A stretch of 64,000 bases of DNA, from contig NZ_JABBGM010000010.1 in assembly GCF_012927405.1 (NCBI RefSeq), positions 1-64,000 on the forward strand. Direction: 5' to 3'. The notes below the pieces were generated by a model. It was not told the DNA's origin, did not search any database, and saw nothing but the letters and a program-made list of their open reading frames with translations. The stretch is from Novosphingobium olei. GTDB lineage: Bacteria > Pseudomonadota > Alphaproteobacteria > Sphingomonadales > Sphingomonadaceae. The position numbers and the translations under genes are program-made. Positions 1 through 64,000 of this stretch are shown here, one piece after another (within the stretch, counting starts at the first letter, position 1; the number at the start of each line of letters is the position of its first letter).

Positions 1-128
1 ACTTTGCCCGCCGGCTCAAGACACTCAGCGGGCTCACGCCCTACGAATACATCGCAAAAATCTGGACCTCAGAGCCAGAACGCTTCATCGTCAATCCGAT
101 CCACCAAATGCCGGGACTGAACACCTAG
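1..128 (+). pseudogene. 3' end of an IS481-type transposase (cut by window edge)
   Basis: The first 42 codons read open to TAG at 126-128. The peptide contains RRLKTLSGLTPYEYI, then WTSEPERF and NPIHQMPGLNT. This is the usual C-terminus of IS481/IS3-group DDE transposases with an rve integrase core. The N-terminus lies outside the window, so I cannot say whether the element is intact. It marks the left part of the window as mobile DNA. Confidence 0.8.
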
Positions 129-519
129 GAACCAGCGGCGCAGACGCGAGTCTAATTAATATTCCCTGACTGGCGCTGGGCACGTCCCTCTCTGTAACCG
201 AGGGGCGGGCCTTTTCTCTGTCCATACGGCTGTCTCAAAGCAATTCCGTTCAAGGGGACGCTGGCTCATTGATTTACTTTAAATGAATATTTTTAAGCGT
301 CTGCGGCGAGCACCAGTCCGATGGCTGTCTTAGAACCAAGTTATTTGCAATTTGCGCTGCGGCACGAGCCGACAGCGCCGCGCCTCTTCTGCACAGCGAT
401 CAAGGCTGCTGGGCTGGAACTAATATAGCACGAGACAGCCTGGAAGGAGGCCTTTGTTCATGCTCGCCGCTAAAGGCTCGACTAGAACGAGACAGGCCTC
501 GGTTAGGATTTCACTACAA
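129..519. other. Gap between the IS481 end and the COG4705 gene
   Basis: No convincing gene. A possible hairpin lies just after the transposase (GTCCCTC at about 167 pairs with GAGGGGC at about 183 and is followed by a T-rich run), which could end its transcript. The right terminal inverted repeat of the IS should be here, but I cannot identify it without the left end. Confidence 0.4.
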
Positions 520-1329
520 TCATCGTAGTTTATCTGGACCGACCGGATGCGTCCCCGCCCTTTGCGGCACACCGACGATGAGCAATAGGATCGCGCCCGC
601 AAGAACCGCAGTTGCCAAGGGGCGGCTGAGATCGAGACCACCCTTGGCCAGCGGCTTGTCGAGGAAGTCGCCAACAGTCGCACCCAAGGGGCGGGTAAGG
701 ATGAATGCTGCCCAGAACAGCATGACGCGGGAGACTTTGGTCAGCCAGTAAAGTGCAGCGAGAACAGCGAGGGCTGCGCCAAAGAGCAATGCTGCGCCGG
801 AGTAGCCAAGCGAGCCGTCAGCTACCCAATCGCCCAGCGCCGTTCCCAAGGTCTGCGAAAATGTAATCGTGATCCAGTAGAACGTCTCTGCCTGGGCGGT
901 ATCGATGCGGTTCACATCCACGGTGCCGAGCGCGCGATACCAACTGAACAGCGAAATCAGTACCAAGCTGAAGAGGAGCAGTGAGCCGCCGGGGTAGCCC
1001 AGACCGATAGAACGTGTGGCAAAGTCAGCGAGCGTGGTTCCGGCGGTCGTCGAGGCGATAATGGTTGCCCAGTACAACCAGGGATTGAAGCGTCGGGCGC
1101 GAATTTGCAGCCAAACAAGTCCCAGGAGCAGAAGGCCAAATATGGCCGTGCCGACAAGATACCCGTTCACGCCACTGGCTCCGGCGTCCGGAGTGGTTTC
1201 ACCTAGCCAGCTCATGCTGACCGCATCGCCGCCCGTTTCGCCCAGCGTCGTCGCCAGAATCTTGATCACCCAAAACATGAGCGTCACGGCCGGAACCTTG
1301 CTCACGGCATCATCTACCCGAACCCTCAT
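520..1329 (-). CDS. COG4705-like multi-pass membrane protein
   Basis: 269 aa, strongly hydrophobic, with about eight predicted membrane segments. It carries a recurring signature of the type LxTTLGxxxGD: KILATTLGETGGD near the N-terminus, TTAGTTLADF, QTLGTALGDW and RPLGATVGDF. This internal repeat is typical of the uncharacterised COG4705 membrane-anchored family; no transport substrate is inferred from sequence. ATG at 1329. No same-strand partner within 100 bases. Confidence is good for a real membrane protein and low for function. Confidence 0.8.
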   Translation of the reverse strand: MRVRVDDAVSKVPAVTLMFWVIKILATTLGETGGDAVSMSWLGETTPDAGASGVNGYLVGTAIFGLLLLGLVWLQIRARRFNPWLYWATIIASTTAGTTLADFATRSIGLGYPGGSLLLFSLVLISLFSWYRALGTVDVNRIDTAQAETFYWITITFSQTLGTALGDWVADGSLGYSGAALLFGAALAVLAALYWLTKVSRVMLFWAAFILTRPLGATVGDFLDKPLAKGGLDLSRPLATAVLAGAILLLIVGVPQRAGTHPVGPDKLR

Positions 1330-1467
1330 CTAAAATGCTCCTGATTCAGCGAGGTAACAGGGGGATGACAGGTCGAACGAAAGGCAGCAATCGGCTTTTG
1401 CTGCTTCACGATGATCTAGGGCAGTCAGAGCCTTGCCGACTACAATGAACCGGCAAGGCTCTGATAA

Positions 1468-1656
1468 TCAGCACTTCTTGAAGCGGCCCTTCGCGTCGCG
1501 GCACTGCTTGGCCTTTGCTGGGGCGGCTGCCTTGGCAGCGGCTGGCGGGCACTTAGTGAACTTGCCCTTAGCGTCCTTGCAAGGCGCGGCCTCAGCAGTC
1601 ATCGGGATTGCGGCGGCGGAAATCGCGAACAGTGCGACGGTCAGCAGCTTCTTCAT
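1468..1656 (-). CDS. Small secreted peptide with two CKDAKGKF repeats
   Basis: 62 aa. Residues 1-23 form a Sec signal peptide (MKKLL, hydrophobic core, AEA cleavage site). The mature part is an alanine/lysine linker flanked by two near-identical units, CKDAKGKFTKC and CRDAKGRFKKC, each with two cysteines. Mature length is only about 39 residues. Upstream on the minus strand is a purine-rich ribosome site (GAGAGGATGG). Similar cysteine-lysine peptides are common in sphingomonads, function unknown. Cysteine pairing within each unit is an inference. Confidence 0.75.
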   Translation of the reverse strand: MKKLLTVALFAISAAAIPMTAEAAPCKDAKGKFTKCPPAAAKAAAPAKAKQCRDAKGRFKKC

Positions 1657-1982
1657 CGGTCCATCCTCTCAGGCAGAATTGCCGCAGTGAGGATGCGCCT
1701 GGCTGAACGATGGGACGGTGAAAGGCGGATTAATTCGGGGAAAGGTTGACGGTCGCCAATGCCGCCAGCCCTGACGCAAAGCGCCGGCCCTTTCAGACCG
1801 GCGCCCGGCGCGCGTACGAAACACGTTCTCAGTGAGCCGATGGTCTCATGAACGGGGGTGAGTCGGCAAGGGGGTGTGGCTGTTTCAGCATCCCTGTGGT
1901 ATTATGATACCGTCATGAAGAACCTACGTCTTCGCATCGTTTTGGCAATTGCGCGTGTACTTCGCGTCCCGATTGCCGTCCA
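1657..1982. other. Gap of about 325 bases without a clear gene
   Basis: No supported gene. A 36-codon open frame starts at an ATG near 1915 (MKNLRLRIVLAIARVL...) and runs antisense into the next gene, but it lacks a ribosome site. GC content drops around 1850-1990. Confidence 0.4.
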
Positions 1983-2285
1983 TCAGACATTCTTCATGAA
2001 AGGGATAATCTTGAAGATGTCCTGATCATCGCATTTTCCAATAATGCGACCAGATTTGAAATCGGGCATACCGAGGATAATTAGGTCGCGATCTGATCGA
2101 ATTGCCGCCTTCAGCGTGGCGGCAAGATCGCTGATGCCCAATTCGCTTTCAAATGCGTAGAATGACGTTGGCTCATACCACCAGTTGCCCGCTACAGATT
2201 TTCTGACCGCAGCAATCAGTTTTTCGTAGGTGACGTTGTAGCCAGCATCCTCATGGATGCGAAAACTCATCCAATACGCCTTCAT
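1983..2285 (-). CDS. Conserved hypothetical protein, 100 aa
   Basis: 100 aa soluble protein without signal or membrane segment. It starts MKAYWMSFRIHEDAGYN, contains WWYEPTSFYAFES, and ends with a LGMPDFKSGRIIG segment. The alternating short beta/alpha pattern and length resemble small ferredoxin-like-fold proteins of the SinR/Cas2-like kind annotated in mobile regions. That resemblance is from memory and weak. ATG at 2285. No operon partner. Confidence 0.6.
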   Translation of the reverse strand: MKAYWMSFRIHEDAGYNVTYEKLIAAVRKSVAGNWWYEPTSFYAFESELGISDLAATLKAAIRSDRDLIILGMPDFKSGRIIGKCDDQDIFKIIPFMKNV

Positions 2286-2528
2286 GTCTCAATCTCCGAC
2301 TCACTTCACTGGGGAGACGGATCATCGTTCACGAAGCGTTCTTGAGTCGAGTCCGATTACCGGCGTCTATCCACAGACGCTGGAGATGGCCAGCGCACTC
2401 TCATTCATGGCGTGTTTGCAATCAATACAATCGCGGTATTTCTGCCCTGCTGCCCCCGCCAACCTCCATGAGGAACCGACCTGCCCACCACTCGCTGTCC
2501 TATGGGCACTCAGCGCGAAGGATCTGCC

Positions 2529-2750
2529 ATGCAACGCCTTACTCTACCGGTCGCCATCGCTCTCGCCGTCTCAGCCTGCAACAGCAATGGTGGCGGCGGA
2601 ACACAGCAGGAAGTACCGGAGAACCAGGGCATGGGCGGAGTTGGTGATGGTGCCCCGGGAGGTAGTCAGTCACCGACAGATGCCGCGAGCAGCCCAACGA
2701 CGAGTGCCACTGGCGCCGGAGCTACAACGCCAGCTACGGCTCCCTCCTGA
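2529..2750 (+). CDS. Small low-complexity lipoprotein
   Basis: 73 aa. MQRLTLPVAIALAVSAC is a short signal peptide ending in a lipobox-like AVSAC with Cys17. The mature part is almost entirely G, S, T, P and A, with no predicted fold. I chose the ATG at 2529 rather than the one at 2502 because it places the signal peptide directly at the N-terminus. Such tiny threonine/serine/glycine lipoproteins are frequent in sphingomonads; role unknown. Confidence 0.55.
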   Translation: MQRLTLPVAIALAVSACNSNGGGGTQQEVPENQGMGGVGDGAPGGSQSPTDAASSPTTSATGAGATTPATAPS

Positions 2751-2768
2751 CGGACGCCCCCCGCGTCG

Positions 2769-2879
2769 CTACTTCCGCCACTGGCTGCGCTTGACGAGAA
2801 GCCGGCAGAACCATTCCGAAATCGCGAACGCGACGACGTAGCCGACAAGCGCGATTCCGAGGACGATTAGGGTGGTCAT
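2769..2879 (-). CDS. 36-aa single-pass membrane protein
   Basis: Short open frame from ATG at 2879 to TAG at 2769. It reads MTTLIVLGIALVGYVVAFAI, then an amphipathic tail SEWFCRLLVKRSQWRK. One membrane helix (about residues 3-20) is followed by a basic cytoplasmic tail, giving a good N-out/C-in topology. It is convergent with the lipoprotein gene, with 18 bases between the stops. No clear ribosome site, so confidence is moderate. Confidence 0.45.
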   Translation of the reverse strand: MTTLIVLGIALVGYVVAFAISEWFCRLLVKRSQWRK

Positions 2880-3160
2880 TCACGCAGAATAGGCCGCACA
2901 ACTTTCGATTGTCATTATAATTGATATAGTTAGCGCGAATTATCAGGCGCACTGCGCACTAACTCGCCGCGGCTGCCCGCGCGCGCCGGTCGTTCTTGCC
3001 GACGCGCATCGCATACACCGCGCCTGCCCCGTGTCACCCCCATCATGTACCCTGTCGCCCTGGTGATGAGGGTCTCTGTTGTCCGAGCAAAAATCCCCGC
3101 TCGACGGGAGCGCGCAGCCGACGCTACTCTCGGAGAATACACGCCCCAACAGAGGTGGAT

Positions 3161-3340
3161 ATGAGCGAAGAACACTCACGCTGGATCGTCGTGTCATTGG
3201 TCTTGCTCGTCGCGATCCCTTTGCAGGTGGTTATTATCAAGGCGCGTTGGGATTACGTGAATGGCTTCGATTGGCTGATGCTTGTCCTCCTAATCGTTTT
3301 AGGATGGGCGCATATCGAGGCCCCGACGCCGGATCCATAG
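3161..3340 (+). CDS. Small two-helix membrane protein, 59 aa
   Basis: MSEEHSRWIVVSLVLLVAIP starts a protein with two membrane helices (about 8-25 and 36-50) and a short polar end. The ATG at 3161 follows a purine-rich ribosome site (AGAGGTGGAT), which decides this start over longer upstream openings in the same frame. No recognised family. The preceding 280 bases hold no supported gene. Confidence 0.55.
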   Translation: MSEEHSRWIVVSLVLLVAIPLQVVIIKARWDYVNGFDWLMLVLLIVLGWAHIEAPTPDP

Positions 3341-3344
3341 CTCG

Positions 3345-3632
3345 TCAAGCCGCGAGCCAGTCCAATTCTGCGTCGTCCAGCGCCTCGAACGCATCAGGAT
3401 CCGCGCTTAGATCGACCAAGCGCTTCCCAACCTCTCCAATGTCGCCGTCTCGCGCCGGTCCCCAATGGGCTGCAACGGTTCCTGACGAGCGGCAAGACAC
3501 GGATCCAGCGGCTCGACACTGACCTGTACAGGCGCACGCTGGCGCGATCGTCAGTCGATGGCTTGGAGGTGGAGGCTTCCAGGGGCTAGCGAGGTGGTGG
3601 AGATAACAGCGCTCGTGGCTTCGAAAGTGCAA
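3345..3632 (-). pseudogene. Possible gene remnant with acidic C-terminus
   Basis: Only the last 40 or so residues (GEVGKRLVDLSADPDAFEAL, then DDAELDWLAA) look protein-like. They are acidic and helical, as at the end of a nuclease or helicase subunit. The first half is cysteine/proline/serine rich and looks like out-of-frame sequence. A decayed gene is the simplest reading. Nothing else is recognised in 3341-3773. Confidence 0.25.
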
Positions 3633-3773
3633 TGGACTTGCCTAAGACTTTGCGTCGGCTTAGGCAGCAACATGCTCTCCCCCTCCAACCCAAGCATGAA
3701 TAGATTCCGCATGGCCGGCCGAGTGAGCGCGCACCATTCTGCCGGGCAAAGTACACACACTGTCTGTTAGGGA

Positions 3774-4286
3774 ATGTCGTTCAAGCCTTTTTCTCTCGGA
3801 GGGGTTGACTACCCTCTCGCACATCTGAGTGCGTTCGATGTGACCGTGCCTGCGAAGGATCCATTGGCCTTTCCAGCTAAGCTGCGCGTAACATTCAGCC
3901 ACCACGTTTTCAGCGTCAAATGGGATGATCAGCATCACGACGCGGACCACGAGTACGTCGCGAACGGCGAACGGCGGGCGTTTTGCCCTGTCCGGTACGG
4001 TTGTTCGATCGATCTTCCGCAGATCGTTCAATATCACGTCGCTGGGAAGGCCTACAAAAGTAGGGACGGCAACGGCCTGTGGCGAGATATGTTTTACGCA
4101 GTGGCAGACGGGATTCACTATCCCGTCTTCTTCACTCTGAGCAAGGCACGAAGCATCCCAGGAGTGGATGGCTTGATGCACGTTATAAGCGCTTATCAAA
4201 AGCCTGACTTGCCTGCCAAGCACAAGCTCCAGTCGGTAAAATTCGCCCGCCTAGTGCACCAGAGTTGCCCACCAAAATCAAAATAG
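3774..4286 (+). CDS. Hypothetical protein, 170 aa
   Basis: Soluble 170-aa protein, starting MSFKPFSLGGVDYPLAHL, with a histidine-rich middle (HHVFSVKWDDQHHDADHEY) and CPVRYGCSIDLPQIV. The length, composition and even codon use support a real gene. I recognise no family; such orphan proteins are typical of plasmid- or phage-derived islands. The stop codon lies in the left arm of a strong hairpin. Confidence 0.6.
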   Translation: MSFKPFSLGGVDYPLAHLSAFDVTVPAKDPLAFPAKLRVTFSHHVFSVKWDDQHHDADHEYVANGERRAFCPVRYGCSIDLPQIVQYHVAGKAYKSRDGNGLWRDMFYAVADGIHYPVFFTLSKARSIPGVDGLMHVISAYQKPDLPAKHKLQSVKFARLVHQSCPPKSK

Positions 4287-4309
4287 CCTCCCCGAGGTGG
4301 GGAGGCTAT
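4283..4309 (-). terminator. Strong hairpin terminator between convergent genes
   Basis: Perfect 11-bp stem ATAGCCTCCCC (4283-4293) / GGGGAGGCTAT (4299-4309) with a 5-base loop. On the minus strand it is followed by a T-rich stretch, as in a rho-independent terminator, so it should stop the three-gene minus-strand unit starting at 6285. It also lies at the stop codon of the + strand gene and may serve both. Confidence 0.7.
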
Positions 4310-4477
4310 GAGTGCGAGACGGCCCTTACGTCCACATTTCGCGGAACCCTTGCGGGCGGTGCACCCCGAATCTCGCTTCGGATGCAGGGAGGTAACTACC
4401 GAGCAAGGGTTACGGTTTCAACAAAATATTGAATCGGTCTGCACGGATCGCTTTTGACCGTGCCTATTACGCGTCCA

Positions 4478-5053
4478 TCAAGATCGGACCAACATCGCGT
4501 CCACCATAGCAGGCATCAGTGTCTCAATCGGCACCGGCACGCTTGCAGACACGTAATCCGGGTTCTTAGCGCGACGCTGTCCATACTCTCTGATCCATTG
4601 CCGCCCACGCTGCCTCCAAGCACGCTGTAAAGGCACCACAGGCAAGAGATAGCACTTGCGGGAGGGTGCAAACGCATAGGCGATGAAATCGCACGCCAGC
4701 GGCTTCTGGACCCAACCCGGTGAACGCCTTCCCTCGTCGCTCCACTGCTCAAGCAGAATGTCGGGCCAGTCATTGGTGCGGACTTTCTCGTCCACAGTGT
4801 AGGTACGGCCACAGGCAAGGGTCAGGACGCGATCAATTCCGCCTCGCTGGGCCCAACCGTCATCGCGCACGCTGACCGCACTTACGAGACTTGGGAAGGC
4901 CCTGCGGTATATGTCCAGCCACCACGGGGCGTCGGCGTAGGCATTCGACAAGGCGAGGCTTGTGGCGAAGTCGTGGACCTTCTCCGGCACAGGAAAACGC
5001 CCCGGCGGTGGGACCGGGGCGCTTTCGAGTTGCAGGGGTAGCTGTTGGCCCAT
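4478..5053 (-). CDS. Hypothetical protein with possible PD-(D/E)XK nuclease core
   Basis: 191 aa. The middle reads GIDRVLTLACGRTYTVDEKV, a beta-hairpin ending in a VDEK motif that fits the D-(x)n-ExK catalytic strand of restriction-like folds. It is followed by W-rich helices (PLACDFIAYAF, W near 146). Third gene of a minus-strand unit: its ATG directly abuts the stop of the upstream gene, so translation is probably coupled. The nuclease assignment rests on one short motif and is an inference. No membrane segments. Confidence 0.55.
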   Translation of the reverse strand: MGQQLPLQLESAPVPPPGRFPVPEKVHDFATSLALSNAYADAPWWLDIYRRAFPSLVSAVSVRDDGWAQRGGIDRVLTLACGRTYTVDEKVRTNDWPDILLEQWSDEGRRSPGWVQKPLACDFIAYAFAPSRKCYLLPVVPLQRAWRQRGRQWIREYGQRRAKNPDYVSASVPVPIETLMPAMVDAMLVRS

Positions 5054-5404
5054 TTAGGCGTGATGTCCGCGATAGGGGAGCGGTGGTTGCGTCTGATCCT
5101 CGCCATAGATCGGGGTTGGACCAAGTTCGACGCAGTCATCATCACTGAGGAGGCAACCAGACCCAGGGTAGGCGATACCGTGGCGATAGACGATTGCCTG
5201 TCCCGTATTAATTTCATCCTCGTCCATCTGGCCAGCCGGGTCGTCGTCCTCCAAGTCCGGATCGCCGTCTATCTCGTCCAGGCGGTCAATCAGTCGCTCG
5301 GTGAGGCTTTCAAGTTCATGCCGAGAAAGCATTGGGATTGCCTGCGCCAGCATGGCGAGGGGAAGGCCCGAAGGCCCTCCCAAGGCGTAGATGCGGGTGG
5401 CCAT
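5054..5404 (-). CDS. Acidic hypothetical protein, 116 aa
   Basis: The first half has a helix LSRHELESLTERLIDRLDEI followed by a very acidic stretch DGDPDLEDDDPAG. The latter half is low in structure, with YPGSGCLLSDDDCVELG. This pattern recurs in sphingomonad prophage-like regions (from memory). It sits 2 bases after the upstream gene and abuts the downstream one, so the three genes are one transcription unit. Function unknown. Confidence 0.6.
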   Translation of the reverse strand: MATRIYALGGPSGLPLAMLAQAIPMLSRHELESLTERLIDRLDEIDGDPDLEDDDPAGQMDEDEINTGQAIVYRHGIAYPGSGCLLSDDDCVELGPTPIYGEDQTQPPLPYRGHHA

Positions 5405-5406
5405 GG

Positions 5407-6285
5407 TCAGGCCTCCCCCACCAGATGCTTTGCTTGTTCCAGAAGCTTTCGCGTACGTTCAAACGAAGGTTGCCCGCCGTCCCGATAGAGGGCGACGAAC
5501 TTGCGGGTAAAGTCGCGCGGCGTTGCCGGACACCAGTCGTCCAGTTTCCAAACCGCTTCGATGTAATCGTCTTCCGTTGTCTGGCCGTCATTGTGCGCAT
5601 TGTATGCCGCCAGATACTCGCTCACCGCATCCGAGCCGGAGTAAGACTCGGTTGTAATCTCGTCGATGGCGCGGGGATCTTGTGCCGCCTGCTGCATGGC
5701 GCGAATGCTTTTGATCGCGGAAACGATCAGGCTCAGGTGCCAATCGGTGTCTGGCGAGTCCAGAGCGGCGAGATCCGACCGGAAAACGGCCGCGAGCTGG
5801 TCGCCGGCGTCAGCCATGTGCGTCAGTGCCAACCACAGTTTGGCCTCGACGCCTGCAAGCGTAGTGGCCGGGACATCGTGGATCGTGTGCTCGGCGGCAT
5901 CCATCGTGGTGGTTAGTTCGATTTCGAGGCTGTCGGGCAACTGGTGGCCATGCTCAGCAAATGCCTGACGTAGACGACGATCAGTTACGCCGACGACGTT
6001 CCAAGCATCGACGATTGCCCTGTCTGGATTGTGGGGGCGGGTGCGGATTACCGGTTCTGGCCGGAGGAGGTCGCGCAGCGCCTTCTTCTGCGTCGAAGTA
6101 AGCGCAGCGAGCATGGCGTGTGCCCGCCTCTGGTCCTCTTCGCTGCGACCTGCGACGATGCAGCCGATGATCAATTCGCCATCGGGGTTCATAGTGTAGC
6201 CTCCGCCCAATTCTTCAAAGCGAGCGAGCCATTCCCGTGGATTGAAGGCATGCGCCACCGGCGCAATCATGCTATGCGCGTTCAT
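5407..6285 (-). CDS. Hypothetical protein, 292 aa, first gene of a three-gene unit
   Basis: The N-terminal part (1-110) holds FNPREWLARFEELGGGYTMN and an arginine-rich linker. The C-terminal part (about 110-290) is mainly helical with many Trp and acidic residues. No signal peptide, membrane helix or catalytic motif seen. It opens a tight minus-strand operon of three genes whose last member may be a nuclease, and is divergent from the XRE regulator gene at 6437, which is a plausible regulator. No family recognised. Confidence 0.6.
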   Translation of the reverse strand: MNAHSMIAPVAHAFNPREWLARFEELGGGYTMNPDGELIIGCIVAGRSEEDQRRAHAMLAALTSTQKKALRDLLRPEPVIRTRPHNPDRAIVDAWNVVGVTDRRLRQAFAEHGHQLPDSLEIELTTTMDAAEHTIHDVPATTLAGVEAKLWLALTHMADAGDQLAAVFRSDLAALDSPDTDWHLSLIVSAIKSIRAMQQAAQDPRAIDEITTESYSGSDAVSEYLAAYNAHNDGQTTEDDYIEAVWKLDDWCPATPRDFTRKFVALYRDGGQPSFERTRKLLEQAKHLVGEA

Positions 6286-6354
6286 AGTCGTTTCCTTGCT
6301 GTTTCAAGGTTGTCGATCAGACCGGGCGGGAGGATTAGGCCCCTCTCGTTCGGT

Positions 6355-6373
6355 CGTACCCCCACTCTGGGGT
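6355..6373. promoter_or_regulatory. Candidate operator dyad between divergent genes
   Basis: The sequence ACCCC-CACTCT-GGGGT forms a 5-bp dyad in the 151-base gap between the minus-strand gene starting at 6285 and the XRE regulator gene at 6437. The position suits autoregulation by the XRE protein. Short arms, so low confidence. Confidence 0.3.
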
Positions 6374-6436
6374 GGTTCAATTTGTTTCACTTACGGGCGG
6401 TTGCGTCAAGCCACTTTGTGGATTAAATTGCACCAG

Positions 6437-6661
6437 ATGAATGGGACCCAATGCAAAATGGCGAGGGCGGGGCTAGGATGGTCTGCGCACGATCTCGCCG
6501 GCCATGCGGCAGTCGGATACATGACTGTCACGCGCTTCGAGGGTGGCAGGGGTGTTTCGCCGGAAAGCTTGGCGAAGATTGAAACCGCTTTCGCGAATGC
6601 TGGAGTAAAGGTTGTCGACAAGGGGCAGTGGATCGGCGCGGTTTACGTGCCAAAGAGCTGA
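6437..6661 (+). CDS. XRE-family DNA-binding protein, 74 aa
   Basis: I chose ATG 6437 because it gives the family's standard opening, MNGTQCKMARAGLGWSAHDL. The helix-turn-helix covers about residues 7-40 (LAGHAAVGYMTVTRFEGGRG), followed by the usual SPESLAKIETAFANAGV dimer part and a C-terminal strand. Length matches single-domain phage/alphaproteobacterial regulators of this type. Likely represses its own gene and the divergent unit at 6285. Confidence 0.8.
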   Translation: MNGTQCKMARAGLGWSAHDLAGHAAVGYMTVTRFEGGRGVSPESLAKIETAFANAGVKVVDKGQWIGAVYVPKS

Positions 6662-6733
6662 ACCTTCGCCGCCTGACTTGACCTGCAGCTTCTCGGGCTC
6701 AGTATGCGCCATCCTCTTGCGAGGTGACGTACG

Positions 6734-7096
6734 ATGCCAAATGTTCTTTCACAGGGATTCTTTCAGGCTCTGCCAGCACTACTAACGGTGGCTTTCGCGT
6801 TTGCCGCGTTCAGAGTCGGGCGGGACTTGGGCAAGAACAACGGGCTGCGCGGCGGTCTCTTATCCCTTATGGGATTATGCTTTGTGATTGCCTTGCTCGC
6901 TGCCGGTTCTGTCGGTCAACCAACATGTGAAGACGCCGGAGATGATCCCATAAGAGGCTCGTGTGAGCAGTATGCAGATGACGGCTTCCGGGCGACGAAC
7001 GAGCAAAGAGAGGCGCGGTTTGTCTATGTCTTCCTGTTCCTATCGGTTCCAGGTCTCATCGGGTTGCGGCGTGGCGATAGTGAACGGTCTGCATAG
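6734..7096 (+). CDS. Small membrane protein, 120 aa
   Basis: Three hydrophobic segments (about 10-28, 43-60 and 97-112) separated by a polar loop with two cysteines (QPTCEDAGDDPIRGSC). The ribosome site GAGGTGA precedes the ATG. No recognised family. It follows the XRE gene on the same strand by 72 bases and could be co-transcribed. Confidence 0.55.
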   Translation: MPNVLSQGFFQALPALLTVAFAFAAFRVGRDLGKNNGLRGGLLSLMGLCFVIALLAAGSVGQPTCEDAGDDPIRGSCEQYADDGFRATNEQREARFVYVFLFLSVPGLIGLRRGDSERSA

Positions 7097-7144
7097 CGGT
7101 GCTACGCGCTTGGGCAGCGACTGTTTATAGCGACAACTTGCCCT

Positions 7145-7678
7145 CTAGCCCTCCCACGCATCGAGAGCTACGCTGTATGCCTCCTGCTCCTTGGCAACAT
7201 CGACCTTCAACCGCTTCAGGGTTCGGTCGCGTTCAATCCGCAGACTGTCACGCTTATCGGCCAATTCAGCCATCTGGCGCTCGATCTCGCGGAAAGCGAT
7301 ATCGTAGCTATGCGAAGCGTCATTTAGCCTCTGCCGGGCATTCTCTAGTTTTACCCGGCTCGGCTTTGGTTGGCGTGCCCTCGGCTTAGGGGTATGCGGT
7401 TTCGGTATCGCGGAGTTTGGCAGCTCACGCTTTAGCGGCTTGCCCGCTGCGGACAGGTGCTGCGCGGTTGTTCCCCTTGGCACACGGACAACTTCGCCGG
7501 GACGCGCAAGAGCCGCCGCCGTCAGCTTTGGATCATGGACCTCTTCAGTCACTTCCCGCTCAAAGAGATCCTTGTCGGTCCCCCATGCAGCCAGCGCAGC
7601 CTTACGGCTTGGCGCGGCGACGTAGACGTCTTCAAATCCGGCCGACGTGCGGAATACTTTGAGTGGGCGCTTTGCCAT
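7145..7678 (-). CDS. Hypothetical protein with C-terminal coiled coil, 177 aa
   Basis: The N-terminal 60 residues (MAKRPLKVFRTSAGFEDVYV) look like a small beta-rich domain. A basic proline-rich linker KPHTPKPRARQPKPSRVK sits near residues 92-110. Residues 115-175 form a long charged helix (EIERQMAELADKRDSLRIER), a likely coiled coil. The ATG at 7678 is preferred over 7684 because the conserved-looking part begins there. Orphan accessory gene; function unknown. Confidence 0.55.
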   Translation of the reverse strand: MAKRPLKVFRTSAGFEDVYVAAPSRKAALAAWGTDKDLFEREVTEEVHDPKLTAAALARPGEVVRVPRGTTAQHLSAAGKPLKRELPNSAIPKPHTPKPRARQPKPSRVKLENARQRLNDASHSYDIAFREIERQMAELADKRDSLRIERDRTLKRLKVDVAKEQEAYSVALDAWEG

Positions 7679-7797
7679 ACCCATTCAACGCCCGCCACCC
7701 GCTTAGGGTTCAAGATGCCGCGAACAGTACGCTGCGAGAGCCCCGTTTCCTCTGCAATGTTCGCAGCGGTGCAAGTTCTCAACGGGGCCCCGCCCAA
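7549..7797 (-). CDS. Possible small HTH protein overlapping the next gene
   Basis: The N-terminal half holds ANIAEETGLSQRTVRGIL, a plausible helix-turn-helix, then VAGVEWVW. The C-terminal half runs through the start of the 177-aa gene in another frame and looks like non-coding translation. Either a short HTH peptide, or the start of a gene interrupted by a frameshift. The HTH part also lies next to the stop of the SRAP gene (7779). Confidence 0.3.
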   Translation of the reverse strand: MGGAPLRTCTAANIAEETGLSQRTVRGILNPKRVAGVEWVWQSAHSKYSARRPDLKTSTSPRQAVRLRWLHGGPTRISLSGK

Positions 7798-8381
7798 CGA
7801 TCCTGCGTTTTCTCCACCAGCAATTCACCTGTCCAAGTCGTGCAAAGTCCAAAGGCATCCTCGGGCTCACCGTGCTGCCATGTTTCCCATGATGCGCGCG
7901 GCAATAGGACCGGCATCCGGTCGTGTACGTTGGCCATTTGCTCGCAGCCATTGACCATCACCATGGCGTAGGCGTTCCCCCACTCGGCGGTTGGTCTCCA
8001 GACGCCTGCGACGGCGAATGTCTCCTCGCCCGGCATGGCGTACCACGTGCGGGTCATCTTGCCCTTCTCTCCCTCGGCTTCGGCCCAGGCGGTGACCGGG
8101 ATCAGACAGCGTCTCCGGTTGAAACTGTCCTTCCAGAAGCCAGTATGAAGCTTGTCTTCGCGGGCGTTGGTTACTGCCTTCGGTTTGAGCTTTTGACCCT
8201 GCTTGCCAGTTAGCGACAGCGGGAAGCCCCAGGTCATCTGCCTTAGCTGGCCCTCTGCCATGACGAGGCCCGGATAGCCGGGATAGATCTCACTGGCGAC
8301 GTTCGCACCCTCTTGCAGGATAGCGCCGAATAGCTGGGCCACGGCCTGCGCGTTGGTGGTCATGCGGTAGAGATTACACAT
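7779..8381 (-). CDS. yedK: SRAP/HMCES-family abasic-site protein
   Basis: 200 aa, full length for the SRAP (SOS response-associated peptidase) family. It starts MCNLYRMT, so Cys2 is exposed once Met1 is removed; in this family Cys2 forms a thiazolidine crosslink with abasic sites in single-stranded DNA. NARxE-type residues are present (TNAREDKL), as is the family motif RRCLIPVTAWAEAEG and a late HDRMPVLL with the catalytic His. It stands alone among accessory genes, where SRAP genes are often carried by phages and plasmids. Confidence 0.9.
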   Translation of the reverse strand: MCNLYRMTTNAQAVAQLFGAILQEGANVASEIYPGYPGLVMAEGQLRQMTWGFPLSLTGKQGQKLKPKAVTNAREDKLHTGFWKDSFNRRRCLIPVTAWAEAEGEKGKMTRTWYAMPGEETFAVAGVWRPTAEWGNAYAMVMVNGCEQMANVHDRMPVLLPRASWETWQHGEPEDAFGLCTTWTGELLVEKTQDRWAGPR

Positions 8382-8412
8382 GCACTAAAGGTCGAGCGCT
8401 CTGCCTTGAGAG

Positions 8413-8649
8413 TCAACGCCCCGGCTCAGCCTGCGAAGGTAGGGCGGTAACCTGCTTCGAGCCGCACATCGAGCAGCGCATTCGATCCGCCAAATTGCCG
8501 ATGCGCCGCGATGCGCGCTTGGCGTGCAGCCGATCGGCCAGCTCGCGCGCATCTAGCACGGCGACATGATCGCAGCCCTCACAGACCACTCTCAAGCTGA
8601 ACCCGTACCGGGCCAGATCATCGACGGTTTCGAGACGCTTGAAGGACAT
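8413..8649 (-). CDS. Small zinc-ribbon-like protein, 78 aa
   Basis: I selected the start at MSFKRLETVDDLARYGF. Two CxxC knuckles, CEGC near residue 23 and CSMC near residue 60, are separated by a basic helix (ADRLHAKRASRR), as in small zinc ribbons. Orphan small zinc proteins of this form are frequent in sphingomonad genomes. Function unknown; DNA or RNA binding is an inference from charge. It lies 31 bases upstream of the SRAP gene on the same strand and may be co-transcribed. Confidence 0.6.
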   Translation of the reverse strand: MSFKRLETVDDLARYGFSLRVVCEGCDHVAVLDARELADRLHAKRASRRIGNLADRMRCSMCGSKQVTALPSQAEPGR

Positions 8650-8712
8650 CCTTGTACCGTGAACGAAGAGGGAACGATTCGGCAAGGCTGGGTCCTGTCT
8701 ATCCCCAGAAAG

Positions 8713-8722
8713 GGGTATACCC
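8713..8722. promoter_or_regulatory. Short palindrome GGGTATACCC
   Basis: Perfect 10-bp palindrome, overlapped on the left by a second dyad (ATCCCC-agaaa-GGGGT). It sits in the gap upstream of the zinc-ribbon gene and 170 bases before the RHH gene. Possible operator; no independent support. Confidence 0.3.
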
Positions 8723-8837
8723 TCGCAGGGCGCTATCGCTTCAAGATCAGTGTCAGGCGGTGAGCAGATGCCTGCCGCTTAGGGGTTGTCGGCGTCCTGA
8801 GAAGCGTTGGCAGCCCCGCCCCAAACCTGCAGATTCC

Positions 8838-8880
8838 TTGACTTTTCCCGCTTAGTGTGTTACCGGAGCAATACACAACG
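8838..8880 (+). promoter_or_regulatory. Probable promoter and operator of the RHH-ejection operon
   Basis: A TTGACT box at about 8838 is followed by a dyad with arms TGTGT and ACACA (TGTGTTACCGGAGCAATACACA, given in parts). The dyad overlaps where the -10 box and start site should be, just before the RHH gene. This suits autorepression by a ribbon-helix-helix protein. The -10 element is poor. Confidence 0.4.
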
Positions 8881-8893
8881 TCGGGAGACAGTC

Positions 8894-9040
8894 GTGCACA
8901 ATAAGCTTCAAGACGGCGCTGTCGTTTTCAGGGCTAATGCTGTCCTGATCGCCGCGCTCGCTGACCGCGCCCGCGCCTCTGGCTGCACCGTGTCAGAGTA
9001 CCTTCGCGCCATGGTTCGCGAGAAGGTCGGCCTTCAGTGA
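8894..9040 (+). CDS. Ribbon-helix-helix (Arc/CopG-type) regulator, 48 aa
   Basis: GTG start at 8894, with ribosome site GGGAGA 6 bases upstream. The protein is a single RHH unit: strand GAVVFRANAVLI, helix AALADRARASG, then CTVSEYLRAMVREKV, the second helix typical of this fold. First gene of a four-gene operon: its TGA overlaps the GTG start of the next gene (GTGA). Probably an autorepressor of the operon. Confidence 0.7.
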   Translation: MHNKLQDGAVVFRANAVLIAALADRARASGCTVSEYLRAMVREKVGLQ

Positions 9041-9447
9041 CGGGCAATCCGTTTGCCCTGCTCAACGCAGCAGCCCGTGGCAGTTTGGCTGCCCAGCGTG
9101 CCCTAGCGCAAATGGCAATTCAGAAGATCGTGGCCGAGCCGCTTGCAGACCCCGAGGCGGTTGTCCGCGAAGGTCTTGTGTTCGCTCGCCTTGCGGCGGC
9201 TCAGGGCGATGTGGCCGACGAAGGCCGCGTTATTTCCCTGCTCGCCTTCCACGCCGAACTGCTGACAGGCGAGGAAAGAGCGGTCGTGCTTGGCGAGGGC
9301 ATGGCCCGCTATTCGCGCCTTGCTGACAGAGGCGATGAACTGCCGGGCTCTCAATTCGAGGACATGGTTGCCGCGACTGAACCGGCCATCGTGTCAGCTG
9401 CGGTGCAATTCCAGGAACTGCTCAAAGAGGGTGAGGCGGTAGCATGA
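9037..9447 (+). CDS. Hypothetical helical protein, 136 aa, second gene of the operon
   Basis: GTG start overlapping the RHH stop by 4 bases. All-helical, rich in Ala, Glu and Leu, with two helical hairpins (EAVVREGLVFARLAAAQGDV; VVLGEGMARYSRLADRGDEL) reminiscent of Sel1/TPR-like pairs. No catalytic motif. It overlaps the next gene by ATGA. Position before two phage ejection-type genes suggests a structural or chaperone role, an inference only. Confidence 0.65.
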   Translation: MTGNPFALLNAAARGSLAAQRALAQMAIQKIVAEPLADPEAVVREGLVFARLAAAQGDVADEGRVISLLAFHAELLTGEERAVVLGEGMARYSRLADRGDELPGSQFEDMVAATEPAIVSAAVQFQELLKEGEAVA

Positions 9448-10415
9448 TTTTCGGTGGTCTCGGCGCTCGTCGCCTCTTGGATGACGCAATCCTCCAGCAG
9501 CTTCCCGGCCCGATCGTCGGCTATGGCGGCGGCACGTTCAACATGGACGGGTCCGTTGCCACGCCTGACACGCGCGATCTTTCAGAGGGGCAGCAGTCTG
9601 CAGAGCTTCCTGCGACTGAAACGCCTCCCAAGGGCATGTTTGGCCGCCCCTTGCCGATGTCATCGACTCAGGCGACGCGGCCAATCGATCAGGCTCGGAA
9701 GCCAACGTTCGATTACGAGGCAACACAAGCCGCGCTGATGCCCCCGCGTAAGGGCAGCAAACTGGTTCAAACGCTGGCGGATATTGCTGGTGTGCTCGGC
9801 CCTGCCCTGATGGCTGCAAGTGGCGATGGCGCGGGAGCCAGTGCGGGAATTGCCGCACTCAATGCCCGGCGGCAAGAGGCATCGCGTCGGCAATGGGACA
9901 CCAATCGGATGCTTGCCGAATGGAAGCACCAGGACTGGGCTCGCCAGAATGCTGCCGACCTTGATGCGTCTCAGCCGTTCACCCTTGGCCGATCTCGCTA
10001 CCAGTATGATCCGAATAGCGGTGAGACGAGCATGCTTCAGCATGAGCCTGCCGACTTCGAGGATTATGCAGCGGCTATGGGATACGAGCCGGGCTCTCCG
10101 CAGTACGTGCAGGCGGCTCAGGACTATATTCTTCGCGGGAATGGCCCCACTGCCGTTGGCCTCGATATGTCGTTGGACAATCACCGCACCAACAACCGCG
10201 CGACGCTGGAGAACCTGCGCCAGCAAAATCGACTGAGATATCAGCAGCAGGGCATCGCTGGCCGTGTCCAGGTCAAGAGCGCGCCCACCTATCGAGATAC
10301 GCATCCGCTGCCGCAACGGGGCGGTGGGCGTTCTGCGGCCTCGGCCCCGACTGCGACCGGGCCAAACGGCCAAAAGGTAATGTGGAATGGTAGCGCATGG
10401 GTGCCCGCAACGTGA
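9444..10415 (+). CDS. Phage virion/ejection-type protein, 323 aa
   Basis: Glycine-rich N-terminus (LPGPIVGYGGGTFN), a hydrophobic glycine/alanine segment around 108-135 (LADIAGVLGPALMAASGDGA), then a long helix of Q/R/N/W residues. The motif DFEDYAAAMGYEPGSPQYVQ lies near residue 210. The C-terminus is basic and disordered, ending NGQKVMWNGSAWVPAT. This architecture is what I know from podovirus-like internal virion proteins of alphaproteobacterial prophages. It overlaps the next gene by 19 bases. Confidence is moderate for phage origin, low for exact role. Confidence 0.6.
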   Translation: MIFGGLGARRLLDDAILQQLPGPIVGYGGGTFNMDGSVATPDTRDLSEGQQSAELPATETPPKGMFGRPLPMSSTQATRPIDQARKPTFDYEATQAALMPPRKGSKLVQTLADIAGVLGPALMAASGDGAGASAGIAALNARRQEASRRQWDTNRMLAEWKHQDWARQNAADLDASQPFTLGRSRYQYDPNSGETSMLQHEPADFEDYAAAMGYEPGSPQYVQAAQDYILRGNGPTAVGLDMSLDNHRTNNRATLENLRQQNRLRYQQQGIAGRVQVKSAPTYRDTHPLPQRGGGRSAASAPTATGPNGQKVMWNGSAWVPAT

Positions 10416-13400
10416 GCAACCCGCCTGCCCCGCCTCCGGGGTTCACCCTCGACGGTCCACCCCGCCAACGGAACCCTGTTCCTCCCCCGCCTCCGGGTTT
10501 TGCAGTGGACTCGCCGCATCCCGTTCAGGCACCCCTCGGTGCCACGGCAGAGCCTCTGCGCGATCGGCTGACCGGGCAAGCAATCGATGGCGACACGTTC
10601 GCTCTCGCGTCTGGCCGGCATCTCCGACTGTATGGGGCCGACGCACCAGAGCTGAAGCAACAAGGCTGGAACCGACAGGGGCAACCCTTGCCGATCGGGC
10701 AGGACGCGCTAGCCCGTGCAAGCCGTCTGCTCGCCCAGACCACCTCGATTGGCAACGCGCAGGGCGTCTCCTTCGGTCGCCCGGTGGCTTCCGTCGCCGC
10801 TGGTGGAGAGGATGTGGGGCAGTCTCTCATTCGCTCTGGCGATGCCTTGGCCGCGCCGCAGTTCATGAGCGCCGATCCTGAACGCCGCTTCGACTACATG
10901 CAGGCCGAACGCCTCGCGCGTCAGAACCGTTTGGGCATGCATGGGGTCTTTTCGCAGACGCCTGCGGACTTCCGGCACAATCCGATGCCGTCACCTGATC
11001 GTGAAACCATTGCGCGCTTTTGGGATACGCCAACACCTTGGGCTGGCCTCCGACCCGATGCCGAAACGAAGACGCTTGATCTGGTGTATTCCGACGTACC
11101 GCTTGAGCAGGTCGCGGACTACGTGAAGCAAAGCGGCGGCATTCTCGATCTGGAGAGCGCAAAGACTGCCCGAGCGTACTTCAAGAAGACGGGTCAGCGT
11201 CCGGGCCTCGCTTACGGTGAAGCGCCAAAGATCCTGACAGGCAATGGCGATGGTGCCGTGGGCGCGACGGCACGCGGCTTCGGCAACGGCGTGCTGCCGA
11301 ACCTTCTGGAGGAAACCGGCGCGATTGCCGATGCGCTCGGTGCTACGCCGGGGCGTGAGAGCGTCTGGAACAGTGACCGCCGCCTTGCAGACATCTGGGC
11401 AAACAACGAGGCGCAGAATGAGGCAATCACCGGCTTTGACCGCCAAGAGCATCCCTACGCCACCACAGGGGGCGAAATTGCGGGTGGGCTGGCACTGCCT
11501 CTCGGCAAGGTTAACTCTGCTGCCGACCTCGCAAAGTGGGGCGCTGTCTACGGCGGTCTTTCCGGCTTTGGTCGTGAAGGCACTCTTGCCCAACGGCTGA
11601 CCTCTGGTGTTGTCGGTGCGGGCGAAGGTCTCGCCGCTACGGTGCTGGGCGGGAAGGCTCTGGAAGCTGCTGCGCCCTATATCGCGAAGGGTTGGACCTG
11701 GGCGCGGGGCAAGTCAGGTCCTGAGCTTTTTCCGCCTGCGGGTGAGGCGACGGCCCCGATTACTGGCGATGATCTGAAACGGGTGGCAAGTGAGGCTACC
11801 CCGTCTGATCAAGTGGCACCTGCTCAGGCTATGGCAACTGAGCCGGGTGCGTCATTGTCGCAGGAGGTGCGTCAGCCGGATTACCTGTTCGCCCCTCGTG
11901 CTTCCCGCATGGACGCACCGCTATCTGAAGCGCAGCTGCGCGCCGCCGATATTCAGCCGCGCGATGTCGTGCCGATCCCTTCCAACGAAGTCGGCTCGGT
12001 CGAAGAGGCGGCGGCAATGGACAAGGGCCGCTATGCGCCTGCCACGGCTCCGAACGAGCGCGGCGAGCTGACCAAGCAGACGCTGCGCGCATGGAACGGT
12101 GCCGAAGTGCCCAAGGCTGGGCCGGTCGATCTGGTGGGCTGGCTGCGCCTCAACGGCGGCCTGCGCGATCAGGGGGGTGAACTGACGCACATGGACCTGA
12201 CCAACAAGGCGCGATCCGGGATGGATTTCGTGGGGCAGGAAAGCCGCTTCGGCCCGCTGGTGAACAACGAGAGCGGCATGAATTTCGACGATGCCGCACT
12301 GCGCGCGTGGGAGGCGGGGTACTTTCCCGACCATGCAGAGCGGCCCGACGTAAACACGTTCCTCGATGCGATGCGCGGCACACAGGAAGGCTGGAACCGT
12401 CACTTTCTGCCGGAAGATTTTGCCGAGATTGACCGCTTCAATGCAGCCCGCACGGAGCGGCAGGACCTTGCTCGTCAGCGGTCTGAGGACGGGCAGGTGT
12501 GGCGCGACAAGTCAGTCCCGGCTGAAGAGCCACAACCATTTGCCCCTCCTGAGGCTTACGAGGAATGGCCTGCTGGTGGCCCTGACTTCGCGGGCAATAT
12601 CAACCTCGACAAGCTGGAGAGCCCGCAGGACATTCGTCGCGCGCTTTCCCAGGTCGATAGCCGCGTGGGCGGGTTAGATGCTGCAACCCGTGGCCGGGTG
12701 ACGCAGGCCGAAACCGAACGCCTAGCCGGTGAGTTGGGCATGACTCCTGAAGCGCTGCTGACACGCCGCAAGGGGCAGGCGCTCAATGCCGAAGAGGCGC
12801 TGGCCGCACGGCAGATACTCGCAAAGTCCGGCAACGAGCTGGTCAACGCTGCCAAACGGGTTCAGTCGATGGAGAACCCCGGCGACGATGTGCTTGCCGA
12901 GTTTCAGCGCAAGCTTTCTCGGCACGTGGCAATACAGGAACAGGTGTCGGGCATGACGGCGGAAGCCGGTCGCGCGCTCCAGCAGTTCAAAATGCTGGCC
13001 GAAAGCCGCAACGTGCGCGGCGATGTGCTCAAGGCGGTGGTCGATCGCTCTGGCGGCGGGAAGCGGCTCCAGGACGCCGCTGAAACGCTTCTGGATGCTG
13101 TCGAAGGCGACCCCGGCAAGTTCAACGTCGTGGCCGACAAGCTCAGCAAGCCGCGTTGGATCGATAAGGCGATTGAGCTTCGGTACTTCATGCTCCTGTC
13201 GGGCCCGCAGACCCACGTTGCCAACATCGTTTCGAACACCATGACCGCGCTCGGACAATTCCCGGAGCATGCGGCGGCAGCGGCGCTCGGTCTTGGTCGT
13301 CGAGCCATCACGGGCAAGGAAGCTGCGGCGGATCGCGTCTACGGCTCCGAGATCGGCTCGCGCGCGTTCGGCTTTCTCGAAGGCATCAAGGAAGGCGGGC

Positions 13401-14854
13401 AGCAATTCCTGCGCACGCTTCGGACGGGCGAAACGTCGGACTTCGCAGGAAAGATGGAGGCACCGACCCAAGCCGCAATTGGCGGCATGGGTGGCAAGGT
13501 AGTGCGTGCGCCGATGCGTGCCCTCTCGGCTGAAGACGAAGTGTTCAAGGCGATGGCACGCCATATGGAAATGGCGGGTCTCGCTGATAGGCAGGCGTCA
13601 AAGGAAGGACTGAAGGGCGAAGCGAAGGCGAAGCGAATTGCCGAGCTGCTCTCGAACCCGCCAGACGATATGCTTGAGAGGGCATTCGACTACGCCCGAT
13701 ACATCACGTTCCAACGCCCGCTGTCTGGCATCGCACAGACAATCTCAACGGCAACACAGCGCCATCCTTCGCTCAAGTTCGTGGTGCCGTTCGTCCGAAC
13801 GCCGACCAACCTGATGAAGTTCGCTGCCGAGCGCTCCCCCCTCGCACCGCTTGTGAAAGAGTGGCGGGCGGATGTCTTGGCCGGTGGCGCTCGCCGGGAT
13901 CTTGCCATTGCAAAGGCGATGGTCGGGACCGGCTTTGGCATGTGGATGGCCGACCTCGCCCGGCAAGGGATGGTTACCGGGTCGCCTCCAGATGACAAGA
14001 ACAAGGAACGCCTGCTCCGCGCCGATGGCTGGCAGCCCTACTCGGTGAAGATGGGTGGCCGTTATGTCGCCTACAGTCGTCTTGATCCGTTCTCTTCTAC
14101 AATCAGCATCGCTGCCGATCTGGCGACGAAGGCAGACGGAATGACGCCGCGCCAGCTTGAGGAATACTCGGGCCTGCTGGTGGCCTCGATCCTGAAGAGC
14201 ATGGGCGACAAGACGTGGCTGTCGGGCCTGTCGGACTTCTTCCAGATGGCGAACGATCCACAGCGCATGGGAGCGAATTACCTGCGCAATCAGGTGGCGT
14301 CGTCCGTGGTGCCTGCTGGCGTCGCACAGGTGGCGCGCACGATCGATCCAGTTCGCCGCGATACCAACTCGCTGGGCGATGAAATTCGCGCTCGGTTGCC
14401 GATGGTGTCAAAGGGTCTGCCAGCGGAACGAACGATTTGGGGCGCGCCGATCACAACCGACCGGCTCGGCCCAGATGTGCTTTCGCCGGTTACGACCTCG
14501 AACCGTCTCAACGATCCGGTCAATGCGGCTCTCCTGCGTCTAGGCGCCACGGCAACCAACTTTCCGAAGGCACACAACGTCGATGGCAAGCGGGTCCACT
14601 ATACGCCGCAGGAATACGAGCAGCTTGCGGCGAAGGCGGGACAGGATGCGCATCAGCGCCTGAGCGTGCTTGTCGGCAATGCTGCCTTCGGGGGGATGGC
14701 TCCCGAGGCTCAGCGCAAGGCGATCCAGAAGGCAATTGAAGCAGCGCGGAAAGGCGCACGCGGAGAAGCTGTGAAGTCCTTTCCGAAATTGCCTGCGACG
14801 GTTTTGCGTCAAGGCGCCGTCCCGCCGCCACCTCCGGGATTTAGGATGGACTAG
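10397..14854 (+). CDS. Giant phage polyvalent/ejection protein with N-terminal staphylococcal-nuclease domain
   Basis: 1485 aa. Residues 8-38 contain two PPPGF motifs, and a third (PPPPPGFRMD) closes the protein. Residues 58-185 are a thermonuclease (SNase) domain: AIDGDTF (D64, D66), RLYGADAPE (R77, D82, E85) and FGR (R128). These match the calcium and catalytic residues D19/D21, R35, D40, E43 and R87 of staphylococcal nuclease, so it is probably active. Residues about 360-430 are glycine-rich and hydrophobic, like a membrane-crossing segment. Residues 730-1000 are helical and include LLSGPQTHVANIVSN, a signature of large phage polyvalent proteins thought to enter the host with phage DNA. 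The rest is helical. Last gene of a four-gene operon. Confidence 0.8.
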   Translation: MGARNVSNPPAPPPGFTLDGPPRQRNPVPPPPPGFAVDSPHPVQAPLGATAEPLRDRLTGQAIDGDTFALASGRHLRLYGADAPELKQQGWNRQGQPLPIGQDALARASRLLAQTTSIGNAQGVSFGRPVASVAAGGEDVGQSLIRSGDALAAPQFMSADPERRFDYMQAERLARQNRLGMHGVFSQTPADFRHNPMPSPDRETIARFWDTPTPWAGLRPDAETKTLDLVYSDVPLEQVADYVKQSGGILDLESAKTARAYFKKTGQRPGLAYGEAPKILTGNGDGAVGATARGFGNGVLPNLLEETGAIADALGATPGRESVWNSDRRLADIWANNEAQNEAITGFDRQEHPYATTGGEIAGGLALPLGKVNSAADLAKWGAVYGGLSGFGREGTLAQRLTSGVVGAGEGLAATVLGGKALEAAAPYIAKGWTWARGKSGPELFPPAGEATAPITGDDLKRVASEATPSDQVAPAQAMATEPGASLSQEVRQPDYLFAPRASRMDAPLSEAQLRAADIQPRDVVPIPSNEVGSVEEAAAMDKGRYAPATAPNERGELTKQTLRAWNGAEVPKAGPVDLVGWLRLNGGLRDQGGELTHMDLTNKARSGMDFVGQESRFGPLVNNESGMNFDDAALRAWEAGYFPDHAERPDVNTFLDAMRGTQEGWNRHFLPEDFAEIDRFNAARTERQDLARQRSEDGQVWRDKSVPAEEPQPFAPPEAYEEWPAGGPDFAGNINLDKLESPQDIRRALSQVDSRVGGLDAATRGRVTQAETERLAGELGMTPEALLTRRKGQALNAEEALAARQILAKSGNELVNAAKRVQSMENPGDDVLAEFQRKLSRHVAIQEQVSGMTAEAGRALQQFKMLAESRNVRGDVLKAVVDRSGGGKRLQDAAETLLDAVEGDPGKFNVVADKLSKPRWIDKAIELRYFMLLSGPQTHVANIVSNTMTALGQFPEHAAAAALGLGRRAITGKEAAADRVYGSEIGSRAFGFLEGIKEGGQQFLRTLRTGETSDFAGKMEAPTQAAIGGMGGKVVRAPMRALSAEDEVFKAMARHMEMAGLADRQASKEGLKGEAKAKRIAELLSNPPDDMLERAFDYARYITFQRPLSGIAQTISTATQRHPSLKFVVPFVRTPTNLMKFAAERSPLAPLVKEWRADVLAGGARRDLAIAKAMVGTGFGMWMADLARQGMVTGSPPDDKNKERLLRADGWQPYSVKMGGRYVAYSRLDPFSSTISIAADLATKADGMTPRQLEEYSGLLVASILKSMGDKTWLSGLSDFFQMANDPQRMGANYLRNQVASSVVPAGVAQVARTIDPVRRDTNSLGDEIRARLPMVSKGLPAERTIWGAPITTDRLGPDVLSPVTTSNRLNDPVNAALLRLGATATNFPKAHNVDGKRVHYTPQEYEQLAAKAGQDAHQRLSVLVGNAAFGGMAPEAQRKAIQKAIEAARKGARGEAVKSFPKLPATVLRQGAVPPPPPGFRMD

Positions 14855-14928
14855 GCCGCGATCCTTCTGTTCCTCTCGCTCCAATCCGTGTCATCTAATG
14901 CCTGTGCAACTCGAAATTCCAGAAGCTT

Positions 14929-15522
14929 TCACTTGCGCGTTAGAGCAGTGCCGCGCCTCAATATTTCCAACGTGGCGCCTGATTCCTGGATGACATTCCT
15001 TAAAACGCCCGGCCACGTGCGCTCATCCCATGGCTCTAATTCTGCTTCAGTTTCGAAGCAGTCCTGAAAAAAAGTTTCTGCATATGCCAGATTTATTTGC
15101 AAATGAGTGAGGGAGGCCAACTGCTTAAAGTCCAAAGATCGGCTTCGTTCCAAAGCTTTCTCGATTACCATTCTGCTGCCTCGAGTTTTCCAGCCAAATT
15201 CGTTGAGGCTTTTTCTGTACTCGTCCGACCAATTTTCATTTTCTTTTGGAGCACATATGATTGCATGGGAGGCATAACTTGACAGTGCCTCCAAGTCGTC
15301 AATAAGGATTTTGATCTCTTGTCGAAGCTCGGCATTCCGGTTGCGATCTGACAACCATACTGAGCCAGCCACGGTGCCTGCTGCGCCGATGAACGCACCT
15401 ACTAGCGACATAGTTGGCTCGATCGGCATTCCTAATCTGATCAAGATGGCGACGGCAATTCCAACCCCTCCACCCGTAGCTCCCATCAGTGTGCAGAGAA
15501 TCAGCTCGTCGCGATTTATCAT
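14929..15522 (-). CDS. Membrane-anchored hypothetical protein, 197 aa
   Basis: Two N-terminal membrane helices (about 10-30 and 37-57: LVGAFIGAAGTVAGSVWL) followed by a soluble helical domain (60-197) starting SDRNRNAELRQEIKILIDDL. The domain has scattered Cys and Trp and no catalytic motif. GC is lower than in the flanking core genes, in keeping with acquired DNA. It is the last gene before the tRNA-Lys boundary and converges with the giant phage protein. Function unknown; a phage-exclusion or superinfection role would be a guess. Confidence 0.6.
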   Translation of the reverse strand: MINRDELILCTLMGATGGGVGIAVAILIRLGMPIEPTMSLVGAFIGAAGTVAGSVWLSDRNRNAELRQEIKILIDDLEALSSYASHAIICAPKENENWSDEYRKSLNEFGWKTRGSRMVIEKALERSRSLDFKQLASLTHLQINLAYAETFFQDCFETEAELEPWDERTWPGVLRNVIQESGATLEILRRGTALTRK

Positions 15523-15606
15523 ACTCTCGCTCCCAGACAGCCAAACGAGTTTAGAGCGGCGGAACCGCTATCTATCCAAGGACGCGGCCACTTCTAGATA
15601 AACACC

Positions 15607-15625
15607 GTGCTTACTTGGTGCTTAC
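15607..15625. repeat. Direct repeat GTGCTTAC x2 next to tRNA-Lys
   Basis: GTGCTTAC occurs at 15607-15614 and 15618-15625, 11 bases apart, some 70-80 bases from the tRNA 3' end on the island side. Short direct repeats at this distance resemble integrase arm-type sites beside a tRNA attachment site. No integrase gene is in the window, so this remains a suggestion. Confidence 0.35.
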
Positions 15626-15690
15626 CCAGCACATTCATGGAGGAAATATCCGGACACCTAGGGTGCCGCAAAAACCTGAGATGTCCGCCG

Positions 15691-15766
15691 TGGTGAGCCC
15701 TGCTGGATTCGAACCAGCGACCTACTGATTAAAAGTCAGTTGCTCTACCGACTGAGCTAAGGGCCC
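15691..15766 (-). tRNA. tRNA-Lys (UUU anticodon)
   Basis: A 76-base minus-strand cloverleaf. The acceptor stem GGGCCCT pairs with AGGGCTC (one G-U), the anticodon stem ACTGA/TCAGT encloses loop CTTTTAA with anticodon TTT, the T-loop is GTTCGAATC, and the 3' CCA is encoded (15691-15693). It separates the accessory island on the left from conserved genes on the right, and its 3' end faces the island, the usual layout for tRNA-directed integration. Confidence 0.95.
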
Positions 15767-15783
15767 GCGCGTGTCTCGCGCCG

Positions 15784-16308
15784 TCAAGGCGCGCGGCGTC
15801 GTGCGGCACTAGGGGCGCGGGACTTGCGGGTCAAGCGGGCGGAGAGGTGTTTAAGGGCAAGACCGGTGGCGGGATCGCGCCAGTCGCGGGCAATGCGGGC
15901 GGCGGGCCGCACCACGAAGTCGCGCTCGCGAAAGGCGGGATGCGGGATGGTCAGCGCCTTGTCCGCCCACGCGCCGCCGCTCCACAGCACGATGTCGAGG
16001 TCGAGCGTGCGCGCGCTCCAGCGCTGTCCCCGGCGGATGCGGCCGAAATCCCGCTCGATCCGCTGCAGCAGCGCGAGCAGCGCGCGGGGGCCCAGCGTCG
16101 CTTCGACCACCGCCGCGCCATTGGCATATTGCCGGCGCGAAGGACCGAGCGGCGCGCTGGCGAGCACCGGCGATGCGGCCACCACCGCGATCCCTGCCTC
16201 GCCCAACGCCCCCAGCGCCGCGCGCAGCACGGCACGCGGGGCGCCGTGGCGCGCATGGCGCACGTTCGAGCCGAGCGCGATCAGGTAGCGCTGGCGCTCC
16301 AGCGTCAG
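15784..16308 (-). CDS. folK: 6-hydroxymethyl-7,8-dihydropterin pyrophosphokinase
   Basis: HPPK of folate synthesis transfers pyrophosphate from ATP to hydroxymethyldihydropterin. The protein starts around LTLERQRYLIALGSNVRHAR (YLIALGSN is the family's opening strand). It continues with the basic loop FGRIRRGQRWSARTLDLDIV, where the RxxRxWxxRxLDLDI motif binds ATP and Mg, and IPHPAFRERDFV. No ATG, GTG or TTG is suitably placed. A CTG at 16306-16308 overlaps the TGA of aguB as CTGA, the same geometry as ATGA coupling, and gives 174 aa, a normal length. C-terminus is basic. Confidence 0.88.
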   Translation of the reverse strand: MTLERQRYLIALGSNVRHARHGAPRAVLRAALGALGEAGIAVVAASPVLASAPLGPSRRQYANGAAVVEATLGPRALLALLQRIERDFGRIRRGQRWSARTLDLDIVLWSGGAWADKALTIPHPAFRERDFVVRPAARIARDWRDPATGLALKHLSARLTRKSRAPSAARRRAP

Positions 16309-17156
16309 ATATCCTCGGCGAGCCGGCCGTAGAGCTGGGGGCGGCGGTCGCGGAAGAAGCCCATGCCGGCGCGGTGCTTGGCCGCTTCGGCAAGATCGAT
16401 CGTCGCGACAAGCGTCCCGGTTTCCTCCGCGCCGTATTCGGCCAGGAAATCGCCCCACTGGTTGGCGATGAAGCTGTGACCGTAGAAGCGCTGGTCGTTC
16501 TCTTCGGTGCCGATGCGGTTGGCTGCGATCACCGGCATGCAGTTCGAAGCGGCATGGCCCAGCATCGCCCGGCGCCAGATTCGGCTGGTATCGAAGCTCG
16601 CGTCATAGGGTTCCGAGCCGATCGCGGTGGGATAGAACAGCAGCTCTGCCCCCATCAGCGCCATGGCGCGCGCGCATTCGGGATACCACTGGTCCCAGCA
16701 TACGCCCACGCCGATGCGGGTGCCGAACACGTCCCACACCTTGAACCCGGTGTTGCCGGGGCGGAAATAGAACTTCTCCTCGTAGCCCGGCCCGTCGGGG
16801 ATGTGGCTCTTGCGATAGACGCCCATGACCTCGCCATCCGGGCCGATCATCGCCAGCGTGTTGTAGTAATGGTGGCCGTCACGCTCGAAGAAGCTGGTCG
16901 GGATGGCAATGCCCAGCGCCTTGGCGAGCTTGCGCATTTCCTTGACCGAGGGATCCTCGTCGAGCGGATGGGCGAGCGCGAACAGCGCCTCGTCCTCATG
17001 CTTGCAGAAATACGGCCCGGCGAACAGCTCGGGCGGCAGCACCACTTGCGCCCCCTTCGCCGCGGCCTGTTCGACCAGCGCGGCGACGGCGGCAATGTTG
17101 GTCTGCTCGTCGGCATGGAGCGCGAGCTGGAGGGCGGCGATGGTGATGCTGGTCAT
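16305..17156 (-). CDS. aguB: N-carbamoylputrescine amidase
   Basis: 283 aa nitrilase-superfamily enzyme that hydrolyses N-carbamoylputrescine to putrescine, CO2 and ammonia in the agmatine route of polyamine synthesis. The Glu-Lys-Cys triad is visible: E43 in PPELFAGPYF, K116 in YRKSHIPDGPGY, and C153 in GVGVCWDQWYPE. The surrounding motifs are diagnostic of AguB rather than other nitrilases (FYFRPGNTGF, NRIGTE). ATG at 17156. Overlaps folK. No agmatine deiminase gene is adjacent in the window. Confidence 0.92.
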   Translation of the reverse strand: MTSITIAALQLALHADEQTNIAAVAALVEQAAAKGAQVVLPPELFAGPYFCKHEDEALFALAHPLDEDPSVKEMRKLAKALGIAIPTSFFERDGHHYYNTLAMIGPDGEVMGVYRKSHIPDGPGYEEKFYFRPGNTGFKVWDVFGTRIGVGVCWDQWYPECARAMALMGAELLFYPTAIGSEPYDASFDTSRIWRRAMLGHAASNCMPVIAANRIGTEENDQRFYGHSFIANQWGDFLAEYGAEETGTLVATIDLAEAAKHRAGMGFFRDRRPQLYGRLAEDI

Positions 17157-17221
17157 GGGCCCGGACCTAATCGCCCGCCGCCGCTAATTCAATCGCGCCC
17201 ATCAACCCGGCGAGCGGCACA

Positions 17222-18073
17222 TCAGCTCCGCTTGCGGAACAGCAGCGTCATGCGGTCGCTTTCGCCGATGGCCTGCAGCCGCGCCCGGGTCGCATCGTCC
17301 TTTGCCCCATCGAGCGAGGGCGGCAGCGTCCACACGCCGTCGGGCCAGTTGGCGGGGTCCTTCGGATTGGCGTTGGCCTCGCTGCGGCCAACAAAGGCAA
17401 AGCCGTGCGCTTCCATCACCTTGATCACGTCGGCTTCGCGCAAGTAGCCCTTGCTGCCATCGACGTAGGCATCCGGTGCATCGGCCTTGGCGCGGTGCTG
17501 CTCGATCCCGATCATGCCGCCTGGCTTGAGCAGGTCGCGCATCGTCGCAAGCTCGCTGTCGGCGGTCTTCGACCGCAGCAGGTTGTGCATCGCGCGCATC
17601 AGCAGGATGCGGTCGAACGTGCCCTTTTCGCCCGCCGGCACCGCGCCCAGCGAGAAGGCGCTGAACCTTTCAGCGGGTTGCGCCGCCCATCCTGCCACCT
17701 GCGCCGGGAACTTCGCCACGGCCGCCTGCATGCCCGCCTGCCGCTCTGCACTGGCGCCGCTGGCATCGCCGAACAGCCCCACGAGCTTGCCCTTGGGCGC
17801 AAGATAGATGCCGAGCAGGCGCGAATACCAGCCGCCGCCGGGGGCATATTCGCCCACCTTCATCACCGGCCCCACGCGGAAGAAGGCGAGCGTCTTGTCG
17901 GGCTTGCGATAGACGTCGCGCGCGGCATCGTCCTTGCGCAGCGGATCGGCCACGGCCGCGGCCAGCGCGGGATCGATCGCCGCGCCGGCCTTCGGCGTGC
18001 CATCGGCCAGCGCAGGGGCGGAAAGGCTGCCGGCGGCAACGGCGACAAGCAGGGCAAGGCTCAAACGGCGCAT
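17222..18073 (-). CDS. Exported class I SAM-dependent methyltransferase-like protein
   Basis: 283 aa with a clear Sec signal peptide (MRRLSLALLVAVAAGSLSAP, cleavage near ALA). A strong ribosome site (AAGGAGAA) fixes the ATG at 18073 rather than upstream starts. The mature domain is a Rossmann methyltransferase: GEYAPGGGWYSRLLGIYLAP is the glycine-rich SAM loop, then FDRILLMRAMHNLL and KPGGMIGIEQHRAK. Signal peptide plus methyltransferase fold is a known sphingomonad/alphaproteobacterial arrangement, but SAM in the periplasm is unexpected and the substrate is unknown. Divergent from msrA with an 80-base shared promoter region. Confidence 0.8.
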   Translation of the reverse strand: MRRLSLALLVAVAAGSLSAPALADGTPKAGAAIDPALAAAVADPLRKDDAARDVYRKPDKTLAFFRVGPVMKVGEYAPGGGWYSRLLGIYLAPKGKLVGLFGDASGASAERQAGMQAAVAKFPAQVAGWAAQPAERFSAFSLGAVPAGEKGTFDRILLMRAMHNLLRSKTADSELATMRDLLKPGGMIGIEQHRAKADAPDAYVDGSKGYLREADVIKVMEAHGFAFVGRSEANANPKDPANWPDGVWTLPPSLDGAKDDATRARLQAIGESDRMTLLFRKRS

Positions 18074-18152
18074 CACGGGGATTCTCCTTGGGGACCGATG
18101 ACAAGCACGGGATCGATGCCTATCTTCGGGCCAATTCAGGAGAATAAAGCGC

Positions 18153-18689
18153 ATGAGCGAACAAGCAACGGCCGTCCTTGCAGGCGGCTGCTTCTGGTGC
18201 ACCGAGGCGGTTTTCCGCGACGTGATCGGCGTCAGCAATGTCGAGAGCGGATATATCGGCGGCACCAAGGCCGATCCCACCTACAAGGAAGTCTGTTCGG
18301 GCAACACCGGCCATGCCGAGGCGATCCGCGTCACCTACGATCCGGACACGATCAGCTATGCCCAGCTGCTCGACATCTTCTTTGCCACGCACGATCCGAC
18401 GCAGCTCAACCGCCAGGGCAACGACATTGGCACGCAGTACCGTTCGGCGATCTTCCCGCTGGACGACGAACAGCGCAGCGAGGCGCAGGCCGGGATCGAA
18501 CGCGCGCAAGCCGAACGCGACGGCACGATCGTGACCACGATCGAAGGCCCCGCCACGTGGTACCCGGCCGAGGACTATCACCAGGAATACTGGGAAGGCG
18601 AAGGCCAGCGCAATCCCTACTGCCTGGCGGTGATCCCGCCCAAGCTGATGAAGCTGCGCAAGAGCTTCGCCAACAAGGTCAAGGCCTGA
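18153..18689 (+). CDS. msrA: Peptide-methionine (S)-S-oxide reductase
   Basis: 178 aa cytoplasmic enzyme that repairs methionine-S-sulfoxide in proteins. The hallmark GCFWC motif is at residues 12-16 with catalytic C13. VESGYIGG, GHAEAIRVTYDP and the late NPYC resolving-cysteine region are all present. A ribosome site (AGGAG) lies upstream of the ATG. Divergent from the exported methyltransferase; convergent with the rRNA methyltransferase, with a short direct repeat (GGCCTGATCA) in the 56-base gap. Confidence 0.95.
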   Translation: MSEQATAVLAGGCFWCTEAVFRDVIGVSNVESGYIGGTKADPTYKEVCSGNTGHAEAIRVTYDPDTISYAQLLDIFFATHDPTQLNRQGNDIGTQYRSAIFPLDDEQRSEAQAGIERAQAERDGTIVTTIEGPATWYPAEDYHQEYWEGEGQRNPYCLAVIPPKLMKLRKSFANKVKA

Positions 18690-18745
18690 TCACATGGGCC
18701 TGATCAAAAGGGCCTGAAGCATATCGCCGTGCGCGGGTGGCCGGC

Positions 18746-20014
18746 TCAGGCAGCCTTTACCCAGCGCGCGGCGAAGAACCCGTCGATCCCGCCTGCCGCT
18801 GCGAGCATACCGGGATCGGCGCGGAACCAGCCCTCGGCGGTCGGCGCCAGGCCCTGCGGCAGTTCGTCGGCGCGGATCGGCGCGGGGCGCAGCGCCCTGA
18901 CCCAGTCGGCCTGGCGCTCGCCTTCGTTCGGCTCCAGCGCGCAGACGGCATAGACCAGCGTGCCACCGGGCTTCAGCGCGCCCGCCGCGCGTTCGAGCAG
19001 GTTGCGCTGCAGTTCCTCGAGTCCCGCGAAGTCGGGCTGGCGCAGCAGCACGTCGGGGTGGCGGCGGCAGGTGCCGGTGGCCGAACACGGTGCATCGAGC
19101 AGCACCGCATCGTAGATTTCTTCGGGCCGCCACTGCATCGCATCGGCGGTCACGATCTCGACCTCGGCGTCCAGCCCCACGCGCTTGAGGTTGGCGGCCA
19201 GCCGTTCGAGCCGGCGCCCCGACTTGTCGAGCGCGGTGACCTTCCAGCCTGCGGCGGCAAGCTGCATCGTCTTGCCCCCCGGCGCGGCGCACAGGTCGAG
19301 CACGCGGCGGCCCTCGCCCGCCCCCAGCAGCCGCGCGGGCACGCTGGCGGCCAGGTCCTGCACCCACCACGCACCTTCGGCAAAGCCGTCGATCCCTTCG
19401 ACCGCGCCGGCGCGCGCCAGCCGGACGTGGCCGGGCGTCAGCGAGGTTCCACCCAGCCGTTCGGTCCATTGCGCGGTCTGCGCCGGATCGCGCAGCGTCA
19501 GGTCGAGCGGCGGCGGCACGGCAAGTCCGTCGGCAATCGCCTCGACCCGGTCGGGCCAGGCCTGCTGCCAGCGCGCGGCCACCGCTTCGGGCAGGCTCGG
19601 CGCATCGGGAAGGCCTTCCCCGCCCTTGAGCACGGCCGAAAACACCCCGTGCGCCAGCCGGCGAGGGCCGCCCATCAGCAGCGGCAGGCCGGTGGCGATC
19701 ACCGCGTGCGGCGGCAGGCCCAGCCGCAGCGCCTGCGCCAGCATGATCCGCAGCACGCTGCGCGCCTTGGCATCATCTGGCAGGATCTGGCGGGTGGCGC
19801 CATCGATCAGCGCGTCGAGATCGGCCAGCCAGCGCAGCGCTTCCTGCGCGATGGCGGTGGCAAGCGCGCGATCGTCGCCGCGTTCGATGGCGCGCAGGAT
19901 CGGCGGCGCGCTCTGGTCGAGCGGCTCGCCCCGGCGCAGCACGGCATCGAGCATGCGCAGGGCGGCGCGGCGCGCCTCGACGCCGGGAATGTCTTCGGGG
20001 GAGCGAGCGTTCAT
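18746..20014 (-). CDS. rsmB: RsmB/NOP2-family rRNA cytosine-5 methyltransferase
   Basis: 422 aa. The N-terminal 140 residues are a NusB-like RNA-binding domain (ALRMLDAVLRRGEPLDQ). The C-terminal domain is the m5C methyltransferase: SAM loop DLCAAPGGKT (about 240-249), DAPCSATGTCRRHPD with C310, and YAVCALEPNEGE with nucleophilic C358. Both cysteines of the two-Cys mechanism are present. Start chosen at MNARSPEDIPG, where the family begins. Probable target is 16S rRNA C967; the rsmB name is by family. Confidence 0.87.
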   Translation of the reverse strand: MNARSPEDIPGVEARRAALRMLDAVLRRGEPLDQSAPPILRAIERGDDRALATAIAQEALRWLADLDALIDGATRQILPDDAKARSVLRIMLAQALRLGLPPHAVIATGLPLLMGGPRRLAHGVFSAVLKGGEGLPDAPSLPEAVAARWQQAWPDRVEAIADGLAVPPPLDLTLRDPAQTAQWTERLGGTSLTPGHVRLARAGAVEGIDGFAEGAWWVQDLAASVPARLLGAGEGRRVLDLCAAPGGKTMQLAAAGWKVTALDKSGRRLERLAANLKRVGLDAEVEIVTADAMQWRPEEIYDAVLLDAPCSATGTCRRHPDVLLRQPDFAGLEELQRNLLERAAGALKPGGTLVYAVCALEPNEGERQADWVRALRPAPIRADELPQGLAPTAEGWFRADPGMLAAAGGIDGFFAARWVKAA

Positions 20015-20085
20015 CGCCCGCCTATCGGCCCCTCTGCCCCAAATGGCAATTGCATCCGCCGGCAAGAGGCACCATCTCGCACGCC

Positions 20086-20277
20086 ATGGACAAGCAAACG
20101 CCCCCCGCTGCGACGCCGCGCATGACGCAGCGTCCCGCAGGCTTCGCCAAGCCGGAGCACTGGACCAACGAGCCCGCGCCCACGCCCAAGGCGGTAACGC
20201 CGGGCGAGGATCCGGACGGGATCGACCCCACCCGCTTCGGCGACTGGGAAAAGAACGGGATCGCGATCGACTTCTGA
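20086..20277 (+). CDS. DUF1674 / SDHAF4-type succinate dehydrogenase assembly factor
   Basis: 63 aa. The C-terminus DPTRFGDWEKNGIAIDF is the diagnostic SDHAF4/Sdh8 motif; the rest is a disordered proline-rich stretch. In mitochondria this family protects flavinylated SdhA before assembly, and the alphaproteobacterial homologue is assumed to act alike. The ATG at 20086 (MDKQTPPA) is preferred because the extra upstream residues look non-coding. It is divergent from the rRNA methyltransferase gene. Confidence 0.85.
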   Translation: MDKQTPPAATPRMTQRPAGFAKPEHWTNEPAPTPKAVTPGEDPDGIDPTRFGDWEKNGIAIDF

Positions 20278-20348
20278 GATTGCGGCTGCAGGGCTACCAA
20301 TGCTTCGCCCTGCCCCGCCCCAGCGTGCCCGACCCCGCCTGCGTCTTC

Positions 20349-20786
20349 TCAGCCCTCGATCACGCCGCTGGCCGGGTGATGCCGGTCGAGATGCTTGCGG
20401 ATGATCTTCAGGTTTCGGCTGTTCGAACGGAACAGCACGTCGAACGCATCGCCCACCACCGGCACCGCACCGACGGCGGTATCGAAGGCGACATTCGCGC
20501 TCATCTGCCACAGCCGCCAGCGCGGCAGGCCCAGATTGCGCGCTTCCCACACCAGCCAGAAGCCCAGCGCCGCCGTCACCAGATCGCCCACCACCGGGAC
20601 CAGCCCCGCGATGGCATCGAGCCCGATCGCGCGCTTGAGGCCGGGGACCTGCACGGCACGCTCGAGCACGAACTCCAGCGCCTCGATCCGCGCCCGCACC
20701 GAAGCGGGATCGCGGCCAAGGCCGGGCATGTCGGGGAGATAGCGACGCGGGCGTGAGGCAGGCGCCGCGGAAGCGGAAGCGTTCAT
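20349..20786 (-). CDS. DUF4112 membrane protein, 145 aa
   Basis: The body has the duplicated DUF4112 signature: GLDAIAGLVPVVGDLVTAAL and the later FDTAVGAVPVVGDAFDVLFR, two PVVGD units in membrane-associated helices, followed by SNSRNLKIIRKHL. ATG at 20786 (MNASASAAPAS). Function unknown. It follows the binding-protein gene on the same strand by 5 bases, so co-transcription is likely. Confidence 0.85.
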   Translation of the reverse strand: MNASASAAPASRPRRYLPDMPGLGRDPASVRARIEALEFVLERAVQVPGLKRAIGLDAIAGLVPVVGDLVTAALGFWLVWEARNLGLPRWRLWQMSANVAFDTAVGAVPVVGDAFDVLFRSNSRNLKIIRKHLDRHHPASGVIEG

Positions 20787-20791
20787 GCCCC

Positions 20792-22291
20792 CTATTTGGG
20801 AACGGCGGCGAACGGCGGCAAGGGATGCCACCCCCAGGGGTTGAGCGCGAAACCGGTGACTCCGCTGCGCACCAGCGACCAGCGCAGCGGCCGCGCGATG
20901 GGGATGAAGCCGTTGGCGGCGGTCATCTCCGCCTCCGCCTCGCCCAGCAGCGCGGCGCGCTGGCGCGGATCGACCGCCTTGCGCGCTTCGTCCAGCCGCG
21001 CATCGCCGGTGGGATTGCACGCCGCCTTCTGGATTGCGCAGGTCAGCTGGTTGAGGAACCACGTCGCCCGGCCATAACGCGCGGCGGTATCGACCAGCCG
21101 CAAGTCGGCCTTGCCGCCTTCGCCCACGCGCACCAGCCCGATGCCGATCGCGGCGAAATCGGTGGTCAGCCGCGCCAGCACGATCTGCGATCCGGGACCA
21201 TCGGGCATTGCCACGCGCAGCACCGGCGCGGGATTGCCCGCCGCCTTCCAGCGCGTGACGCGTTCGAGCGCTGCGGCGCGCCTTGCCGCCATGTCCATCG
21301 CCACCCAGCGTTCGCCCACCGTGCCCAGATCGCCTTCGACGTCGGGCGAAACGATGCGCGTGGTCGGCTGCCAGCCGCCGACGTTGAATTCGCCCAGCAG
21401 CGTCGCCCGGTCGATCGCCAGCGCCAGCGCCTCGCGGTTGGGCGCATCGGCCAGGAACCCGTCGGCGCGGTCGACCATCAGCCCGAACATGCCGATCACC
21501 GGATCGATCTGGACGTTGCCCCGCGTCAGCCCGCCGACACCGGCGAGCGGCAGCGTGTCGATCCGCCCGCCCAGCACCGCATCGACATAGCCGTCGTTGA
21601 AGCGCTCGACCGCGCGCGCCGCGTCCTCGACCTCGAGATGCAGCGGCCGGCTGCGCGCGGCGAAGTCCTCCTGCGGCGGCAGCCCGCGCCTGGTCGGCGG
21701 AATCAGCGCAAGCACCGCGGTCCGGCCGTCGCGCCGCAGTCCCATCGGCCCGCTGCCGCGCTTTTCATACGGCAGGCCAAGCTCTGGCTGGGCGAGCAGG
21801 GTCAGCAGGTCGGGCATCGGCGCCACGAGGTCGACCTCGATCACCCGCGCTGCCATCACCCGGACTTCGTCGATCGGGGCAAGGTCCAGCCCCAGCGCCG
21901 TGCCGCGCAGCGCGGCGATCGCCTTGCGCAGCGCGGCGGCGGTGGTGTCGGCGGTGATCGGCGATCCGTCGGGCCAGATCCCGTCGCGCAGGCGGAAGAT
22001 GTAGCTCTGCCCGTCGTCGGTCACGATCCAGCGTTCGGCGATGGCGGGCACCACGCGGCCTTCCGCATCGAAACCGACCAGCCCTTCGACCGTGGCCGCG
22101 CGCAGCACTTGCGCGGCGGGCGACAGGCGCACGCCCGATGTCTGGAACGCGCCTTCATCCCCCACCAGTGCCACCGGGAATGGCCCGTGCCGCGCACGCC
22201 CGCAGCTGCTGGCAAGCAGCGCCAGCGCGCCGACGAGCGCGCCGGTCAGGCCAAGGCGCAGCGCTGCGGTGGATCGCAGGGAAACGGTCAT
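20792..22291 (-). CDS. ABC transporter substrate-binding lipoprotein, SBP_bac_5 (peptide) family
   Basis: 499 aa. Start at MTVSLRSTAALRLG; signal peptide ends in the lipobox LASSC, so the protein is a lipoprotein. Family features: EGLVGFDAEGRVVPAIAERW near the N-terminus, then YIFRLRDGIWPDGSPITADT, the oligopeptide-binding protein signature. No cognate permease or ATPase genes adjoin, so it is an orphan binding protein with unknown ligand. Confidence 0.85.
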   Translation of the reverse strand: MTVSLRSTAALRLGLTGALVGALALLASSCGRARHGPFPVALVGDEGAFQTSGVRLSPAAQVLRAATVEGLVGFDAEGRVVPAIAERWIVTDDGQSYIFRLRDGIWPDGSPITADTTAAALRKAIAALRGTALGLDLAPIDEVRVMAARVIEVDLVAPMPDLLTLLAQPELGLPYEKRGSGPMGLRRDGRTAVLALIPPTRRGLPPQEDFAARSRPLHLEVEDAARAVERFNDGYVDAVLGGRIDTLPLAGVGGLTRGNVQIDPVIGMFGLMVDRADGFLADAPNREALALAIDRATLLGEFNVGGWQPTTRIVSPDVEGDLGTVGERWVAMDMAARRAAALERVTRWKAAGNPAPVLRVAMPDGPGSQIVLARLTTDFAAIGIGLVRVGEGGKADLRLVDTAARYGRATWFLNQLTCAIQKAACNPTGDARLDEARKAVDPRQRAALLGEAEAEMTAANGFIPIARPLRWSLVRSGVTGFALNPWGWHPLPPFAAVPK

Positions 22292-22396
22292 TGCACCGGT
22301 GCTAGGCGGCGCGGACGAATTCCGCAACGCCACGGTTGCCAAGGAGAAGCGCCGAATCGAGCGTGGCGCGCGCCGTGCTGGTCAGATCTTACGCCG

Positions 22397-22786
22397 TCAG
22401 ATCTTGCGCAGGCGGGTCTGGTCGATGGCGGGCAGCGGCGGCTTGACGAAGCGCGGGGTGCTGTCGCCCGCTGCGGTCACGGGATCGCGGGCCAGGCGCG
22501 GGTTGATCGGTTCGACAAAGGCGATGCCGAAGCGGTTGTCCTGGATCCAGGCGATCGTGCCGCGCACCCAGCCGATGTTGCGCAGCGACACTTCGACTTC
22601 GTTGCCGCGTGCCACCTTGATGCTGCCTTCGGCCATCACGCCCCCGGCCGACAGGTTGCGCACGCGCACCTTGTGCTCCCCATCGGTGCCGACCAGGCGC
22701 AGGTCGGCCATAAGGAACATGCTGTCTCGCCCGAGCTGGCGATGATCGATATCGTCCATGGCCTGCATCTGTTGCATTTGCGTCAC
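22397..22786 (-). CDS. PilZ-domain protein, 129 aa
   Basis: The PilZ beta-barrel covers about residues 20-95: RVRNLSAGGVMAEG is the NxSxxG part of the c-di-GMP motif, and NRFGIAFVEPIN is the last strand. The RxxxR element at the N-terminal end is not clear (DIDHRQLGRDSMFL contains HRQLGR), so c-di-GMP binding is plausible but unproven. No other domain. Single-gene unit. Confidence 0.85.
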   Translation of the reverse strand: MTQMQQMQAMDDIDHRQLGRDSMFLMADLRLVGTDGEHKVRVRNLSAGGVMAEGSIKVARGNEVEVSLRNIGWVRGTIAWIQDNRFGIAFVEPINPRLARDPVTAAGDSTPRFVKPPLPAIDQTRLRKI

Positions 22787-22926
22787 CTGGTTGGAAGCAC
22801 GGACCGGGTGTTAACCCGAAAATCCGCGCCTTTCACCCGTTTCTGCCGCCAAATCGCGCAGTAATCGCAAATGAACGTGCCTAATGATCGCTTAACAGCC
22901 CGCCTGTCTCGTAACGAGACAGAAAG

Positions 22927-23385
22927 TCACATGTCGCGCGAGATCTTCTCGCGGCGTTCGTGCGCTTCCTGCGCTTCGACGGTCATCGTCGCGATCGGGC
23001 GGGCGATCAGGCGGCCCAGGCCGATCGGCTCGCCGGTCACCTCGCAGAAGCCGTATTCGCCCTCGTCGATGCGGCGCATGGCCGAATCGATCTTGGCGAT
23101 CAGCTTGCGCTGGCGGTCGCGGGTGCGCAGTTCGATGCCCCAGTCGGTCTCGCTCGATGCGCGATCGTTCAGATCGGGTTCGCGCAAGGGGCCATCCTGC
23201 AACGCGGTCAGCGTCGTTTCCGATGCCGAGAGGATCGACTTCTTCCACTGCAGCAACAGCCGGCGGAAATAGTCGAGCTGCTGCTCGGACATGTATTCTT
23301 CGTCATCGCTCGGCACATAATCGCTTGGCATGGCCCGGCGGGCTTTTGCCAGAACGTCGATCTCGTCACTCAGTACGCCAGCCAT
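22927..23385 (-). CDS. dksA: DksA-type RNA polymerase-binding transcription factor, single-cysteine form
   Basis: 152 aa. The N-terminal coiled coil (about 35-105) leads to the zinc-finger region YGFCEVTGEPIGLGRLIARP. Of the four canonical cysteines only C114 is kept; the others are T117, T135 and A138. Alphaproteobacterial DksA with one cysteine is known and is still functional, so this is not a sign of decay. Predicted to modulate rRNA and amino-acid promoters with ppGpp. Mid-length start: ATG 23385 (MAGVLSDEID). Confidence 0.92.
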   Translation of the reverse strand: MAGVLSDEIDVLAKARRAMPSDYVPSDDEEYMSEQQLDYFRRLLLQWKKSILSASETTLTALQDGPLREPDLNDRASSETDWGIELRTRDRQRKLIAKIDSAMRRIDEGEYGFCEVTGEPIGLGRLIARPIATMTVEAQEAHERREKISRDM

Positions 23386-23716
23386 TCGGCCCTCCGCATG
23401 GCCCGAAACCCATCAGGTTGCGGGCTGAAAAACGACGACCCCGAGACTTCCAGCACCGCAAGCCGACGCGGCGCAAGCTTCTGGTTTGGCCGCGCCTATA
23501 AGGGCCACCCCGAATCGCCACAAGTCCTTTAGACACAGCCCAATTGCCTTGCGATGAAGGATCGCCTGCCAGCGTAGAAACACGGTTAGCGATACTCCGC
23601 GCCGGACTCCGCAACCGCAATCTTGCCGGCGTTAACGCTTTGTTGACCAAACATGGTGACTTTTGCCCATGCCGGGGCCGTGGGGGCACCCGCTGAAGTT
23701 ACAGGGTTTGGGGAAC
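23386..23716. other. Promoter-bearing gap, no gene seen
   Basis: About 330 bases between divergent dksA and the Sel1-protein gene. It must hold both promoters. I see no convincing operator, hairpin or small gene. Confidence 0.4.
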
Positions 23717-24067
23717 ATGAACATGAATTCTGTCACCGGCCTTTCGGCCACGCCAGCATCGCCGATCACCGCCATTGCTGCGGGCGACGCGCACGACGAT
23801 CTCGTCGCCAGCTGCCTTGCCGCCGCGCAAGGCGGGGACATCTCGGCCTATTTCGATCTCGGCGTCGCCTATTCCACCGGCAGCCACGGCGCGCCGTGCG
23901 ATCTGGTCGAAGCGCACAAGTGGTTCAACCTCGCCGCCGTCGCCGGCCATGACGAAGCCGCGCAGTGCCGCGCCGACGTCGCCGACGAGATGACCGCGCG
24001 CGAAATCGCCGAAGCGCAGCGCCGCGCCCGCGAATGGCTGCGCCTGACCGTCCGCCGCGCCGCCTGA
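23717..24067 (+). CDS. Sel1-repeat protein, 116 aa
   Basis: Start ATG 23717 (MNMNSVTGLSATP) with ribosome site GGGGA. The single clear Sel1/TPR-like pair is ISAYFDLGVAYSTGSHGAPC plus VEAHKWFNLAAVAGHDEAAQ. Ends in a basic helix (ARREWLRL-type). Sel1 proteins act as protein-protein scaffolds; the partner is unknown. Convergent with the CDF transporter, stops 1 base apart. Confidence 0.75.
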   Translation: MNMNSVTGLSATPASPITAIAAGDAHDDLVASCLAAAQGGDISAYFDLGVAYSTGSHGAPCDLVEAHKWFNLAAVAGHDEAAQCRADVADEMTAREIAEAQRRAREWLRLTVRRAA

Positions 24068-24068
24068 G

Positions 24069-25001
24069 TCACACTCCGGCGGGAAGCGCCGCGCCTGCGG
24101 TCGAACTGTCGCGCGGGCGGACATAGACCCGCGCCACGATCGGGAAGCTCTGCGCCACCTCGCGCTCTATCTCCAGCACGATCCGTTCGACATCGCGGGC
24201 CAGCATCGCATCCTCGAAATCGGCGCTGATGATCACGGTGACCATCGTCGGCGCGCTGTGCAGGGTCAGCACTTCATGCACCCGCACCACGCCCGCATGC
24301 GCCGCCGCCTTGCGCCGGATCGCCTCGACCAGCACGGGATCGGCGCTTTCGCCGATCAGCAGCCCCTTGGCTTCGTACAGCAGCACGATCGCCAGCACGC
24401 CCAGCACCAGCCCGATCACCACCGAGGCCAGCCCGTCCCAGAACGGATTGCCCGTGACCAGGCTCAGCGTCAGCCCCAGCGCGGCGGCGACAAGGCCGAT
24501 CAGCGCACCCGAATTTTCCAGCAGCAGCACCAGCGTCGGCGCGTCCTTGGTCTTGCGGATTTCCGCCCAGATCGATCCCCGGCGCGAAGAATTGAAGTCT
24601 TTCAGCGCCGCGATCGTCGACCACCCTTCCAGCGCGAAGGCGATGCCCAGCACGGCGAAGGCGATCAGCGGGTTGGTCGCCGGTTCGGGCTCGATGATGT
24701 GCAGCACGCCTTCGTAGACCGAAACGCCCGCGCCCAGCGCGAAGACCAGGATCGCCACGATGAACGACCAGAAGTACAGTTCGCGGCCATAGCCGAACGG
24801 ATGCGCCGCGTCGGCGGGCTTGGTCGACCGCTTGCGGCCATAGAGCAGCAGCACCTGATTGGTCGAATCGACCAGGCTGTGCACCCCTTCGGTCAGCATC
24901 GCCGAAGATCCGGTCACCGCCGCCGCGCCGAACTTGGCCACTGCGATGCCGACATTGGCGCCCAGCGCGATCAGGATTGTCTTGGTGGAACCGCCTGCCA
25001 T
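24069..25001 (-). CDS. Cation diffusion facilitator (CDF) transporter
   Basis: 310 aa with six membrane helices and a C-terminal cytoplasmic domain. TM2 has the HxxxD metal site (EGVHSLVDSTNQ, H41 and D45). The loop HPFGYGRELYFW is typical of the SLC30A9-like subgroup. The TM5 site is ENSGA rather than HxxxD, as expected in that subgroup. The C-terminal metallochaperone-like domain starts around RVHEVLTLHSAPTM. Exports divalent metals (Zn, Co or Mn) by proton exchange; the ion is not deducible. Confidence 0.9.
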   Translation of the reverse strand: MAGGSTKTILIALGANVGIAVAKFGAAAVTGSSAMLTEGVHSLVDSTNQVLLLYGRKRSTKPADAAHPFGYGRELYFWSFIVAILVFALGAGVSVYEGVLHIIEPEPATNPLIAFAVLGIAFALEGWSTIAALKDFNSSRRGSIWAEIRKTKDAPTLVLLLENSGALIGLVAAALGLTLSLVTGNPFWDGLASVVIGLVLGVLAIVLLYEAKGLLIGESADPVLVEAIRRKAAAHAGVVRVHEVLTLHSAPTMVTVIISADFEDAMLARDVERIVLEIEREVAQSFPIVARVYVRPRDSSTAGAALPAGV

Positions 25002-25035
25002 CTGAACTCCTGCCTGAACTCTCGCGGGCCCTGCG

Positions 25036-26007
25036 TCACAACCATCCGATCCGGCGGAAGCGCACGTAAAGCCCCCCGCAGATCGAGATTATCGCGGCCC
25101 AGACCACGAAGTACCCGTAGTGCCACTTGAGTTCCGGGATGTAGTCGAAATTCATGCCATAGATGCCCGCGATGGCCGTCGGCACGGCCAGGATCGCGGC
25201 CCAGGCGGCCAGCTGCCGGGTCATTTCGCCCTGCCGGTGCTGCTCGAGCAGGCTGGCCGTCTCGACGATGGCCGCCAGCGTTTCCTTCAGGCCGCGCATC
25301 CGCGCCATCACCCGGCGCACGTGGTCGAGCACATCGCGGAACCAGATCCGCGCCGACGGGTCGATCGTCGGCAGGTCGGCCTGCACCAGCCGCTCGACCA
25401 TTTCCTCCATCGGCCCGATCACCCGCTCGAACCGGCGCAGCTGGCGGCGCAGGCGGAAGATGCGGCGGATCACCGCCTGTTCGGGGAACACGTCGATCGC
25501 CGATTCCTCCATCCCCTGCGCTACGTCCTCCAGCCGGTCCATGATCGGCAGGTAGCCATCGGCGATGAAGTCGAGCACCGCGTGCAGGACATAGTCCGCG
25601 CCTTCCGCCAGCCGCTCGGCATCGGCTTCCAGCTCGCGCCGCAGTTCGCGGTGCGCGCGCGATGAACCGAACCGCACCGAGATGATGAAGTCCGTGCCCA
25701 GGAAGAACGCCGTCTGGCCATAGACGATGCTCTCCCCGTCCTCGCCCAGCGAGGCCGTGCGCGCGACGACGAACAGCTGCTTGCCGTAGATGTCCACCTT
25801 GGGCATCTGCCGGGGGTTGAGCGCATCTTCCACCGCCAGCGGGTGCAGCCCGTACTGCCGCCGCACCAGCTCCATTTCCGCCGCATCGGGTTCGCACAGG
25901 CCGATCCAGTCGAAGCAGCCCGCCGGGCATTCGCGCCGCTGGCCATCCAGTTCGATGGCGATTTCGTGCGCCTTTCCGGCGGAATAGCGGCGTGCGGCAA
26001 CGATCAT
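25036..26007 (-). CDS. corA: CorA-type Mg2+/Co2+ channel
   Basis: 323 aa if started at MIVAARRYSAGKAHE, the usual family start; an ATG at 26079 would add 24 residues. Cytoplasmic alpha/beta N-domain, a long helix (RVMARMRGLKETLAAIVETA), then two C-terminal membrane helices with the invariant YGMNFD loop and a basic RFRRIGWL tail. Pentameric inner-membrane channel for Mg2+ or Co2+. Confidence 0.92.
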   Translation of the reverse strand: MIVAARRYSAGKAHEIAIELDGQRRECPAGCFDWIGLCEPDAAEMELVRRQYGLHPLAVEDALNPRQMPKVDIYGKQLFVVARTASLGEDGESIVYGQTAFFLGTDFIISVRFGSSRAHRELRRELEADAERLAEGADYVLHAVLDFIADGYLPIMDRLEDVAQGMEESAIDVFPEQAVIRRIFRLRRQLRRFERVIGPMEEMVERLVQADLPTIDPSARIWFRDVLDHVRRVMARMRGLKETLAAIVETASLLEQHRQGEMTRQLAAWAAILAVPTAIAGIYGMNFDYIPELKWHYGYFVVWAAIISICGGLYVRFRRIGWL

Positions 26008-26108
26008 GCCGGCCTGTCTGTCCCGCCGGGCAACAAAACGCAATTCCCCGCTGGAAATTGCCACCAGACGCGCTAACATCGGTGTAAATAACGATCGGGA
26101 GAAAGACC

Positions 26109-27632
<1,524 letters not shown>

Positions 27633-27735
27633 GGGCGCCCCGTCGATCGGCTTGCGGGGCATGTTCGTGACAGCCCCGCAAGCGCCCTCCGGCCCCTCTT
27701 GCCAGCGGCGGCCTTTGCGGTAACGGTGCCCGGCG

Positions 27736-28497
27736 ATGACAGACACCGCCCGCATCTGGACCGCCGCGCTGATCGTGATCGGGGACGAAATCCTCTCCGG
27801 CCGCACGCAGGACAAGAACATCGCGCAGATCGCCACCTGGCTTGGCGTGCAGGGCATCCGCCTGCGCGAAGTGCGCGTCGTGGCCGACGACATGGACGCG
27901 ATCGCCGAAGCGGTGAACACCCTGCGCGCGCGCAACGATTACCTGTTCACCACCGGCGGCATCGGCCCCACGCATGACGACATCACCGTCGATGCCATCG
28001 CCGCCGCGGTGGGCGTGCCGGTGATCGTTCACCCGCAGGCGCGCGCCATTCTCGAACGCTATTACGAAACGCGCGGCGGCCTCACCGATGCGCGGCTGCG
28101 CATGGCACGCGTGCCCGAAGGCGCCGATCTGATCGTCAACCGCATGTCGGGCGCGCCGGGCATCAAGTTCGGCAACATCTACATCATGGCCGGCGTGCCT
28201 TCGATCACGGCGGGGATGCTCGATGGCCTGACTGGAACGCTCGAAGGCGGGCTGCCGCTGCTGTCCACCACGGTCGGCTGCTGGGTCGCCGAAAGCGAGA
28301 TCGCCGAACTGCTGGCGCAGACCGAGCGCGCCTACGACGGCGTGCAGATCGGCAGCTATCCCTTCTTCCGCGAAGGGCGCACGGGCGCGAACTTCGTCAT
28401 CCGCTCGACCGACCAGGCCCAGCTCGATGCCTGCGCCGCCGCGCTGTCCGATGCGCTGGCCGCCATGGGCCGCGAACCCTTCGCCGGGGGCATCTGA
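27736..28497 (+). CDS. CinA/MoaB-type molybdopterin-binding domain protein
   Basis: 253 aa, the N-terminal (MoCF-biosynthesis-like) domain of the CinA family without the C-terminal amidase. IVIGDEILSGRTQDKN and TTGGIGPTHDDIT (about 72-83) are the family motifs. Known full-length members hydrolyse ADP-ribose or deamidate NMN; this short form is of unclear role. It shares an apparent operon with the following four + strand genes (gaps of 3-25 bases). Confidence 0.88.
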   Translation: MTDTARIWTAALIVIGDEILSGRTQDKNIAQIATWLGVQGIRLREVRVVADDMDAIAEAVNTLRARNDYLFTTGGIGPTHDDITVDAIAAAVGVPVIVHPQARAILERYYETRGGLTDARLRMARVPEGADLIVNRMSGAPGIKFGNIYIMAGVPSITAGMLDGLTGTLEGGLPLLSTTVGCWVAESEIAELLAQTERAYDGVQIGSYPFFREGRTGANFVIRSTDQAQLDACAAALSDALAAMGREPFAGGI

Positions 28498-28508
28498 GCG
28501 AGCGCGAC

Positions 28509-29072
28509 ATGGACCTGCGGCCATCGCTCGCGGTCATTGCCGTCGCCGCCTCCAGCACCGGACTTGCCGGCTGCGCCCCGGCCCAGCTGCACCGCTTCCA
28601 GCAGACCCTGCGCGCGCGCGACAGCGCCACCGCGGCGCTCACCGAATGGTGCCGCGCCGAAGGGATCGCCCCGCAAGGCGAAATCCGCGCGCTGGTCGAT
28701 CGCGCCGCGTTTGAGGAACCCGATGGCGAAACGCGCGCCCTGCTCGGCCTTGCCCCCGGCCAGCGCGTGGGCTTTCGCCACGTGCGCCTTGCCTGCGATG
28801 GGGTTGTGCTGTCCGAAGCCAAGAACTGGTACGTGCCCGATGCGCTCACCCCCGAAATGAACCGCATCCTCGAAACCACCGATGCGCCGTTCGGCAAGGT
28901 CGTGGCGGGCCTCGGCTTCCACCGCGAACGCCTCTCCGAAAGCGCAGGTGGCTGGCCCGGCTGCCCAAAGGATACCGTCCTTTCGCATCGCGGGCTCTTG
29001 CGCCGTGCCGATGGCACCGCCATCAGCCTGGTTATCGAGTGTTATACAAAAGCCAATTTCAAGAAGGGATAG
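28509..29072 (+). CDS. Chorismate-lyase-fold (UbiC-like) lipoprotein candidate
   Basis: 187 aa. The N-terminus is hydrophobic with GLAGCAP, a lipobox-like element. The domain LGLAPGQRVGFRHVRLACDG then SEAKNWYVPDALTPEMNRIL and TTDAPFGKVVAGL follows the order of UbiC (LREILLCADG, RTVVPVSTL, GKTPLGRYL), with a late ISLVIECYTK whose Glu matches the catalytic Glu of UbiC. The relationship is by my own alignment and weak; ubiquinone biosynthesis is not asserted. Confidence 0.55.
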   Translation: MDLRPSLAVIAVAASSTGLAGCAPAQLHRFQQTLRARDSATAALTEWCRAEGIAPQGEIRALVDRAAFEEPDGETRALLGLAPGQRVGFRHVRLACDGVVLSEAKNWYVPDALTPEMNRILETTDAPFGKVVAGLGFHRERLSESAGGWPGCPKDTVLSHRGLLRRADGTAISLVIECYTKANFKKG

Positions 29073-29076
29073 AGGG

Positions 29077-29862
29077 ATGAGCGAACTGGTCACCATCGAA
29101 AAGCGCGACGCGGTCGCGATCGTCACGCTCAACCGGCCCGAAGCGATGAACGCGCTGTCCCGCGGCCTTCGCGATGCGCTGGCCAAGGCGATGGACCAGG
29201 TCGCCAGCGATGACGATGTTTCGGTCGTGATCCTGACCGGCGCGGGCGAACGCGCCTTCTGCGCCGGGCTCGATCTCAAGGAACTGTCCACCGGCAACGG
29301 CCTGTCCGCCGTCGCCCCCACCGGCGATGAACCCGCCGATCCGGTCTACGCCATCGAACATTGCCCCAAGCCGGTGATCGGCGCGATCAACGGGGTTGCC
29401 ATCACCGGCGGCTTCGAAGTCGCCATCGCCTGCGACGTGCTGATCGCCAGCGACAAGGCGCGCTTTGCCGATACCCACGCCCGCGTCGGCATCCTGCCCG
29501 GCTGGGGCCTGTCGCAGAAGCTGCCGCGTTTGATCGGCATCGCCCGCTACAAGGAAATGGCCTTCACCGGCAACTTCATCGACGCGGCAAAGGCGCTCGA
29601 ATGGGGCCTCGTCAACCGCGTCGTCCCCGCCGCCGACCTGCTCGATACCGCGCTCGCCCTCGCCGCCGAAATGGCCACGATCCCGGCGAAGACGCTGTCT
29701 GCGTACAAGGCGCAGATCGATGGCGGCAACGCGCTCGCCTATGGCGAAGGCCGCACCCACGAAAAGAGCGCCAGCCGCGCCTTCTCCGCCTCGCTCACCG
29801 CAGAGGACATCGCCGGCCGCGTCGCCGGCGTGCAGGCGCGCGGGCGCACACAGGCTGGGTAA
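29077..29862 (+). CDS. Enoyl-CoA hydratase/isomerase (crotonase) family protein
   Basis: 261 aa starting at ATG 29077 after AGAGGG. Oxyanion-hole motifs RAFCAGLDLK and INGVAITGGFEV are present. The first catalytic glutamate position (QPE in rat hydratase) is DTH here, with H134; the second, in YKEMAFTG, keeps E160. Members with one glutamate often act as isomerases, hydrolases or C-C lyases instead of hydratases. 5 bases after the UbiC-like gene. Confidence 0.85.
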   Translation: MSELVTIEKRDAVAIVTLNRPEAMNALSRGLRDALAKAMDQVASDDDVSVVILTGAGERAFCAGLDLKELSTGNGLSAVAPTGDEPADPVYAIEHCPKPVIGAINGVAITGGFEVAIACDVLIASDKARFADTHARVGILPGWGLSQKLPRLIGIARYKEMAFTGNFIDAAKALEWGLVNRVVPAADLLDTALALAAEMATIPAKTLSAYKAQIDGGNALAYGEGRTHEKSASRAFSASLTAEDIAGRVAGVQARGRTQAG

Positions 29863-29877
29863 GGGCGCACACCGGCA

Positions 29878-30828
29878 ATGCGCGTTCTCGTCACCGGATC
29901 GTCGGGCTGGCTCGGCCGCCACTTTGCCGCGCGGTTGCGGCAGGACGGGCACCGGGTCACCGGGCTCGATCTTGCCGCAGGGCCCGAAACGCAGGTGGTC
30001 GGCTCGGTGGCCGATCGCCGCGCGGTCGAACGCGCCTTTGCCTTCGGGGCGGACGCGGTGGTCCACGCCGCCGGTCTGCACCAGCCCGATCTCGTGCGCA
30101 CGCGGCTGCAGAACTTCGTCGACATCAACGTCTCGGGCACGCTTGCCCTGCTGGAGGCGGCAAAGGCGGCGCAGTGCAGCGCCTTCGTCATGACCTCGAC
30201 CACCTCGCTGATGATCGACCGCGCCATCCGCGAGGAACGGGGCGATGCCGCCGTCTGGCTCGACGAAAGCCACGCCCCGCTCAACCCGCGCAACATCTAC
30301 GGCACCACCAAGCTCGCCGCCGAAGGGCTCGTCCGCCTGTTCGCGCAGGAACACGGCCTGCCCGGCGTGGTGCTGCGCACCAGCCGCTTCTTTCCCGAAG
30401 ACGATGATCGCCCCACCGCGCTGCTCAGCGGCCCCAACATCAAGGCCAACGAATTCCTCAACCGCCGCCTGAGCGTGGAGGATGCGGTCGAAGCCCACCT
30501 CGCCGCGCTGTCCCACGCCCAGCAGATCGGCTTCGGCCTGTTCATCGCCTCGGCCCCGCCGCCGTTCACGCGCGACGAAGTGGCCGACCTGAAGCGCGAC
30601 GCCCGCGCCGTCATCGCCCGTCACTTCCCCGATGCGGCCGAGCTTTACGCAAGGCGCGGCTGGCAGCTGCCGCGCAGCATCGGCCGGGTCTACGATCCCT
30701 CGCTTGCCGAAGCGACGATCGGCTGGCGAGCGAAGACCGACTTCGCCGCCGTGCTCGAAGCCTTGCGAACCGACGCACCGCTGCCGTTCGTGCACGATGC
30801 GTCGTACGTTTCGCCCAAGGACCGCTAG
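29878..30828 (+). CDS. NAD-dependent epimerase/dehydratase (extended SDR)
   Basis: 316 aa. The TGSSGWLGR loop (residues 6-14) binds NAD(P), ADAVVHAAG is the second cofactor motif, and the active site is Y141-GTT-K145 with the S/T pair in MTSTTSLM. The C-terminal half should bind the substrate, usually a nucleotide sugar, but no sugar genes adjoin. It follows the crotonase gene by 15 bases, so it is in the same operon. Confidence 0.87.
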   Translation: MRVLVTGSSGWLGRHFAARLRQDGHRVTGLDLAAGPETQVVGSVADRRAVERAFAFGADAVVHAAGLHQPDLVRTRLQNFVDINVSGTLALLEAAKAAQCSAFVMTSTTSLMIDRAIREERGDAAVWLDESHAPLNPRNIYGTTKLAAEGLVRLFAQEHGLPGVVLRTSRFFPEDDDRPTALLSGPNIKANEFLNRRLSVEDAVEAHLAALSHAQQIGFGLFIASAPPPFTRDEVADLKRDARAVIARHFPDAAELYARRGWQLPRSIGRVYDPSLAEATIGWRAKTDFAAVLEALRTDAPLPFVHDASYVSPKDR

Positions 30829-30843
30829 GACCGCGCCCCGCCG

Positions 30844-32817
30844 TCAGGGCGCCGGGGTGACCGGCACCACCGGCAGCCATACCGCGCTCGCCCCCTCGCC
30901 GCCGCGCTCGATCGAGATCGTCGCCGCCTTGTAGTCTTCCTTCTTCGCCAGGAAGATGTTGGGCACGAACGTCTGCGGATTGCGGTCATAGAGCGGGAAC
31001 AGCGAAGACTGCACCTGCACCATGATGCGGTGGCCCGGCTGGAACACGTGGTTCACCGTCGGCAGGCGGAAGCGATAGCGCTGCACCTGCCCCGCCGGGA
31101 TCGCGGTCGGGTTGCTGAAGCTGTCGCGATAGCGCCCGCGGAAGATGTCGAGCGCGATCGGCAGTTCATAGCCGCCCATCTTGGGGTCGGAGGCCACCTC
31201 GTCCGGGTAGACGTCGATCACCTTGACCACGAAGTCGCCATCGGTCCCGGTGGTCTTGGCGAACAGGTCCGCGATCGGCGCGCCGCTCACCCGCACCGGT
31301 GCGTTGAGCACACCCGTCTGGTAGGTCAGCACGTCGGGGCGGCCATCGGCGTGGCGCTGGTCGCTCACCAGCCAGTCGCCCCAGCGCCCGTCGCCGAAGT
31401 TCACCGGGCGCGGCAGGTGCGGCACCGGCTTGGCCGGATCGGAGACATACGAATCCTCGCCCGCCGCCGCCTTGTCGAACGACAGGCCGCCGTTCGCGCC
31501 AAGGTAGATCGGCGTCAGGCCCGCCTTGCACCCGCTTTCGCAGGCGAGCGGCCAGTCGGCCAGCTTGTCCCAGTGGTTCTCGCCGGTGTTGTAGATCGCC
31601 ACCTGCGGCAGGTTCGCGGGCGGCCCGTCCTTGAGGTACTGGTTGAACAGCGGCAGCACCATGTCCTCGCGGAACTGCTGCGCGGTATCGCCATTCCACT
31701 GGAACGGCCCCAGCGAGCGGCCATCGCGGTTGACCTGGCTATGCCGCCACGGCCCCATCACCAGGAAGTTGTTGCCGAGCTTGCCCTTGGCCTTCAGCGC
31801 CTCCCACGAATGGATCGCGCCATACATGTCCTCCTGGTCCCACAGCCCCTGCTCCCAGATCGTGGGCACGTTCGAAGGGTTCGCCGCCAGCAGCTTGTCG
31901 AGCGCCTGCCCCTGCCAGAACCCGTCATAGGCGACGTGCTGGACCATCTTCTTCCACGCCGGCAGCTGGTCGAAGCCCGATTTCTTCGCCCATTCGTTCG
32001 CCCCGCCCAGCCGGCGGAATTCCTCGTAGTTGTCGTAGACGCCGGTCGCCGGTTCCTTGCCATCGCCCTTGTAGCCGGTCTGCGATCCGATCCAGCCGAT
32101 GTTGGCCAGGCGGAACGCGCCATAGTGGAACCAGTCATCGCCCATCCAGCCATCGATCATCGGGCTTTCGGGCGCGGCCACCTTCAGCGCGGGATGCGGA
32201 TCGAGCAGCGCCATCACCACGGTGAAGCCTTCGTAGCTCGATCCGATCATGCCCACCTTGCCGTTGCTTTCAGGCAGGTTGGCCTTCTTCACCAGCCAGT
32301 CGATCGTGTCCCAGGCATCGGTCACGTGGTCGACCTTGGTGGGGTTGAGCGGCCCGCGCACGGGCCGGGTGACGATGTAATCGCCTTCCGAGCCGTACTT
32401 GCCGCGGATGTCCTGATACACGCGGATGTAGCCCGCCTTGACGAAGCCTTCGTCCGCCAAGGGCAGGGTCGAAATCATGTTCGGGCTGTCCGCGCGCGAT
32501 GCCCGCCCCCGCGCGTTGTACGGCGTGCGCGTCAGCACGATCGGCGCATTGGTCGCGCCCTTGGGGATCACGATCACGGTGTAGAGCTTCGTCCCATCGC
32601 GCATCGGGATCATCACTTCGCGCTTGATGAAGTCGCGCGCGTCGATCGGCGGGGTGAACTTGGCCGGAATGTCGCCAGCGGGCGCGGCATTGGCTGCGGC
32701 GGCGATGTCCTTGGGGCTGGAGACGACCTGCGCGGCCAGCGGGCCGGCGCCGGCAATCGCGGAAACGAATACGGGAGCAACGATCAACGCGGCAAGACGC
32801 GCGGATTTCAAACGCAT
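30844..32817 (-). CDS. Exported CocE/NonD-family serine hydrolase
   Basis: 657 aa with a signal peptide (MRLKSARLAALIVAPVFVSA). The alpha/beta-hydrolase domain has the nucleophile motif GSSYEG with S194 and a W-rich cap (PWRHSQVN). A C-terminal jelly-roll domain of X-Pro dipeptidyl-peptidase type ends in GHRIMVQVQSSLFPLYDRN. Members hydrolyse esters, acylated amino acids or X-Pro peptides outside the cytoplasm. Convergent with the epimerase operon. Confidence 0.88.
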   Translation of the reverse strand: MRLKSARLAALIVAPVFVSAIAGAGPLAAQVVSSPKDIAAAANAAPAGDIPAKFTPPIDARDFIKREVMIPMRDGTKLYTVIVIPKGATNAPIVLTRTPYNARGRASRADSPNMISTLPLADEGFVKAGYIRVYQDIRGKYGSEGDYIVTRPVRGPLNPTKVDHVTDAWDTIDWLVKKANLPESNGKVGMIGSSYEGFTVVMALLDPHPALKVAAPESPMIDGWMGDDWFHYGAFRLANIGWIGSQTGYKGDGKEPATGVYDNYEEFRRLGGANEWAKKSGFDQLPAWKKMVQHVAYDGFWQGQALDKLLAANPSNVPTIWEQGLWDQEDMYGAIHSWEALKAKGKLGNNFLVMGPWRHSQVNRDGRSLGPFQWNGDTAQQFREDMVLPLFNQYLKDGPPANLPQVAIYNTGENHWDKLADWPLACESGCKAGLTPIYLGANGGLSFDKAAAGEDSYVSDPAKPVPHLPRPVNFGDGRWGDWLVSDQRHADGRPDVLTYQTGVLNAPVRVSGAPIADLFAKTTGTDGDFVVKVIDVYPDEVASDPKMGGYELPIALDIFRGRYRDSFSNPTAIPAGQVQRYRFRLPTVNHVFQPGHRIMVQVQSSLFPLYDRNPQTFVPNIFLAKKEDYKAATISIERGGEGASAVWLPVVPVTPAP

Positions 32818-32947
32818 GGACGACCCTTCATCTGGTTACATCGGGAACCATAGAGCGCCCCGTGCGAGAGCGCCAGCGCCCGAAAGCACCGGAACCGCAG
32901 GCGATGTTCCCGCATTGGCGGCGGACTGCATAGAAGGAGATCACGTC

Positions 32948-33499
32948 ATGGCCCGAACGGGCAAGCTCGCCGCGCTGGGCGGTATCGCCGTCGTCGCAGG
33001 CGCCCTCGCGGCATGGCGGGCAAAGCTGCGCCATCCGGTCGGCAACCCGGCCGTGCCAGACCCTGCACGCAACGTCGACGTCGAACGCTATCTCGGCCGC
33101 TGGTACGAAATCGCGCGCTATGAACAGGCCTTCGAAAAGGACTGCGAAGGCGCCACGGCCGATTACGCGCTGCGCGCCGATGGCCGGATCGACGTCGTCA
33201 ACCGCGCCCGCCGCGCGGACGGCAAGTGGGTCACCACCAAGGGCGTCGCGCGCATCGTCGACAAGGGCACCAACGCCAAGCTCAAGGTGCGCTTCTTCGG
33301 CCCGATCACCGGCGATTACTGGATCCTCGATCACGGCAAGGAATATGGCTGGGCCATCGTGGGCGAAGGCTCGGGCCGCTATCTCTGGCTGCTGATGCGC
33401 GAACAGGTGCCGGGCGAAGCGAAGGTCGAAAAGCTGATCGAACGCGCCGCCGCGCTCGGCTACGACACCACGCTGCTGCGCCGCACCGCGCAGCCGTGA
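32948..33499 (+). CDS. blc: Lipocalin (Blc-type), membrane-anchored
   Basis: 183 aa. The start at 32948 follows a good AAGGAG site. An N-terminal hydrophobic anchor (LAALGGIAVVAGALAAW) precedes the lipocalin barrel: YLGRWYEIARYEQAFEKDC is the first structurally conserved region (GxW), then DYWILDHGKEYGWAIVG and LWLLMREQVP. Blc proteins bind lysophospholipids or fatty acids in the envelope. No lipobox Cys, so anchored by the helix or secreted. Confidence 0.9.
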   Translation: MARTGKLAALGGIAVVAGALAAWRAKLRHPVGNPAVPDPARNVDVERYLGRWYEIARYEQAFEKDCEGATADYALRADGRIDVVNRARRADGKWVTTKGVARIVDKGTNAKLKVRFFGPITGDYWILDHGKEYGWAIVGEGSGRYLWLLMREQVPGEAKVEKLIERAAALGYDTTLLRRTAQP

Positions 33500-33500
33500 T

Positions 33501-33734
33501 CTACTGCGCGTTCCTCGGCCGCGCGCGCCGCCGCCGCTTGCGCGCTGGCGCGGCACCATCGGCCGCGGCCGGCGCCACCGCCCATTCGGTCCCCGCTGCG
33601 GCATAGGCTTCCAGCTCGCGCCAATGCCGGTCCCACCCGGGCCCGCGCCGCTCGGGCGGCACCTCGGCCTCGACCATCGCCCGCGCGCGTGTCACCGGAT
33701 TGGCAGGAACGTCATCTTCGGAAGGATCGGACAC
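33501..33734 (-). CDS. Small basic hypothetical protein, 77 aa
   Basis: GTG start at 33734 with GGAG upstream (VSDPSEDDVPANPVTRARAM). A Trp-rich middle (RGPGWDRHWRELEAYAAAG) and an arginine-rich tail (ARKRRRRARPRNAQ), a pattern seen in many short sphingomonad proteins annotated hypothetical. The long extension upstream of GTG in the same frame crosses REP-like repeats, so it is non-coding. Function unknown. Confidence 0.6.
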   Translation of the reverse strand: MSDPSEDDVPANPVTRARAMVEAEVPPERRGPGWDRHWRELEAYAAAGTEWAVAPAAADGAAPARKRRRRARPRNAQ

Positions 33735-34110
33735 ACGGCACTCCTGCTGGCCGCCGTCGATGCCCCGCACCACGCCGCAGGGCAACCCGTCCCCGTGCGG
33801 AAACATGGGGATTTGTCTTCCGCACGAGGCGTGGCCCCAAGAAGAAGAACAGTCCTTCGACAGGCTCAGGACAGACGGCGGTGTGGGAGCGCCCAAAACG
33901 TCATCCCAGCGAAGGCTGGGATCGCTGGCGACAGGGCGCCTCCCAACCGTTCCACAAACCGCCAACGATGCCAGCCTGCGCTGGCATGACGTCTGAGGAA
34001 CGAACACCCCACGCCCCCCAACACCGCCCGCCCTGAGCCTGTCGAAGGGCCGCCCTTGTTCTCCCAGGCGCAACACCAAGACCGCACGCAACACCCACCC
34101 CACTCCAACC
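33735..34110. other. Repeat-rich gap upstream of the 77-aa gene
   Basis: No gene. It contains the REP-like pair listed separately. The open frames here carry typical repeat translations (FDRLR, MPAQAG) and should not be annotated as proteins. Confidence 0.6.
33854..34048. repeat. REP/BIME-like composite of inverted palindromes
   Basis: CCTTCGACAGGCTCAGG (33854-33870) is repeated inverted at 34032-34048. Between them are two hairpins: ATCCCAGC-GAAG-GCTGGGAT (33903-33922) and ATGCCAGC-CTGC-GCTGGCAT (33968-33987). The latter two are bordered by GTCAT and ATGAC, so they are opposed copies of a single family. Sphingomonad intergenic repeats with these cores are very common; presumably moved by a REP-associated transposase elsewhere in the genome. 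Confidence 0.75.
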
Positions 34111-34139
34111 TTGACAAAACGTACCATATAGGTTATACG
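34111..34139 (+). promoter_or_regulatory. Strong sigma70-like promoter facing an unassigned region
   Basis: TTGACA (34111-34116) and TATACG (34134-34139) with an exact 17-base spacer. The spacer holds a dyad ACC-ATATA-GGT that could be a repressor site. Transcription would run rightward into 34145-34682, where no clear gene exists. Confidence 0.55.
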
Positions 34140-34682
34140 CCCCCCCACGGACCGGGAGCGGCATGGCCGGCTTGCTCTTCGCTCCTTCGGGCCAATCTCC
34201 ACGATGGGAAAGGCCCGACGCGACCGGCGCGGGTCGGCGCTGCGGGAGGCCACTTCCTCGGAAGCGGTCAGCGAGGGCGTTAAGCCCCAAGTCCCTCAGG
34301 GCACACCCAACGCCACTGCAACGGACGGGCGGATGTGGTGCGGTGGTTCAACCGCGTGGCAGCGCCTCCCTGAAGTCACAGTGCCCCATGATCCGCCAAA
34401 GATCCGCTTCCACGCCGATCGAGGCCGTCCGGGCTGATCCTTCAGGGACTTATCGCTACGGACCGGGCCGCCTTGCGAGCCGCCGCCCGGGTTTCGAGCC
34501 CCCGTCCGACTACAGGCTGAGCCGATCCGGGATAGCCAACGCCCCGCCGGCCACTCGCCACAGCGTTCCTCTTGCCCTCCACGCGCACGCGCCACGCATG
34601 GCGCCCGCGCCGGTCGCGCAGGTCCGTACCGCTTCCCAACGGCGTTATCGTCCGGGCTCGCCGCCGGATATGGGGGTGTGGG
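34140..34682 (+). ncRNA. Unassigned transcribed-looking region, possible structured RNA
   Basis: Downstream of the promoter at 34111. Two mutually exclusive pairings are possible: AAGTCCCT (34289-34296) with AGGGACTT (34444-34451), or TCCCTGAAG (34367-34375) with CTTCAGGGA (34440-34448). A small hairpin GCGGT/ACCGC lies at about 34341-34356. Competing pairings are typical of regulatory RNAs. The alternative is a short protein from ATG 34204 (MGKARRDRRGSALREA). I recognise neither; tmRNA, RNase P RNA, 6S and SRP RNA signatures are absent. Confidence 0.25.
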
Positions 34683-36080
34683 TTACAGTCCCAGCGCCGC
34701 GCGATCGGCAACCACCGCCGCCAGTTCGGCCCGCGCTGCCGCTTCGCGCAACCGCGCATCGAGCGTGCGCAGCGCGGCATCGGCGGCGCTTTCCTCGCGC
34801 AGGTTTACCAGCAGGAAATCGCTCGCGCCCAGATCGAAGCGGCGGCGTTCGGCTTCGGCCATGCGGCGGGCCAGCTCCGCTTCGTCGCCGGCAAGCCGCA
34901 CCAGCTGCGCGGCGCCGCGCACCTGCGTCTGCAGGTTGGCTATGTCCACGCCGATCTGGTCTTCCAGCAGCCGCTGGCGGTGCGACAGCGCGTCGCGTTC
35001 GGCCTCGACTTCGGCGATGCGCCCGCGCGCGGCGCGCTGTTCGAGCGGCATCGAGAACTTGAGCCCCACCAGCGCCTCGGCCGGACGGCGGGTGGAACTG
35101 CCCGCGCCGAAGTCCTTCGACGCTTCGGCCTTGATGTCGAGCCGGGGTCGCAGGTCGTTCTCGGCCAGCGCGGCGCGCGTTTCGATTTGGGCGATGCGCG
35201 CGACCAGCGCCTTCAGGTCGGGGCGTTCGGACAAGTGCAGGTCCACGTCGCCCAGCCGCGGGCGCACGCCATCGGGCATCGTGTCGGGCAGGCGGTCGGC
35301 GGTGGGCGCCACCCGCTGGCCCAGATCGTCGCGCAGGAACATCGACAACGCGTTGGCGTAAAGCTGCAGTTCCTGTTCGCTGCGCACCACCAGCGCCTGG
35401 CGCCGGACGATGTTCTGGCGGTTCTCCACCGCCAGAATCGAAGGCCGCGCCCCCAGCTGCACCTGCCGCTCGATCGAGGCCTGGCGATTGCGCGCAAGGT
35501 CGGCCAGCTCGCGATAGAGCTTGAGCCGGAGCCCCGCCCCGACCCACTGCTGGTAGGCATCGATCGCGCGGCGCTGCACGCCGATGGCCACCACCTCGCG
35601 CTCGAAGGCGGCAATCTCGATATCGCTTTGCGCCAGCGTCCGCTTGCCCCGGCGTTCGTCGATCAGCCGGTCGCGCAGCAGCGAAAACACCGCGCCCGCG
35701 CGCACTTCGCCAAGGCCCAGCGTCACCGACTTGCCGTCATAGACCGGGAAGTCCCCGGCCGACAGGCGGTAGCCGGCATAGACGTTGCCGCCGTTGTTCT
35801 GCAGCGGCCGGGTGGCGCGCACATCGGCATAGGTGCCGTCGTAGTAGCCCAGTACGCGGCTCTGCGCGTCGGCCTCGAACACCAGGTCGAAGGCCCCTTG
35901 CGCGCCGAGCAGCTTGGCATCGGCCTGCCGTTCGCGGGCGATCGCTTCAAGGATCTGCGGCTGATGCCGCGCCGAAGAGGCCAGCACTTCGCCCAGCGTC
36001 AGGGTCGGCGCGGCCAGCGCGGGGCCCGCCACCAGCAGGGCGAGCGCCATGAGAAGGCGACGGAACAGGGCGGCGATCAT
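34683..36080 (-). CDS. TolC-family outer-membrane efflux protein
   Basis: 465 aa with a signal peptide (MIAALFRRLLMALALLVAGP). Long helical repeats of the TolC type: TLGEVLASSARHQPQILEAI opens the first, and the family's RPDLKALVARIAQIETRAAL starts the second half. Extended coiled coil around 380-450. The ATG at 36080 overlaps the stop of the HlyD gene (36077) as ATGA, so translation is coupled. Outer channel of the tripartite export system encoded by this operon. Confidence 0.88.
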   Translation of the reverse strand: MIAALFRRLLMALALLVAGPALAAPTLTLGEVLASSARHQPQILEAIARERQADAKLLGAQGAFDLVFEADAQSRVLGYYDGTYADVRATRPLQNNGGNVYAGYRLSAGDFPVYDGKSVTLGLGEVRAGAVFSLLRDRLIDERRGKRTLAQSDIEIAAFEREVVAIGVQRRAIDAYQQWVGAGLRLKLYRELADLARNRQASIERQVQLGARPSILAVENRQNIVRRQALVVRSEQELQLYANALSMFLRDDLGQRVAPTADRLPDTMPDGVRPRLGDVDLHLSERPDLKALVARIAQIETRAALAENDLRPRLDIKAEASKDFGAGSSTRRPAEALVGLKFSMPLEQRAARGRIAEVEAERDALSHRQRLLEDQIGVDIANLQTQVRGAAQLVRLAGDEAELARRMAEAERRRFDLGASDFLLVNLREESAADAALRTLDARLREAAARAELAAVVADRAALGL

Positions 36081-37180
36081 TTCGCTTCCTCGTCTTCCTT
36101 GCCCGCATCGCTCTTCTTTTCCTTCACCTTGTCGGCCAGCCCCTTGCCCGCACCCTTGCGCGGTCCGGTGTCGACCGGGGTGGGGAATTCCAGCGGGAAG
36201 TCGTTCAGCTGGCGCCACAGTTCGTAGCCCACGCTGACCGTTTCCATCTGGATCCAGCCGCGCACCTTCGAGCCGAGGCGGACGTAGTTGTCGTCGGGCC
36301 AGCGCGGCTTGCCTGGGCTAGGCTCGACCAGCACGCGGAACAGGCCGGTGCCTTGCGCCGAAGGGTCGATCGCCCGCACGCGCCCGTCGAACATGCCTTG
36401 CGCCACCGAAGGCCAGCCGCTGAACTGGATGGCGGGCCAGCCTTCGAAGTGCAGCCGCACCGGCTGGCCTGCGCGCACCAGCGCCACGTCGCGGCCATCG
36501 ACCATCAGTTCGACCACGCGCGGCGAATCCTCGGGCGCCAGCGTCGCCAGCCAGTCGCCTGCGCTGACCAGCGTGGCACCGGCGGCGGTGTTGAGCGACT
36601 GGATCCGCCCATCGCGCGGCGCGCGGACCAACTGCGCGGAGGAGCGGTTGAGCGCGATGTCGGCCTTGGCCAGCTTGGCGCGCGCTTCGGCCAGCTTGGC
36701 GGCGTGTTCGGCCACCTTGATCTGCGCGGCTTCGTAATCGCGCCGCGCGGCAAGGCCATCGGCGAACAGCTGGCCGGTGCGGCCAACGTCGATCCGCGCG
36801 GTCGCCATCGCCTGCTCGCTCGCCGCGATCTGCGCCGCGACCTGCGCGCGTTCGGCGGCGAGGCGGGCGATGAGGTCGGGATCGTTGTCGGCGATGCGGG
36901 CGATGGGATCGCCCTTCTTCACCAGCTGCCCATCGACCACGTACCAGCGTTCGACCCGGCCAGGCACCAGCGCGGTGACCTGCTGGACGCGGTCCTGCGG
37001 ATCGAGCGCGACGACCTGGCCCCGCCCCGGCGCGGTCTGCACCCAGGGCACGAAGATCAGGGCCAGCAGCACGAGCGGCAGGGCAATGCCGATCATCCAG
37101 CCGATCGCGACGACCAGCCGCGGCGGACGGATCGCGGCGAGGGTGTGGAAGCGGTCGAAGTTGTCGGGACGGGTCGCCAT
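36077..37180 (-). CDS. HlyD-family membrane-fusion (periplasmic adaptor) protein
   Basis: 367 aa. An N-terminal membrane helix (about 22-48, VVAIGWMIGIALPLVLLALI), a lipoyl half-motif GRVERWYVVDGQLVKKGDPI, and an alpha-helical hairpin (about 105-180, AERAQVAAQIAASEQAMA). Then the second lipoyl half RIQSLNTAAGATLVSAGDWL and a beta-barrel. The C-terminus is unusually charged (KVKEKKSDAGKEDEEAK). It sits between the ABC and TolC genes, 3 bases from the ABC gene, so it connects an inner-membrane ABC protein to TolC. Confidence 0.88.
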   Translation of the reverse strand: MATRPDNFDRFHTLAAIRPPRLVVAIGWMIGIALPLVLLALIFVPWVQTAPGRGQVVALDPQDRVQQVTALVPGRVERWYVVDGQLVKKGDPIARIADNDPDLIARLAAERAQVAAQIAASEQAMATARIDVGRTGQLFADGLAARRDYEAAQIKVAEHAAKLAEARAKLAKADIALNRSSAQLVRAPRDGRIQSLNTAAGATLVSAGDWLATLAPEDSPRVVELMVDGRDVALVRAGQPVRLHFEGWPAIQFSGWPSVAQGMFDGRVRAIDPSAQGTGLFRVLVEPSPGKPRWPDDNYVRLGSKVRGWIQMETVSVGYELWRQLNDFPLEFPTPVDTGPRKGAGKGLADKVKEKKSDAGKEDEEAK

Positions 37181-37183
37181 CGC

Positions 37184-38887
37184 TCAGCCCTCCCGTCCGG
37201 TGTCGCGCGCAGGCGGCAGCACCCGGTCGAGGCTTTCGCCCCGCGCCTGCTCGGTTTCGCCCAGCCACAGCCAGGCATCGCGCGCCAGCCCTTCGGGCCG
37301 TGCGGTGAACTGCAGCACGGTGGTGCCATGCGCGCGCAGTTCGGCCAGCACGCGGTCGATGTGCTCTGGCGGCAGCAGGTCGTAAAGCGGCGAGAGCACC
37401 AGCACGCGCGGGCGCGCCAGGATCGCGCCGGCGAGTTTCAGCGCCATCGTTTCGCCCACCGAGAGCGGCCAGCCCGAGCTTGACAGCGGCGTGTCCAATC
37501 CCGCCGGCAGCGCGCCGACGCGGCGTTCGAGGCCGACCAGCGCCAGCGCTTCGAGGATGGCGGCGCTGCGCCCGGCGGCGGCGAGGCCGAGGTATTCGCG
37601 ACAGGTCATCTCGACGATGGTGGGGCGATCGAGCACGATCACGTCCGAGCGCAGGTGATACATGTCGAACGTGCCGAGATCGGCGCCGCCGACGGTGACG
37701 AAGCCGCGCTCGGGCGCCTGCAGCCGCTTGAGCAGGGTGACGATGCCGCGTTCGACCCCGGGCGCGGCGACCACGCCGACCTGTTCACCGCTGGCGATGC
37801 GGAAGTCGAAGCGATGCGCGCCGAGCTGCACCCCGTCGAGCCGGATGTCCCCGTTGCCAAGGCCCGGTGCGTCGGTTTCGGGCGGCACTTCCTGCGGCAC
37901 GTCCCAGAACAGCGACAGTTCCTCCAGCCCGGCGGCAAGGTCGTAGAACACCTCGAGGTAGGAGCCGAGCTGGGCGATGCCGTAGAACACGCCCGAAAGG
38001 ATCAGCTCGGCGGCGACGAGCTGGCCGATCGAGAGTTCACCCTGCAGGATCAGCCAGCCGCCCATTGCCAGCAGCCCCGCGCTGGCGGTGGCATAGAGCG
38101 CGAGCAGCGCGATGGTCTGGCCGAAGGTGAAGCGGAAATGGCGGCGGTGCGCAGCGACATAGGCGGCGGTGACGTCCTCCGACTTGTCGATCGCGAAGCG
38201 CATGTGGCGGCTGGACTTGTAGAAGCCGTTCGAACCGCCGACGCTTTCGAGCCAGTGCGCGGCAGCATGCTTGGCGTGGCTCTTGGCCACCGCGCTCGAC
38301 AGCGAGCCTGCCAGCCAGATCCGCCAGATCGCGACGACGAGCAGCACCAGCAGCGCGTTGAAGGCGAGGAAGAACGGGTGGTAGAAGCTGGTGACGACCA
38401 GCCCGACCAGGCTTTGCAGCACGATGGTGAAGCCGCCGATGACCAGGCTGGTCAGCGCCTTCTGCACGGTGCCGAGGTCGAAGAAGCGGTTGAACAGATC
38501 GCCGCGCCGGGCATCGACGAAGAACGGGTTCTGCGCATGGACCGCGCGCAAGGTGATTTCGGCGACCATGCGGGCGAAGAAGCGGCGTTCGAAGCGGGCC
38601 ATGAGCATCACGCGCAAGGCCATCAGCAGCCCGGCGATGCCCAGCAGCGCGAACAGAAGCAGCGAGAGCGTGAACAGCGGAGCGGGCAGCGCGGTGTTGG
38701 CGACCGAGTTGATCAGCAGCTGGACCGAGATTGGGGTTGCCAGCGACAGCAACGAGATCGCCGCGCCATACAGAAGGGCGAGGCGGATGAAACCGCGATC
38801 GGGCGCAAGCACGCGCGCGCTCCAACGAGCGTAGTCGCGCATCGTCGGCTGGTGATGCTGTCCGGAATCGGTTGCCGCTACGGCCAT
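37184..38887 (-). CDS. ABC exporter-type protein with a degenerate (pseudo-ATPase) nucleotide-binding domain
   Basis: 567 aa. Residues 30-310 are a six-helix ABC type I exporter membrane domain. Residues 345-530 align with the ATPase domain but every motif is lost: Walker A is VVAAPGVERGIVTLL (no GKS/T, around 373-386), the Q-loop is VIVLDRP, the signature is PLSVGET (475-480), Walker B is RVLVLSPLYD (S499-P500 instead of D-E), and the H-loop is VLQFTAR. The fold-determining residues around them are retained, so it appears to be a maintained inactive domain, not a frameshift. First gene of the HlyD-TolC operon. Confidence 0.85.
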   Translation of the reverse strand: MAVAATDSGQHHQPTMRDYARWSARVLAPDRGFIRLALLYGAAISLLSLATPISVQLLINSVANTALPAPLFTLSLLLFALLGIAGLLMALRVMLMARFERRFFARMVAEITLRAVHAQNPFFVDARRGDLFNRFFDLGTVQKALTSLVIGGFTIVLQSLVGLVVTSFYHPFFLAFNALLVLLVVAIWRIWLAGSLSSAVAKSHAKHAAAHWLESVGGSNGFYKSSRHMRFAIDKSEDVTAAYVAAHRRHFRFTFGQTIALLALYATASAGLLAMGGWLILQGELSIGQLVAAELILSGVFYGIAQLGSYLEVFYDLAAGLEELSLFWDVPQEVPPETDAPGLGNGDIRLDGVQLGAHRFDFRIASGEQVGVVAAPGVERGIVTLLKRLQAPERGFVTVGGADLGTFDMYHLRSDVIVLDRPTIVEMTCREYLGLAAAGRSAAILEALALVGLERRVGALPAGLDTPLSSSGWPLSVGETMALKLAGAILARPRVLVLSPLYDLLPPEHIDRVLAELRAHGTTVLQFTARPEGLARDAWLWLGETEQARGESLDRVLPPARDTGREG

Positions 38888-38964
38888 CGTGAACTTCGAA
38901 CCTTCCTTCGCAGTTGCAGCACGAAAAGTGGCAATTCAACAACATAGCTTCAATTGGGCACTGG

Positions 38965-38990
38965 CTATTATTGCGATAGGTTTAACCTAT
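38965..38990. promoter_or_regulatory. OxyR-type tetranucleotide repeat upstream of the export operon
   Basis: CTAT (38965-38968), seven bases, ATAG (38976-38979), seven bases, CTAT (38987-38990). This fits three of the four units of the OxyR consensus ATAG-N7-CTAT-N7-ATAG-N7-CTAT with exact spacing. It is embedded in a near-perfect dyad CGATAGGTT-T-AACCTATCG (38974-38992). It lies 78 bases upstream of the ABC gene start and overlaps the stop codon of the OxyR-like LysR gene. Confidence 0.55.
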
Positions 38991-39898
38991 CGTTCGGCAA
39001 TGCTCCGCAATGTCTCGGCGAGGAGCAGCAGATCGGCCGACGGCCCCGCCCCACCCCGCCAGACGAGGCCGATGTCGCGATAGGGGCGCCCGCCGACGAA
39101 GGGGCGGACGATCACGTCGCCATCATCGCGGATTTCCTGCCGGCAGTAGAGTTCGGGCAGCAGGGCGAGGCCCATGCCCATGCCGGCCATCTGCCGCACC
39201 GCATCAAGGCTGGTGCCTTCGTAATCGCGCAACACCTGCGCCCCGCCGCGTTCGGCCAGCGCGGCGACCTGCGTGCTCATGCGGTAGGCCGGCTGCATGG
39301 TCAGCAGGCCGCGCCCGGCGAGGTGTTCGGGACGGATCGCGGCGACGCTGCGCAGGGGATCGTCGGCGGCCATCGCCAGAAACATAGGTTCACGAAACAG
39401 GCGTTCGACGTGGAATCGCGCATCGTCGACCGGAAGCTGGACCAGCAGCACGTCGTGCAGGCCATCGCCCAATTGTTCGGCCAGCACATCGGGCAGGCCT
39501 TCGCGCACGTAGACCTTCAGCCGGGGGTGGGTCTTGTGCAGCCGGGCGACCAGCTGGGGCAGGATATAGGGCCCGAGCGTGGGCGAAACGCCGAGGCGGA
39601 TCGTGCCGCCGAGTTCGCCATCGCGGTGGCGCAGGGCGAGCGCGGCGAACCCTTCCGCTTCGGCGAGGATGCGCCGGGCGAGCGCCACCGCTTCACGCCC
39701 CAGCGGCGTGAGGAAGGCCCGCCCCCCGCGTTCGACCACGCGGCCGCCGAGCTGGTCCTCCACTTGCGCGATGGCCTGGCTGAACGAGGGCTGCGACACG
39801 CCGACCTGCCCGGCGGCGCGGGTGAAGCTGCCGCAATCGGCCAGCGCGACGAGGTAGCGCAACTGGCGCAGCGTCGGCTGGGCGGCGGGATCGCTCAC
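38987..39898 (-). CDS. OxyR-like LysR-family regulator lacking the peroxide-sensing cysteines
   Basis: 303 aa. GTG start at 39898 overlapping the stop of the upstream LysR gene (GTGA). HTH residues 10-50 (LRQLRYLVALADCGSFTRAA, SQPSFSQAIAQVEDQL) and the effector domain follow OxyR closely: RLGVSPTLGPYILPQLVARL, LFREPMFLAMAADDPL and MGLALLPEL. In E. coli OxyR C199 sits in GHCLRDQ; the equivalent here is AYRMSTQ with R206, and C208 aligns with Ala. So it cannot use the known disulfide switch. It may respond to another ligand. Confidence 0.87.
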   Translation of the reverse strand: MSDPAAQPTLRQLRYLVALADCGSFTRAAGQVGVSQPSFSQAIAQVEDQLGGRVVERGGRAFLTPLGREAVALARRILAEAEGFAALALRHRDGELGGTIRLGVSPTLGPYILPQLVARLHKTHPRLKVYVREGLPDVLAEQLGDGLHDVLLVQLPVDDARFHVERLFREPMFLAMAADDPLRSVAAIRPEHLAGRGLLTMQPAYRMSTQVAALAERGGAQVLRDYEGTSLDAVRQMAGMGMGLALLPELYCRQEIRDDGDVIVRPFVGGRPYRDIGLVWRGGAGPSADLLLLAETLRSIAER

Positions 39899-40761
39899 GC
39901 CCCGCGCTCCAGCGCGGCGATGATGTGCTGGGCCAGGCGATGCGCGGTGTCCGACAGGCCCGGCGCTTCGATCAGCGCGATTTCGGTATCGTAGAGCGGC
40001 GGCAATCCGCTTTCCTCCCCCAGCGCGGTCAAGCCTTGCGGCACCATTTCGAACGGCAGCACGGTGATCCCCAGCCCCGCCTTCACCGCCGAGAGCGAAC
40101 CGGCGAGGCTGGTGGAGGTATAGGCGACGCGCCACGGCTTGCCCATGGCGTCGAGCGCTTCGCTCGCGCGTTTGCGATAGACGCAGGGTTCGGGCGAGAC
40201 GACGAGCGGGATGCGGGCAAGATCGGCGACCGCCTGCCGATCGCGGCCCACCCAGACGAGCGGTTCGCGCCACACCTTCACGCCGGGCTGGCGCTTCTGT
40301 TCGGGCTGGCGCTTGACGAGGGCGAGATCGAAGCCGCCGGCATGGAAGCGTTCGATGAGGTTGAGCGTCAGGTCGCAGGTGACTTCGAGTTCGACCAGCG
40401 GGTGCGCTTCGGCAAAGGCGGCGAGCACGGCGGGCAGGTGTGCGGTTGCGAAATCCTCCGGCACGCCGAGGCGGACCTGCCCCGCCACTTCGGGTTCGAA
40501 CATTTCGGCGACGGTGGCATCGTTCAGCCGCAGGATCTGGCGGGCGGGCCCGATGAGTCGTTCGCCTTCGGGCGTGATGGCCAGGAAGCGGGGGCTGCGA
40601 TCGAACAGGGTGCGGCCCAGCTGATCCTCCAGCCGTTTCAGCTGCAACGAGATGGCCGATTGCGTGCGGCCCAGTCGCTGCCCGGCGCGGGTGAGGCTGC
40701 CGGTATCGGCAATCGTGACAAAACAACGCAGTAGATCGATGTCGAGGTTGCGGAGCGCCAT
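39895..40761 (-). CDS. LysR-family transcriptional regulator
   Basis: 288 aa, start ATG 40761 (MALRNLDIDLLRCFV). N-terminal winged HTH (TGSLTRAGQRLGRTQSAISL), then LysR effector domain (LGVPEDFATAHLPAVLAAFA). Divergent from dabB, with a 104-base shared control region, and co-transcribed with the OxyR-like gene. LysR proteins regulate divergent genes, so dabBA is the likely target. Effector unknown. Confidence 0.9.
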   Translation of the reverse strand: MALRNLDIDLLRCFVTIADTGSLTRAGQRLGRTQSAISLQLKRLEDQLGRTLFDRSPRFLAITPEGERLIGPARQILRLNDATVAEMFEPEVAGQVRLGVPEDFATAHLPAVLAAFAEAHPLVELEVTCDLTLNLIERFHAGGFDLALVKRQPEQKRQPGVKVWREPLVWVGRDRQAVADLARIPLVVSPEPCVYRKRASEALDAMGKPWRVAYTSTSLAGSLSAVKAGLGITVLPFEMVPQGLTALGEESGLPPLYDTEIALIEAPGLSDTAHRLAQHIIAALERGA

Positions 40762-40865
40762 ACACAACTCATTATCATTTACGTTTGCAATTTTCAAGAT
40801 TTCACAAATTCGTTTCACTCATGCTGCAGCTGCTGCCAGTTCCCGCTTCCGCAAGGAGGTGAACG
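40762..40865. promoter_or_regulatory. Divergent control region of lysR and dabB
   Basis: 104-base AT-rich gap. ATCATTTACGTTTGCAATTT and CACAAATTCGTTTCA hold T-N11-A type LysR half sites, but no single palindrome stands out. AAGGAGG lies directly before the dabB ATG. Location alone supports LysR control of dabBA. Confidence 0.5.
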
Positions 40866-42257
40866 ATGGCGACGACATTCGATATGGTGCAGACCGGAGC
40901 GGCACAGGCAAAGCGCCCGTTGCGCGTGACGGCCCCGGTGCTGGCGCTTTCGGCCATGGCGCTGGGCCTTGGCGCGACGGCGATTGCCGGACTGCTGCGC
41001 GTGACCGCTGCGGGCGTTGCGCTGGGCGGGCTTGCCGCGCTGCTCACCGGACTCGTGCTCGTGTTCGCCCAGCGCCACCTGCGCGCCGACCCGCGCCGCC
41101 TGGCCCATGCGCGGCTGGCGACCGGGCTGGCCTTTGCGACCGTGCTGGTCGGCCTGGCCGACAACGTCGTGCTGCTGGCCGCGGGATGGATCGCCGCCGG
41201 CCGGCTGATGACCGGCCTTGTCCGCCATGCGGGCGACTGGGCCGAAGCGCGCGCCGCCGCCGCCCGTGCCGGCACCGCCTTCCTGATCGGCGACATCGCG
41301 CTGGTGGGGGCGCTGGTCACGCTGGCGATTACGGCCAAGACCGCCTCGATCGCCGCGATCGCGGCCGCCGTGCCCACGCTTTCTCCGCTGGCGCTGACGC
41401 TGGCCGCCGCGCTGCTGGTGATCGCGGCTGCCGCACGCTGCGCCACGCCGCCGTTCTCGTCCTGGCTGCTCTCCTCGATTGCCGCGCCGACGCCGGTGTC
41501 CGCGCTGATGCACGCAGGCTTCGTCAATGCCGGCGGCTTCCTGGTGATCCACTTCGCCCCGGTGCTGGAAGCGGTGCCGGCGGCGCGCTTTGCCCTGCTG
41601 GCCATCGGTGTGACGGGTGCGCTCTATGGCTCGGCGCTGATGCTGGTCCGCGCCGACGTGAAGGGTGCGCTGGCCGCATCGACGGTGGCGCAGATGGGCT
41701 TCATGCTGCTGACCTGCGCGCTGGGCGGCTATGCCGCGGCGTTGTGGCACATGGTGGCGCACGGCGCGTTCAAGGCCTGGCTGTTCCTGGGCGCATCGGG
41801 CGCGATCCGGCGCAGTGCCGCGGGCGCCGGTGACAAGGCGCTGCCCGCGCCGGTGCCTGCGCTGATCGCGCTGGCGGCGCTGGGCGCAGGCGCGCTGATC
41901 ATGGAAACCGCCATCGCGCAGACCACGCTGTTGCCGCTGGGCCTTGCCGCGACGGCGCTGCTGGTGGCGCTGGCCATGGCCGCGCGCGGGCTGCGCTTCG
42001 AAACCGCGCGGATCACGCTGCTGGCGCTGCCCGCGCTGCTGGTTGCGGTCAATGCCGCCGCGCTTGCGCTGATGGAAGCGGTGCAGGCGAACGCCGCGGT
42101 GCCGCTGCTGCCAGCCTGGGCGCAGCTTGCCCTGCTCTCGCTGTTCCTGGCCGGCTGGCTGGTGCAGCAGGATCTTGCCGCCGGACGCCGCCGCCTGCCC
42201 GCCGGGCTCCACGCCCGCCTGCTGCATGCCGGCGCGCTGCCCACCCCCGCCAATTGA
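40866..42257 (+). CDS. dabB: DabB: NADH-quinone oxidoreductase subunit 5-like, energising subunit of DIC uptake
   Basis: 463 aa, 12-13 membrane helices of the proton-pumping antiporter (MrpA/NuoL) type, with the TM motif FSSWLLSSIAAPTPVSALMHAG near 200-220 and the charged YGSALMLVRADVKGALAAST. A lone NuoL-like protein next to DabA is DabB, which couples cation flow to bicarbonate/CO2 uptake. Strong AAGGAGG site. 29 bases before dabA. Confidence 0.92.
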   Translation: MATTFDMVQTGAAQAKRPLRVTAPVLALSAMALGLGATAIAGLLRVTAAGVALGGLAALLTGLVLVFAQRHLRADPRRLAHARLATGLAFATVLVGLADNVVLLAAGWIAAGRLMTGLVRHAGDWAEARAAAARAGTAFLIGDIALVGALVTLAITAKTASIAAIAAAVPTLSPLALTLAAALLVIAAAARCATPPFSSWLLSSIAAPTPVSALMHAGFVNAGGFLVIHFAPVLEAVPAARFALLAIGVTGALYGSALMLVRADVKGALAASTVAQMGFMLLTCALGGYAAALWHMVAHGAFKAWLFLGASGAIRRSAAGAGDKALPAPVPALIALAALGAGALIMETAIAQTTLLPLGLAATALLVALAMAARGLRFETARITLLALPALLVAVNAAALALMEAVQANAAVPLLPAWAQLALLSLFLAGWLVQQDLAAGRRRLPAGLHARLLHAGALPTPAN

Positions 42258-42286
42258 CCCTGCCTCTTCTCGCAAAGGACTGATCG

Positions 42287-44821
42287 ATGGCTACGCTTGC
42301 CTTCAACCCGATGCTCGACACCGGCGCCCAGGCCGACCTTGCGGCCCATGTGGACGAGGCCGCCCGGGCCATCGCCCCGCTGTGGCCGCTGGAAAGCGCG
42401 ATCGCGGTGAACCCGCTGTCGGGCTTCGAACACATGCCCTTCGAAGCGGCGCTGCGCGAAGGGGCCGAGCTGTTCGGCGCGCGCACCACGCTGCCGCTGG
42501 CGCAGTGGCGCACGCTGCATGCCGAAGGGCGGATCGACGACATCGCGCTGCGCAAGGCGATCGTGGCGACGCTGGGCGGGCTGGACCCTGCCTTCGCCCT
42601 GTTCGGCCCGGACCTCAACGCCTTTGCCCTGCTGCGCGCACGGCTGGTCGACCTGCCGCTGGCCGCCACGCCCGCCCCGGCGCGCCGCCCGCTGACCCCG
42701 GCGATCGCCCTGCTCGCCCGCTGGATCGGCTGCTTCCTCGACCGCGCGGCGCCGCCGCTGGCGGGGCGTGAAGACGGCCTCTATCGCTGCCTGCTCGCCG
42801 CGCTGCGGGCAGACCCTGCACTGCGCGCGCTGGCGGTGCGCGAACGGCTGCGGGTGCTCGACCTTGCGCCCGAGACACCGCTCGCCACGCTGGGCCTGAT
42901 CCTCGACCGGCAGGCAATCGCGCCGGCCGCGGCGGCGGATCACGTGCGGCGCCTGTTCGCGCGGCTGCCGGGCTGGGCGGCGCACTTGCGCTGGCGGACG
43001 GCCCATGCCGAACCGCACCAGATCGGAGGCGCGCCGGCCGAGATGATCGACCTTGCCGCGCTGATCGCCCTGGTCGGCTTCGTCTGCGGCGAGGACCACA
43101 GCGCGCCGGCGGCTCCGGCGGCGGACCACGACGAGGCGGCGGTGGCGCGCGATCTGCTGGCGCACTGGAACCTTGCCGCCGATGCGCCCGCCGGCTGGGA
43201 CGAACCGGCGCGCCAGAACTTCGCCCGGATCGTCGGCATGGACGAGACCGCGCTGGGCCTCGTCTTCCAGCAGGCGGCCGAGCGCGGGGTCATCGACAGC
43301 CTGGGCCACGCGCTGGAGGCGCGCTCTGCCGCGTGTGCCGCGAACGCCGAAACGGCGCGGGCGGCGGCGCAGCTGGTGTTCTGCATCGACGTGCGCTCCG
43401 AACCGATGCGCCGCGCGATCGAGGCGGCGGGCAGCGAAGAGGGCGGCTTCGAAACCTATGGCTACGCCGGGTTCTTCGGCCTGCCCATCGCGCTGCAGCC
43501 GGTGCTGGGCCCCGCCCCGCGCAAGCAGCTGCCGGTGCTGCTTGCGCCCGCGCACCACGTGGCCGAAGCGCCGCTGCCGGGCCGCGCGAGCGAGGCCGAG
43601 GACATGGTGACGCGGCAGGCCTGCGCCCACCGCGCGCAAGGCATGCTCGATGCGACCAAGAGCGGCGCGACCGGGTTCGCCGCCGCCGAAGCGCTGGGCC
43701 CGCTGGCGGCGGTGGCGCTGCTGGCGCGGACGCTGGCGCCGCGCCTTGCCGAGCGGCTGGCGCGCGGGGTGCTGGGCCATGCGCACGAAGTGCTGGCGCC
43801 GCTGGCCTCGAACGACGACGAAAGCGTCATCCCGCTGGCCGACAAGGTCGGCTATGCGCGCGGCATGTTCAAGCTGACCGGGCTGCCGGCGGCAACCGCG
43901 CGGCTGGTGGTGCTGGTCGGCCATGGCGGTTCGACCACCAACAACGCCTTTGCCGCCAGCCTCGACTGCGGGGCCTGCGGCGGGCATCCCGGTGGTCCGA
44001 ACGCGCGGCTGATGGCGGCGATCCTGAACGATCCGGCGGTGCGGCGCGGCCTTGCCGACGATGGCCTCACCCTGCCCGAGGACACCGTGTTCCTGGCCGC
44101 GCAGCACGACACCACGCGCGACGAGATCACCCTGTTCGACCGCGATGCCGTGCCGCAGAGCCACCAGAGCGATCTTGCCGCGCTGGAAGGAACGCTGCGC
44201 GCGGCCGGGCGGGCGGCGCTGGATGCGCGCGCGGGCAAGCTGGCGCGGCCGGCAGACGACCTGCTGGCGGGTGCGGCGCACTGGGGCGAAGTGCGGCCCG
44301 AATGGGGCCTTTCGGGCAATGCCGCCTTCATCGTGGGGCCGCGCCGGCTGACCGCGCCGCTGGACCTTGATGGCGCGGCGTTCCTCCACAGCTACGACTG
44401 GCAGGCGGACAAGGACGGCAGCGCGCTGACCGCGATCCTGACCGCGCCGATGATCGTGGCGCAGTGGATCAACTGCCAGTACCTGTTTTCGACCATCGAC
44501 AACGCCGTCTATGGCGCGGGCGACAAGGTGACGCAGAACGTGATCGGCGGCTTCGGCGTGGTGCAAGGGAACGGCGGCGACTTGTGCACCGGCCTGCCGC
44601 GCCAGTCGCTGTTCCGCGACGATGGCACCCCGTTCCACGTGCCGCGCCGCCTGACCGTGTTCGTCGAGGCGCCCCTGCGCCGGGTGGAGGAGATCGTCTT
44701 CGCCCACGACAACCTCGTCCAGCTGGTCGAAAACGGCTGGATCAACCTGGTCGTGATCGATCCCTGGAAGCACCGCGCGCACCACTGGCAGCGCGAACGG
44801 TGGGTGCCGCGCGTCTGCTGA
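42287..44821 (+). CDS. dabA: DabA: carbonic-anhydrase-like subunit of the DAB dissolved-inorganic-carbon transporter (DUF2309)
   Basis: 844 aa. The beta-carbonic-anhydrase-like zinc site is visible: C366 and D368 in LVFCIDVRSE, H546 in LVGHGGSTTNN and C561 in SLDCGACGGHPGG, matching C351, D353, H524 and C539 of Halothiobacillus DabA. N-terminal IAPLWPLESAIAVNPLSGF is the family start. With DabB it takes up CO2 or bicarbonate vectorially. No RuBisCO or carboxysome genes in view, so likely used for anaplerosis or growth at low CO2. Confidence 0.95.
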   Translation: MATLAFNPMLDTGAQADLAAHVDEAARAIAPLWPLESAIAVNPLSGFEHMPFEAALREGAELFGARTTLPLAQWRTLHAEGRIDDIALRKAIVATLGGLDPAFALFGPDLNAFALLRARLVDLPLAATPAPARRPLTPAIALLARWIGCFLDRAAPPLAGREDGLYRCLLAALRADPALRALAVRERLRVLDLAPETPLATLGLILDRQAIAPAAAADHVRRLFARLPGWAAHLRWRTAHAEPHQIGGAPAEMIDLAALIALVGFVCGEDHSAPAAPAADHDEAAVARDLLAHWNLAADAPAGWDEPARQNFARIVGMDETALGLVFQQAAERGVIDSLGHALEARSAACAANAETARAAAQLVFCIDVRSEPMRRAIEAAGSEEGGFETYGYAGFFGLPIALQPVLGPAPRKQLPVLLAPAHHVAEAPLPGRASEAEDMVTRQACAHRAQGMLDATKSGATGFAAAEALGPLAAVALLARTLAPRLAERLARGVLGHAHEVLAPLASNDDESVIPLADKVGYARGMFKLTGLPAATARLVVLVGHGGSTTNNAFAASLDCGACGGHPGGPNARLMAAILNDPAVRRGLADDGLTLPEDTVFLAAQHDTTRDEITLFDRDAVPQSHQSDLAALEGTLRAAGRAALDARAGKLARPADDLLAGAAHWGEVRPEWGLSGNAAFIVGPRRLTAPLDLDGAAFLHSYDWQADKDGSALTAILTAPMIVAQWINCQYLFSTIDNAVYGAGDKVTQNVIGGFGVVQGNGGDLCTGLPRQSLFRDDGTPFHVPRRLTVFVEAPLRRVEEIVFAHDNLVQLVENGWINLVVIDPWKHRAHHWQRERWVPRVC

Positions 44822-44838
44822 GCGGGGGCGCTGCCAGT

Positions 44839-44874
44839 GTGAAAAGGTGGACGGGCGTGAAAAGGTGGACGGGC
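44839..44874. repeat. Tandem 18-base duplication
   Basis: GTGAAAAGGTGGACGGGC occurs twice without spacing (44839-44856 and 44857-44874), between the stops of dabA and the MFS gene. Recent slippage or insertion; no function assigned. Confidence 0.85.
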
Positions 44875-44875
44875 C

Positions 44876-46171
44876 TCAACCCTGGGGCTCGTCCACCCAG
44901 TCTTGCCGCAGCGATCGCCCCGCCAGCGCCATCAGCGCCGAAGCCACGACCAGCAGCCCCAGTGCGAACAGCATCGACATGCGCAGCGCCTCTTCCGCGT
45001 AGTGCGGCTTCAGCGCCGTCGACAACGCGCCCAGCGCATAGATGCCGCCGCCAAGGCCGATCAGGTTGTTGATCAGCAGGAACAGCGAACTCGCCAGCGA
45101 ACGGGCGGGCGGTTCGACCAGGTGCTGGATCGCGTTGAGCACCGGCCCCAGCCAGACATAGGCAAAGGCCTGCGGGATCAGGAACAGGAAGAAGGCGATC
45201 CACACGTCGTCGTTGAGGATCCCGGCCACGTAGAGCGGCACTGCGGCGATGAACGAGATCGCCGGAACCCAGCCGAACCAGGCGCGGTCACGCTGGCCGA
45301 GGCGGTCGGCGACGCGCCCGCCCAGCACCATGCCGCTGACGCTGCCCAGCAGGAGCAGCCCGCCGATGAAGTACGAGGCTTCGATCAGGTCCAGCCCGTA
45401 GGAGCGCTGGAGCAGGCTGGGCAGCCAGAAACCGACGCCGTAGCCGAGCATGGAGCTGGCCGTGGCGCCGAACGTCAGCAGCCAGAACGAGGGCTTGGCG
45501 AAAACGATGCGCGCGACGGCGCCGAGGCGCGGCGGCGCGGCGATGGCCTGCCCTGCCGGCCGGGGCCGGTCGCGCACCAGCAGGCGGAAGATCGGCGCCA
45601 GCAGCACCCCCGCCCCGCCGACGACGAGGAAGGCCACGCGCCAGTCGATCGTCGCGGCGATGTACCCGCCCGCCAGCACGCCGATGGCCGAGCCGAGCGG
45701 AATGCCGAGCGCATAGATCGACAGCGCCGAGGCGCGCTTTTCGCTGGGGAAGTAATCGCCGATAAGCGCGTAGGACGGCGCCACGCCGCCCGCTTCGCCC
45801 ACGCCCACGCCCACGCGCGCGGCGAACAGCTGCCAGAAGCCTTGCGCCATGCCGCAAAGCCCGGTGAACACGCTCCACACCACCAGCGCGCCGGTGATCA
45901 CCCAAGTGCGGCTGACGCGGTCCGCCACGAGCGCGAGCGGGACGGCGAGCGTGGAATAGAGCAGCGCGAAGGCCATGCCGCCGAGCAGGCCCATGCGCGC
46001 ATCGTTGATGCCGAGTTCGGCCTGGATCGGCGCCGCCAGGATCGAGAGGATCTGCCGGTCGACGAAGTTGAGGACATAGACCACGAGCAACATCCCAAGG
46101 ACGAGCGCGGGGCGGGCGGGCAGTGCAGCAGTGGTCGTACTGGCTTGCGGCGGGCTTGCGGGGGCATGCAT
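44876..46171 (-). CDS. MFS transporter, Spns/aromatic-acid symporter type
   Basis: 431 aa with 12 membrane helices. YVLNFVDRQILSILAAPIQA is the TM1 motif of the spinster/hexuronate-like MFS group, and LVADRVSRTWV is MFS motif A. A gatekeeping GVGVGEAGGVAPSYALIGDY follows, characteristic of this clade. The start ATG (46171) overlaps the TGA of the hydrolase gene by one base (TGATG), so they are coupled. The likely substrate is the product or substrate of the hydrolase. Confidence 0.85.
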   Translation of the reverse strand: MHAPASPPQASTTTAALPARPALVLGMLLVVYVLNFVDRQILSILAAPIQAELGINDARMGLLGGMAFALLYSTLAVPLALVADRVSRTWVITGALVVWSVFTGLCGMAQGFWQLFAARVGVGVGEAGGVAPSYALIGDYFPSEKRASALSIYALGIPLGSAIGVLAGGYIAATIDWRVAFLVVGGAGVLLAPIFRLLVRDRPRPAGQAIAAPPRLGAVARIVFAKPSFWLLTFGATASSMLGYGVGFWLPSLLQRSYGLDLIEASYFIGGLLLLGSVSGMVLGGRVADRLGQRDRAWFGWVPAISFIAAVPLYVAGILNDDVWIAFFLFLIPQAFAYVWLGPVLNAIQHLVEPPARSLASSLFLLINNLIGLGGGIYALGALSTALKPHYAEEALRMSMLFALGLLVVASALMALAGRSLRQDWVDEPQG

Positions 46172-47046
46172 CAGGTCACGGTTCTCCCAAGGTGGCGCTC
46201 GATCGCGTCGAGTGCTTCTTTTTCATCGAGAATTGGAGCGTGACCCACGCGCGGCACTTCGGCAAGCGCGAACGGCCCTGCATGGCGCGCGCGCATTGCC
46301 GCGACCGTCTCGCGCGAAAGCAGATCGGACAGCTCGCCGCGCACCACCAGCACCGGCAGCGAATCGAGCGCATCCCACAGCGGCCACAGGTCCGGCGGCA
46401 CCGTCGCGGGCGCATCGCCGCCGATGCTGCGCGCAATGGCCGGGTCATAGGCGAAGGCCACGCCCTCATCGCCTGCGCGGCACGTCCGCCGCGCAAAGGC
46501 CAGCCAGTCCGCGTGATCGTAATCGGGAAAGGCCGCGCGGTTGATCGCGGCACAAGTCCGCGCCGCCGCGTCCCAATCGGCCATCGCGCCCGATGGCCCG
46601 ACATAGCCCTGGATCCGCGCGATCCCTTCGGCGTCGAGCACCGGCCCCACGTCGTTGAGCACCAACGTGGGAAACCGATCCGGCTGCGCGGCAGCCATCA
46701 TCATCGCCATCAACCCGCCCATCGACGTGCCGATCAACCCGGCGCGCTTGACGCCAAGCTCGGCCAGCAGCGCCATCATGTCCGCCACATAGACATCGGG
46801 GCGATAGTTGTCCGGCTCGGGATCGGGATCGGACAGCCCCCGCCCGCGCTGGTCGGGCACGATCAGGCGATACCGGCGTGCAAGATGCGCCGCCAGTGGT
46901 TCGAAATCCGCCGCATTGCGGGTCAGCCCGTGCATCAGCAACAGCGGCATCGCCGCGCCGCCCGACACCGGACCGGGATAGATCCGCGCGGCCAGCCCCA
47001 GCCGCCCGCACGCGCTGCGCGTGCGGTGGACGCAATAGTCCATCAT
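46171..47046 (-). CDS. Alpha/beta-hydrolase
   Basis: 291 aa from ATG 47046 (MMDYCVHRTRSACGRL) with an AGGAG site. Oxyanion motif LLMHGLTRNAADF, DQRGRGLSDPDP (motif of lipase/lactonase/haloalkane-type hydrolases), nucleophile elbow GTSMGGLMA, Asp in RGELSDLL and His in VGHAPI. Complete triad. Coupled to the MFS carrier, so hydrolysis of an imported ester or lactone is a fair guess. Confidence 0.88.
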   Translation of the reverse strand: MMDYCVHRTRSACGRLGLAARIYPGPVSGGAAMPLLLMHGLTRNAADFEPLAAHLARRYRLIVPDQRGRGLSDPDPEPDNYRPDVYVADMMALLAELGVKRAGLIGTSMGGLMAMMMAAAQPDRFPTLVLNDVGPVLDAEGIARIQGYVGPSGAMADWDAAARTCAAINRAAFPDYDHADWLAFARRTCRAGDEGVAFAYDPAIARSIGGDAPATVPPDLWPLWDALDSLPVLVVRGELSDLLSRETVAAMRARHAGPFALAEVPRVGHAPILDEKEALDAIERHLGRTVT

Positions 47047-47074
47047 CGTCTCCTGTCCTCCCGCAAGACCTCTC

Positions 47075-47171
47075 CCCTCCCGCAAGCGGGAGGGCCATGC
47101 CCTTCTCCCCTCCCGCCCGCGGGAGGGGTTGGGGCGGGCAGGCGGCCGGAGGGAGGGGGAGCCGCCTGCCC
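47075..47171. repeat. Three intergenic hairpins, REP-like plus terminator
   Basis: CCCTCCCGC-AA-GCGGGAGGG (47075-47094), CCCCTCCCGC-CC-GCGGGAGGGG (47107-47128), and GGGCAGGCGGC (47136-47146) / GCCGCCTGCCC (47161-47171). The first two are sphingomonad REP-type palindromes with the same GCGGGAG core. The third is an 11-bp perfect stem 12 bases past the end of the TonB-receptor gene and probably its terminator. Confidence 0.65.
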
Positions 47172-47183
47172 TGGGGCAGATCG

Positions 47184-49547
47184 TCAGAACTTCAGCGTGG
47201 CCGTCACGAACACCTGGCGCGGGTTGCCATAGAACGCGGTCAGCGTGCCTTCCTTGCCCAGCGTCGGGATCAGCGAACCGTCGGGCTTCTTCAGGATCTC
47301 GCCGGTTTCCGGATTGGCGGCGATGAAGGTGTAGCCGGAAGTCTTGTAATGCTTGTCGAGCAGGTTCTTGCCGTGCACGCCAAGGCTCCAGCGGCCACCC
47401 GGCGCGGTATAGACCACGCTGGCATCCCACAGCCCGTAACCCTTCTGGTCGATATAGGGATTGGGCACTTCGAACTGGTAGGTCTTCGAACGATAGGACC
47501 ACGTGGTCGAAAGCGAAAGGTCGCCCTCGCCCAGCGGCGTCGCATAGGCCAGCGTGGCATTGCCGGTGAACTCGGGCGTGTTCTGCACCTTGCGATACTG
47601 GGCCACGTCCGTCGGCCCCTTCCCGGCGATCTGCGTCACGTATTCGCGGTACTTGGCATCGATGTAGCCGAGCGATCCCGACAGGCGCAGCGTGTCGCCC
47701 GCGCCGATCAGGTCGCGCCCCAGCCGAGCGTTGGCCTCAAGTTCCAGCCCCTGCAACCGCGCCTTGCCCGCGTTGGTGATGATCCCGCAGAAGGTGGGCA
47801 CGCCGCCCACGGTGCAGCCCGCCGAGCCGGGGATCTGCACGTCCTTGTAGTCCATGCGGAACGCGGCCACGGCGACGAACAGCGCGCCGTTCCAAAGGTT
47901 GCCCTTGTAGCCCACTTCGTAGCTGTCGACCGATTCGGGGCGGAAGCTCAGGTAACGGGCAACCTCGGCGTCGGACCGCACGCCGTCACCATTGGTGTCG
48001 GGCGCGTTCAAGCCCACGCCGCGCGGGTCGAACCCGCCGCCCTTGAAGCCCTGGCTGAAACTTGCATAGAGGTTGTGGTCGGGCGTCGGCTTGAAGCTCA
48101 GCGAAATGCGCGGGGTGAACTTGGTATAGCTCGCGCGGCCGGTGAAATTGGTGCTGGCCAAGCCGAACGGCACGCCAAGCCCGCCAAACACGGGCGAGCC
48201 GCCACCAAGATAGTTCTGCCGCAGGATCTTCGCCTTGCGCTCGTCCCAGGTATAGCGCCCGCCCAGCGTCAGGCTCAGCTGCCTGGTGAAGTCCACGTTC
48301 ACTTCGCCGAACACCGCCCAGGTGTCGGTATCGACGTTCGCCTCGGTAAAGGCGGTCAGCCCGGGCACCGTGGTGAACAGTCGCACGTCGAACTGCGTGT
48401 CGGCCTTGGCGGTCAGGTAATAGCCACCCACGATCGCGTTGATCGCACCGCCATTGTCCCACAGCAGCTGCACTTCCTGGCTTACCTGCTCGTTGTGGTA
48501 GAAGGCCGGAACGTCAAGGTCGACCGCAGGCAGCGCGTCGAAGTCGATCGGGGATGCGCTGTCGTCCTTGCGCCAGGCACTGATCGAGCGCAGCGTCAGC
48601 GCATCGGTCAGTTCGGCCGTCACGTTCATCGACAGGCCATAGGCTTTGACGTCCTGCTTGGGGTCGTTGAGGCGACCCTCGCTGTCGAACACGTCCTTCA
48701 GCACCGGTGCGCCCGAAAGCTGGCCCGGGATCAGGCGGTGCCCGCCGCGCGGGTTGCTTTTGTCGCGGGTATAGTCGCCCGAAATGCGCACGAGCACCGG
48801 CTGGCCATAGCCGCCGATCTCCACCGTGCCGCGCCCGGCCCACACGTCCTTGTTGTAGTTGTCGAGGCCGGTCGTCAGGTTCTTGCCGAAGCCCCCGCGC
48901 GAAAGCCGCGCCACCGATCCGCCCACGCGGATCAGGTCGGACACCGGCGCCGAAACGGTCAGCACGCCCTCGGCCTGGTCATAGGTGCCATACGTGCCGC
49001 GCAGCTTGAGCGAAAAGTCCTGCGGCAGCTGCTTGGTCACGTACTTGACCGCGCCGCCGATGGTATTGCGACCATAGAGCGTGCCCTGCGGCCCGCGCAG
49101 AACTTCCACGCGCTCCACCTCGTAGATATCGAGCACGGCGGCCTGCGGGCGATTGAGGTAAACGTCGTCGAGGTAGATGCCCACGCCCTGCTCGAAGCCC
49201 GAAACCGGGTCCTGCTGGCCAATGCCGCGAATGAAGGCCGAAAGCGTGGAGTTCGTGCCCCGCGACACTTCCAGCGTCACGTTTGGCGCGCTCTGCGCCA
49301 CGTCGGTAATGTCGAGCGCGCCGGTCTTGGCCAGCTGGTCGCCGCTCAGCGTCGTGACCGCGATCGGCACGTCGACCAGCCGCTCCTCGCGCCGCCGGGC
49401 GGTAACGATGATGCCACCTTCGTCCGCCAGATCGGCGGCGCTGGCGGTGGTCGCCTGCTTGTCCTGCGCCACGGCAGGCGCGGCGCAGATCAGCGAGGCA
49501 AGAACGAACGGACACGTTTGAAGCGCACGCAGGCGGGCCTTGGACAT
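47184..49547 (-). CDS. TonB-dependent outer-membrane receptor
   Basis: 787 aa. Signal peptide (MSKARLRALQTCPFVLASLI...VAQ). TonB-box region IIVTARRREERLVDVPIAVT, then plug domain with RGIGQQDPVSGFEQGVGIYL and RVEVLRGPQGTLYGRNTIGG (the diagnostic plug motif). A 22-strand barrel follows; final residue Phe (VTATLKF). Sphingomonads use such receptors for hydrophobic substrates. Divergent from tetR. Confidence 0.93.
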   Translation of the reverse strand: MSKARLRALQTCPFVLASLICAAPAVAQDKQATTASAADLADEGGIIVTARRREERLVDVPIAVTTLSGDQLAKTGALDITDVAQSAPNVTLEVSRGTNSTLSAFIRGIGQQDPVSGFEQGVGIYLDDVYLNRPQAAVLDIYEVERVEVLRGPQGTLYGRNTIGGAVKYVTKQLPQDFSLKLRGTYGTYDQAEGVLTVSAPVSDLIRVGGSVARLSRGGFGKNLTTGLDNYNKDVWAGRGTVEIGGYGQPVLVRISGDYTRDKSNPRGGHRLIPGQLSGAPVLKDVFDSEGRLNDPKQDVKAYGLSMNVTAELTDALTLRSISAWRKDDSASPIDFDALPAVDLDVPAFYHNEQVSQEVQLLWDNGGAINAIVGGYYLTAKADTQFDVRLFTTVPGLTAFTEANVDTDTWAVFGEVNVDFTRQLSLTLGGRYTWDERKAKILRQNYLGGGSPVFGGLGVPFGLASTNFTGRASYTKFTPRISLSFKPTPDHNLYASFSQGFKGGGFDPRGVGLNAPDTNGDGVRSDAEVARYLSFRPESVDSYEVGYKGNLWNGALFVAVAAFRMDYKDVQIPGSAGCTVGGVPTFCGIITNAGKARLQGLELEANARLGRDLIGAGDTLRLSGSLGYIDAKYREYVTQIAGKGPTDVAQYRKVQNTPEFTGNATLAYATPLGEGDLSLSTTWSYRSKTYQFEVPNPYIDQKGYGLWDASVVYTAPGGRWSLGVHGKNLLDKHYKTSGYTFIAANPETGEILKKPDGSLIPTLGKEGTLTAFYGNPRQVFVTATLKF

Positions 49548-49592
49548 CGAAACTCTCCCCTGTGAAAATCCTCGCCGCCACCTTTATTGAAT

Positions 49593-49610
49593 GTTGAACC
49601 ATGTTTCAAC
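49593..49610. promoter_or_regulatory. Inverted repeat operator between TonB receptor and tetR
   Basis: GTTGAA (49593-49598), six bases, TTCAAC (49605-49610): a perfect 6-bp dyad with 18-base span, in the 108-base gap between the divergent receptor and TetR genes. Length and place are as expected for a TetR dimer site controlling both. Confidence 0.6.
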
Positions 49611-49655
49611 TTCTACCGATTGCCACGTCCATCGATCGTGTCTAGCTGTTGCGTG

Positions 49656-50273
49656 ATGAGCACAGCCGCCCCAGCCCCGCCCGCCGCCGCCGACAAGGTT
49701 CCGCGCACCGAGCGCGGCCGCCAGACGCTCCGCAAGCTATTGAATGCGGCGGAAATAGAGTTTGGGGAAAAGGGCTTCCACGAAGCCTCGATCAACGGGA
49801 TCACCACGCGCGCGGGCACCGCGCTGGGCAGTTTCTACACCTACTTCGATTCGAAGGAGGCGATCTTTCGCGCGCTCGTCGGCGATCTAAGCGCCCGCGT
49901 GCGCGAAGCCGCGCGCCAGCGGCAGGAGGAGCCGCGCCCCGCACTGGAACAGGAGAGGGTCGCGCTCACCGGCTTCCTGCGCTTCGCCGCCACGCACAAG
50001 GAAATCTACCAGATCATCGACGAGGCCAAGTTCGTCGATCCCGAAAGCTATCGCGAACACTACCGATCGACCGCGCGCCGCATCCTCGACCGGCTCGAAG
50101 CCGGCATCGCGCGCGGCGAATTGCGCGACGATCTGGAAGAAGCCCACGCCTGGGCGATCATGGGCATGAACGTGTTTCTGGGCATGCGCTACGCCGTGTG
50201 GGACGACGAAGACCCCGACCGCATCGCCGCGGTTGCCGCCGATATCCTCGGGCGCGGCATCGCCAAGGCCTGA
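49656..50273 (+). CDS. TetR-family transcriptional regulator
   Basis: 205 aa from ATG 49656 (MSTAAPAPPAAADKVPR). HTH of TetR type: GRQTLRKLLNAAEIEFGEKG, INGITTRAGTALGSFYTYFD. The C-terminal ligand/dimer domain contains FLRFAATHKEIYQIIDEAKF. Divergent from the first TonB receptor and convergent with the second. Most likely represses the receptor genes or the nearby catabolic cluster until a hydrophobic inducer binds. Confidence 0.9.
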   Translation: MSTAAPAPPAAADKVPRTERGRQTLRKLLNAAEIEFGEKGFHEASINGITTRAGTALGSFYTYFDSKEAIFRALVGDLSARVREAARQRQEEPRPALEQERVALTGFLRFAATHKEIYQIIDEAKFVDPESYREHYRSTARRILDRLEAGIARGELRDDLEEAHAWAIMGMNVFLGMRYAVWDDEDPDRIAAVAADILGRGIAKA

Positions 50274-50280
50274 CAGGAAA

Positions 50281-50334
50281 GGGGCCGGTTGCAGTAACCG
50301 GCCCCCCGTCTGCTGCCGGAGAGGACGGCAGCAG
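50281..50334. terminator. Two hairpins between convergent genes
   Basis: GGGGCCGGTT-gcagt-AACCGGCCCC (50281-50305) and CTGCTGCCG (50310-50318) / CGGCAGCAG (50326-50334). Bidirectional transcription stop between tetR and the second TonB-receptor gene. Confidence 0.7.
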
Positions 50335-50349
50335 CCATGCGATCACGCG

Positions 50350-52860
50350 TCAGAACTTGAACGATGCTTCGAGGAACAGCTGCCGGCCCCGGTTCATCGT
50401 CAGGACCTTGTCGTCGCCCGCGGGCAGCGAAGCGGTGGCAGCGCTTGCCGGGGTGAGGAAAGGCCTGCCCCCCGCCGTGTTGACCCACAGCTTGTTGGTG
50501 AGATTGGTGCCCACCAGCGCCAGCTTCCACCGCCCGCCCGGCGCGCCGATCGAGATCGAGCCATCGAGCGTGACGTATCCGTCCTGCTTGTAATCGTCGT
50601 TCGAATCCTGCGCGGCGAGGTAGCTGCTGGTGAAGGTGAAGTTGCCGCTGAGCCCCAGTTCGAGCGCATCGCTGACCGGCGCGGCATAGTCGAAGGCGAA
50701 GTTGCCCGCCCAGTGCGGCGCGCGCGGCGCATCGCGGCCCTTCAGATCCTGGCCCAGCCCGCTGAGGAAGGTTTTGGTGAACTTCGCGCGGGTGTAGGCA
50801 AGGTTGGCCGACAGCGCGAGCCCTTCGACCGGGGTGCGCCACGACCAGTTGACTTCGGCCCCCTTGGTGGTGACCTCGCCCGCGTTGAGCGTGATGAACT
50901 GGATCGCCACCGCGTCGAAGTTCTGCACCTGCAGATCCTTGAACACGTAGTAGAAGGCCGAGGCGTTCAGCGTCATCGTGCGGTTGTCGAGCTGCGACTT
51001 GATGCCGATTTCGCCGCCCTTGGCGGTTTCCGACTTGTACTTGAGCGAGGATTCGGCCGCTGCCTTCACCGCCGGATCGCTGCTGTTGAGATTGAGCAGG
51101 CCGAGCGTGGGCAATGCGCTGTTGTCGATGCCGCCCGACTTGAAGCCGGTCTTGTACGAGGCATAGACGTTGACGTCGGGGTTGATCTTGTAGCGCAGGC
51201 TGACTTCGGGCGAGAAGTTGTCGTCGTCGAAGCGGATCGGTCCGGCGCGGAACCCGCTGGGCACGAAGGCCGCGGCAAGGAAGGCGTGCGTATAGGGCAC
51301 GTCGATGATCTGGTTGCGCTTTTCCTTGGTGTAGCGCAGGCCGCCCGACAGCTCGAGCTGGTCGGTGATGTCGAAGTTGGCGCTGGCGAAGACCGACCAG
51401 GCATCGCCCTTGGTGACGATCCGCTTGCGATAGTCCGAGGTGTAGCCGGTGACGGGATCGGGCGCGATGAACGAGATCGGCAGGATCTGCTGCGCGGTAT
51501 CGAACACCGAACGGCGATGTTCGTAGAACGCGCCGATCATGAAGTTGAACGGGCCATCCAGCTTGCTGGCAAGGCGCAGTTCCTGCGTGAACTGCTGCGT
51601 CTGGTTGAGCGGCGTGCCGGTGCCGACGCCCAGTTGCACGCCCGCGCCGTTCGACGCGGCGAGCGCCGGGGCAATCGCCGAGAGCGGCACGCCCGGGATG
51701 AGCGAGAAGGCGGGCCCGAGCCCGGCATAGGAGTAGTTGTCGACATCGAACGCGTTCAGATCGACGTATCCGGTGACCGAGGTGAGCGTGAACTTGTCGC
51801 CGAGCTTCAGATCCATGCTGAGGCGGCTGAACCAGAGGTCGCTTTTGGAATAAGGCGCCACGCTGGTGATCGGCGCGCCCGACGTGGGCAGCTTGGCGGC
51901 GAGCGCCGGGGCGATGTCCGGGTAGTAGGGCTGGCCGTTGATCTTGCAGTCATAGCCCGCCGGGATCGCCACCGCGCCGCCCAGCAGGTAGACTTCGTCC
52001 GCGCGGCCGTTCTTGCCGCAATAGACATCGCCCGGCCCGTTGGCGCCATCGCCGCGCGAATTGTTGTACTGCACCTTCAGATTGGCGCGGAAGGCGTCAG
52101 AAGGTTCCCACGCCGCAGTGACGCGGCCGACGAAATCGCGCAGGCCGCGATACTTGCCGTTGGCATAGACCGGCCCCGGCTGCAGCGTGATGTAGCGGGT
52201 GGCATCGTTGTACTGCGCGGCAACGCGGATGCCGAGCGTGTCGGTGACCGGGCCCGAGACATAGCCGTTGACGAGGTAGCCGTGCTCCTCGAATTCGTAG
52301 CCGGCCTTGCCGCCCATCTGCCAGGTGGAGGTGGGGTTGGCGGACTTGAGCGAAAGCACCCCGGCCGACGCGCTCTTGCCGAAGAACAGCGACTGCGGCC
52401 CTTTGAGCACTTCGATCTGCGCGGTGTCGAAGAAGCCCGACTGGACGATGCGCATCGTGCTGATCTGTACGCCATCGAAATCGATCGCCACGGCGGAATC
52501 GAACGCCGCCGAAATGTTCGACGAGCCGACGCCGCGCAGCGAGATCTGCCCGCCCGAACCCGAGCCGCCGACCTGCACGTTGAGCGTAGGCACCCGGCTG
52601 ACCACGTCGGCCACCTTGGTCACGTTGTACTTTTCAAGCGTGGCGCCGCCGAGCGCGGTGACGGTCAGCGGCACTTCCTGAAGGGTTTCGTCCTTCTTGC
52701 GCGCGGTGACGATGATCTCCTCCATCGAGGGAGAGGCAGCGTCCGCAGCGGGTGGAGCAGCCTCCTCCGCCATCGCCGGCGCGGCAAGGCCGGCGATGGT
52801 CGCCAGCGCCAGCGCGCTTGCGGAAAGTCGCAAGGGGGAACCTGGCCGGGTCGTCTTCAT
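50350..52860 (-). CDS. TonB-dependent outer-membrane receptor
   Basis: 836 aa from ATG 52860 with ribosome site GGGAGAGGAAG. Signal peptide MKTTRPGSPLRLSASALALA...AMAEE; TonB box EEIIVTARKKDETLQEVPLT; plug motifs ISLRGVGSSNISAAFDSAVA and QIEVLKGPQSLFFGKSAS. Barrel ends in the required Phe (LEASFKF). It is downstream of the P450 gene on the same strand with an 82-base gap, so likely co-regulated uptake of the P450 pathway substrate. Confidence 0.93.
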   Translation of the reverse strand: MKTTRPGSPLRLSASALALATIAGLAAPAMAEEAAPPAADAASPSMEEIIVTARKKDETLQEVPLTVTALGGATLEKYNVTKVADVVSRVPTLNVQVGGSGSGGQISLRGVGSSNISAAFDSAVAIDFDGVQISTMRIVQSGFFDTAQIEVLKGPQSLFFGKSASAGVLSLKSANPTSTWQMGGKAGYEFEEHGYLVNGYVSGPVTDTLGIRVAAQYNDATRYITLQPGPVYANGKYRGLRDFVGRVTAAWEPSDAFRANLKVQYNNSRGDGANGPGDVYCGKNGRADEVYLLGGAVAIPAGYDCKINGQPYYPDIAPALAAKLPTSGAPITSVAPYSKSDLWFSRLSMDLKLGDKFTLTSVTGYVDLNAFDVDNYSYAGLGPAFSLIPGVPLSAIAPALAASNGAGVQLGVGTGTPLNQTQQFTQELRLASKLDGPFNFMIGAFYEHRRSVFDTAQQILPISFIAPDPVTGYTSDYRKRIVTKGDAWSVFASANFDITDQLELSGGLRYTKEKRNQIIDVPYTHAFLAAAFVPSGFRAGPIRFDDDNFSPEVSLRYKINPDVNVYASYKTGFKSGGIDNSALPTLGLLNLNSSDPAVKAAAESSLKYKSETAKGGEIGIKSQLDNRTMTLNASAFYYVFKDLQVQNFDAVAIQFITLNAGEVTTKGAEVNWSWRTPVEGLALSANLAYTRAKFTKTFLSGLGQDLKGRDAPRAPHWAGNFAFDYAAPVSDALELGLSGNFTFTSSYLAAQDSNDDYKQDGYVTLDGSISIGAPGGRWKLALVGTNLTNKLWVNTAGGRPFLTPASAATASLPAGDDKVLTMNRGRQLFLEASFKF

Positions 52861-52942
52861 GCTTCCTCTCCCTTCTTGGCGCCGCCTGTCTGCAGGTCGG
52901 CGGACGGCATGCGGGTCAGCCCCCCAGGGCCAGGCCTTAGGC

Positions 52943-54202
52943 TCAGGCCTTGGGGACCGCCCGCACATGAAGCGCGGCGAGCCCGCGCAACAACTTGTTC
53001 GGAACATGGGCAAAATCGTTGGCACCGGCGGGCAGCTCGAACCTGTCGCAGCGGGCCAGCAGCCGCTCGAACGCCACCGCCAGTTCCTTGCGCGCCAGCA
53101 TGTTGCCAACGCACATGTGGATGCCGCGCCCGAAGGCGAGGTGGACGCGCGCGTTCTTGCGTTCGACGTCGAAATGGTCGGGATCGGGGAACACCGCCGG
53201 ATCGCGGTTGGCTGCGGCGAAGCGCAGCATCAGCATCTCGCCCCTGGTCACCGGCACGCCGCCAAGCTCGGTATCGCGCGTGGCGATGCGCCAAAGCCCG
53301 CCGACCGGCGAAAGCAGGCGCAGCATCTCCTCCACCATGTTGGGGATCAGCGCCGGATTGGCGCGCACCTTGGCCAGCTGATCGGGATGGCGGATCAGCA
53401 GCAGCAGGCCCCCGGCCAGCGTCGACGTCGTCGTCTCGTTGCCCGCAACCATCAGTTGCTGCAGCACCGACATGATCTCCGCATCGTCGAGCGGGGCTTC
53501 GCCTTCGCTGCGCGCGTTGACGATGGCGGACAGCAGATCGTCGGGGCCCCGCTGCCCGCCCCGGCCATCCCTGCGCCGCGCATCGATCTGCGCCTTGGCG
53601 AAGTGCTGGTATTCGACGATCAGCCGCGTCGCCTCCACCTCGCGCTCGCGGCTGGCCATGCCGCCAAGGCGATCGGCAAAGGCATCCGACCAGCGCTTTA
53701 CCAGCGCGACATCGTTCTCCATGCCGATCTGCCCGGCGATCACCGCCACCGGCAGCGGCACGGCGAAATCGTGCACGAACTCCACCGTGCCGCGTTCGAG
53801 CATCGTGTCGATCAGGCCGTCGACGATCTGGCGGATCGAGCCTTCGAGCGCGTTCACCCGGGGCATCGAGAAGGCGAGATTGACCAGCTTGCGAAAGCGC
53901 GTGTGACGCGGCGGATCGGCCGTCAGCATGGTATCGACCGTGGGCCAGCCTTCGGCCTCGATCGCGGCGATTTCGGGATCGGCCACCTGGTTGCCACGCA
54001 TCAGCGCGCCGAAATCGCTGGAGAAATCCTGCGGGCGTCCGGCCGCTTCGGACACCAGCGCGTGCGACAGGACCATCTGCACGGTGCCGCCGGCAATCCG
54101 CGCCACCGGGCCGCGCGCCAGGGCTTCGCGATACCAGTCGAACGGATCTTCGATCACCGCAGGATCGAAGAACTCCGGCAGCGACGTCGTTGCGTCGATC
54201 AT
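52943..54202 (-). CDS. Cytochrome P450
   Basis: 419 aa soluble bacterial P450. Start ATG 54202 (MIDATTSLPEFFDPA). I-helix AGNETTTST, ExxR in EEMLR, and heme loop FGRGIHMCVGN with C364 as the iron ligand. This pattern, including DPPRHTRFRKLVNLAFS, is of the sphingomonad/CYP class that takes electrons from an adrenodoxin-type ferredoxin; such a ferredoxin is encoded at 59626. Substrate probably hydrophobic (steroid, terpene or alkylaromatic). Confidence 0.92.
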   Translation of the reverse strand: MIDATTSLPEFFDPAVIEDPFDWYREALARGPVARIAGGTVQMVLSHALVSEAAGRPQDFSSDFGALMRGNQVADPEIAAIEAEGWPTVDTMLTADPPRHTRFRKLVNLAFSMPRVNALEGSIRQIVDGLIDTMLERGTVEFVHDFAVPLPVAVIAGQIGMENDVALVKRWSDAFADRLGGMASREREVEATRLIVEYQHFAKAQIDARRRDGRGGQRGPDDLLSAIVNARSEGEAPLDDAEIMSVLQQLMVAGNETTTSTLAGGLLLLIRHPDQLAKVRANPALIPNMVEEMLRLLSPVGGLWRIATRDTELGGVPVTRGEMLMLRFAAANRDPAVFPDPDHFDVERKNARVHLAFGRGIHMCVGNMLARKELAVAFERLLARCDRFELPAGANDFAHVPNKLLRGLAALHVRAVPKA

Positions 54203-54244
54203 TGTCCTCTCCTCCTGACGGAGTGAACCATTTTCTAGCACGTT

Positions 54245-54260
54245 ATGCAATATGTATCGG
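54245..54260. promoter_or_regulatory. ATGCAA-type motif upstream of the P450 gene
   Basis: ATGCAATATGTATCGG, 43 bases upstream of the P450 start. Near-identical to an inverted motif at 58562-58582 and related to one at 55581-55596. Candidate binding site for a regulator of the catabolic cluster. Confidence 0.4.
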
Positions 54261-54446
54261 CAGGCTGGAATTGGCAGCAGGAGCAGTTCAAACGCCCCGC
54301 CCGCCCGACCTTAATGCACGGTATTTCAGCGCTTTTTTCTCGCCATACGGTCACGCCGCGCCGACGGAGGGAGACGACTATCGAATTTGGGAGGGCGCGT
54401 CAGATCGCCAAGGGCATCTGAAATCTAACGCGCATCCGAACCGGGG

Positions 54447-55547
54447 TCAGGCGTCGAGGTCCGCCATCCGGGCAAGGTGGTACTGCGCCGTGCCGAACTG
54501 CTGCTGCAGCACGAAGGCGCGCTTGAAGTAGTGCGACACGTCGATCTCGTCGGTGGTGCCGATGCCGCCGTGAAGCTGGACGGCGCCTTCGGCGACAAGC
54601 CGCAGCGCATCGGCGACATAGGCCTTCGCGGCAGCGACCGAGCGGGTGCGATCCTGCCCGTTGCCACCCGTCGCACCGTCGATCGCCAGCGCGGCCATCA
54701 CCGCCATCGACCGCGACCGCTCGATCGCCACGGCCGTGTCGGCCATGCGATGTTGCAGCACCTGGAACGTGGCGATGGGCCGCCCGAACTGTTCGCGCTG
54801 CTTCGTATAGGCCACCGTCCGGTCGAGCAGCACCGTCATCACGCCGATCGCCTCGGCGCATTGCGCGGCGAGCGCGGCGTCGAGCGCGCGATCGATCGCG
54901 GTGCGCGCGCCTGCGCCAATTTGCAGCGCCTTTGCCGGGGTATCGGTGAACGTCACGTCCGCCGCGGGCCGCCCGTCCACCAGCCGGTAATCGCGCCGTT
55001 CCAGCCCGTTTGCCGTAGCTTCCACCAGGTACAGGCCAGCCTCGCTCGCCCCGTCGCGCGCCGAAACGATCAGGTGCGAGGCAAAGGGCGCGGCCACCAC
55101 GGCGGTCTTTTCGCCGTTCAGCGCGCCATCGTGGAAGCGGCAGGCGATGCGGTGCGGATTGCTGCGCGCCGCGCGTTCGAACAGCGCCGGCGCCACGATC
55201 AGGCTGCCGTCGATCATCCCGGCGCGCACTTCGTCGACATCGACAACATCGCGCAGCAGCCCACCGGCCAGCACCACGCATTCGAGCCAGGGTTCGAGCG
55301 CGTTGGCGCGGCCCATCTCTTCGGCGATGACCATGACATCGACCGCGCCGCCGCCCAGTCCACCGTGTTCCTCGCGCTCGGCGGCGGCGAACAGGCCGAG
55401 CTCGCCGGCCAGCATCGTCCACACATCGCGCCGCCAGCCTTCGGCTTCGAGCGCAGCCTTGCGGTCATCAAAAGCATAGAGCCTTGCCAGGGTGCCCGCG
55501 AGCGCTTCGCGCAGCAGGACCTGCTCTTCGGACAATTGGAAGTCCAC
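54447..55547 (-). CDS. Acyl-CoA dehydrogenase, shorter (366 aa) form
   Basis: Starts at GTG 55547 (VDFQLSEEQVLLREALAGTL) with a GGGGAG site. The fold is ACAD, but shorter than usual, with catalytic base region QLHGGIGTTDEIDVSHYFKR at the C-terminus. Two dissimilar ACADs in one cluster (this and 57293) resemble the alpha2beta2 FadE pairs that desaturate steroid side-chain CoA esters. Last gene of the ACAD-DUF35-thiolase set. Confidence 0.87.
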   Translation of the reverse strand: MDFQLSEEQVLLREALAGTLARLYAFDDRKAALEAEGWRRDVWTMLAGELGLFAAAEREEHGGLGGGAVDVMVIAEEMGRANALEPWLECVVLAGGLLRDVVDVDEVRAGMIDGSLIVAPALFERAARSNPHRIACRFHDGALNGEKTAVVAAPFASHLIVSARDGASEAGLYLVEATANGLERRDYRLVDGRPAADVTFTDTPAKALQIGAGARTAIDRALDAALAAQCAEAIGVMTVLLDRTVAYTKQREQFGRPIATFQVLQHRMADTAVAIERSRSMAVMAALAIDGATGGNGQDRTRSVAAAKAYVADALRLVAEGAVQLHGGIGTTDEIDVSHYFKRAFVLQQQFGTAQYHLARMADLDA

Positions 55548-55580
55548 ACCCGCTCCCCGGATCGCAATTGCACTTACTTT

Positions 55581-55596
55581 ATGCAACTTGGTATAG
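55581..55596. promoter_or_regulatory. ATGCAA-type motif upstream of the short ACAD gene
   Basis: ATGCAACTTGGTATAG, 34 bases upstream of the GTG start. Shares the ATGCAA-N2-TG core with the motif upstream of the P450 gene; the weakest of the three copies. Confidence 0.3.
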
Positions 55597-55682
55597 AATT
55601 CAAGCGAGGTGCACTTCGGGGCGGCCGGCACTGCATCCACAATGCCGGGGATTGCCCGTCAGCCACTTCGTAACGGAGAGGT

Positions 55683-56825
55683 TCAGCGCTCCAGCACCAC
55701 GCAGCCCGAAAGGCCGGGCGCGCCATAGACCTGGCTGTAGGCGATCCGCGCGCCTTCGACCTGGCGGCCATTGGCGCGGTCGCGCAATTGCTGCACGTTT
55801 TCGTAGACCTGGCGCAGGCCGGAGGCGCCGATCGGCTCGCCACAGGCAAGGCAGCCGCCGTCGGTGTTGACCGGCATGCGCCCGCCCAGCCGCGTTTCGC
55901 CATCGGCGATCAGGCGTTCCTGTTCGCCATCGCTGCAGAAGCCGTTTTCGGCCATGTGCATGATCTCGGCCCCGCTTTCGGTATCCTGCAACTGCGCCAC
56001 GTCGACGTCCTGCGGGCCGATCCCGGCCATTTCCCAGGTGGCGGCCGAAGCCAGTTCGACCGCCGACTTGCCGCGTTCGATCTCCAGCGCAGGGGCGAAC
56101 ACCTCGAAGCTTCCGACCGGGCGCGTGCGGATCGCCGCACCGCGCACCTTGGGGCCCGAAAGGCCCAGTTCGCGTGCCTTCTTCTCGCTGGCGACGATCA
56201 GCGCGACGCCGCCTTCGGCGGGCGAGCAGAACATGAACTTGGTCAGCGGATCCGACACCATCGGCGCGTTGAGGATGGTATCGAGATCGACCGGGCTGCG
56301 CCGCCACGCGTGGGGCGCATGAACCGCGTTGTCGAACGCCTTTTCGGCGACGAGGCCCAGCGTGCGCTGGCTGATGCCGTGCAGCGCCATGTAGCGGGTG
56401 ATCTTGTTGGCGAAGAACTGCGTCGTCAGCATCATGCCGGTTTCACCGTACCAGCGCGGCAGGCCCGACGCTTCGGGATCGGCGTTGAACGCGCCGCGCG
56501 GATGCTTGTCGAAACCCACGACCACGCCGATGTCGAATTCGCCCGACTTGATCGCGGCATAGCCCGAAAGCAGCGCCGATCCGCCGGTGGCGCAGCCGTT
56601 GTTAACGTTGATGAACGGAATGCCGGTCAGGCCCAGGCGCGGCAGCACGGCATCGGCCGATCCGGCCGCGGAGGAGCCGCCGAAGGCGAACTCCATGTCG
56701 CTCCATTCCAGGCCCGCATCGGCCAGCGCTTCGCGGATGGCAAAGACGCCCTGCTCCAGGCCCGTGCGGCCGTCGGTGCGCCCGAACGGATGGATGCCGG
56801 CGCCGACTATGACGATGTCGCTCAT
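55683..56825 (-). CDS. SCP-x-type thiolase/aldolase family protein
   Basis: 380 aa. N-terminal VGAGIHPFGRTDGRTG is the SCP2/lipid-transfer thiolase opening. Nucleophile region INVNNGCATGGSAL has C78. The C-terminal thiolase motif GHP is replaced by G329-E330-P331 (DGGCLACGEPIGASGL). This is the form seen in Ltp2-like retro-aldolases that need a DUF35 partner, and such a gene overlaps directly upstream (ATGA). Removing a side chain from a CoA-linked substrate is the inferred job. Confidence 0.83.
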   Translation of the reverse strand: MSDIVIVGAGIHPFGRTDGRTGLEQGVFAIREALADAGLEWSDMEFAFGGSSAAGSADAVLPRLGLTGIPFINVNNGCATGGSALLSGYAAIKSGEFDIGVVVGFDKHPRGAFNADPEASGLPRWYGETGMMLTTQFFANKITRYMALHGISQRTLGLVAEKAFDNAVHAPHAWRRSPVDLDTILNAPMVSDPLTKFMFCSPAEGGVALIVASEKKARELGLSGPKVRGAAIRTRPVGSFEVFAPALEIERGKSAVELASAATWEMAGIGPQDVDVAQLQDTESGAEIMHMAENGFCSDGEQERLIADGETRLGGRMPVNTDGGCLACGEPIGASGLRQVYENVQQLRDRANGRQVEGARIAYSQVYGAPGLSGCVVLER

Positions 56826-57274
56826 GAATTGTCCCCTTCGTTCGCCTGTTCGTGGCGGTGGGCTTCGTCTGCCGGGCAGAACGCGTAGGTGAGCACCGCT
56901 TCGCCGGCATCGGTGGTGCGATAGGCTTCGGTCGTCACCCGCATCGGCTGGCCGATGCGCAGCGCGCCAAGATCGTTGGCGACGATGTGCCCTTCGACGA
57001 TCAGTTGCCCCGGCAGTTCGACATAGCCGACGCCATAGGGCTTGAAGTTCACCTCATCGCCATCGCCGTTGAACGGAGTCTTCGGCTTGAAGCGCTGGAT
57101 GGTGTAGGACCACAGCGTGCCTTCGCGCGCCAGTTCGACCACATCGTAATCATCGGCATCGGCCCCTTGCGGACAGGGGAACACGAGCTTGCCGCTCTGC
57201 CGTGAACGTCCCGCGAGCAGGCGGGCATCCGCGCCGCTGCCCCGGAACAGGTTCTCTGCAACCGCAATGGCCAT
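56822..57274 (-). CDS. DUF35 OB-fold protein, partner of the thiolase
   Basis: 150 aa. OB-fold signature EGTLWSYTIQRFKP and FKPYGVGYVELPGQLIVEGH. The usual N-terminal zinc ribbon (two CxxC pairs) is absent; only FPCPQG remains. In ChsH2/Ltp2 and similar systems the DUF35 domain is required for aldolase activity. Overlaps the thiolase gene by 4 bases, strong evidence they form a complex. Confidence 0.83.
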   Translation of the reverse strand: MAIAVAENLFRGSGADARLLAGRSRQSGKLVFPCPQGADADDYDVVELAREGTLWSYTIQRFKPKTPFNGDGDEVNFKPYGVGYVELPGQLIVEGHIVANDLGALRIGQPMRVTTEAYRTTDAGEAVLTYAFCPADEAHRHEQANEGDNS

Positions 57275-57292
57275 TCGTCGTCTCTCCCGAAG

Positions 57293-58498
57293 TCAGAGCC
57301 CGAGGCTCTTGGCAATGATGCCGCGCTGGATCTCGCTCGATCCGCCGAAGATCGTGGCGGCGCGGGTGTTGAGGTAGCGCGCCGTGGGCGTCAGCGCGTA
57401 CGCGCCGCCGATCGGCGCTTCGTTGGCGTGGAGCCCCAGCGCATGGCGCTGGTCGGCCAGCGCATCGCTGCCCAGCGCCTCGGAGGTGAGCTGCGCCAGT
57501 TTCTGCAGCATTTCGCTGACCGAAAGCTTGAGGATCGAGGCGGTGGCGCCGTTGGTCACGGCGCCGGCGGCCAGGCTGGCGATCTGGCGGCGTTCGGTCC
57601 AGTCGATCGCCATCACTTCGGTTTCGAGCCGCATCACGCGTTCGCGAAAGCGCGGATCGTCCCACAGCGGCGCGCCGTCTTCGCCGGGCTGTTCCTTGGC
57701 CACCTGCTTCAGCCTTGCCAGCTGGGCGTTGAGCCGCCCCGCCGAGGAACCGCCGCCGCGCTCGAAGGTCAGCAGGTACTTGGCGATCTCCCAGCCCTGG
57801 TTCTCCTCCCCGACGAGGTATTCGGCCGGCACGCGCACGTTGTCGAGGAACACCTGGTTGACTTCGTGTTCGCCCGACATCGACAGGATCGGCGTGACGG
57901 TGATGCCGGGCAGGTCGAGCGGGGCGAGCAGGAAGCTGATGCCCGCCTGCTTCGGCCCTTCAGCACGGGTGCGCACCAGCAGGAAGATCCAGTTCGCCTC
58001 GTGCGCGTGGGTGGTCCAGATCTTGGAGCCGTTGACCACGTAGTGATCGCCATCGCGCACCGCGCGGGTGCGCAGCGAGGCGAGGTCCGACCCCGAACCG
58101 GGTTCGGAAAAGCCCTGGCACCAGTAATGTTCGCCCGACAGCATCTTCGGCAGGAAGAACGCCTTCTGCGCCTCTGAGCCAAAGGCCATGATCACCGGGC
58201 CGCACAGCGCGATGCCCATGGCCGGCAGCGAAGGCGTGCCGGCAAGGCCGCATTCGCGCTCGTAGATATAGCGCTGCATTGGCGTCCAGCCGGGCCCGCC
58301 ATGTTCGCGCGGCCAGGTCGGCGCGATCCAGCCCTTTTCGTGAAGGATGCGGTGCCAGGTGCGCGCCAGTTCGCCCTCGGCAAAGACACCCGCCTGCCGG
58401 GCGGCACCTTCGCGCAGGTCGGGGGTGAACTTTTCGGCGAGGAAAGCGCGCACTTCGCTTTCGAAGGCGAGATCGTCGGCGGTGGGGGTCATGTCCAT
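57293..58498 (-). CDS. Acyl-CoA dehydrogenase, 401 aa
   Basis: Start ATG 58498 (MDMTPTADDLAFESEVRAFL; a second ATG lies at 58492). Full-length ACAD: CQGFSEPGSGSDLASLRTRA is the FAD-binding motif, WTTHAHEANWIFLLVRT and FGGSSEIQRGIIAKSLGL the C-terminal motif. First gene of ACAD-DUF35-thiolase. Likely beta to the shorter ACAD in a heteromer. Confidence 0.9.
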   Translation of the reverse strand: MDMTPTADDLAFESEVRAFLAEKFTPDLREGAARQAGVFAEGELARTWHRILHEKGWIAPTWPREHGGPGWTPMQRYIYERECGLAGTPSLPAMGIALCGPVIMAFGSEAQKAFFLPKMLSGEHYWCQGFSEPGSGSDLASLRTRAVRDGDHYVVNGSKIWTTHAHEANWIFLLVRTRAEGPKQAGISFLLAPLDLPGITVTPILSMSGEHEVNQVFLDNVRVPAEYLVGEENQGWEIAKYLLTFERGGGSSAGRLNAQLARLKQVAKEQPGEDGAPLWDDPRFRERVMRLETEVMAIDWTERRQIASLAAGAVTNGATASILKLSVSEMLQKLAQLTSEALGSDALADQRHALGLHANEAPIGGAYALTPTARYLNTRAATIFGGSSEIQRGIIAKSLGL

Positions 58499-58561
58499 AC
58501 GGATCGGCTCGAAACTGTTGCAGCGGCGGAATCGCAATCGGCACTTGCCTTGCCGCTGCAA

Positions 58562-58582
58562 CCGATACACTACATTTTGCAT
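58562..58582. promoter_or_regulatory. ATGCAA-type motif in the divergent ACAD/MDR promoter
   Basis: Read on the minus strand: ATGCAAAATGTAGTGTATCGG (58582 to 58562). Only one mismatch to ATGCAATATGTA upstream of the P450 gene, and both are followed by TATCGG. Lies in the 113-base gap between the 401-aa ACAD and the MDR oxidoreductase. Confidence 0.45.
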
Positions 58583-58611
58583 CGCGCATCAACTTTTTAC
58601 GGAGACCGCCC

Positions 58612-59613
58612 TTGCGCTGGACCATTGCCGCCCGTCCCATCGCCCGCGAACTCGTTCCCGAAGACTTTGAAAAGGACGCCAATCCGGCAGCTTCGCCGGC
58701 GCTGCGGGAAGGCGAACTGCGGGTCGCCGTGCTGATGCTGTCGTGCGATCCTGCCCAAAAGGGATGGATGGAAAACGTGGCCGGTTACGCCGAACCGACC
58801 GAGATCGGCCAGACCATGCCCGCGCTGGGCGTCGGCCGCGTGCTGGAAAGCGCCGCGCCCGGCTTTGCCCCCGGCGATCTGGTGCAGGGCTTGCTCGGCT
58901 GGGCCACGGAGATGGTCGTTGCAGCCGAAGCGATGCGCAAGGTGCGCGACGAGCCCGATGCGCCGCGCCTTGCGCTCGGCCTGCTCGGATCAAGCGGGCT
59001 CACCGCCTATTTCGGGCTAACCCGGATCGGTGTGCCGCAAGCGGGCGATACGCTGGTGGTGACGGGGGCCGCGGGCGGCGTCGGATCGATCGTGGGGCAG
59101 ATCGGCAAGATCGCCGGCTGCCGCGTGATCGGCATCGCCGGCGGGCCGGACAAGTGCCGCTGGCTGACCGAGGAACTGGGGTTCGACCACGCCATCGACT
59201 ACAAGGCCGAAAAGGTGAAGGCCCGCGTGCGGGAACTCGCCCCCGACGGCATCGACGTGCTGTGGGACAATGTCGGCGGGCAGATGCTGGAGGACCTGCT
59301 CGCCCGCATCGCGCGCAAGGCCCGCGTGGTGATCTGCGGCGGCATCGCCCGCTACCAGCAGCAGGGCCGCCCGCCCGGCCCGGCAAGCTATTTCAACATC
59401 GTGTTCAAAAGCGCGCGGATGGAGGGCTTCCTGCTCGGCGATTTTGCAGAAGACCACGACATCGGCCGCGACCGCCTGCGCAAGTGGCTGGCAGAAGGGC
59501 GAATTGTCCAGCGCGATGAAGTCGTGGATGGACTGGAGAACGCCCCCCAGACGCTGCTGCGGCTGTTTCGCGGAGAGAACCGGGGCAAGCTGCTGATCAA
59601 GGTTGCACAGTGA
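58612..59613 (+). CDS. NADP-dependent MDR oxidoreductase (CurA/leukotriene-type)
   Basis: 333 aa from a TTG start at 58612 (reads MRWTIAARPIARELVPEDFE), with GGAG upstream. N-terminal GroES-like domain with ALGVGRVLESAAPGFAPGDL, cofactor loop VVTGAAGGVGSIVGQI and YKAEKVKARV as in zinc-free MDR reductases. Acts on enones or similar alkenals. First of a two-gene + strand unit with the ferredoxin. Confidence 0.87.
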   Translation: MRWTIAARPIARELVPEDFEKDANPAASPALREGELRVAVLMLSCDPAQKGWMENVAGYAEPTEIGQTMPALGVGRVLESAAPGFAPGDLVQGLLGWATEMVVAAEAMRKVRDEPDAPRLALGLLGSSGLTAYFGLTRIGVPQAGDTLVVTGAAGGVGSIVGQIGKIAGCRVIGIAGGPDKCRWLTEELGFDHAIDYKAEKVKARVRELAPDGIDVLWDNVGGQMLEDLLARIARKARVVICGGIARYQQQGRPPGPASYFNIVFKSARMEGFLLGDFAEDHDIGRDRLRKWLAEGRIVQRDEVVDGLENAPQTLLRLFRGENRGKLLIKVAQ

Positions 59614-59625
59614 GATGAAGCACGC

Positions 59626-59934
59626 ATGATCGAGGTGGATTTCGTGACGTCCGACGGCAGCCGCGAGCGCCTCTACGGACGCGAGGGGTACACGCTGATG
59701 GAAGTGGCGGTGCGGGCCGGAATCCCCGGCATCCGCGCCGAATGCGGCGGGGCCTGTGCCTGCGCCACCTGCCACGTATCGGTGGCGCCCGAATGGGCCG
59801 AACGCGTGGGCCCGCCGCACCTTGCCGAGGACATGCTGCTCGATTCGCTCGATCGCACGCCGACCTCGCGCCTCGCCTGCCAGGTCAAGCTGAAGGCCGC
59901 GCTCAACGGACTGGAAGTCCGCGTCCCCGAATAG
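59626..59934 (+). CDS. Adrenodoxin-type [2Fe-2S] ferredoxin
   Basis: 102 aa. Iron-sulfur ligands C40, C46, C49 and C85 (ECGGACACATCH and LACQV), the spacing C-x5-C-x2-C-xn-C of P450-partner ferredoxins; C44 is an extra cysteine. C-terminus VRVPE. 12 bases after the MDR gene. Likely donor to the P450 at 52943 or the Rieske oxygenase at 62543. No ferredoxin reductase gene lies in the window. Confidence 0.93.
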   Translation: MIEVDFVTSDGSRERLYGREGYTLMEVAVRAGIPGIRAECGGACACATCHVSVAPEWAERVGPPHLAEDMLLDSLDRTPTSRLACQVKLKAALNGLEVRVPE

Positions 59935-59949
59935 CGTTTGCGATCCCGC

Positions 59950-59972
59950 CTCCCTCGCGCCGGGCGAGGGAG
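59950..59972 (+). terminator. Hairpin after the ferredoxin gene
   Basis: CTCCCTCG (59950-59957) / CGAGGGAG (59965-59972), 7-base loop, between the convergent ferredoxin and SDR genes. No T run, so factor-independent stop is uncertain. Confidence 0.45.
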
Positions 59973-59986
59973 ACGGGGCCCTTGGA

Positions 59987-60787
59987 TCAGTTGCCCTGCG
60001 CCTGCATCGCGGCCATCACCGAAGCTGCGATTTCGTCCTTCCACGGGTTGCGGCGCAGCGTCAGCCCGCCGTTCACCTGCAGGTTCTGCCCGGTCATGAA
60101 GCATTCGTCGGACGAGAGCCATACGACCGCCGCCGCGATATCGTCCGACGTGCCGACACGGCCCAGCGGATAGGACGGCAGGAACGCCTCCCACAGCCCC
60201 GGGGTCTTGCCTTCGGCCGCCGTCATCGGCGTTTCGGTAAGGCCCGGCGAGATCGAGTTGGCGCGGATGCCCTGCCCGCCGAATTCGTTGGCGATGCAGC
60301 GGATCACGTGGTCGGTACCCGCCTTGGTGCCCATGTAGGCGGCGTGGTCGTTGAGCATGATCGTGGCCGTGGCCGACGAGATCTGGATGATCGAGCCGCC
60401 ATCCTTCATTGCCTCGATCATCGCCTGGAAGAACATGTACGGACCCTTGAACTGCAGGTCCGAAATGCGCTGGATTTCATCCTCGGTGGTTTCGAGGAAG
60501 GGCTTGAGCAGGCCCCAGCCGGTGGCGTTGACCGCGATGTCCACCCCGCCCATCTCTTCGACGGCGGCGGCGGCCAGCGCCTGGTTGTCATCCTTCCGGG
60601 TGATGTCGCACAACGCCATGAAGCCCTTGCCGGGGTGCGCGGCGACGAACTGGTCGAGGTATTCCGCCTTGCGCCCGGCCACCATCACCTTGGCCCCTTC
60701 GGCCACCAGCCGCCGGGCGATGACCTGGCCCATGTTGTCCTTGCCCGCCGCGCCGAGCACGATCGCCCGCTTGCCTTCCAGCCGCAT
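59987..60787 (-). CDS. Short-chain dehydrogenase/reductase
   Basis: 266 aa. Cofactor loop GAAGKDNMGQ (variant of TGxxxGxG), NATGWG in place of NNAG, catalytic S138, Y151 and K155 in ISSATATIMLNDHAAYMGTK, and SPGLTETPM. Part of a minus-strand operon with the CoA ligase (18-base gap). In such clusters SDRs oxidise a hydroxyl to ketone; substrate unknown. Confidence 0.88.
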   Translation of the reverse strand: MRLEGKRAIVLGAAGKDNMGQVIARRLVAEGAKVMVAGRKAEYLDQFVAAHPGKGFMALCDITRKDDNQALAAAAVEEMGGVDIAVNATGWGLLKPFLETTEDEIQRISDLQFKGPYMFFQAMIEAMKDGGSIIQISSATATIMLNDHAAYMGTKAGTDHVIRCIANEFGGQGIRANSISPGLTETPMTAAEGKTPGLWEAFLPSYPLGRVGTSDDIAAAVVWLSSDECFMTGQNLQVNGGLTLRRNPWKDEIAASVMAAMQAQGN

Positions 60788-60805
60788 TCGCCTTCTCCCT
60801 TTGAC

Positions 60806-62365
60806 CTAACCGCCGATCGTGCGGTCCGACGGCCAGAACGGCCGCCGCAATTCGCGCTTGTTGACCTTGCCCATGGCATTGCGACCGACCGTTTCGACAA
60901 GGTCGATGCTGCGGGGCCGCTTGTATCCGGCAAGCTTTTCGCGGGCGAAGGCGACAAGATCGTCGACCGTCACGGCCGCGCCTGCGCGCGGGACGACCAG
61001 CGCCTTCACCTCTTCGCCCATGTCGGCATTGGGCACGCCGATCACGGCGACATCCTCGACCGCGGGGTGCGTGATCAGCACCTGCTCGATCTCGGCCGGG
61101 TAGATGTTCACCCCGCCCGAAACGATCATGTCCGATGACCGGTCGGTGATGAAGACATAGCCTTCATCGTCGACATAGCCGATCTCGCCCAGCGTGAAGA
61201 CGCCCGGTTCGATGTGCGCGGCGGCGGTCTTTTCGGGATCGTTGTGATAGACGATGCCGCGCCCGGTGGGATCGCGGAAATAGAGCTGCCCGGCCTGGTT
61301 GGGCCCCAGCCGCGTGCCGTCTTCGGCCACCACCACCATTTCCAGCGGCGGCACCGCCTTGCCCACCGAGCCGGGCTTGCGCAGCCATTCCTCGGACGTG
61401 ATCATGTTGGTCGTGCCCGCCTCGGTCGCGCCATAGGCATCGACGAACACCGGCCCCCACCATTCGATCATCGCGCGCTTGACCTCCACCGGGCAGGCCG
61501 CGCCGGTGTGCGGGACCGAGCGCAGGCTCGACAGGTCGTAGCGGGTGCGCACCTCTTGCGGCAGCGCGAGCAGGCGCTGGAAGTGCGTCGGCACCATCAC
61601 CGATGTCGCCACCTTGTGCCGTTCGATCGCCACCAGGATCTGTTCGGCATCGAACCGGGGCAGGATCACCAGCGGGCGGCCGCCGCCAAGCTGGCGCACC
61701 GATCCCAGCGGCCCGGTGTGGTAGTTGGGCCCGACCAGCAGCACCGGCCCCGGATATCCCTCGTCGGTGTGGGCCAGCGCCACCTGTTCGCGCAGCGCGC
61801 GGAACAGGCCGGTCACGTCGGCTTCGCGCGGGAACATGCTGGGCGGGGTTTCCGCGCCCTTGGGCCGGCCCGTGGTGCCCGAGGTATAGTGCATGTAGGG
61901 CAGCGGCGGCATGTCCTCTGGCGGCGGCGCATCGCTGGCACCGGCCAGCCAGCCGTCCCAGTCGGTGACGCCGTCGATCCCTTCGCAACCCCATCCGATG
62001 ACCAGATCGATCCCCGCCGCGCGCGCCGCCTCGACGCCGACCGCTGCCGTCTGCGGCCCCACGAACAGCGCCCGCGCCCCGCTGTCCTTCAGGATGTAGG
62101 CAAGTTCCTCTGCGGTCAGGTGGAAGTTCGCCGGCACGCCCGAAACGCCCGCATGCAGCATGGCGAGGTAGGCCAGCGCGCATTCGGTCGAATTGTGCGC
62201 GAACACCGCGGCGCGCGGCGGATCGCCAAGATCGGTGTCGAGCAGCGCGTTGGTGGCGCGATTGATCAGGCGGTCGAGTTCGGCCCAGCTGACGGTGAGG
62301 CGACCATCGGTGACGGCCATGACATCAGGCGTGGCCCGGGCGCGTTCGGCGGCAACAAGCGACAT
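60806..62365 (-). CDS. Acyl-CoA synthetase (AMP-forming)
   Basis: 519 aa, start ATG 62365 (MSLVAAERARATPDVM). P-loop HYTSGTTGRPKGAE (159-172), YGATEAGTTNMI, GEIGYVDDEGYVFITDRSSD and the C-terminal lid RPRSIDLVETVGRNAMGKVN with the catalytic Lys. Activates a carboxylic acid to its CoA thioester, the entry step to the ACAD/aldolase genes. Confidence 0.9.
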   Translation of the reverse strand: MSLVAAERARATPDVMAVTDGRLTVSWAELDRLINRATNALLDTDLGDPPRAAVFAHNSTECALAYLAMLHAGVSGVPANFHLTAEELAYILKDSGARALFVGPQTAAVGVEAARAAGIDLVIGWGCEGIDGVTDWDGWLAGASDAPPPEDMPPLPYMHYTSGTTGRPKGAETPPSMFPREADVTGLFRALREQVALAHTDEGYPGPVLLVGPNYHTGPLGSVRQLGGGRPLVILPRFDAEQILVAIERHKVATSVMVPTHFQRLLALPQEVRTRYDLSSLRSVPHTGAACPVEVKRAMIEWWGPVFVDAYGATEAGTTNMITSEEWLRKPGSVGKAVPPLEMVVVAEDGTRLGPNQAGQLYFRDPTGRGIVYHNDPEKTAAAHIEPGVFTLGEIGYVDDEGYVFITDRSSDMIVSGGVNIYPAEIEQVLITHPAVEDVAVIGVPNADMGEEVKALVVPRAGAAVTVDDLVAFAREKLAGYKRPRSIDLVETVGRNAMGKVNKRELRRPFWPSDRTIGG

Positions 62366-62542
62366 CGGTACTCCCAGGAACGTTGGTCTTGTCGATCGAC
62401 CGGATATCGCGCGCCGAGGCATCGAAGGGATCGAGGCATCGGCGTGCGGCAAGGATAGGCGCGCGTGCCCCCTTGAGGCACTCACACTTGGATCAGGTGG
62501 CGCACCTGGATCGGGCAGGCAGAGCGTCGGAACCGGGCGGCC

Positions 62543-63964
62543 TCAGACCGCCGCCGCGTCCTTCGCCCGGCCTTCGGCCAGCATCGCATCGATCATCTGG
62601 TGCATCTTGCGGATGCGCAGTTCCGAATAGCGGCCCAGGTGGCAGACGCCCGTGCCCGATGCTTCCATGCCGGTCTGCACGTGCGGCAGGTTCGCCATGT
62701 CCTGTTCGAACACCGCGGCAAGGCCCGCCGACATGCCCGCCTTCGGCCCGTATTCGACCATGCTTTCATCCAGCCCGATCTCGAACACCCGCGCGGGCTT
62801 TGGCCGGGGCTGCCCCTTGGGCACGCGCTTCAGCATGTAGATGTCCATGATCGAGGTGGTGTGGTCGTGCCCGTTGGGCCGCCAGCGATAGACCAGGTTC
62901 GGCATGTGCCCCGCCCAGAAGCTCATGTGCGGCCACACGTTGTAGAGCAGCGCGTCGACCATCTCGGCATCGGATGCCGCGCTGTAATCGTGGCCGTCCT
63001 CGCCGCCGAGCGACTTGCGCGTGAATTCGGCCATGAACGTGCGCGCGGTCTCGCCATCGGGCACGCTGAGCGCCGCATCCGCCTTGCCCGCAAGCGAGCG
63101 CGAGCCGACGCCGAGCACCGCCTGCACCACTTCGTCCTGGCTGACTTCGCGGTCCATGTAGGGGCTGGGCACCATCTGCGCCGAAAATTGCCGCGTCACG
63201 TGTTCGCTCAGGATGTCGTACTGGCTGTTCACGTCGGCCAGATAGGGCAGCAGCTGCGGGTGCGTGGTGATCGCGTGGTGGCTTTCCATGAAGGCTTCCG
63301 CCGCCGCCTTCCAGTTGCACGGCACGATCTTCTGCACGTGGAAATGGATGTAGCGATCGTCGTGGGCATATCCTTCGAAATGTTCCGGCATGGGCGATAG
63401 CACGCTGGCGAGCGGGGCTGCGTCCTTGTCCATGTTGAGGAAGACATAGCCACCCCAGGTCTCGATCTTTGCCTGCGGCAGCGAAACGTCGCGATCCTGC
63501 CACTGCGGGAAGTCCCACGAAATCGGGTTGTCCTTGAAGCTGCCGTCGGTGTTCCAGGCGATGCCGTGGTAGGGGCAGCGGAACTCGTTCTTGCAGCCGC
63601 CGAACGTTGCCAGCTTGCGCCCGCGGTGGAGACAGGAATTGTAGAAGGCCCGGATCGCGCCATCGTCCTGCCGCACGATCAGGAAGGACTTGCCGGCGAT
63701 TTCATAGACGTAGGTATCGCCCGCATTGGGGATTTCCTCCTCGCGGCAGGCCATCTGCCAGATGCGCGGCCACAAGTACTTTTCCTCGGCCCGGGCGAAG
63801 GCGGGATCGAGGTAGCGCTGCACGTCGACGCCATCGGTGCCGATATCGGGCACCGGCCCTTCGCGCAGGTGTTCGGGAATCGGCCGGGTGTCGCGCTCGA
63901 GGATCTCCTCGTAGGTTTCCGCCGGATGGCGATCGGGGCGGAAACTGCGGGCTTCGACGTTCAT
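62543..63964 (-). CDS. Rieske-type aromatic-ring/steroid oxygenase alpha subunit
   Basis: 473 aa. Rieske ligands C111 and H113 in CLHRGRKL, C130 and H133 in CPYHG. Mononuclear iron site: NWKAAAEAFMESHHAITTHP with H230 and H235 (HxxxxH). A GGAGG site precedes the ATG at 63964. No beta subunit adjacent, so probably an alpha3-type monooxygenase such as KshA-like enzymes. Needs a reductase, not seen here. Confidence 0.9.
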   Translation of the reverse strand: MNVEARSFRPDRHPAETYEEILERDTRPIPEHLREGPVPDIGTDGVDVQRYLDPAFARAEEKYLWPRIWQMACREEEIPNAGDTYVYEIAGKSFLIVRQDDGAIRAFYNSCLHRGRKLATFGGCKNEFRCPYHGIAWNTDGSFKDNPISWDFPQWQDRDVSLPQAKIETWGGYVFLNMDKDAAPLASVLSPMPEHFEGYAHDDRYIHFHVQKIVPCNWKAAAEAFMESHHAITTHPQLLPYLADVNSQYDILSEHVTRQFSAQMVPSPYMDREVSQDEVVQAVLGVGSRSLAGKADAALSVPDGETARTFMAEFTRKSLGGEDGHDYSAASDAEMVDALLYNVWPHMSFWAGHMPNLVYRWRPNGHDHTTSIMDIYMLKRVPKGQPRPKPARVFEIGLDESMVEYGPKAGMSAGLAAVFEQDMANLPHVQTGMEASGTGVCHLGRYSELRIRKMHQMIDAMLAEGRAKDAAAV

Positions 63965-64000
63965 GATTGTGACCTCCGGCGCTGGCCGCGCGCGTGCGTT

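What the first reader, a model, noticed from the sequence alone, without database searches (positions are those of the whole stretch)
37184..38887. ABC exporter whose ATPase domain has lost Walker A, Walker B, Q-loop, signature and H-loop
Seen: no GK(S/T), D-E replaced by S-P, signature PLSVGET, no His; yet the frame is intact and the surrounding fold pattern is recognisable, and it is in an intact HlyD-TolC operon. ABC exporters need ATP hydrolysis, so this subunit cannot be a conventional engine. It could be driven by another ATPase, act as a passive or proton-driven channel, or serve as a receptor.
Basis: partly seen in the sequence, partly recalled or inferred. Interest (0 to 1): 0.65.

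Follow-up and report, generated by a model that had tools for sequence, protein, structure and literature searches.

The report
ABC exporters with dead ATPase domains
A bacterial export pump of a kind normally driven by ATP has lost the key residues it would need to burn ATP, yet many bacteria keep it intact as part of a three-gene export machine, so it probably runs on another energy source.

Summary
The 567-aa protein at 37184-38887(-) has an ABC-exporter membrane domain and an ABC-fold NBD without the Walker A Lys, the Walker B Asp-Glu pair, the Q-loop Gln or the H-loop His; the signature survives as LSVGE. It is not decay: none of 96 close sequences (window included) has Walker A, Walker B Asp, Q-loop Gln or H-loop His, dN/dS is 0.05-0.23, and ABC-HlyD-TolC is contiguous in 80 of 80 named relatives. 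The family reaches distant Gammaproteobacteria and Bacteroidota; there 5 of 25 sequences keep a P-loop and one also keeps Walker B, but none of 121 has the full set. A TM6 glutamate (E294) is present in 121 of 121 and in 1 of 20 canonical exporters. I read it as a clade of pseudo-ATPase tripartite exporters, probably driven by an ion gradient, with the NBD kept as a structural clamp. Motif loss and its conservation are shown; the energy source is inferred. A partner ATPase in trans is not excluded. Unexpected: DabAB inorganic-carbon genes adjoin the trio in three lineages and co-occur with it across the order (uncorrected for relatedness).

The parts
37184..38887 (-). pseudo-ATPase ABC exporter, 567 aa (TMD + degenerate NBD)
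37883..38842 (-). transmembrane domain (residues about 16-335), ABC_membrane
37253..37855 (-). degenerate NBD (residues about 345-545); model pLDDT block means mostly 75-93, dipping to 39-68 at residues 401-420
37742..37768 (-). former Walker A: AAPGVERGI (residues 374-382), no GK[ST]
37628..37630 (-). former Q-loop Gln, now D420
37451..37465 (-). partly kept signature LSVGE (residues 475-479)
37388..37393 (-). former Walker B D-E, now S499-P500
37301..37303 (-). former H-loop His, now A529
38006..38008 (-). TM6 Glu E294, in 121 of 121 family rows and 1 of 20 canonical rows
38378..38380 (-). H170 in the TM3-TM4 loop (FYHP), 120 of 121 family rows, 0 of 20 canonical rows
36077..37180 (-). HlyD-type periplasmic adaptor, 367 aa
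34683..36218 (-). TolC-family outer membrane channel (likely true start ATG 36080, inferred)
38987..39994 (-). OxyR-like LysR regulator upstream; a homologue (>=38% identity) sits just upstream of the trio in 44 of 79 named loci with enough upstream sequence
39895..40818 (-). second LysR regulator (LysR1), 40% identical to the one beside the trio in L172
40866..42257 (+). DabB candidate (Proton_antipo_M)
42287..44821 (+). DabA (PF10070)

Best explanation
The protein belongs to a family of ABC-type exporters, separated from canonical ones in the tree, whose NBDs have become pseudo-ATPases; in the loci examined it is encoded with its own kind of HlyD adaptor and nearly always TolC. I infer a homodimer that alternates access without hydrolysing ATP in its own NBDs and passes a substrate to HlyD-TolC. 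The most likely energy source is an ion gradient (probably protons) acting on titratable or polar residues of the membrane domain, E294 in TM6 above all. The NBD pair is kept as a mechanical clamp or regulatory element attached through the coupling segments. Shown: motif loss, its conservation, purifying selection, trio linkage, family-typical TM residues. Inferred: homodimer, absence of ATPase activity, ion coupling, nature of the substrate.
For: Close set: 0 of 96 have Walker A, Walker B Asp, Q-loop Gln, LSGG[QE] or H-loop His; 1 of 96 has Glu at the Walker B Glu column. dN/dS 0.050-0.148 for the TMD and 0.050-0.229 for the NBD over nine pairs. The tree splits 44 family rows from 13 canonical rows at 100/100. 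HlyD and TolC follow in 80 of 80 named loci, HlyD in 25 of 25 other loci. In the phylum sample the ABC protein at E<=1e-60 and the HlyD at E<=1e-15 occur in the same 11 of 398 genomes. E294 in 121 of 121 vs 1 of 20; Q158, W212 and Y315 at 0.99-1.00 over 120 rows. Segments 117-137 and 212-228 (coupling helices by my assignment) have mean top-residue frequency 0.87 and 0.94 in the close set, the NBD 0.70. Precedent for an ABC-exporter fold run by protons: SbmA/SLiPT (PMC13316013, passages). The NBD model matches solved ABC NBDs at rmsd 2.5-4.1 A over 209-221 residues.
Against: No measurement of transport, ATP binding or energy source. No detectable similarity to SbmA in a profile comparison (one SbmA sequence only, so weak). 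SLiPTs lack the coupling helices that this family keeps. E294 is also present in members that keep a P-loop (L104, L131, L146, L159, L160) and in one canonical row, so it need not replace ATP. In the predicted helix 287-329 E294 lies near the periplasmic end (inferred), whereas the SbmA ladder lies on the cytoplasmic side of its gate. In the 22 distant rows the coupling segments are no better kept than the rest of the TMD (0.47, 0.53). The TMD part of the model is only moderately confident (pTM 0.44).
Confidence: 0.42

Rival explanations
1. An ATPase in trans drives it: the protein pairs with a canonical ABC half-exporter, or borrows an NBD, encoded elsewhere.
For: Coupling segments are conserved in the close set. 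Heterodimeric exporters with one degenerate site exist (PMC7756269, passages). In 24 of 24 Xanthomonas loci an ABC ORF with intact Walker A and signature lies upstream; in L038, the one read in detail, it ends just before the LysR gene. The genome has 34 ABC_tran matches.
Against: No ABC_tran match falls inside the 64-kb window itself. Outside Xanthomonas, 53 of 56 named loci show no other Walker-A ORF matching the exporter-type NBD profile within about 6 kb or to the contig end, and 23 of 25 other loci likewise, some on short contigs. In the heterodimers described the degenerate site still holds ATP, whereas here Walker A is gone. No co-occurrence test over all ABC genes was made.
Confidence: 0.22
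2. A passive or gated conduit: the dimer only facilitates downhill efflux into HlyD-TolC.
For: No own catalytic residues; the tripartite operon is intact.
Against: Strong conservation of polar residues within predicted TM helices 1, 3, 5 and 6 suggests more than a pore (inference).
Confidence: 0.15
3. A sensor or regulator: the NBD binds a ligand other than ATP and gates export or signals.
For: Other NBD residues are near-invariant in the close set (G472, P474, D503, L412-R413, T523, R530-P531).
Against: The NBD is the less conserved domain (0.68 vs 0.78 mean top-residue frequency over 100 sequences), and for some distant members Pfam lists no ABC_tran match at E<=1 (L158, L102, L173).
Confidence: 0.12
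4. A decaying duplicate or an annotation artefact.
For: One plasmid copy (Sphingopyxis sp. 113P3, L165) is cut short beside an IS3 transposase.
Against: dN/dS far below 1 in nine pairs, trio kept in 80 of 80, the same losses in the 96 close sequences.
Confidence: 0.02

Closest known systems
Type 1 secretion / HlyB-HlyD-TolC-type ABC tripartite exporters
   Same: Gene order and fold: ABC exporter, HlyD adaptor, TolC channel. Best NCBIfam match is type_I_sec_HlyB (111.8 bits, cut-off 725.55).
   Different: NBD lacks catalytic residues; all listed NCBIfam scores lie far below their cut-offs; the 367-aa adaptor passes the cut-off of RND_mfp (100.2 vs 94.9) and not that of type_I_hlyD; no substrate gene was looked for.
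SbmA/BacA (SLiPT) proton-driven peptide transporters
   Same: ABC-exporter membrane fold working without its own ATP hydrolysis (inferred here), with a conserved membrane Glu.
   Different: SLiPTs lack NBD and coupling helices (PMC13316013, passages); this family keeps both, has no PF05992 match listed and no detectable similarity to E. coli SbmA. SbmA imports; this trio should export.
Heterodimeric ABC exporters with one degenerate site (TmrAB, TM287/288)
   Same: Fold and the idea of a non-hydrolysing site.
   Different: There one site stays canonical and the partner supplies hydrolysis; here no adjacent partner was found outside Xanthomonas in most loci, and Walker A itself is lost.

Membership tests
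ABC transporter ATP-binding domain (PF00005) | match above curated cut-off | tested here: not met
   15.8 bits against 25
ABC transporter ATP-binding domain (PF00005) | Walker A, Walker B, Q-loop, H-loop residues | tested here: not met
   absent in the window protein and in 96 of 96 close sequences, save one with the Walker B Glu alone
ABC transporter ATP-binding domain (PF00005) | ABC NBD fold | tested here: met
   model residues 338-564 match ComA, TAP1, HlyB and LipB NBDs, rmsd 2.5-4.1
ABC exporter membrane domain (PF00664) | match above curated cut-off | tested here: met
   37.8 bits against 28
Type 1 secretion system | ABC protein + HlyD adaptor + TolC encoded together | tested here: met
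   window and 80 of 80 named loci
Type 1 secretion system | ATP-hydrolysing inner-membrane component | tested here: not met
   catalytic residues absent; activity itself cannot be measured here
Type 1 secretion system | secreted protein substrate | not tested
   no search for a substrate was made
SbmA/BacA (SLiPT) | PF05992 match or detectable similarity | tested here: not met
   not listed at E<=10; hhalign to SbmA probability 0.35%
SbmA/BacA (SLiPT) | no NBD, no coupling helices | tested here: not met
   NBD fold present; coupling segments conserved in the close set
SbmA/BacA (SLiPT) | glutamate ladder and proton coupling | tested here: inconclusive
   one invariant TM6 Glu; proton coupling cannot be tested here
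Heterodimeric exporter with one degenerate site | partner subunit with a canonical NBD | tested here: inconclusive
   none in the window nor near the trio in 53 of 56 non-Xanthomonas named loci; one upstream in 24 of 24 Xanthomonas loci; a distant partner is not excluded

The most novel reading that the evidence does not exclude
A whole clade of ABC exporters in Proteobacteria and Bacteroidota has swapped ATP for an ion gradient while keeping the NBD as a mechanical part. Living members look like steps: Walker A and B kept but Q-loop Gln and H-loop His lost (L146), P-loop kept (L104, three Bacteroidota sequences), catalytic residues lost (window clade), NBD unrecognised by Pfam (L173). This would be a second, independent route from primary to secondary transport besides SLiPTs, and the first ABC-derived one in a tripartite pump that I know of.
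Probability: 0.33. Interest if true: 0.82.

Novelty: new variant of a known kind. Interest (0 to 1): 0.62.

Why it matters
ABC exporters are defined by ATP hydrolysis. A broad, conserved family that keeps the architecture and the tripartite operon but drops the catalytic residues makes two questions testable: what the NBD does apart from burning ATP, and how a primary pump turns into a secondary one. Some of these proteins are annotated 'ABC transporter ATP-binding protein', which is misleading if the reading is right.

Tried and rejected
Rejected: pseudogene or frameshift. Not borne out as membership: SLiPT. Proof of ion coupling was out of reach. A survey of Bacteroidota genomes was not possible: the genome search takes only genome handles as centre, so Bacteroidota rest on a few plasmid records. 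PF05992 was run partly as a co-occurrence control for DabA but is too rare (3 of 181) to serve, so that association has no control. Literature searches for this family or for ABC exporters without any working NBD listed nothing on it: (open-licence PubMed Central; listings seen). Passages only were read of PMC13316013, PMC7756269 and PMC8277102 (nothing to the point). SbmA was not among the 50 rows printed by either fold search; that proves nothing. The second structure job was not used, and a dimer could not be modelled.

Rows and counts. Of 124 relatives the best 80 were kept; all 80 were used. The alignment (used) left out L134-L145, L150 and L151 (HlyD loci or duplicates). further dropped duplicate fetches (L124-L129, L001), the interrupted copy L165 and the canonical fragment L095, and counted identical sequences of the close set once (98 to 96); its 25 distant rows still hold near-duplicate pairs (L010/L011, L153/L154, L156/L157). 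One search's 99 close rows include L011 and two exact duplicates; one search's 98 include two exact duplicates. Some close rows are the same strain reached by two routes (for example L002/L022). Close and distant sets were my own division. The 20 canonical rows are the best-scoring canonical hits of the window protein plus one from its genome, not a random sample. The label MsbA-like for the Xanthomonas neighbour and YddA-like for a protein of the window's genome are recalled names, not tested. One search hid most Xanthomonas loci by a filter in its print; only four of them and L038 were seen there.

Full report
What is there. The minus-strand ORF 37184-38887 encodes 567 aa. Residues about 16-335 are an ABC-exporter membrane domain (PF00664, 37.8 bits, cut-off 28); residues about 345-545 align with ABC_tran below its cut-off (15.8 vs 25). 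HlyD (36077-37180) and TolC (34683-36218) follow on the same strand at operon spacing. The genome holds one copy; the next best match in it is 25% identical. Solved structures nearest by sequence are ordinary ABC exporters (ABCB1, HlyB).

Motifs. In the alignment with canonical exporters Walker A reads AAPGVERGI, the Q-loop Gln is D420, Walker B D-E is S499-P500, and H-loop His is A529. AlphaFold2 (alignment A2, 61 sequences) gives an NBD with block means mostly 75-93 and a dip to 39-68 at residues 401-420, within a moderate overall model (mean pLDDT 74, pTM 0.44). VIA-align places residues 338-564 on the NBDs of ComA, TAP1, HlyB, LipB and others at rmsd 2.5-4.1 over 209-221 residues. The fold is an ABC NBD; the catalytic residues are gone.

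Conserved, not decaying. The search for related loci found 124 relatives and kept the best 80, all used: Xanthomonas 24, Sphingomonas 21, Novosphingobium 17, Sphingobium 5, Caulobacter 4, and others (tally). With plasmid and unnamed-genome copies the close set is 96 distinct sequences including the window. None has Walker A, Walker B Asp, Q-loop Gln, LSGG[QE] or H-loop His; one has Glu at the Walker B Glu column. Nine pairwise comparisons give dN/dS 0.050-0.148 (TMD) and 0.050-0.229 (NBD). In the phylum sample 11 of 398 genomes have the protein at E<=1e-60, and the same 11 have this HlyD at E<=1e-15, so in that sample the HlyD was not seen without the protein. In the order, 28 of 196 genomes have it. 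Fourteen sphingomonad plasmid records carry a copy over at least 80% of its length and one a truncated copy.

Deeper family. Searches from a distant member (G418) and from Persicobacter found further trios. Of 25 distant rows, 5 keep a GK[STN] P-loop, 4 keep Walker B Asp, 4 the Walker B Glu, and one (L146) both with Walker A; none has Q-loop Gln; 2 have a His at the H-loop column. L146 has LSSSQ in place of the signature. Bacteroidota members (Persicobacter, Aureibacter, Riemerella plasmids) have the same ABC-HlyD-TolC order. The maximum-likelihood tree splits 44 family rows from 13 canonical rows at 100/100; a 34-row clade holding the window has no P-loop in any row (100/99). P-loops are also missing in some rows outside that clade (L147, L155-L158), so loss may have happened more than once; the tool warns that long branches meet and the root is a midpoint for drawing only, so deep order is unsure. 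The Persicobacter and L146 proteins carry an N-terminal extension of roughly 130-150 residues; that it is a C39-like domain as in HlyB is recalled and untested. HlyD is adjacent in 25 of 25 other loci and TolC in 23 of 25, weakly scored in L124 and L166 (contig L174 ends too early; in L173 no TolC was seen).

How it may work. The TMD is more conserved than the NBD (0.78 vs 0.68). Positions at 0.95 or more over 120 rows include Q56, R134, Q158, Y169, H170, K206, W212, Q257, E294 and Y315. E294, in predicted TM6, is Glu in 121 of 121 rows and in 1 of 20 canonical rows, where Asn is usual (17 of 20). In the close set the TM3-TM4 loop (SFYHPFFL) is conserved at 0.99 and the coupling segments, as I assign them, at 0.87 and 0.94; in the 22 distant rows these fall to 0.70, 0.47 and 0.53, the last two no better than the TMD at large. 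SbmA shows that the ABC-exporter membrane fold can run on protons with a glutamate ladder; its authors propose that SLiPTs arose from full-length ABC transporters by loss of NBDs and coupling helices, with YddA keeping part of the ladder (PMC13316013, passages read). By analogy only, I propose ion-driven export here with the NBD kept as a clamp. The analogy has limits: no detectable sequence similarity, NBD and coupling helices are kept, SbmA imports, and E294 is also present in members with a P-loop.

Rivals. A partner ATPase in trans is the strongest. In 24 of 24 Xanthomonas loci an ABC exporter ORF with intact Walker A and signature sits upstream (L038 read in detail). But no ABC_tran match lies in the window, in 53 of 56 other named loci no second Walker-A ORF matching an exporter-type NBD profile was found within about 6 kb or to the contig end, and of 25 other loci two had one (L167, L177). 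That profile may miss distant ABC types. A passive conduit and a receptor role remain possible.

Unexpected association. DabA and DabB genes adjoin the trio in the window, in L015 (same genus), in plasmid pHAL16 of Sphingobium sp. KCTC 72723 (dabB-dabA-ABC-HlyD-TolC in one direction, L133; dabB by similarity only), and in a distant gammaproteobacterium (L172: dabBA divergent from a LysR gene 40% identical to the window's LysR1 and directly followed by the trio). No other locus in hand showed them. Across the order DabA occurs in 14 of 196 genomes, the trio in 28 of 196, and both in 10, taking the two calls to have drawn the same 196 genomes: Fisher p 5e-7; by genus 8 shared of 12 and 13 among 63, hypergeometric p 1.2e-4. 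The window's genome, where the link was noticed, is one of the 10. No correction for relatedness and no matched control was made. A shared physiology (pH, CO2, proton budget) is a lead, not a result.

Literature. Six searches of open-licence PubMed Central listed no description of this family; the degenerate exporters described in the passages read keep one working site (PMC7756269). This does not show that none exists in subscription journals.

Verdict. That its own NBD does not hydrolyse ATP is very likely (about 0.9); the ion-gradient mechanism is a reasoned bet (about 0.4).

Noticed in passing
window 38987-44821; L133 94-8153; L172 3832-12594: DabAB inorganic-carbon genes beside the ABC-HlyD-TolC trio in three separate lineages, with genome-level co-occurrence in the order (10 of 14 DabA genomes have the trio, 18 of 182 others), uncorrected for relatedness.
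   Followed up: partly
L038 3069-4886 and 23 further Xanthomonas loci: An ABC exporter ORF with intact Walker A and signature lies upstream of the trio in 24 of 24 Xanthomonas loci; read in detail only in L038, where it precedes the LysR gene.
   Followed up: partly
L165 6001-8709 (Sphingopyxis sp. 113P3 plasmid): A plasmid copy of the transporter is cut short beside an IS3 transposase; neither HlyD nor TolC is annotated after it within the stretch shown.
   Followed up: no
G000:C23:418769-420220: The window's genome has a 588-aa frame with an SbmA_BacA match and an ABC_tran match above cut-off; SbmA_BacA matches in 3 of 181 genomes of the order.
   Followed up: no
L172 3832-6239: dabA reads as two ORFs in this genome (break or assembly error).
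   Followed up: no
L173 8869-10446: A family member in which Pfam recognises neither the TMD nor the NBD, still followed by HlyD.
   Followed up: no
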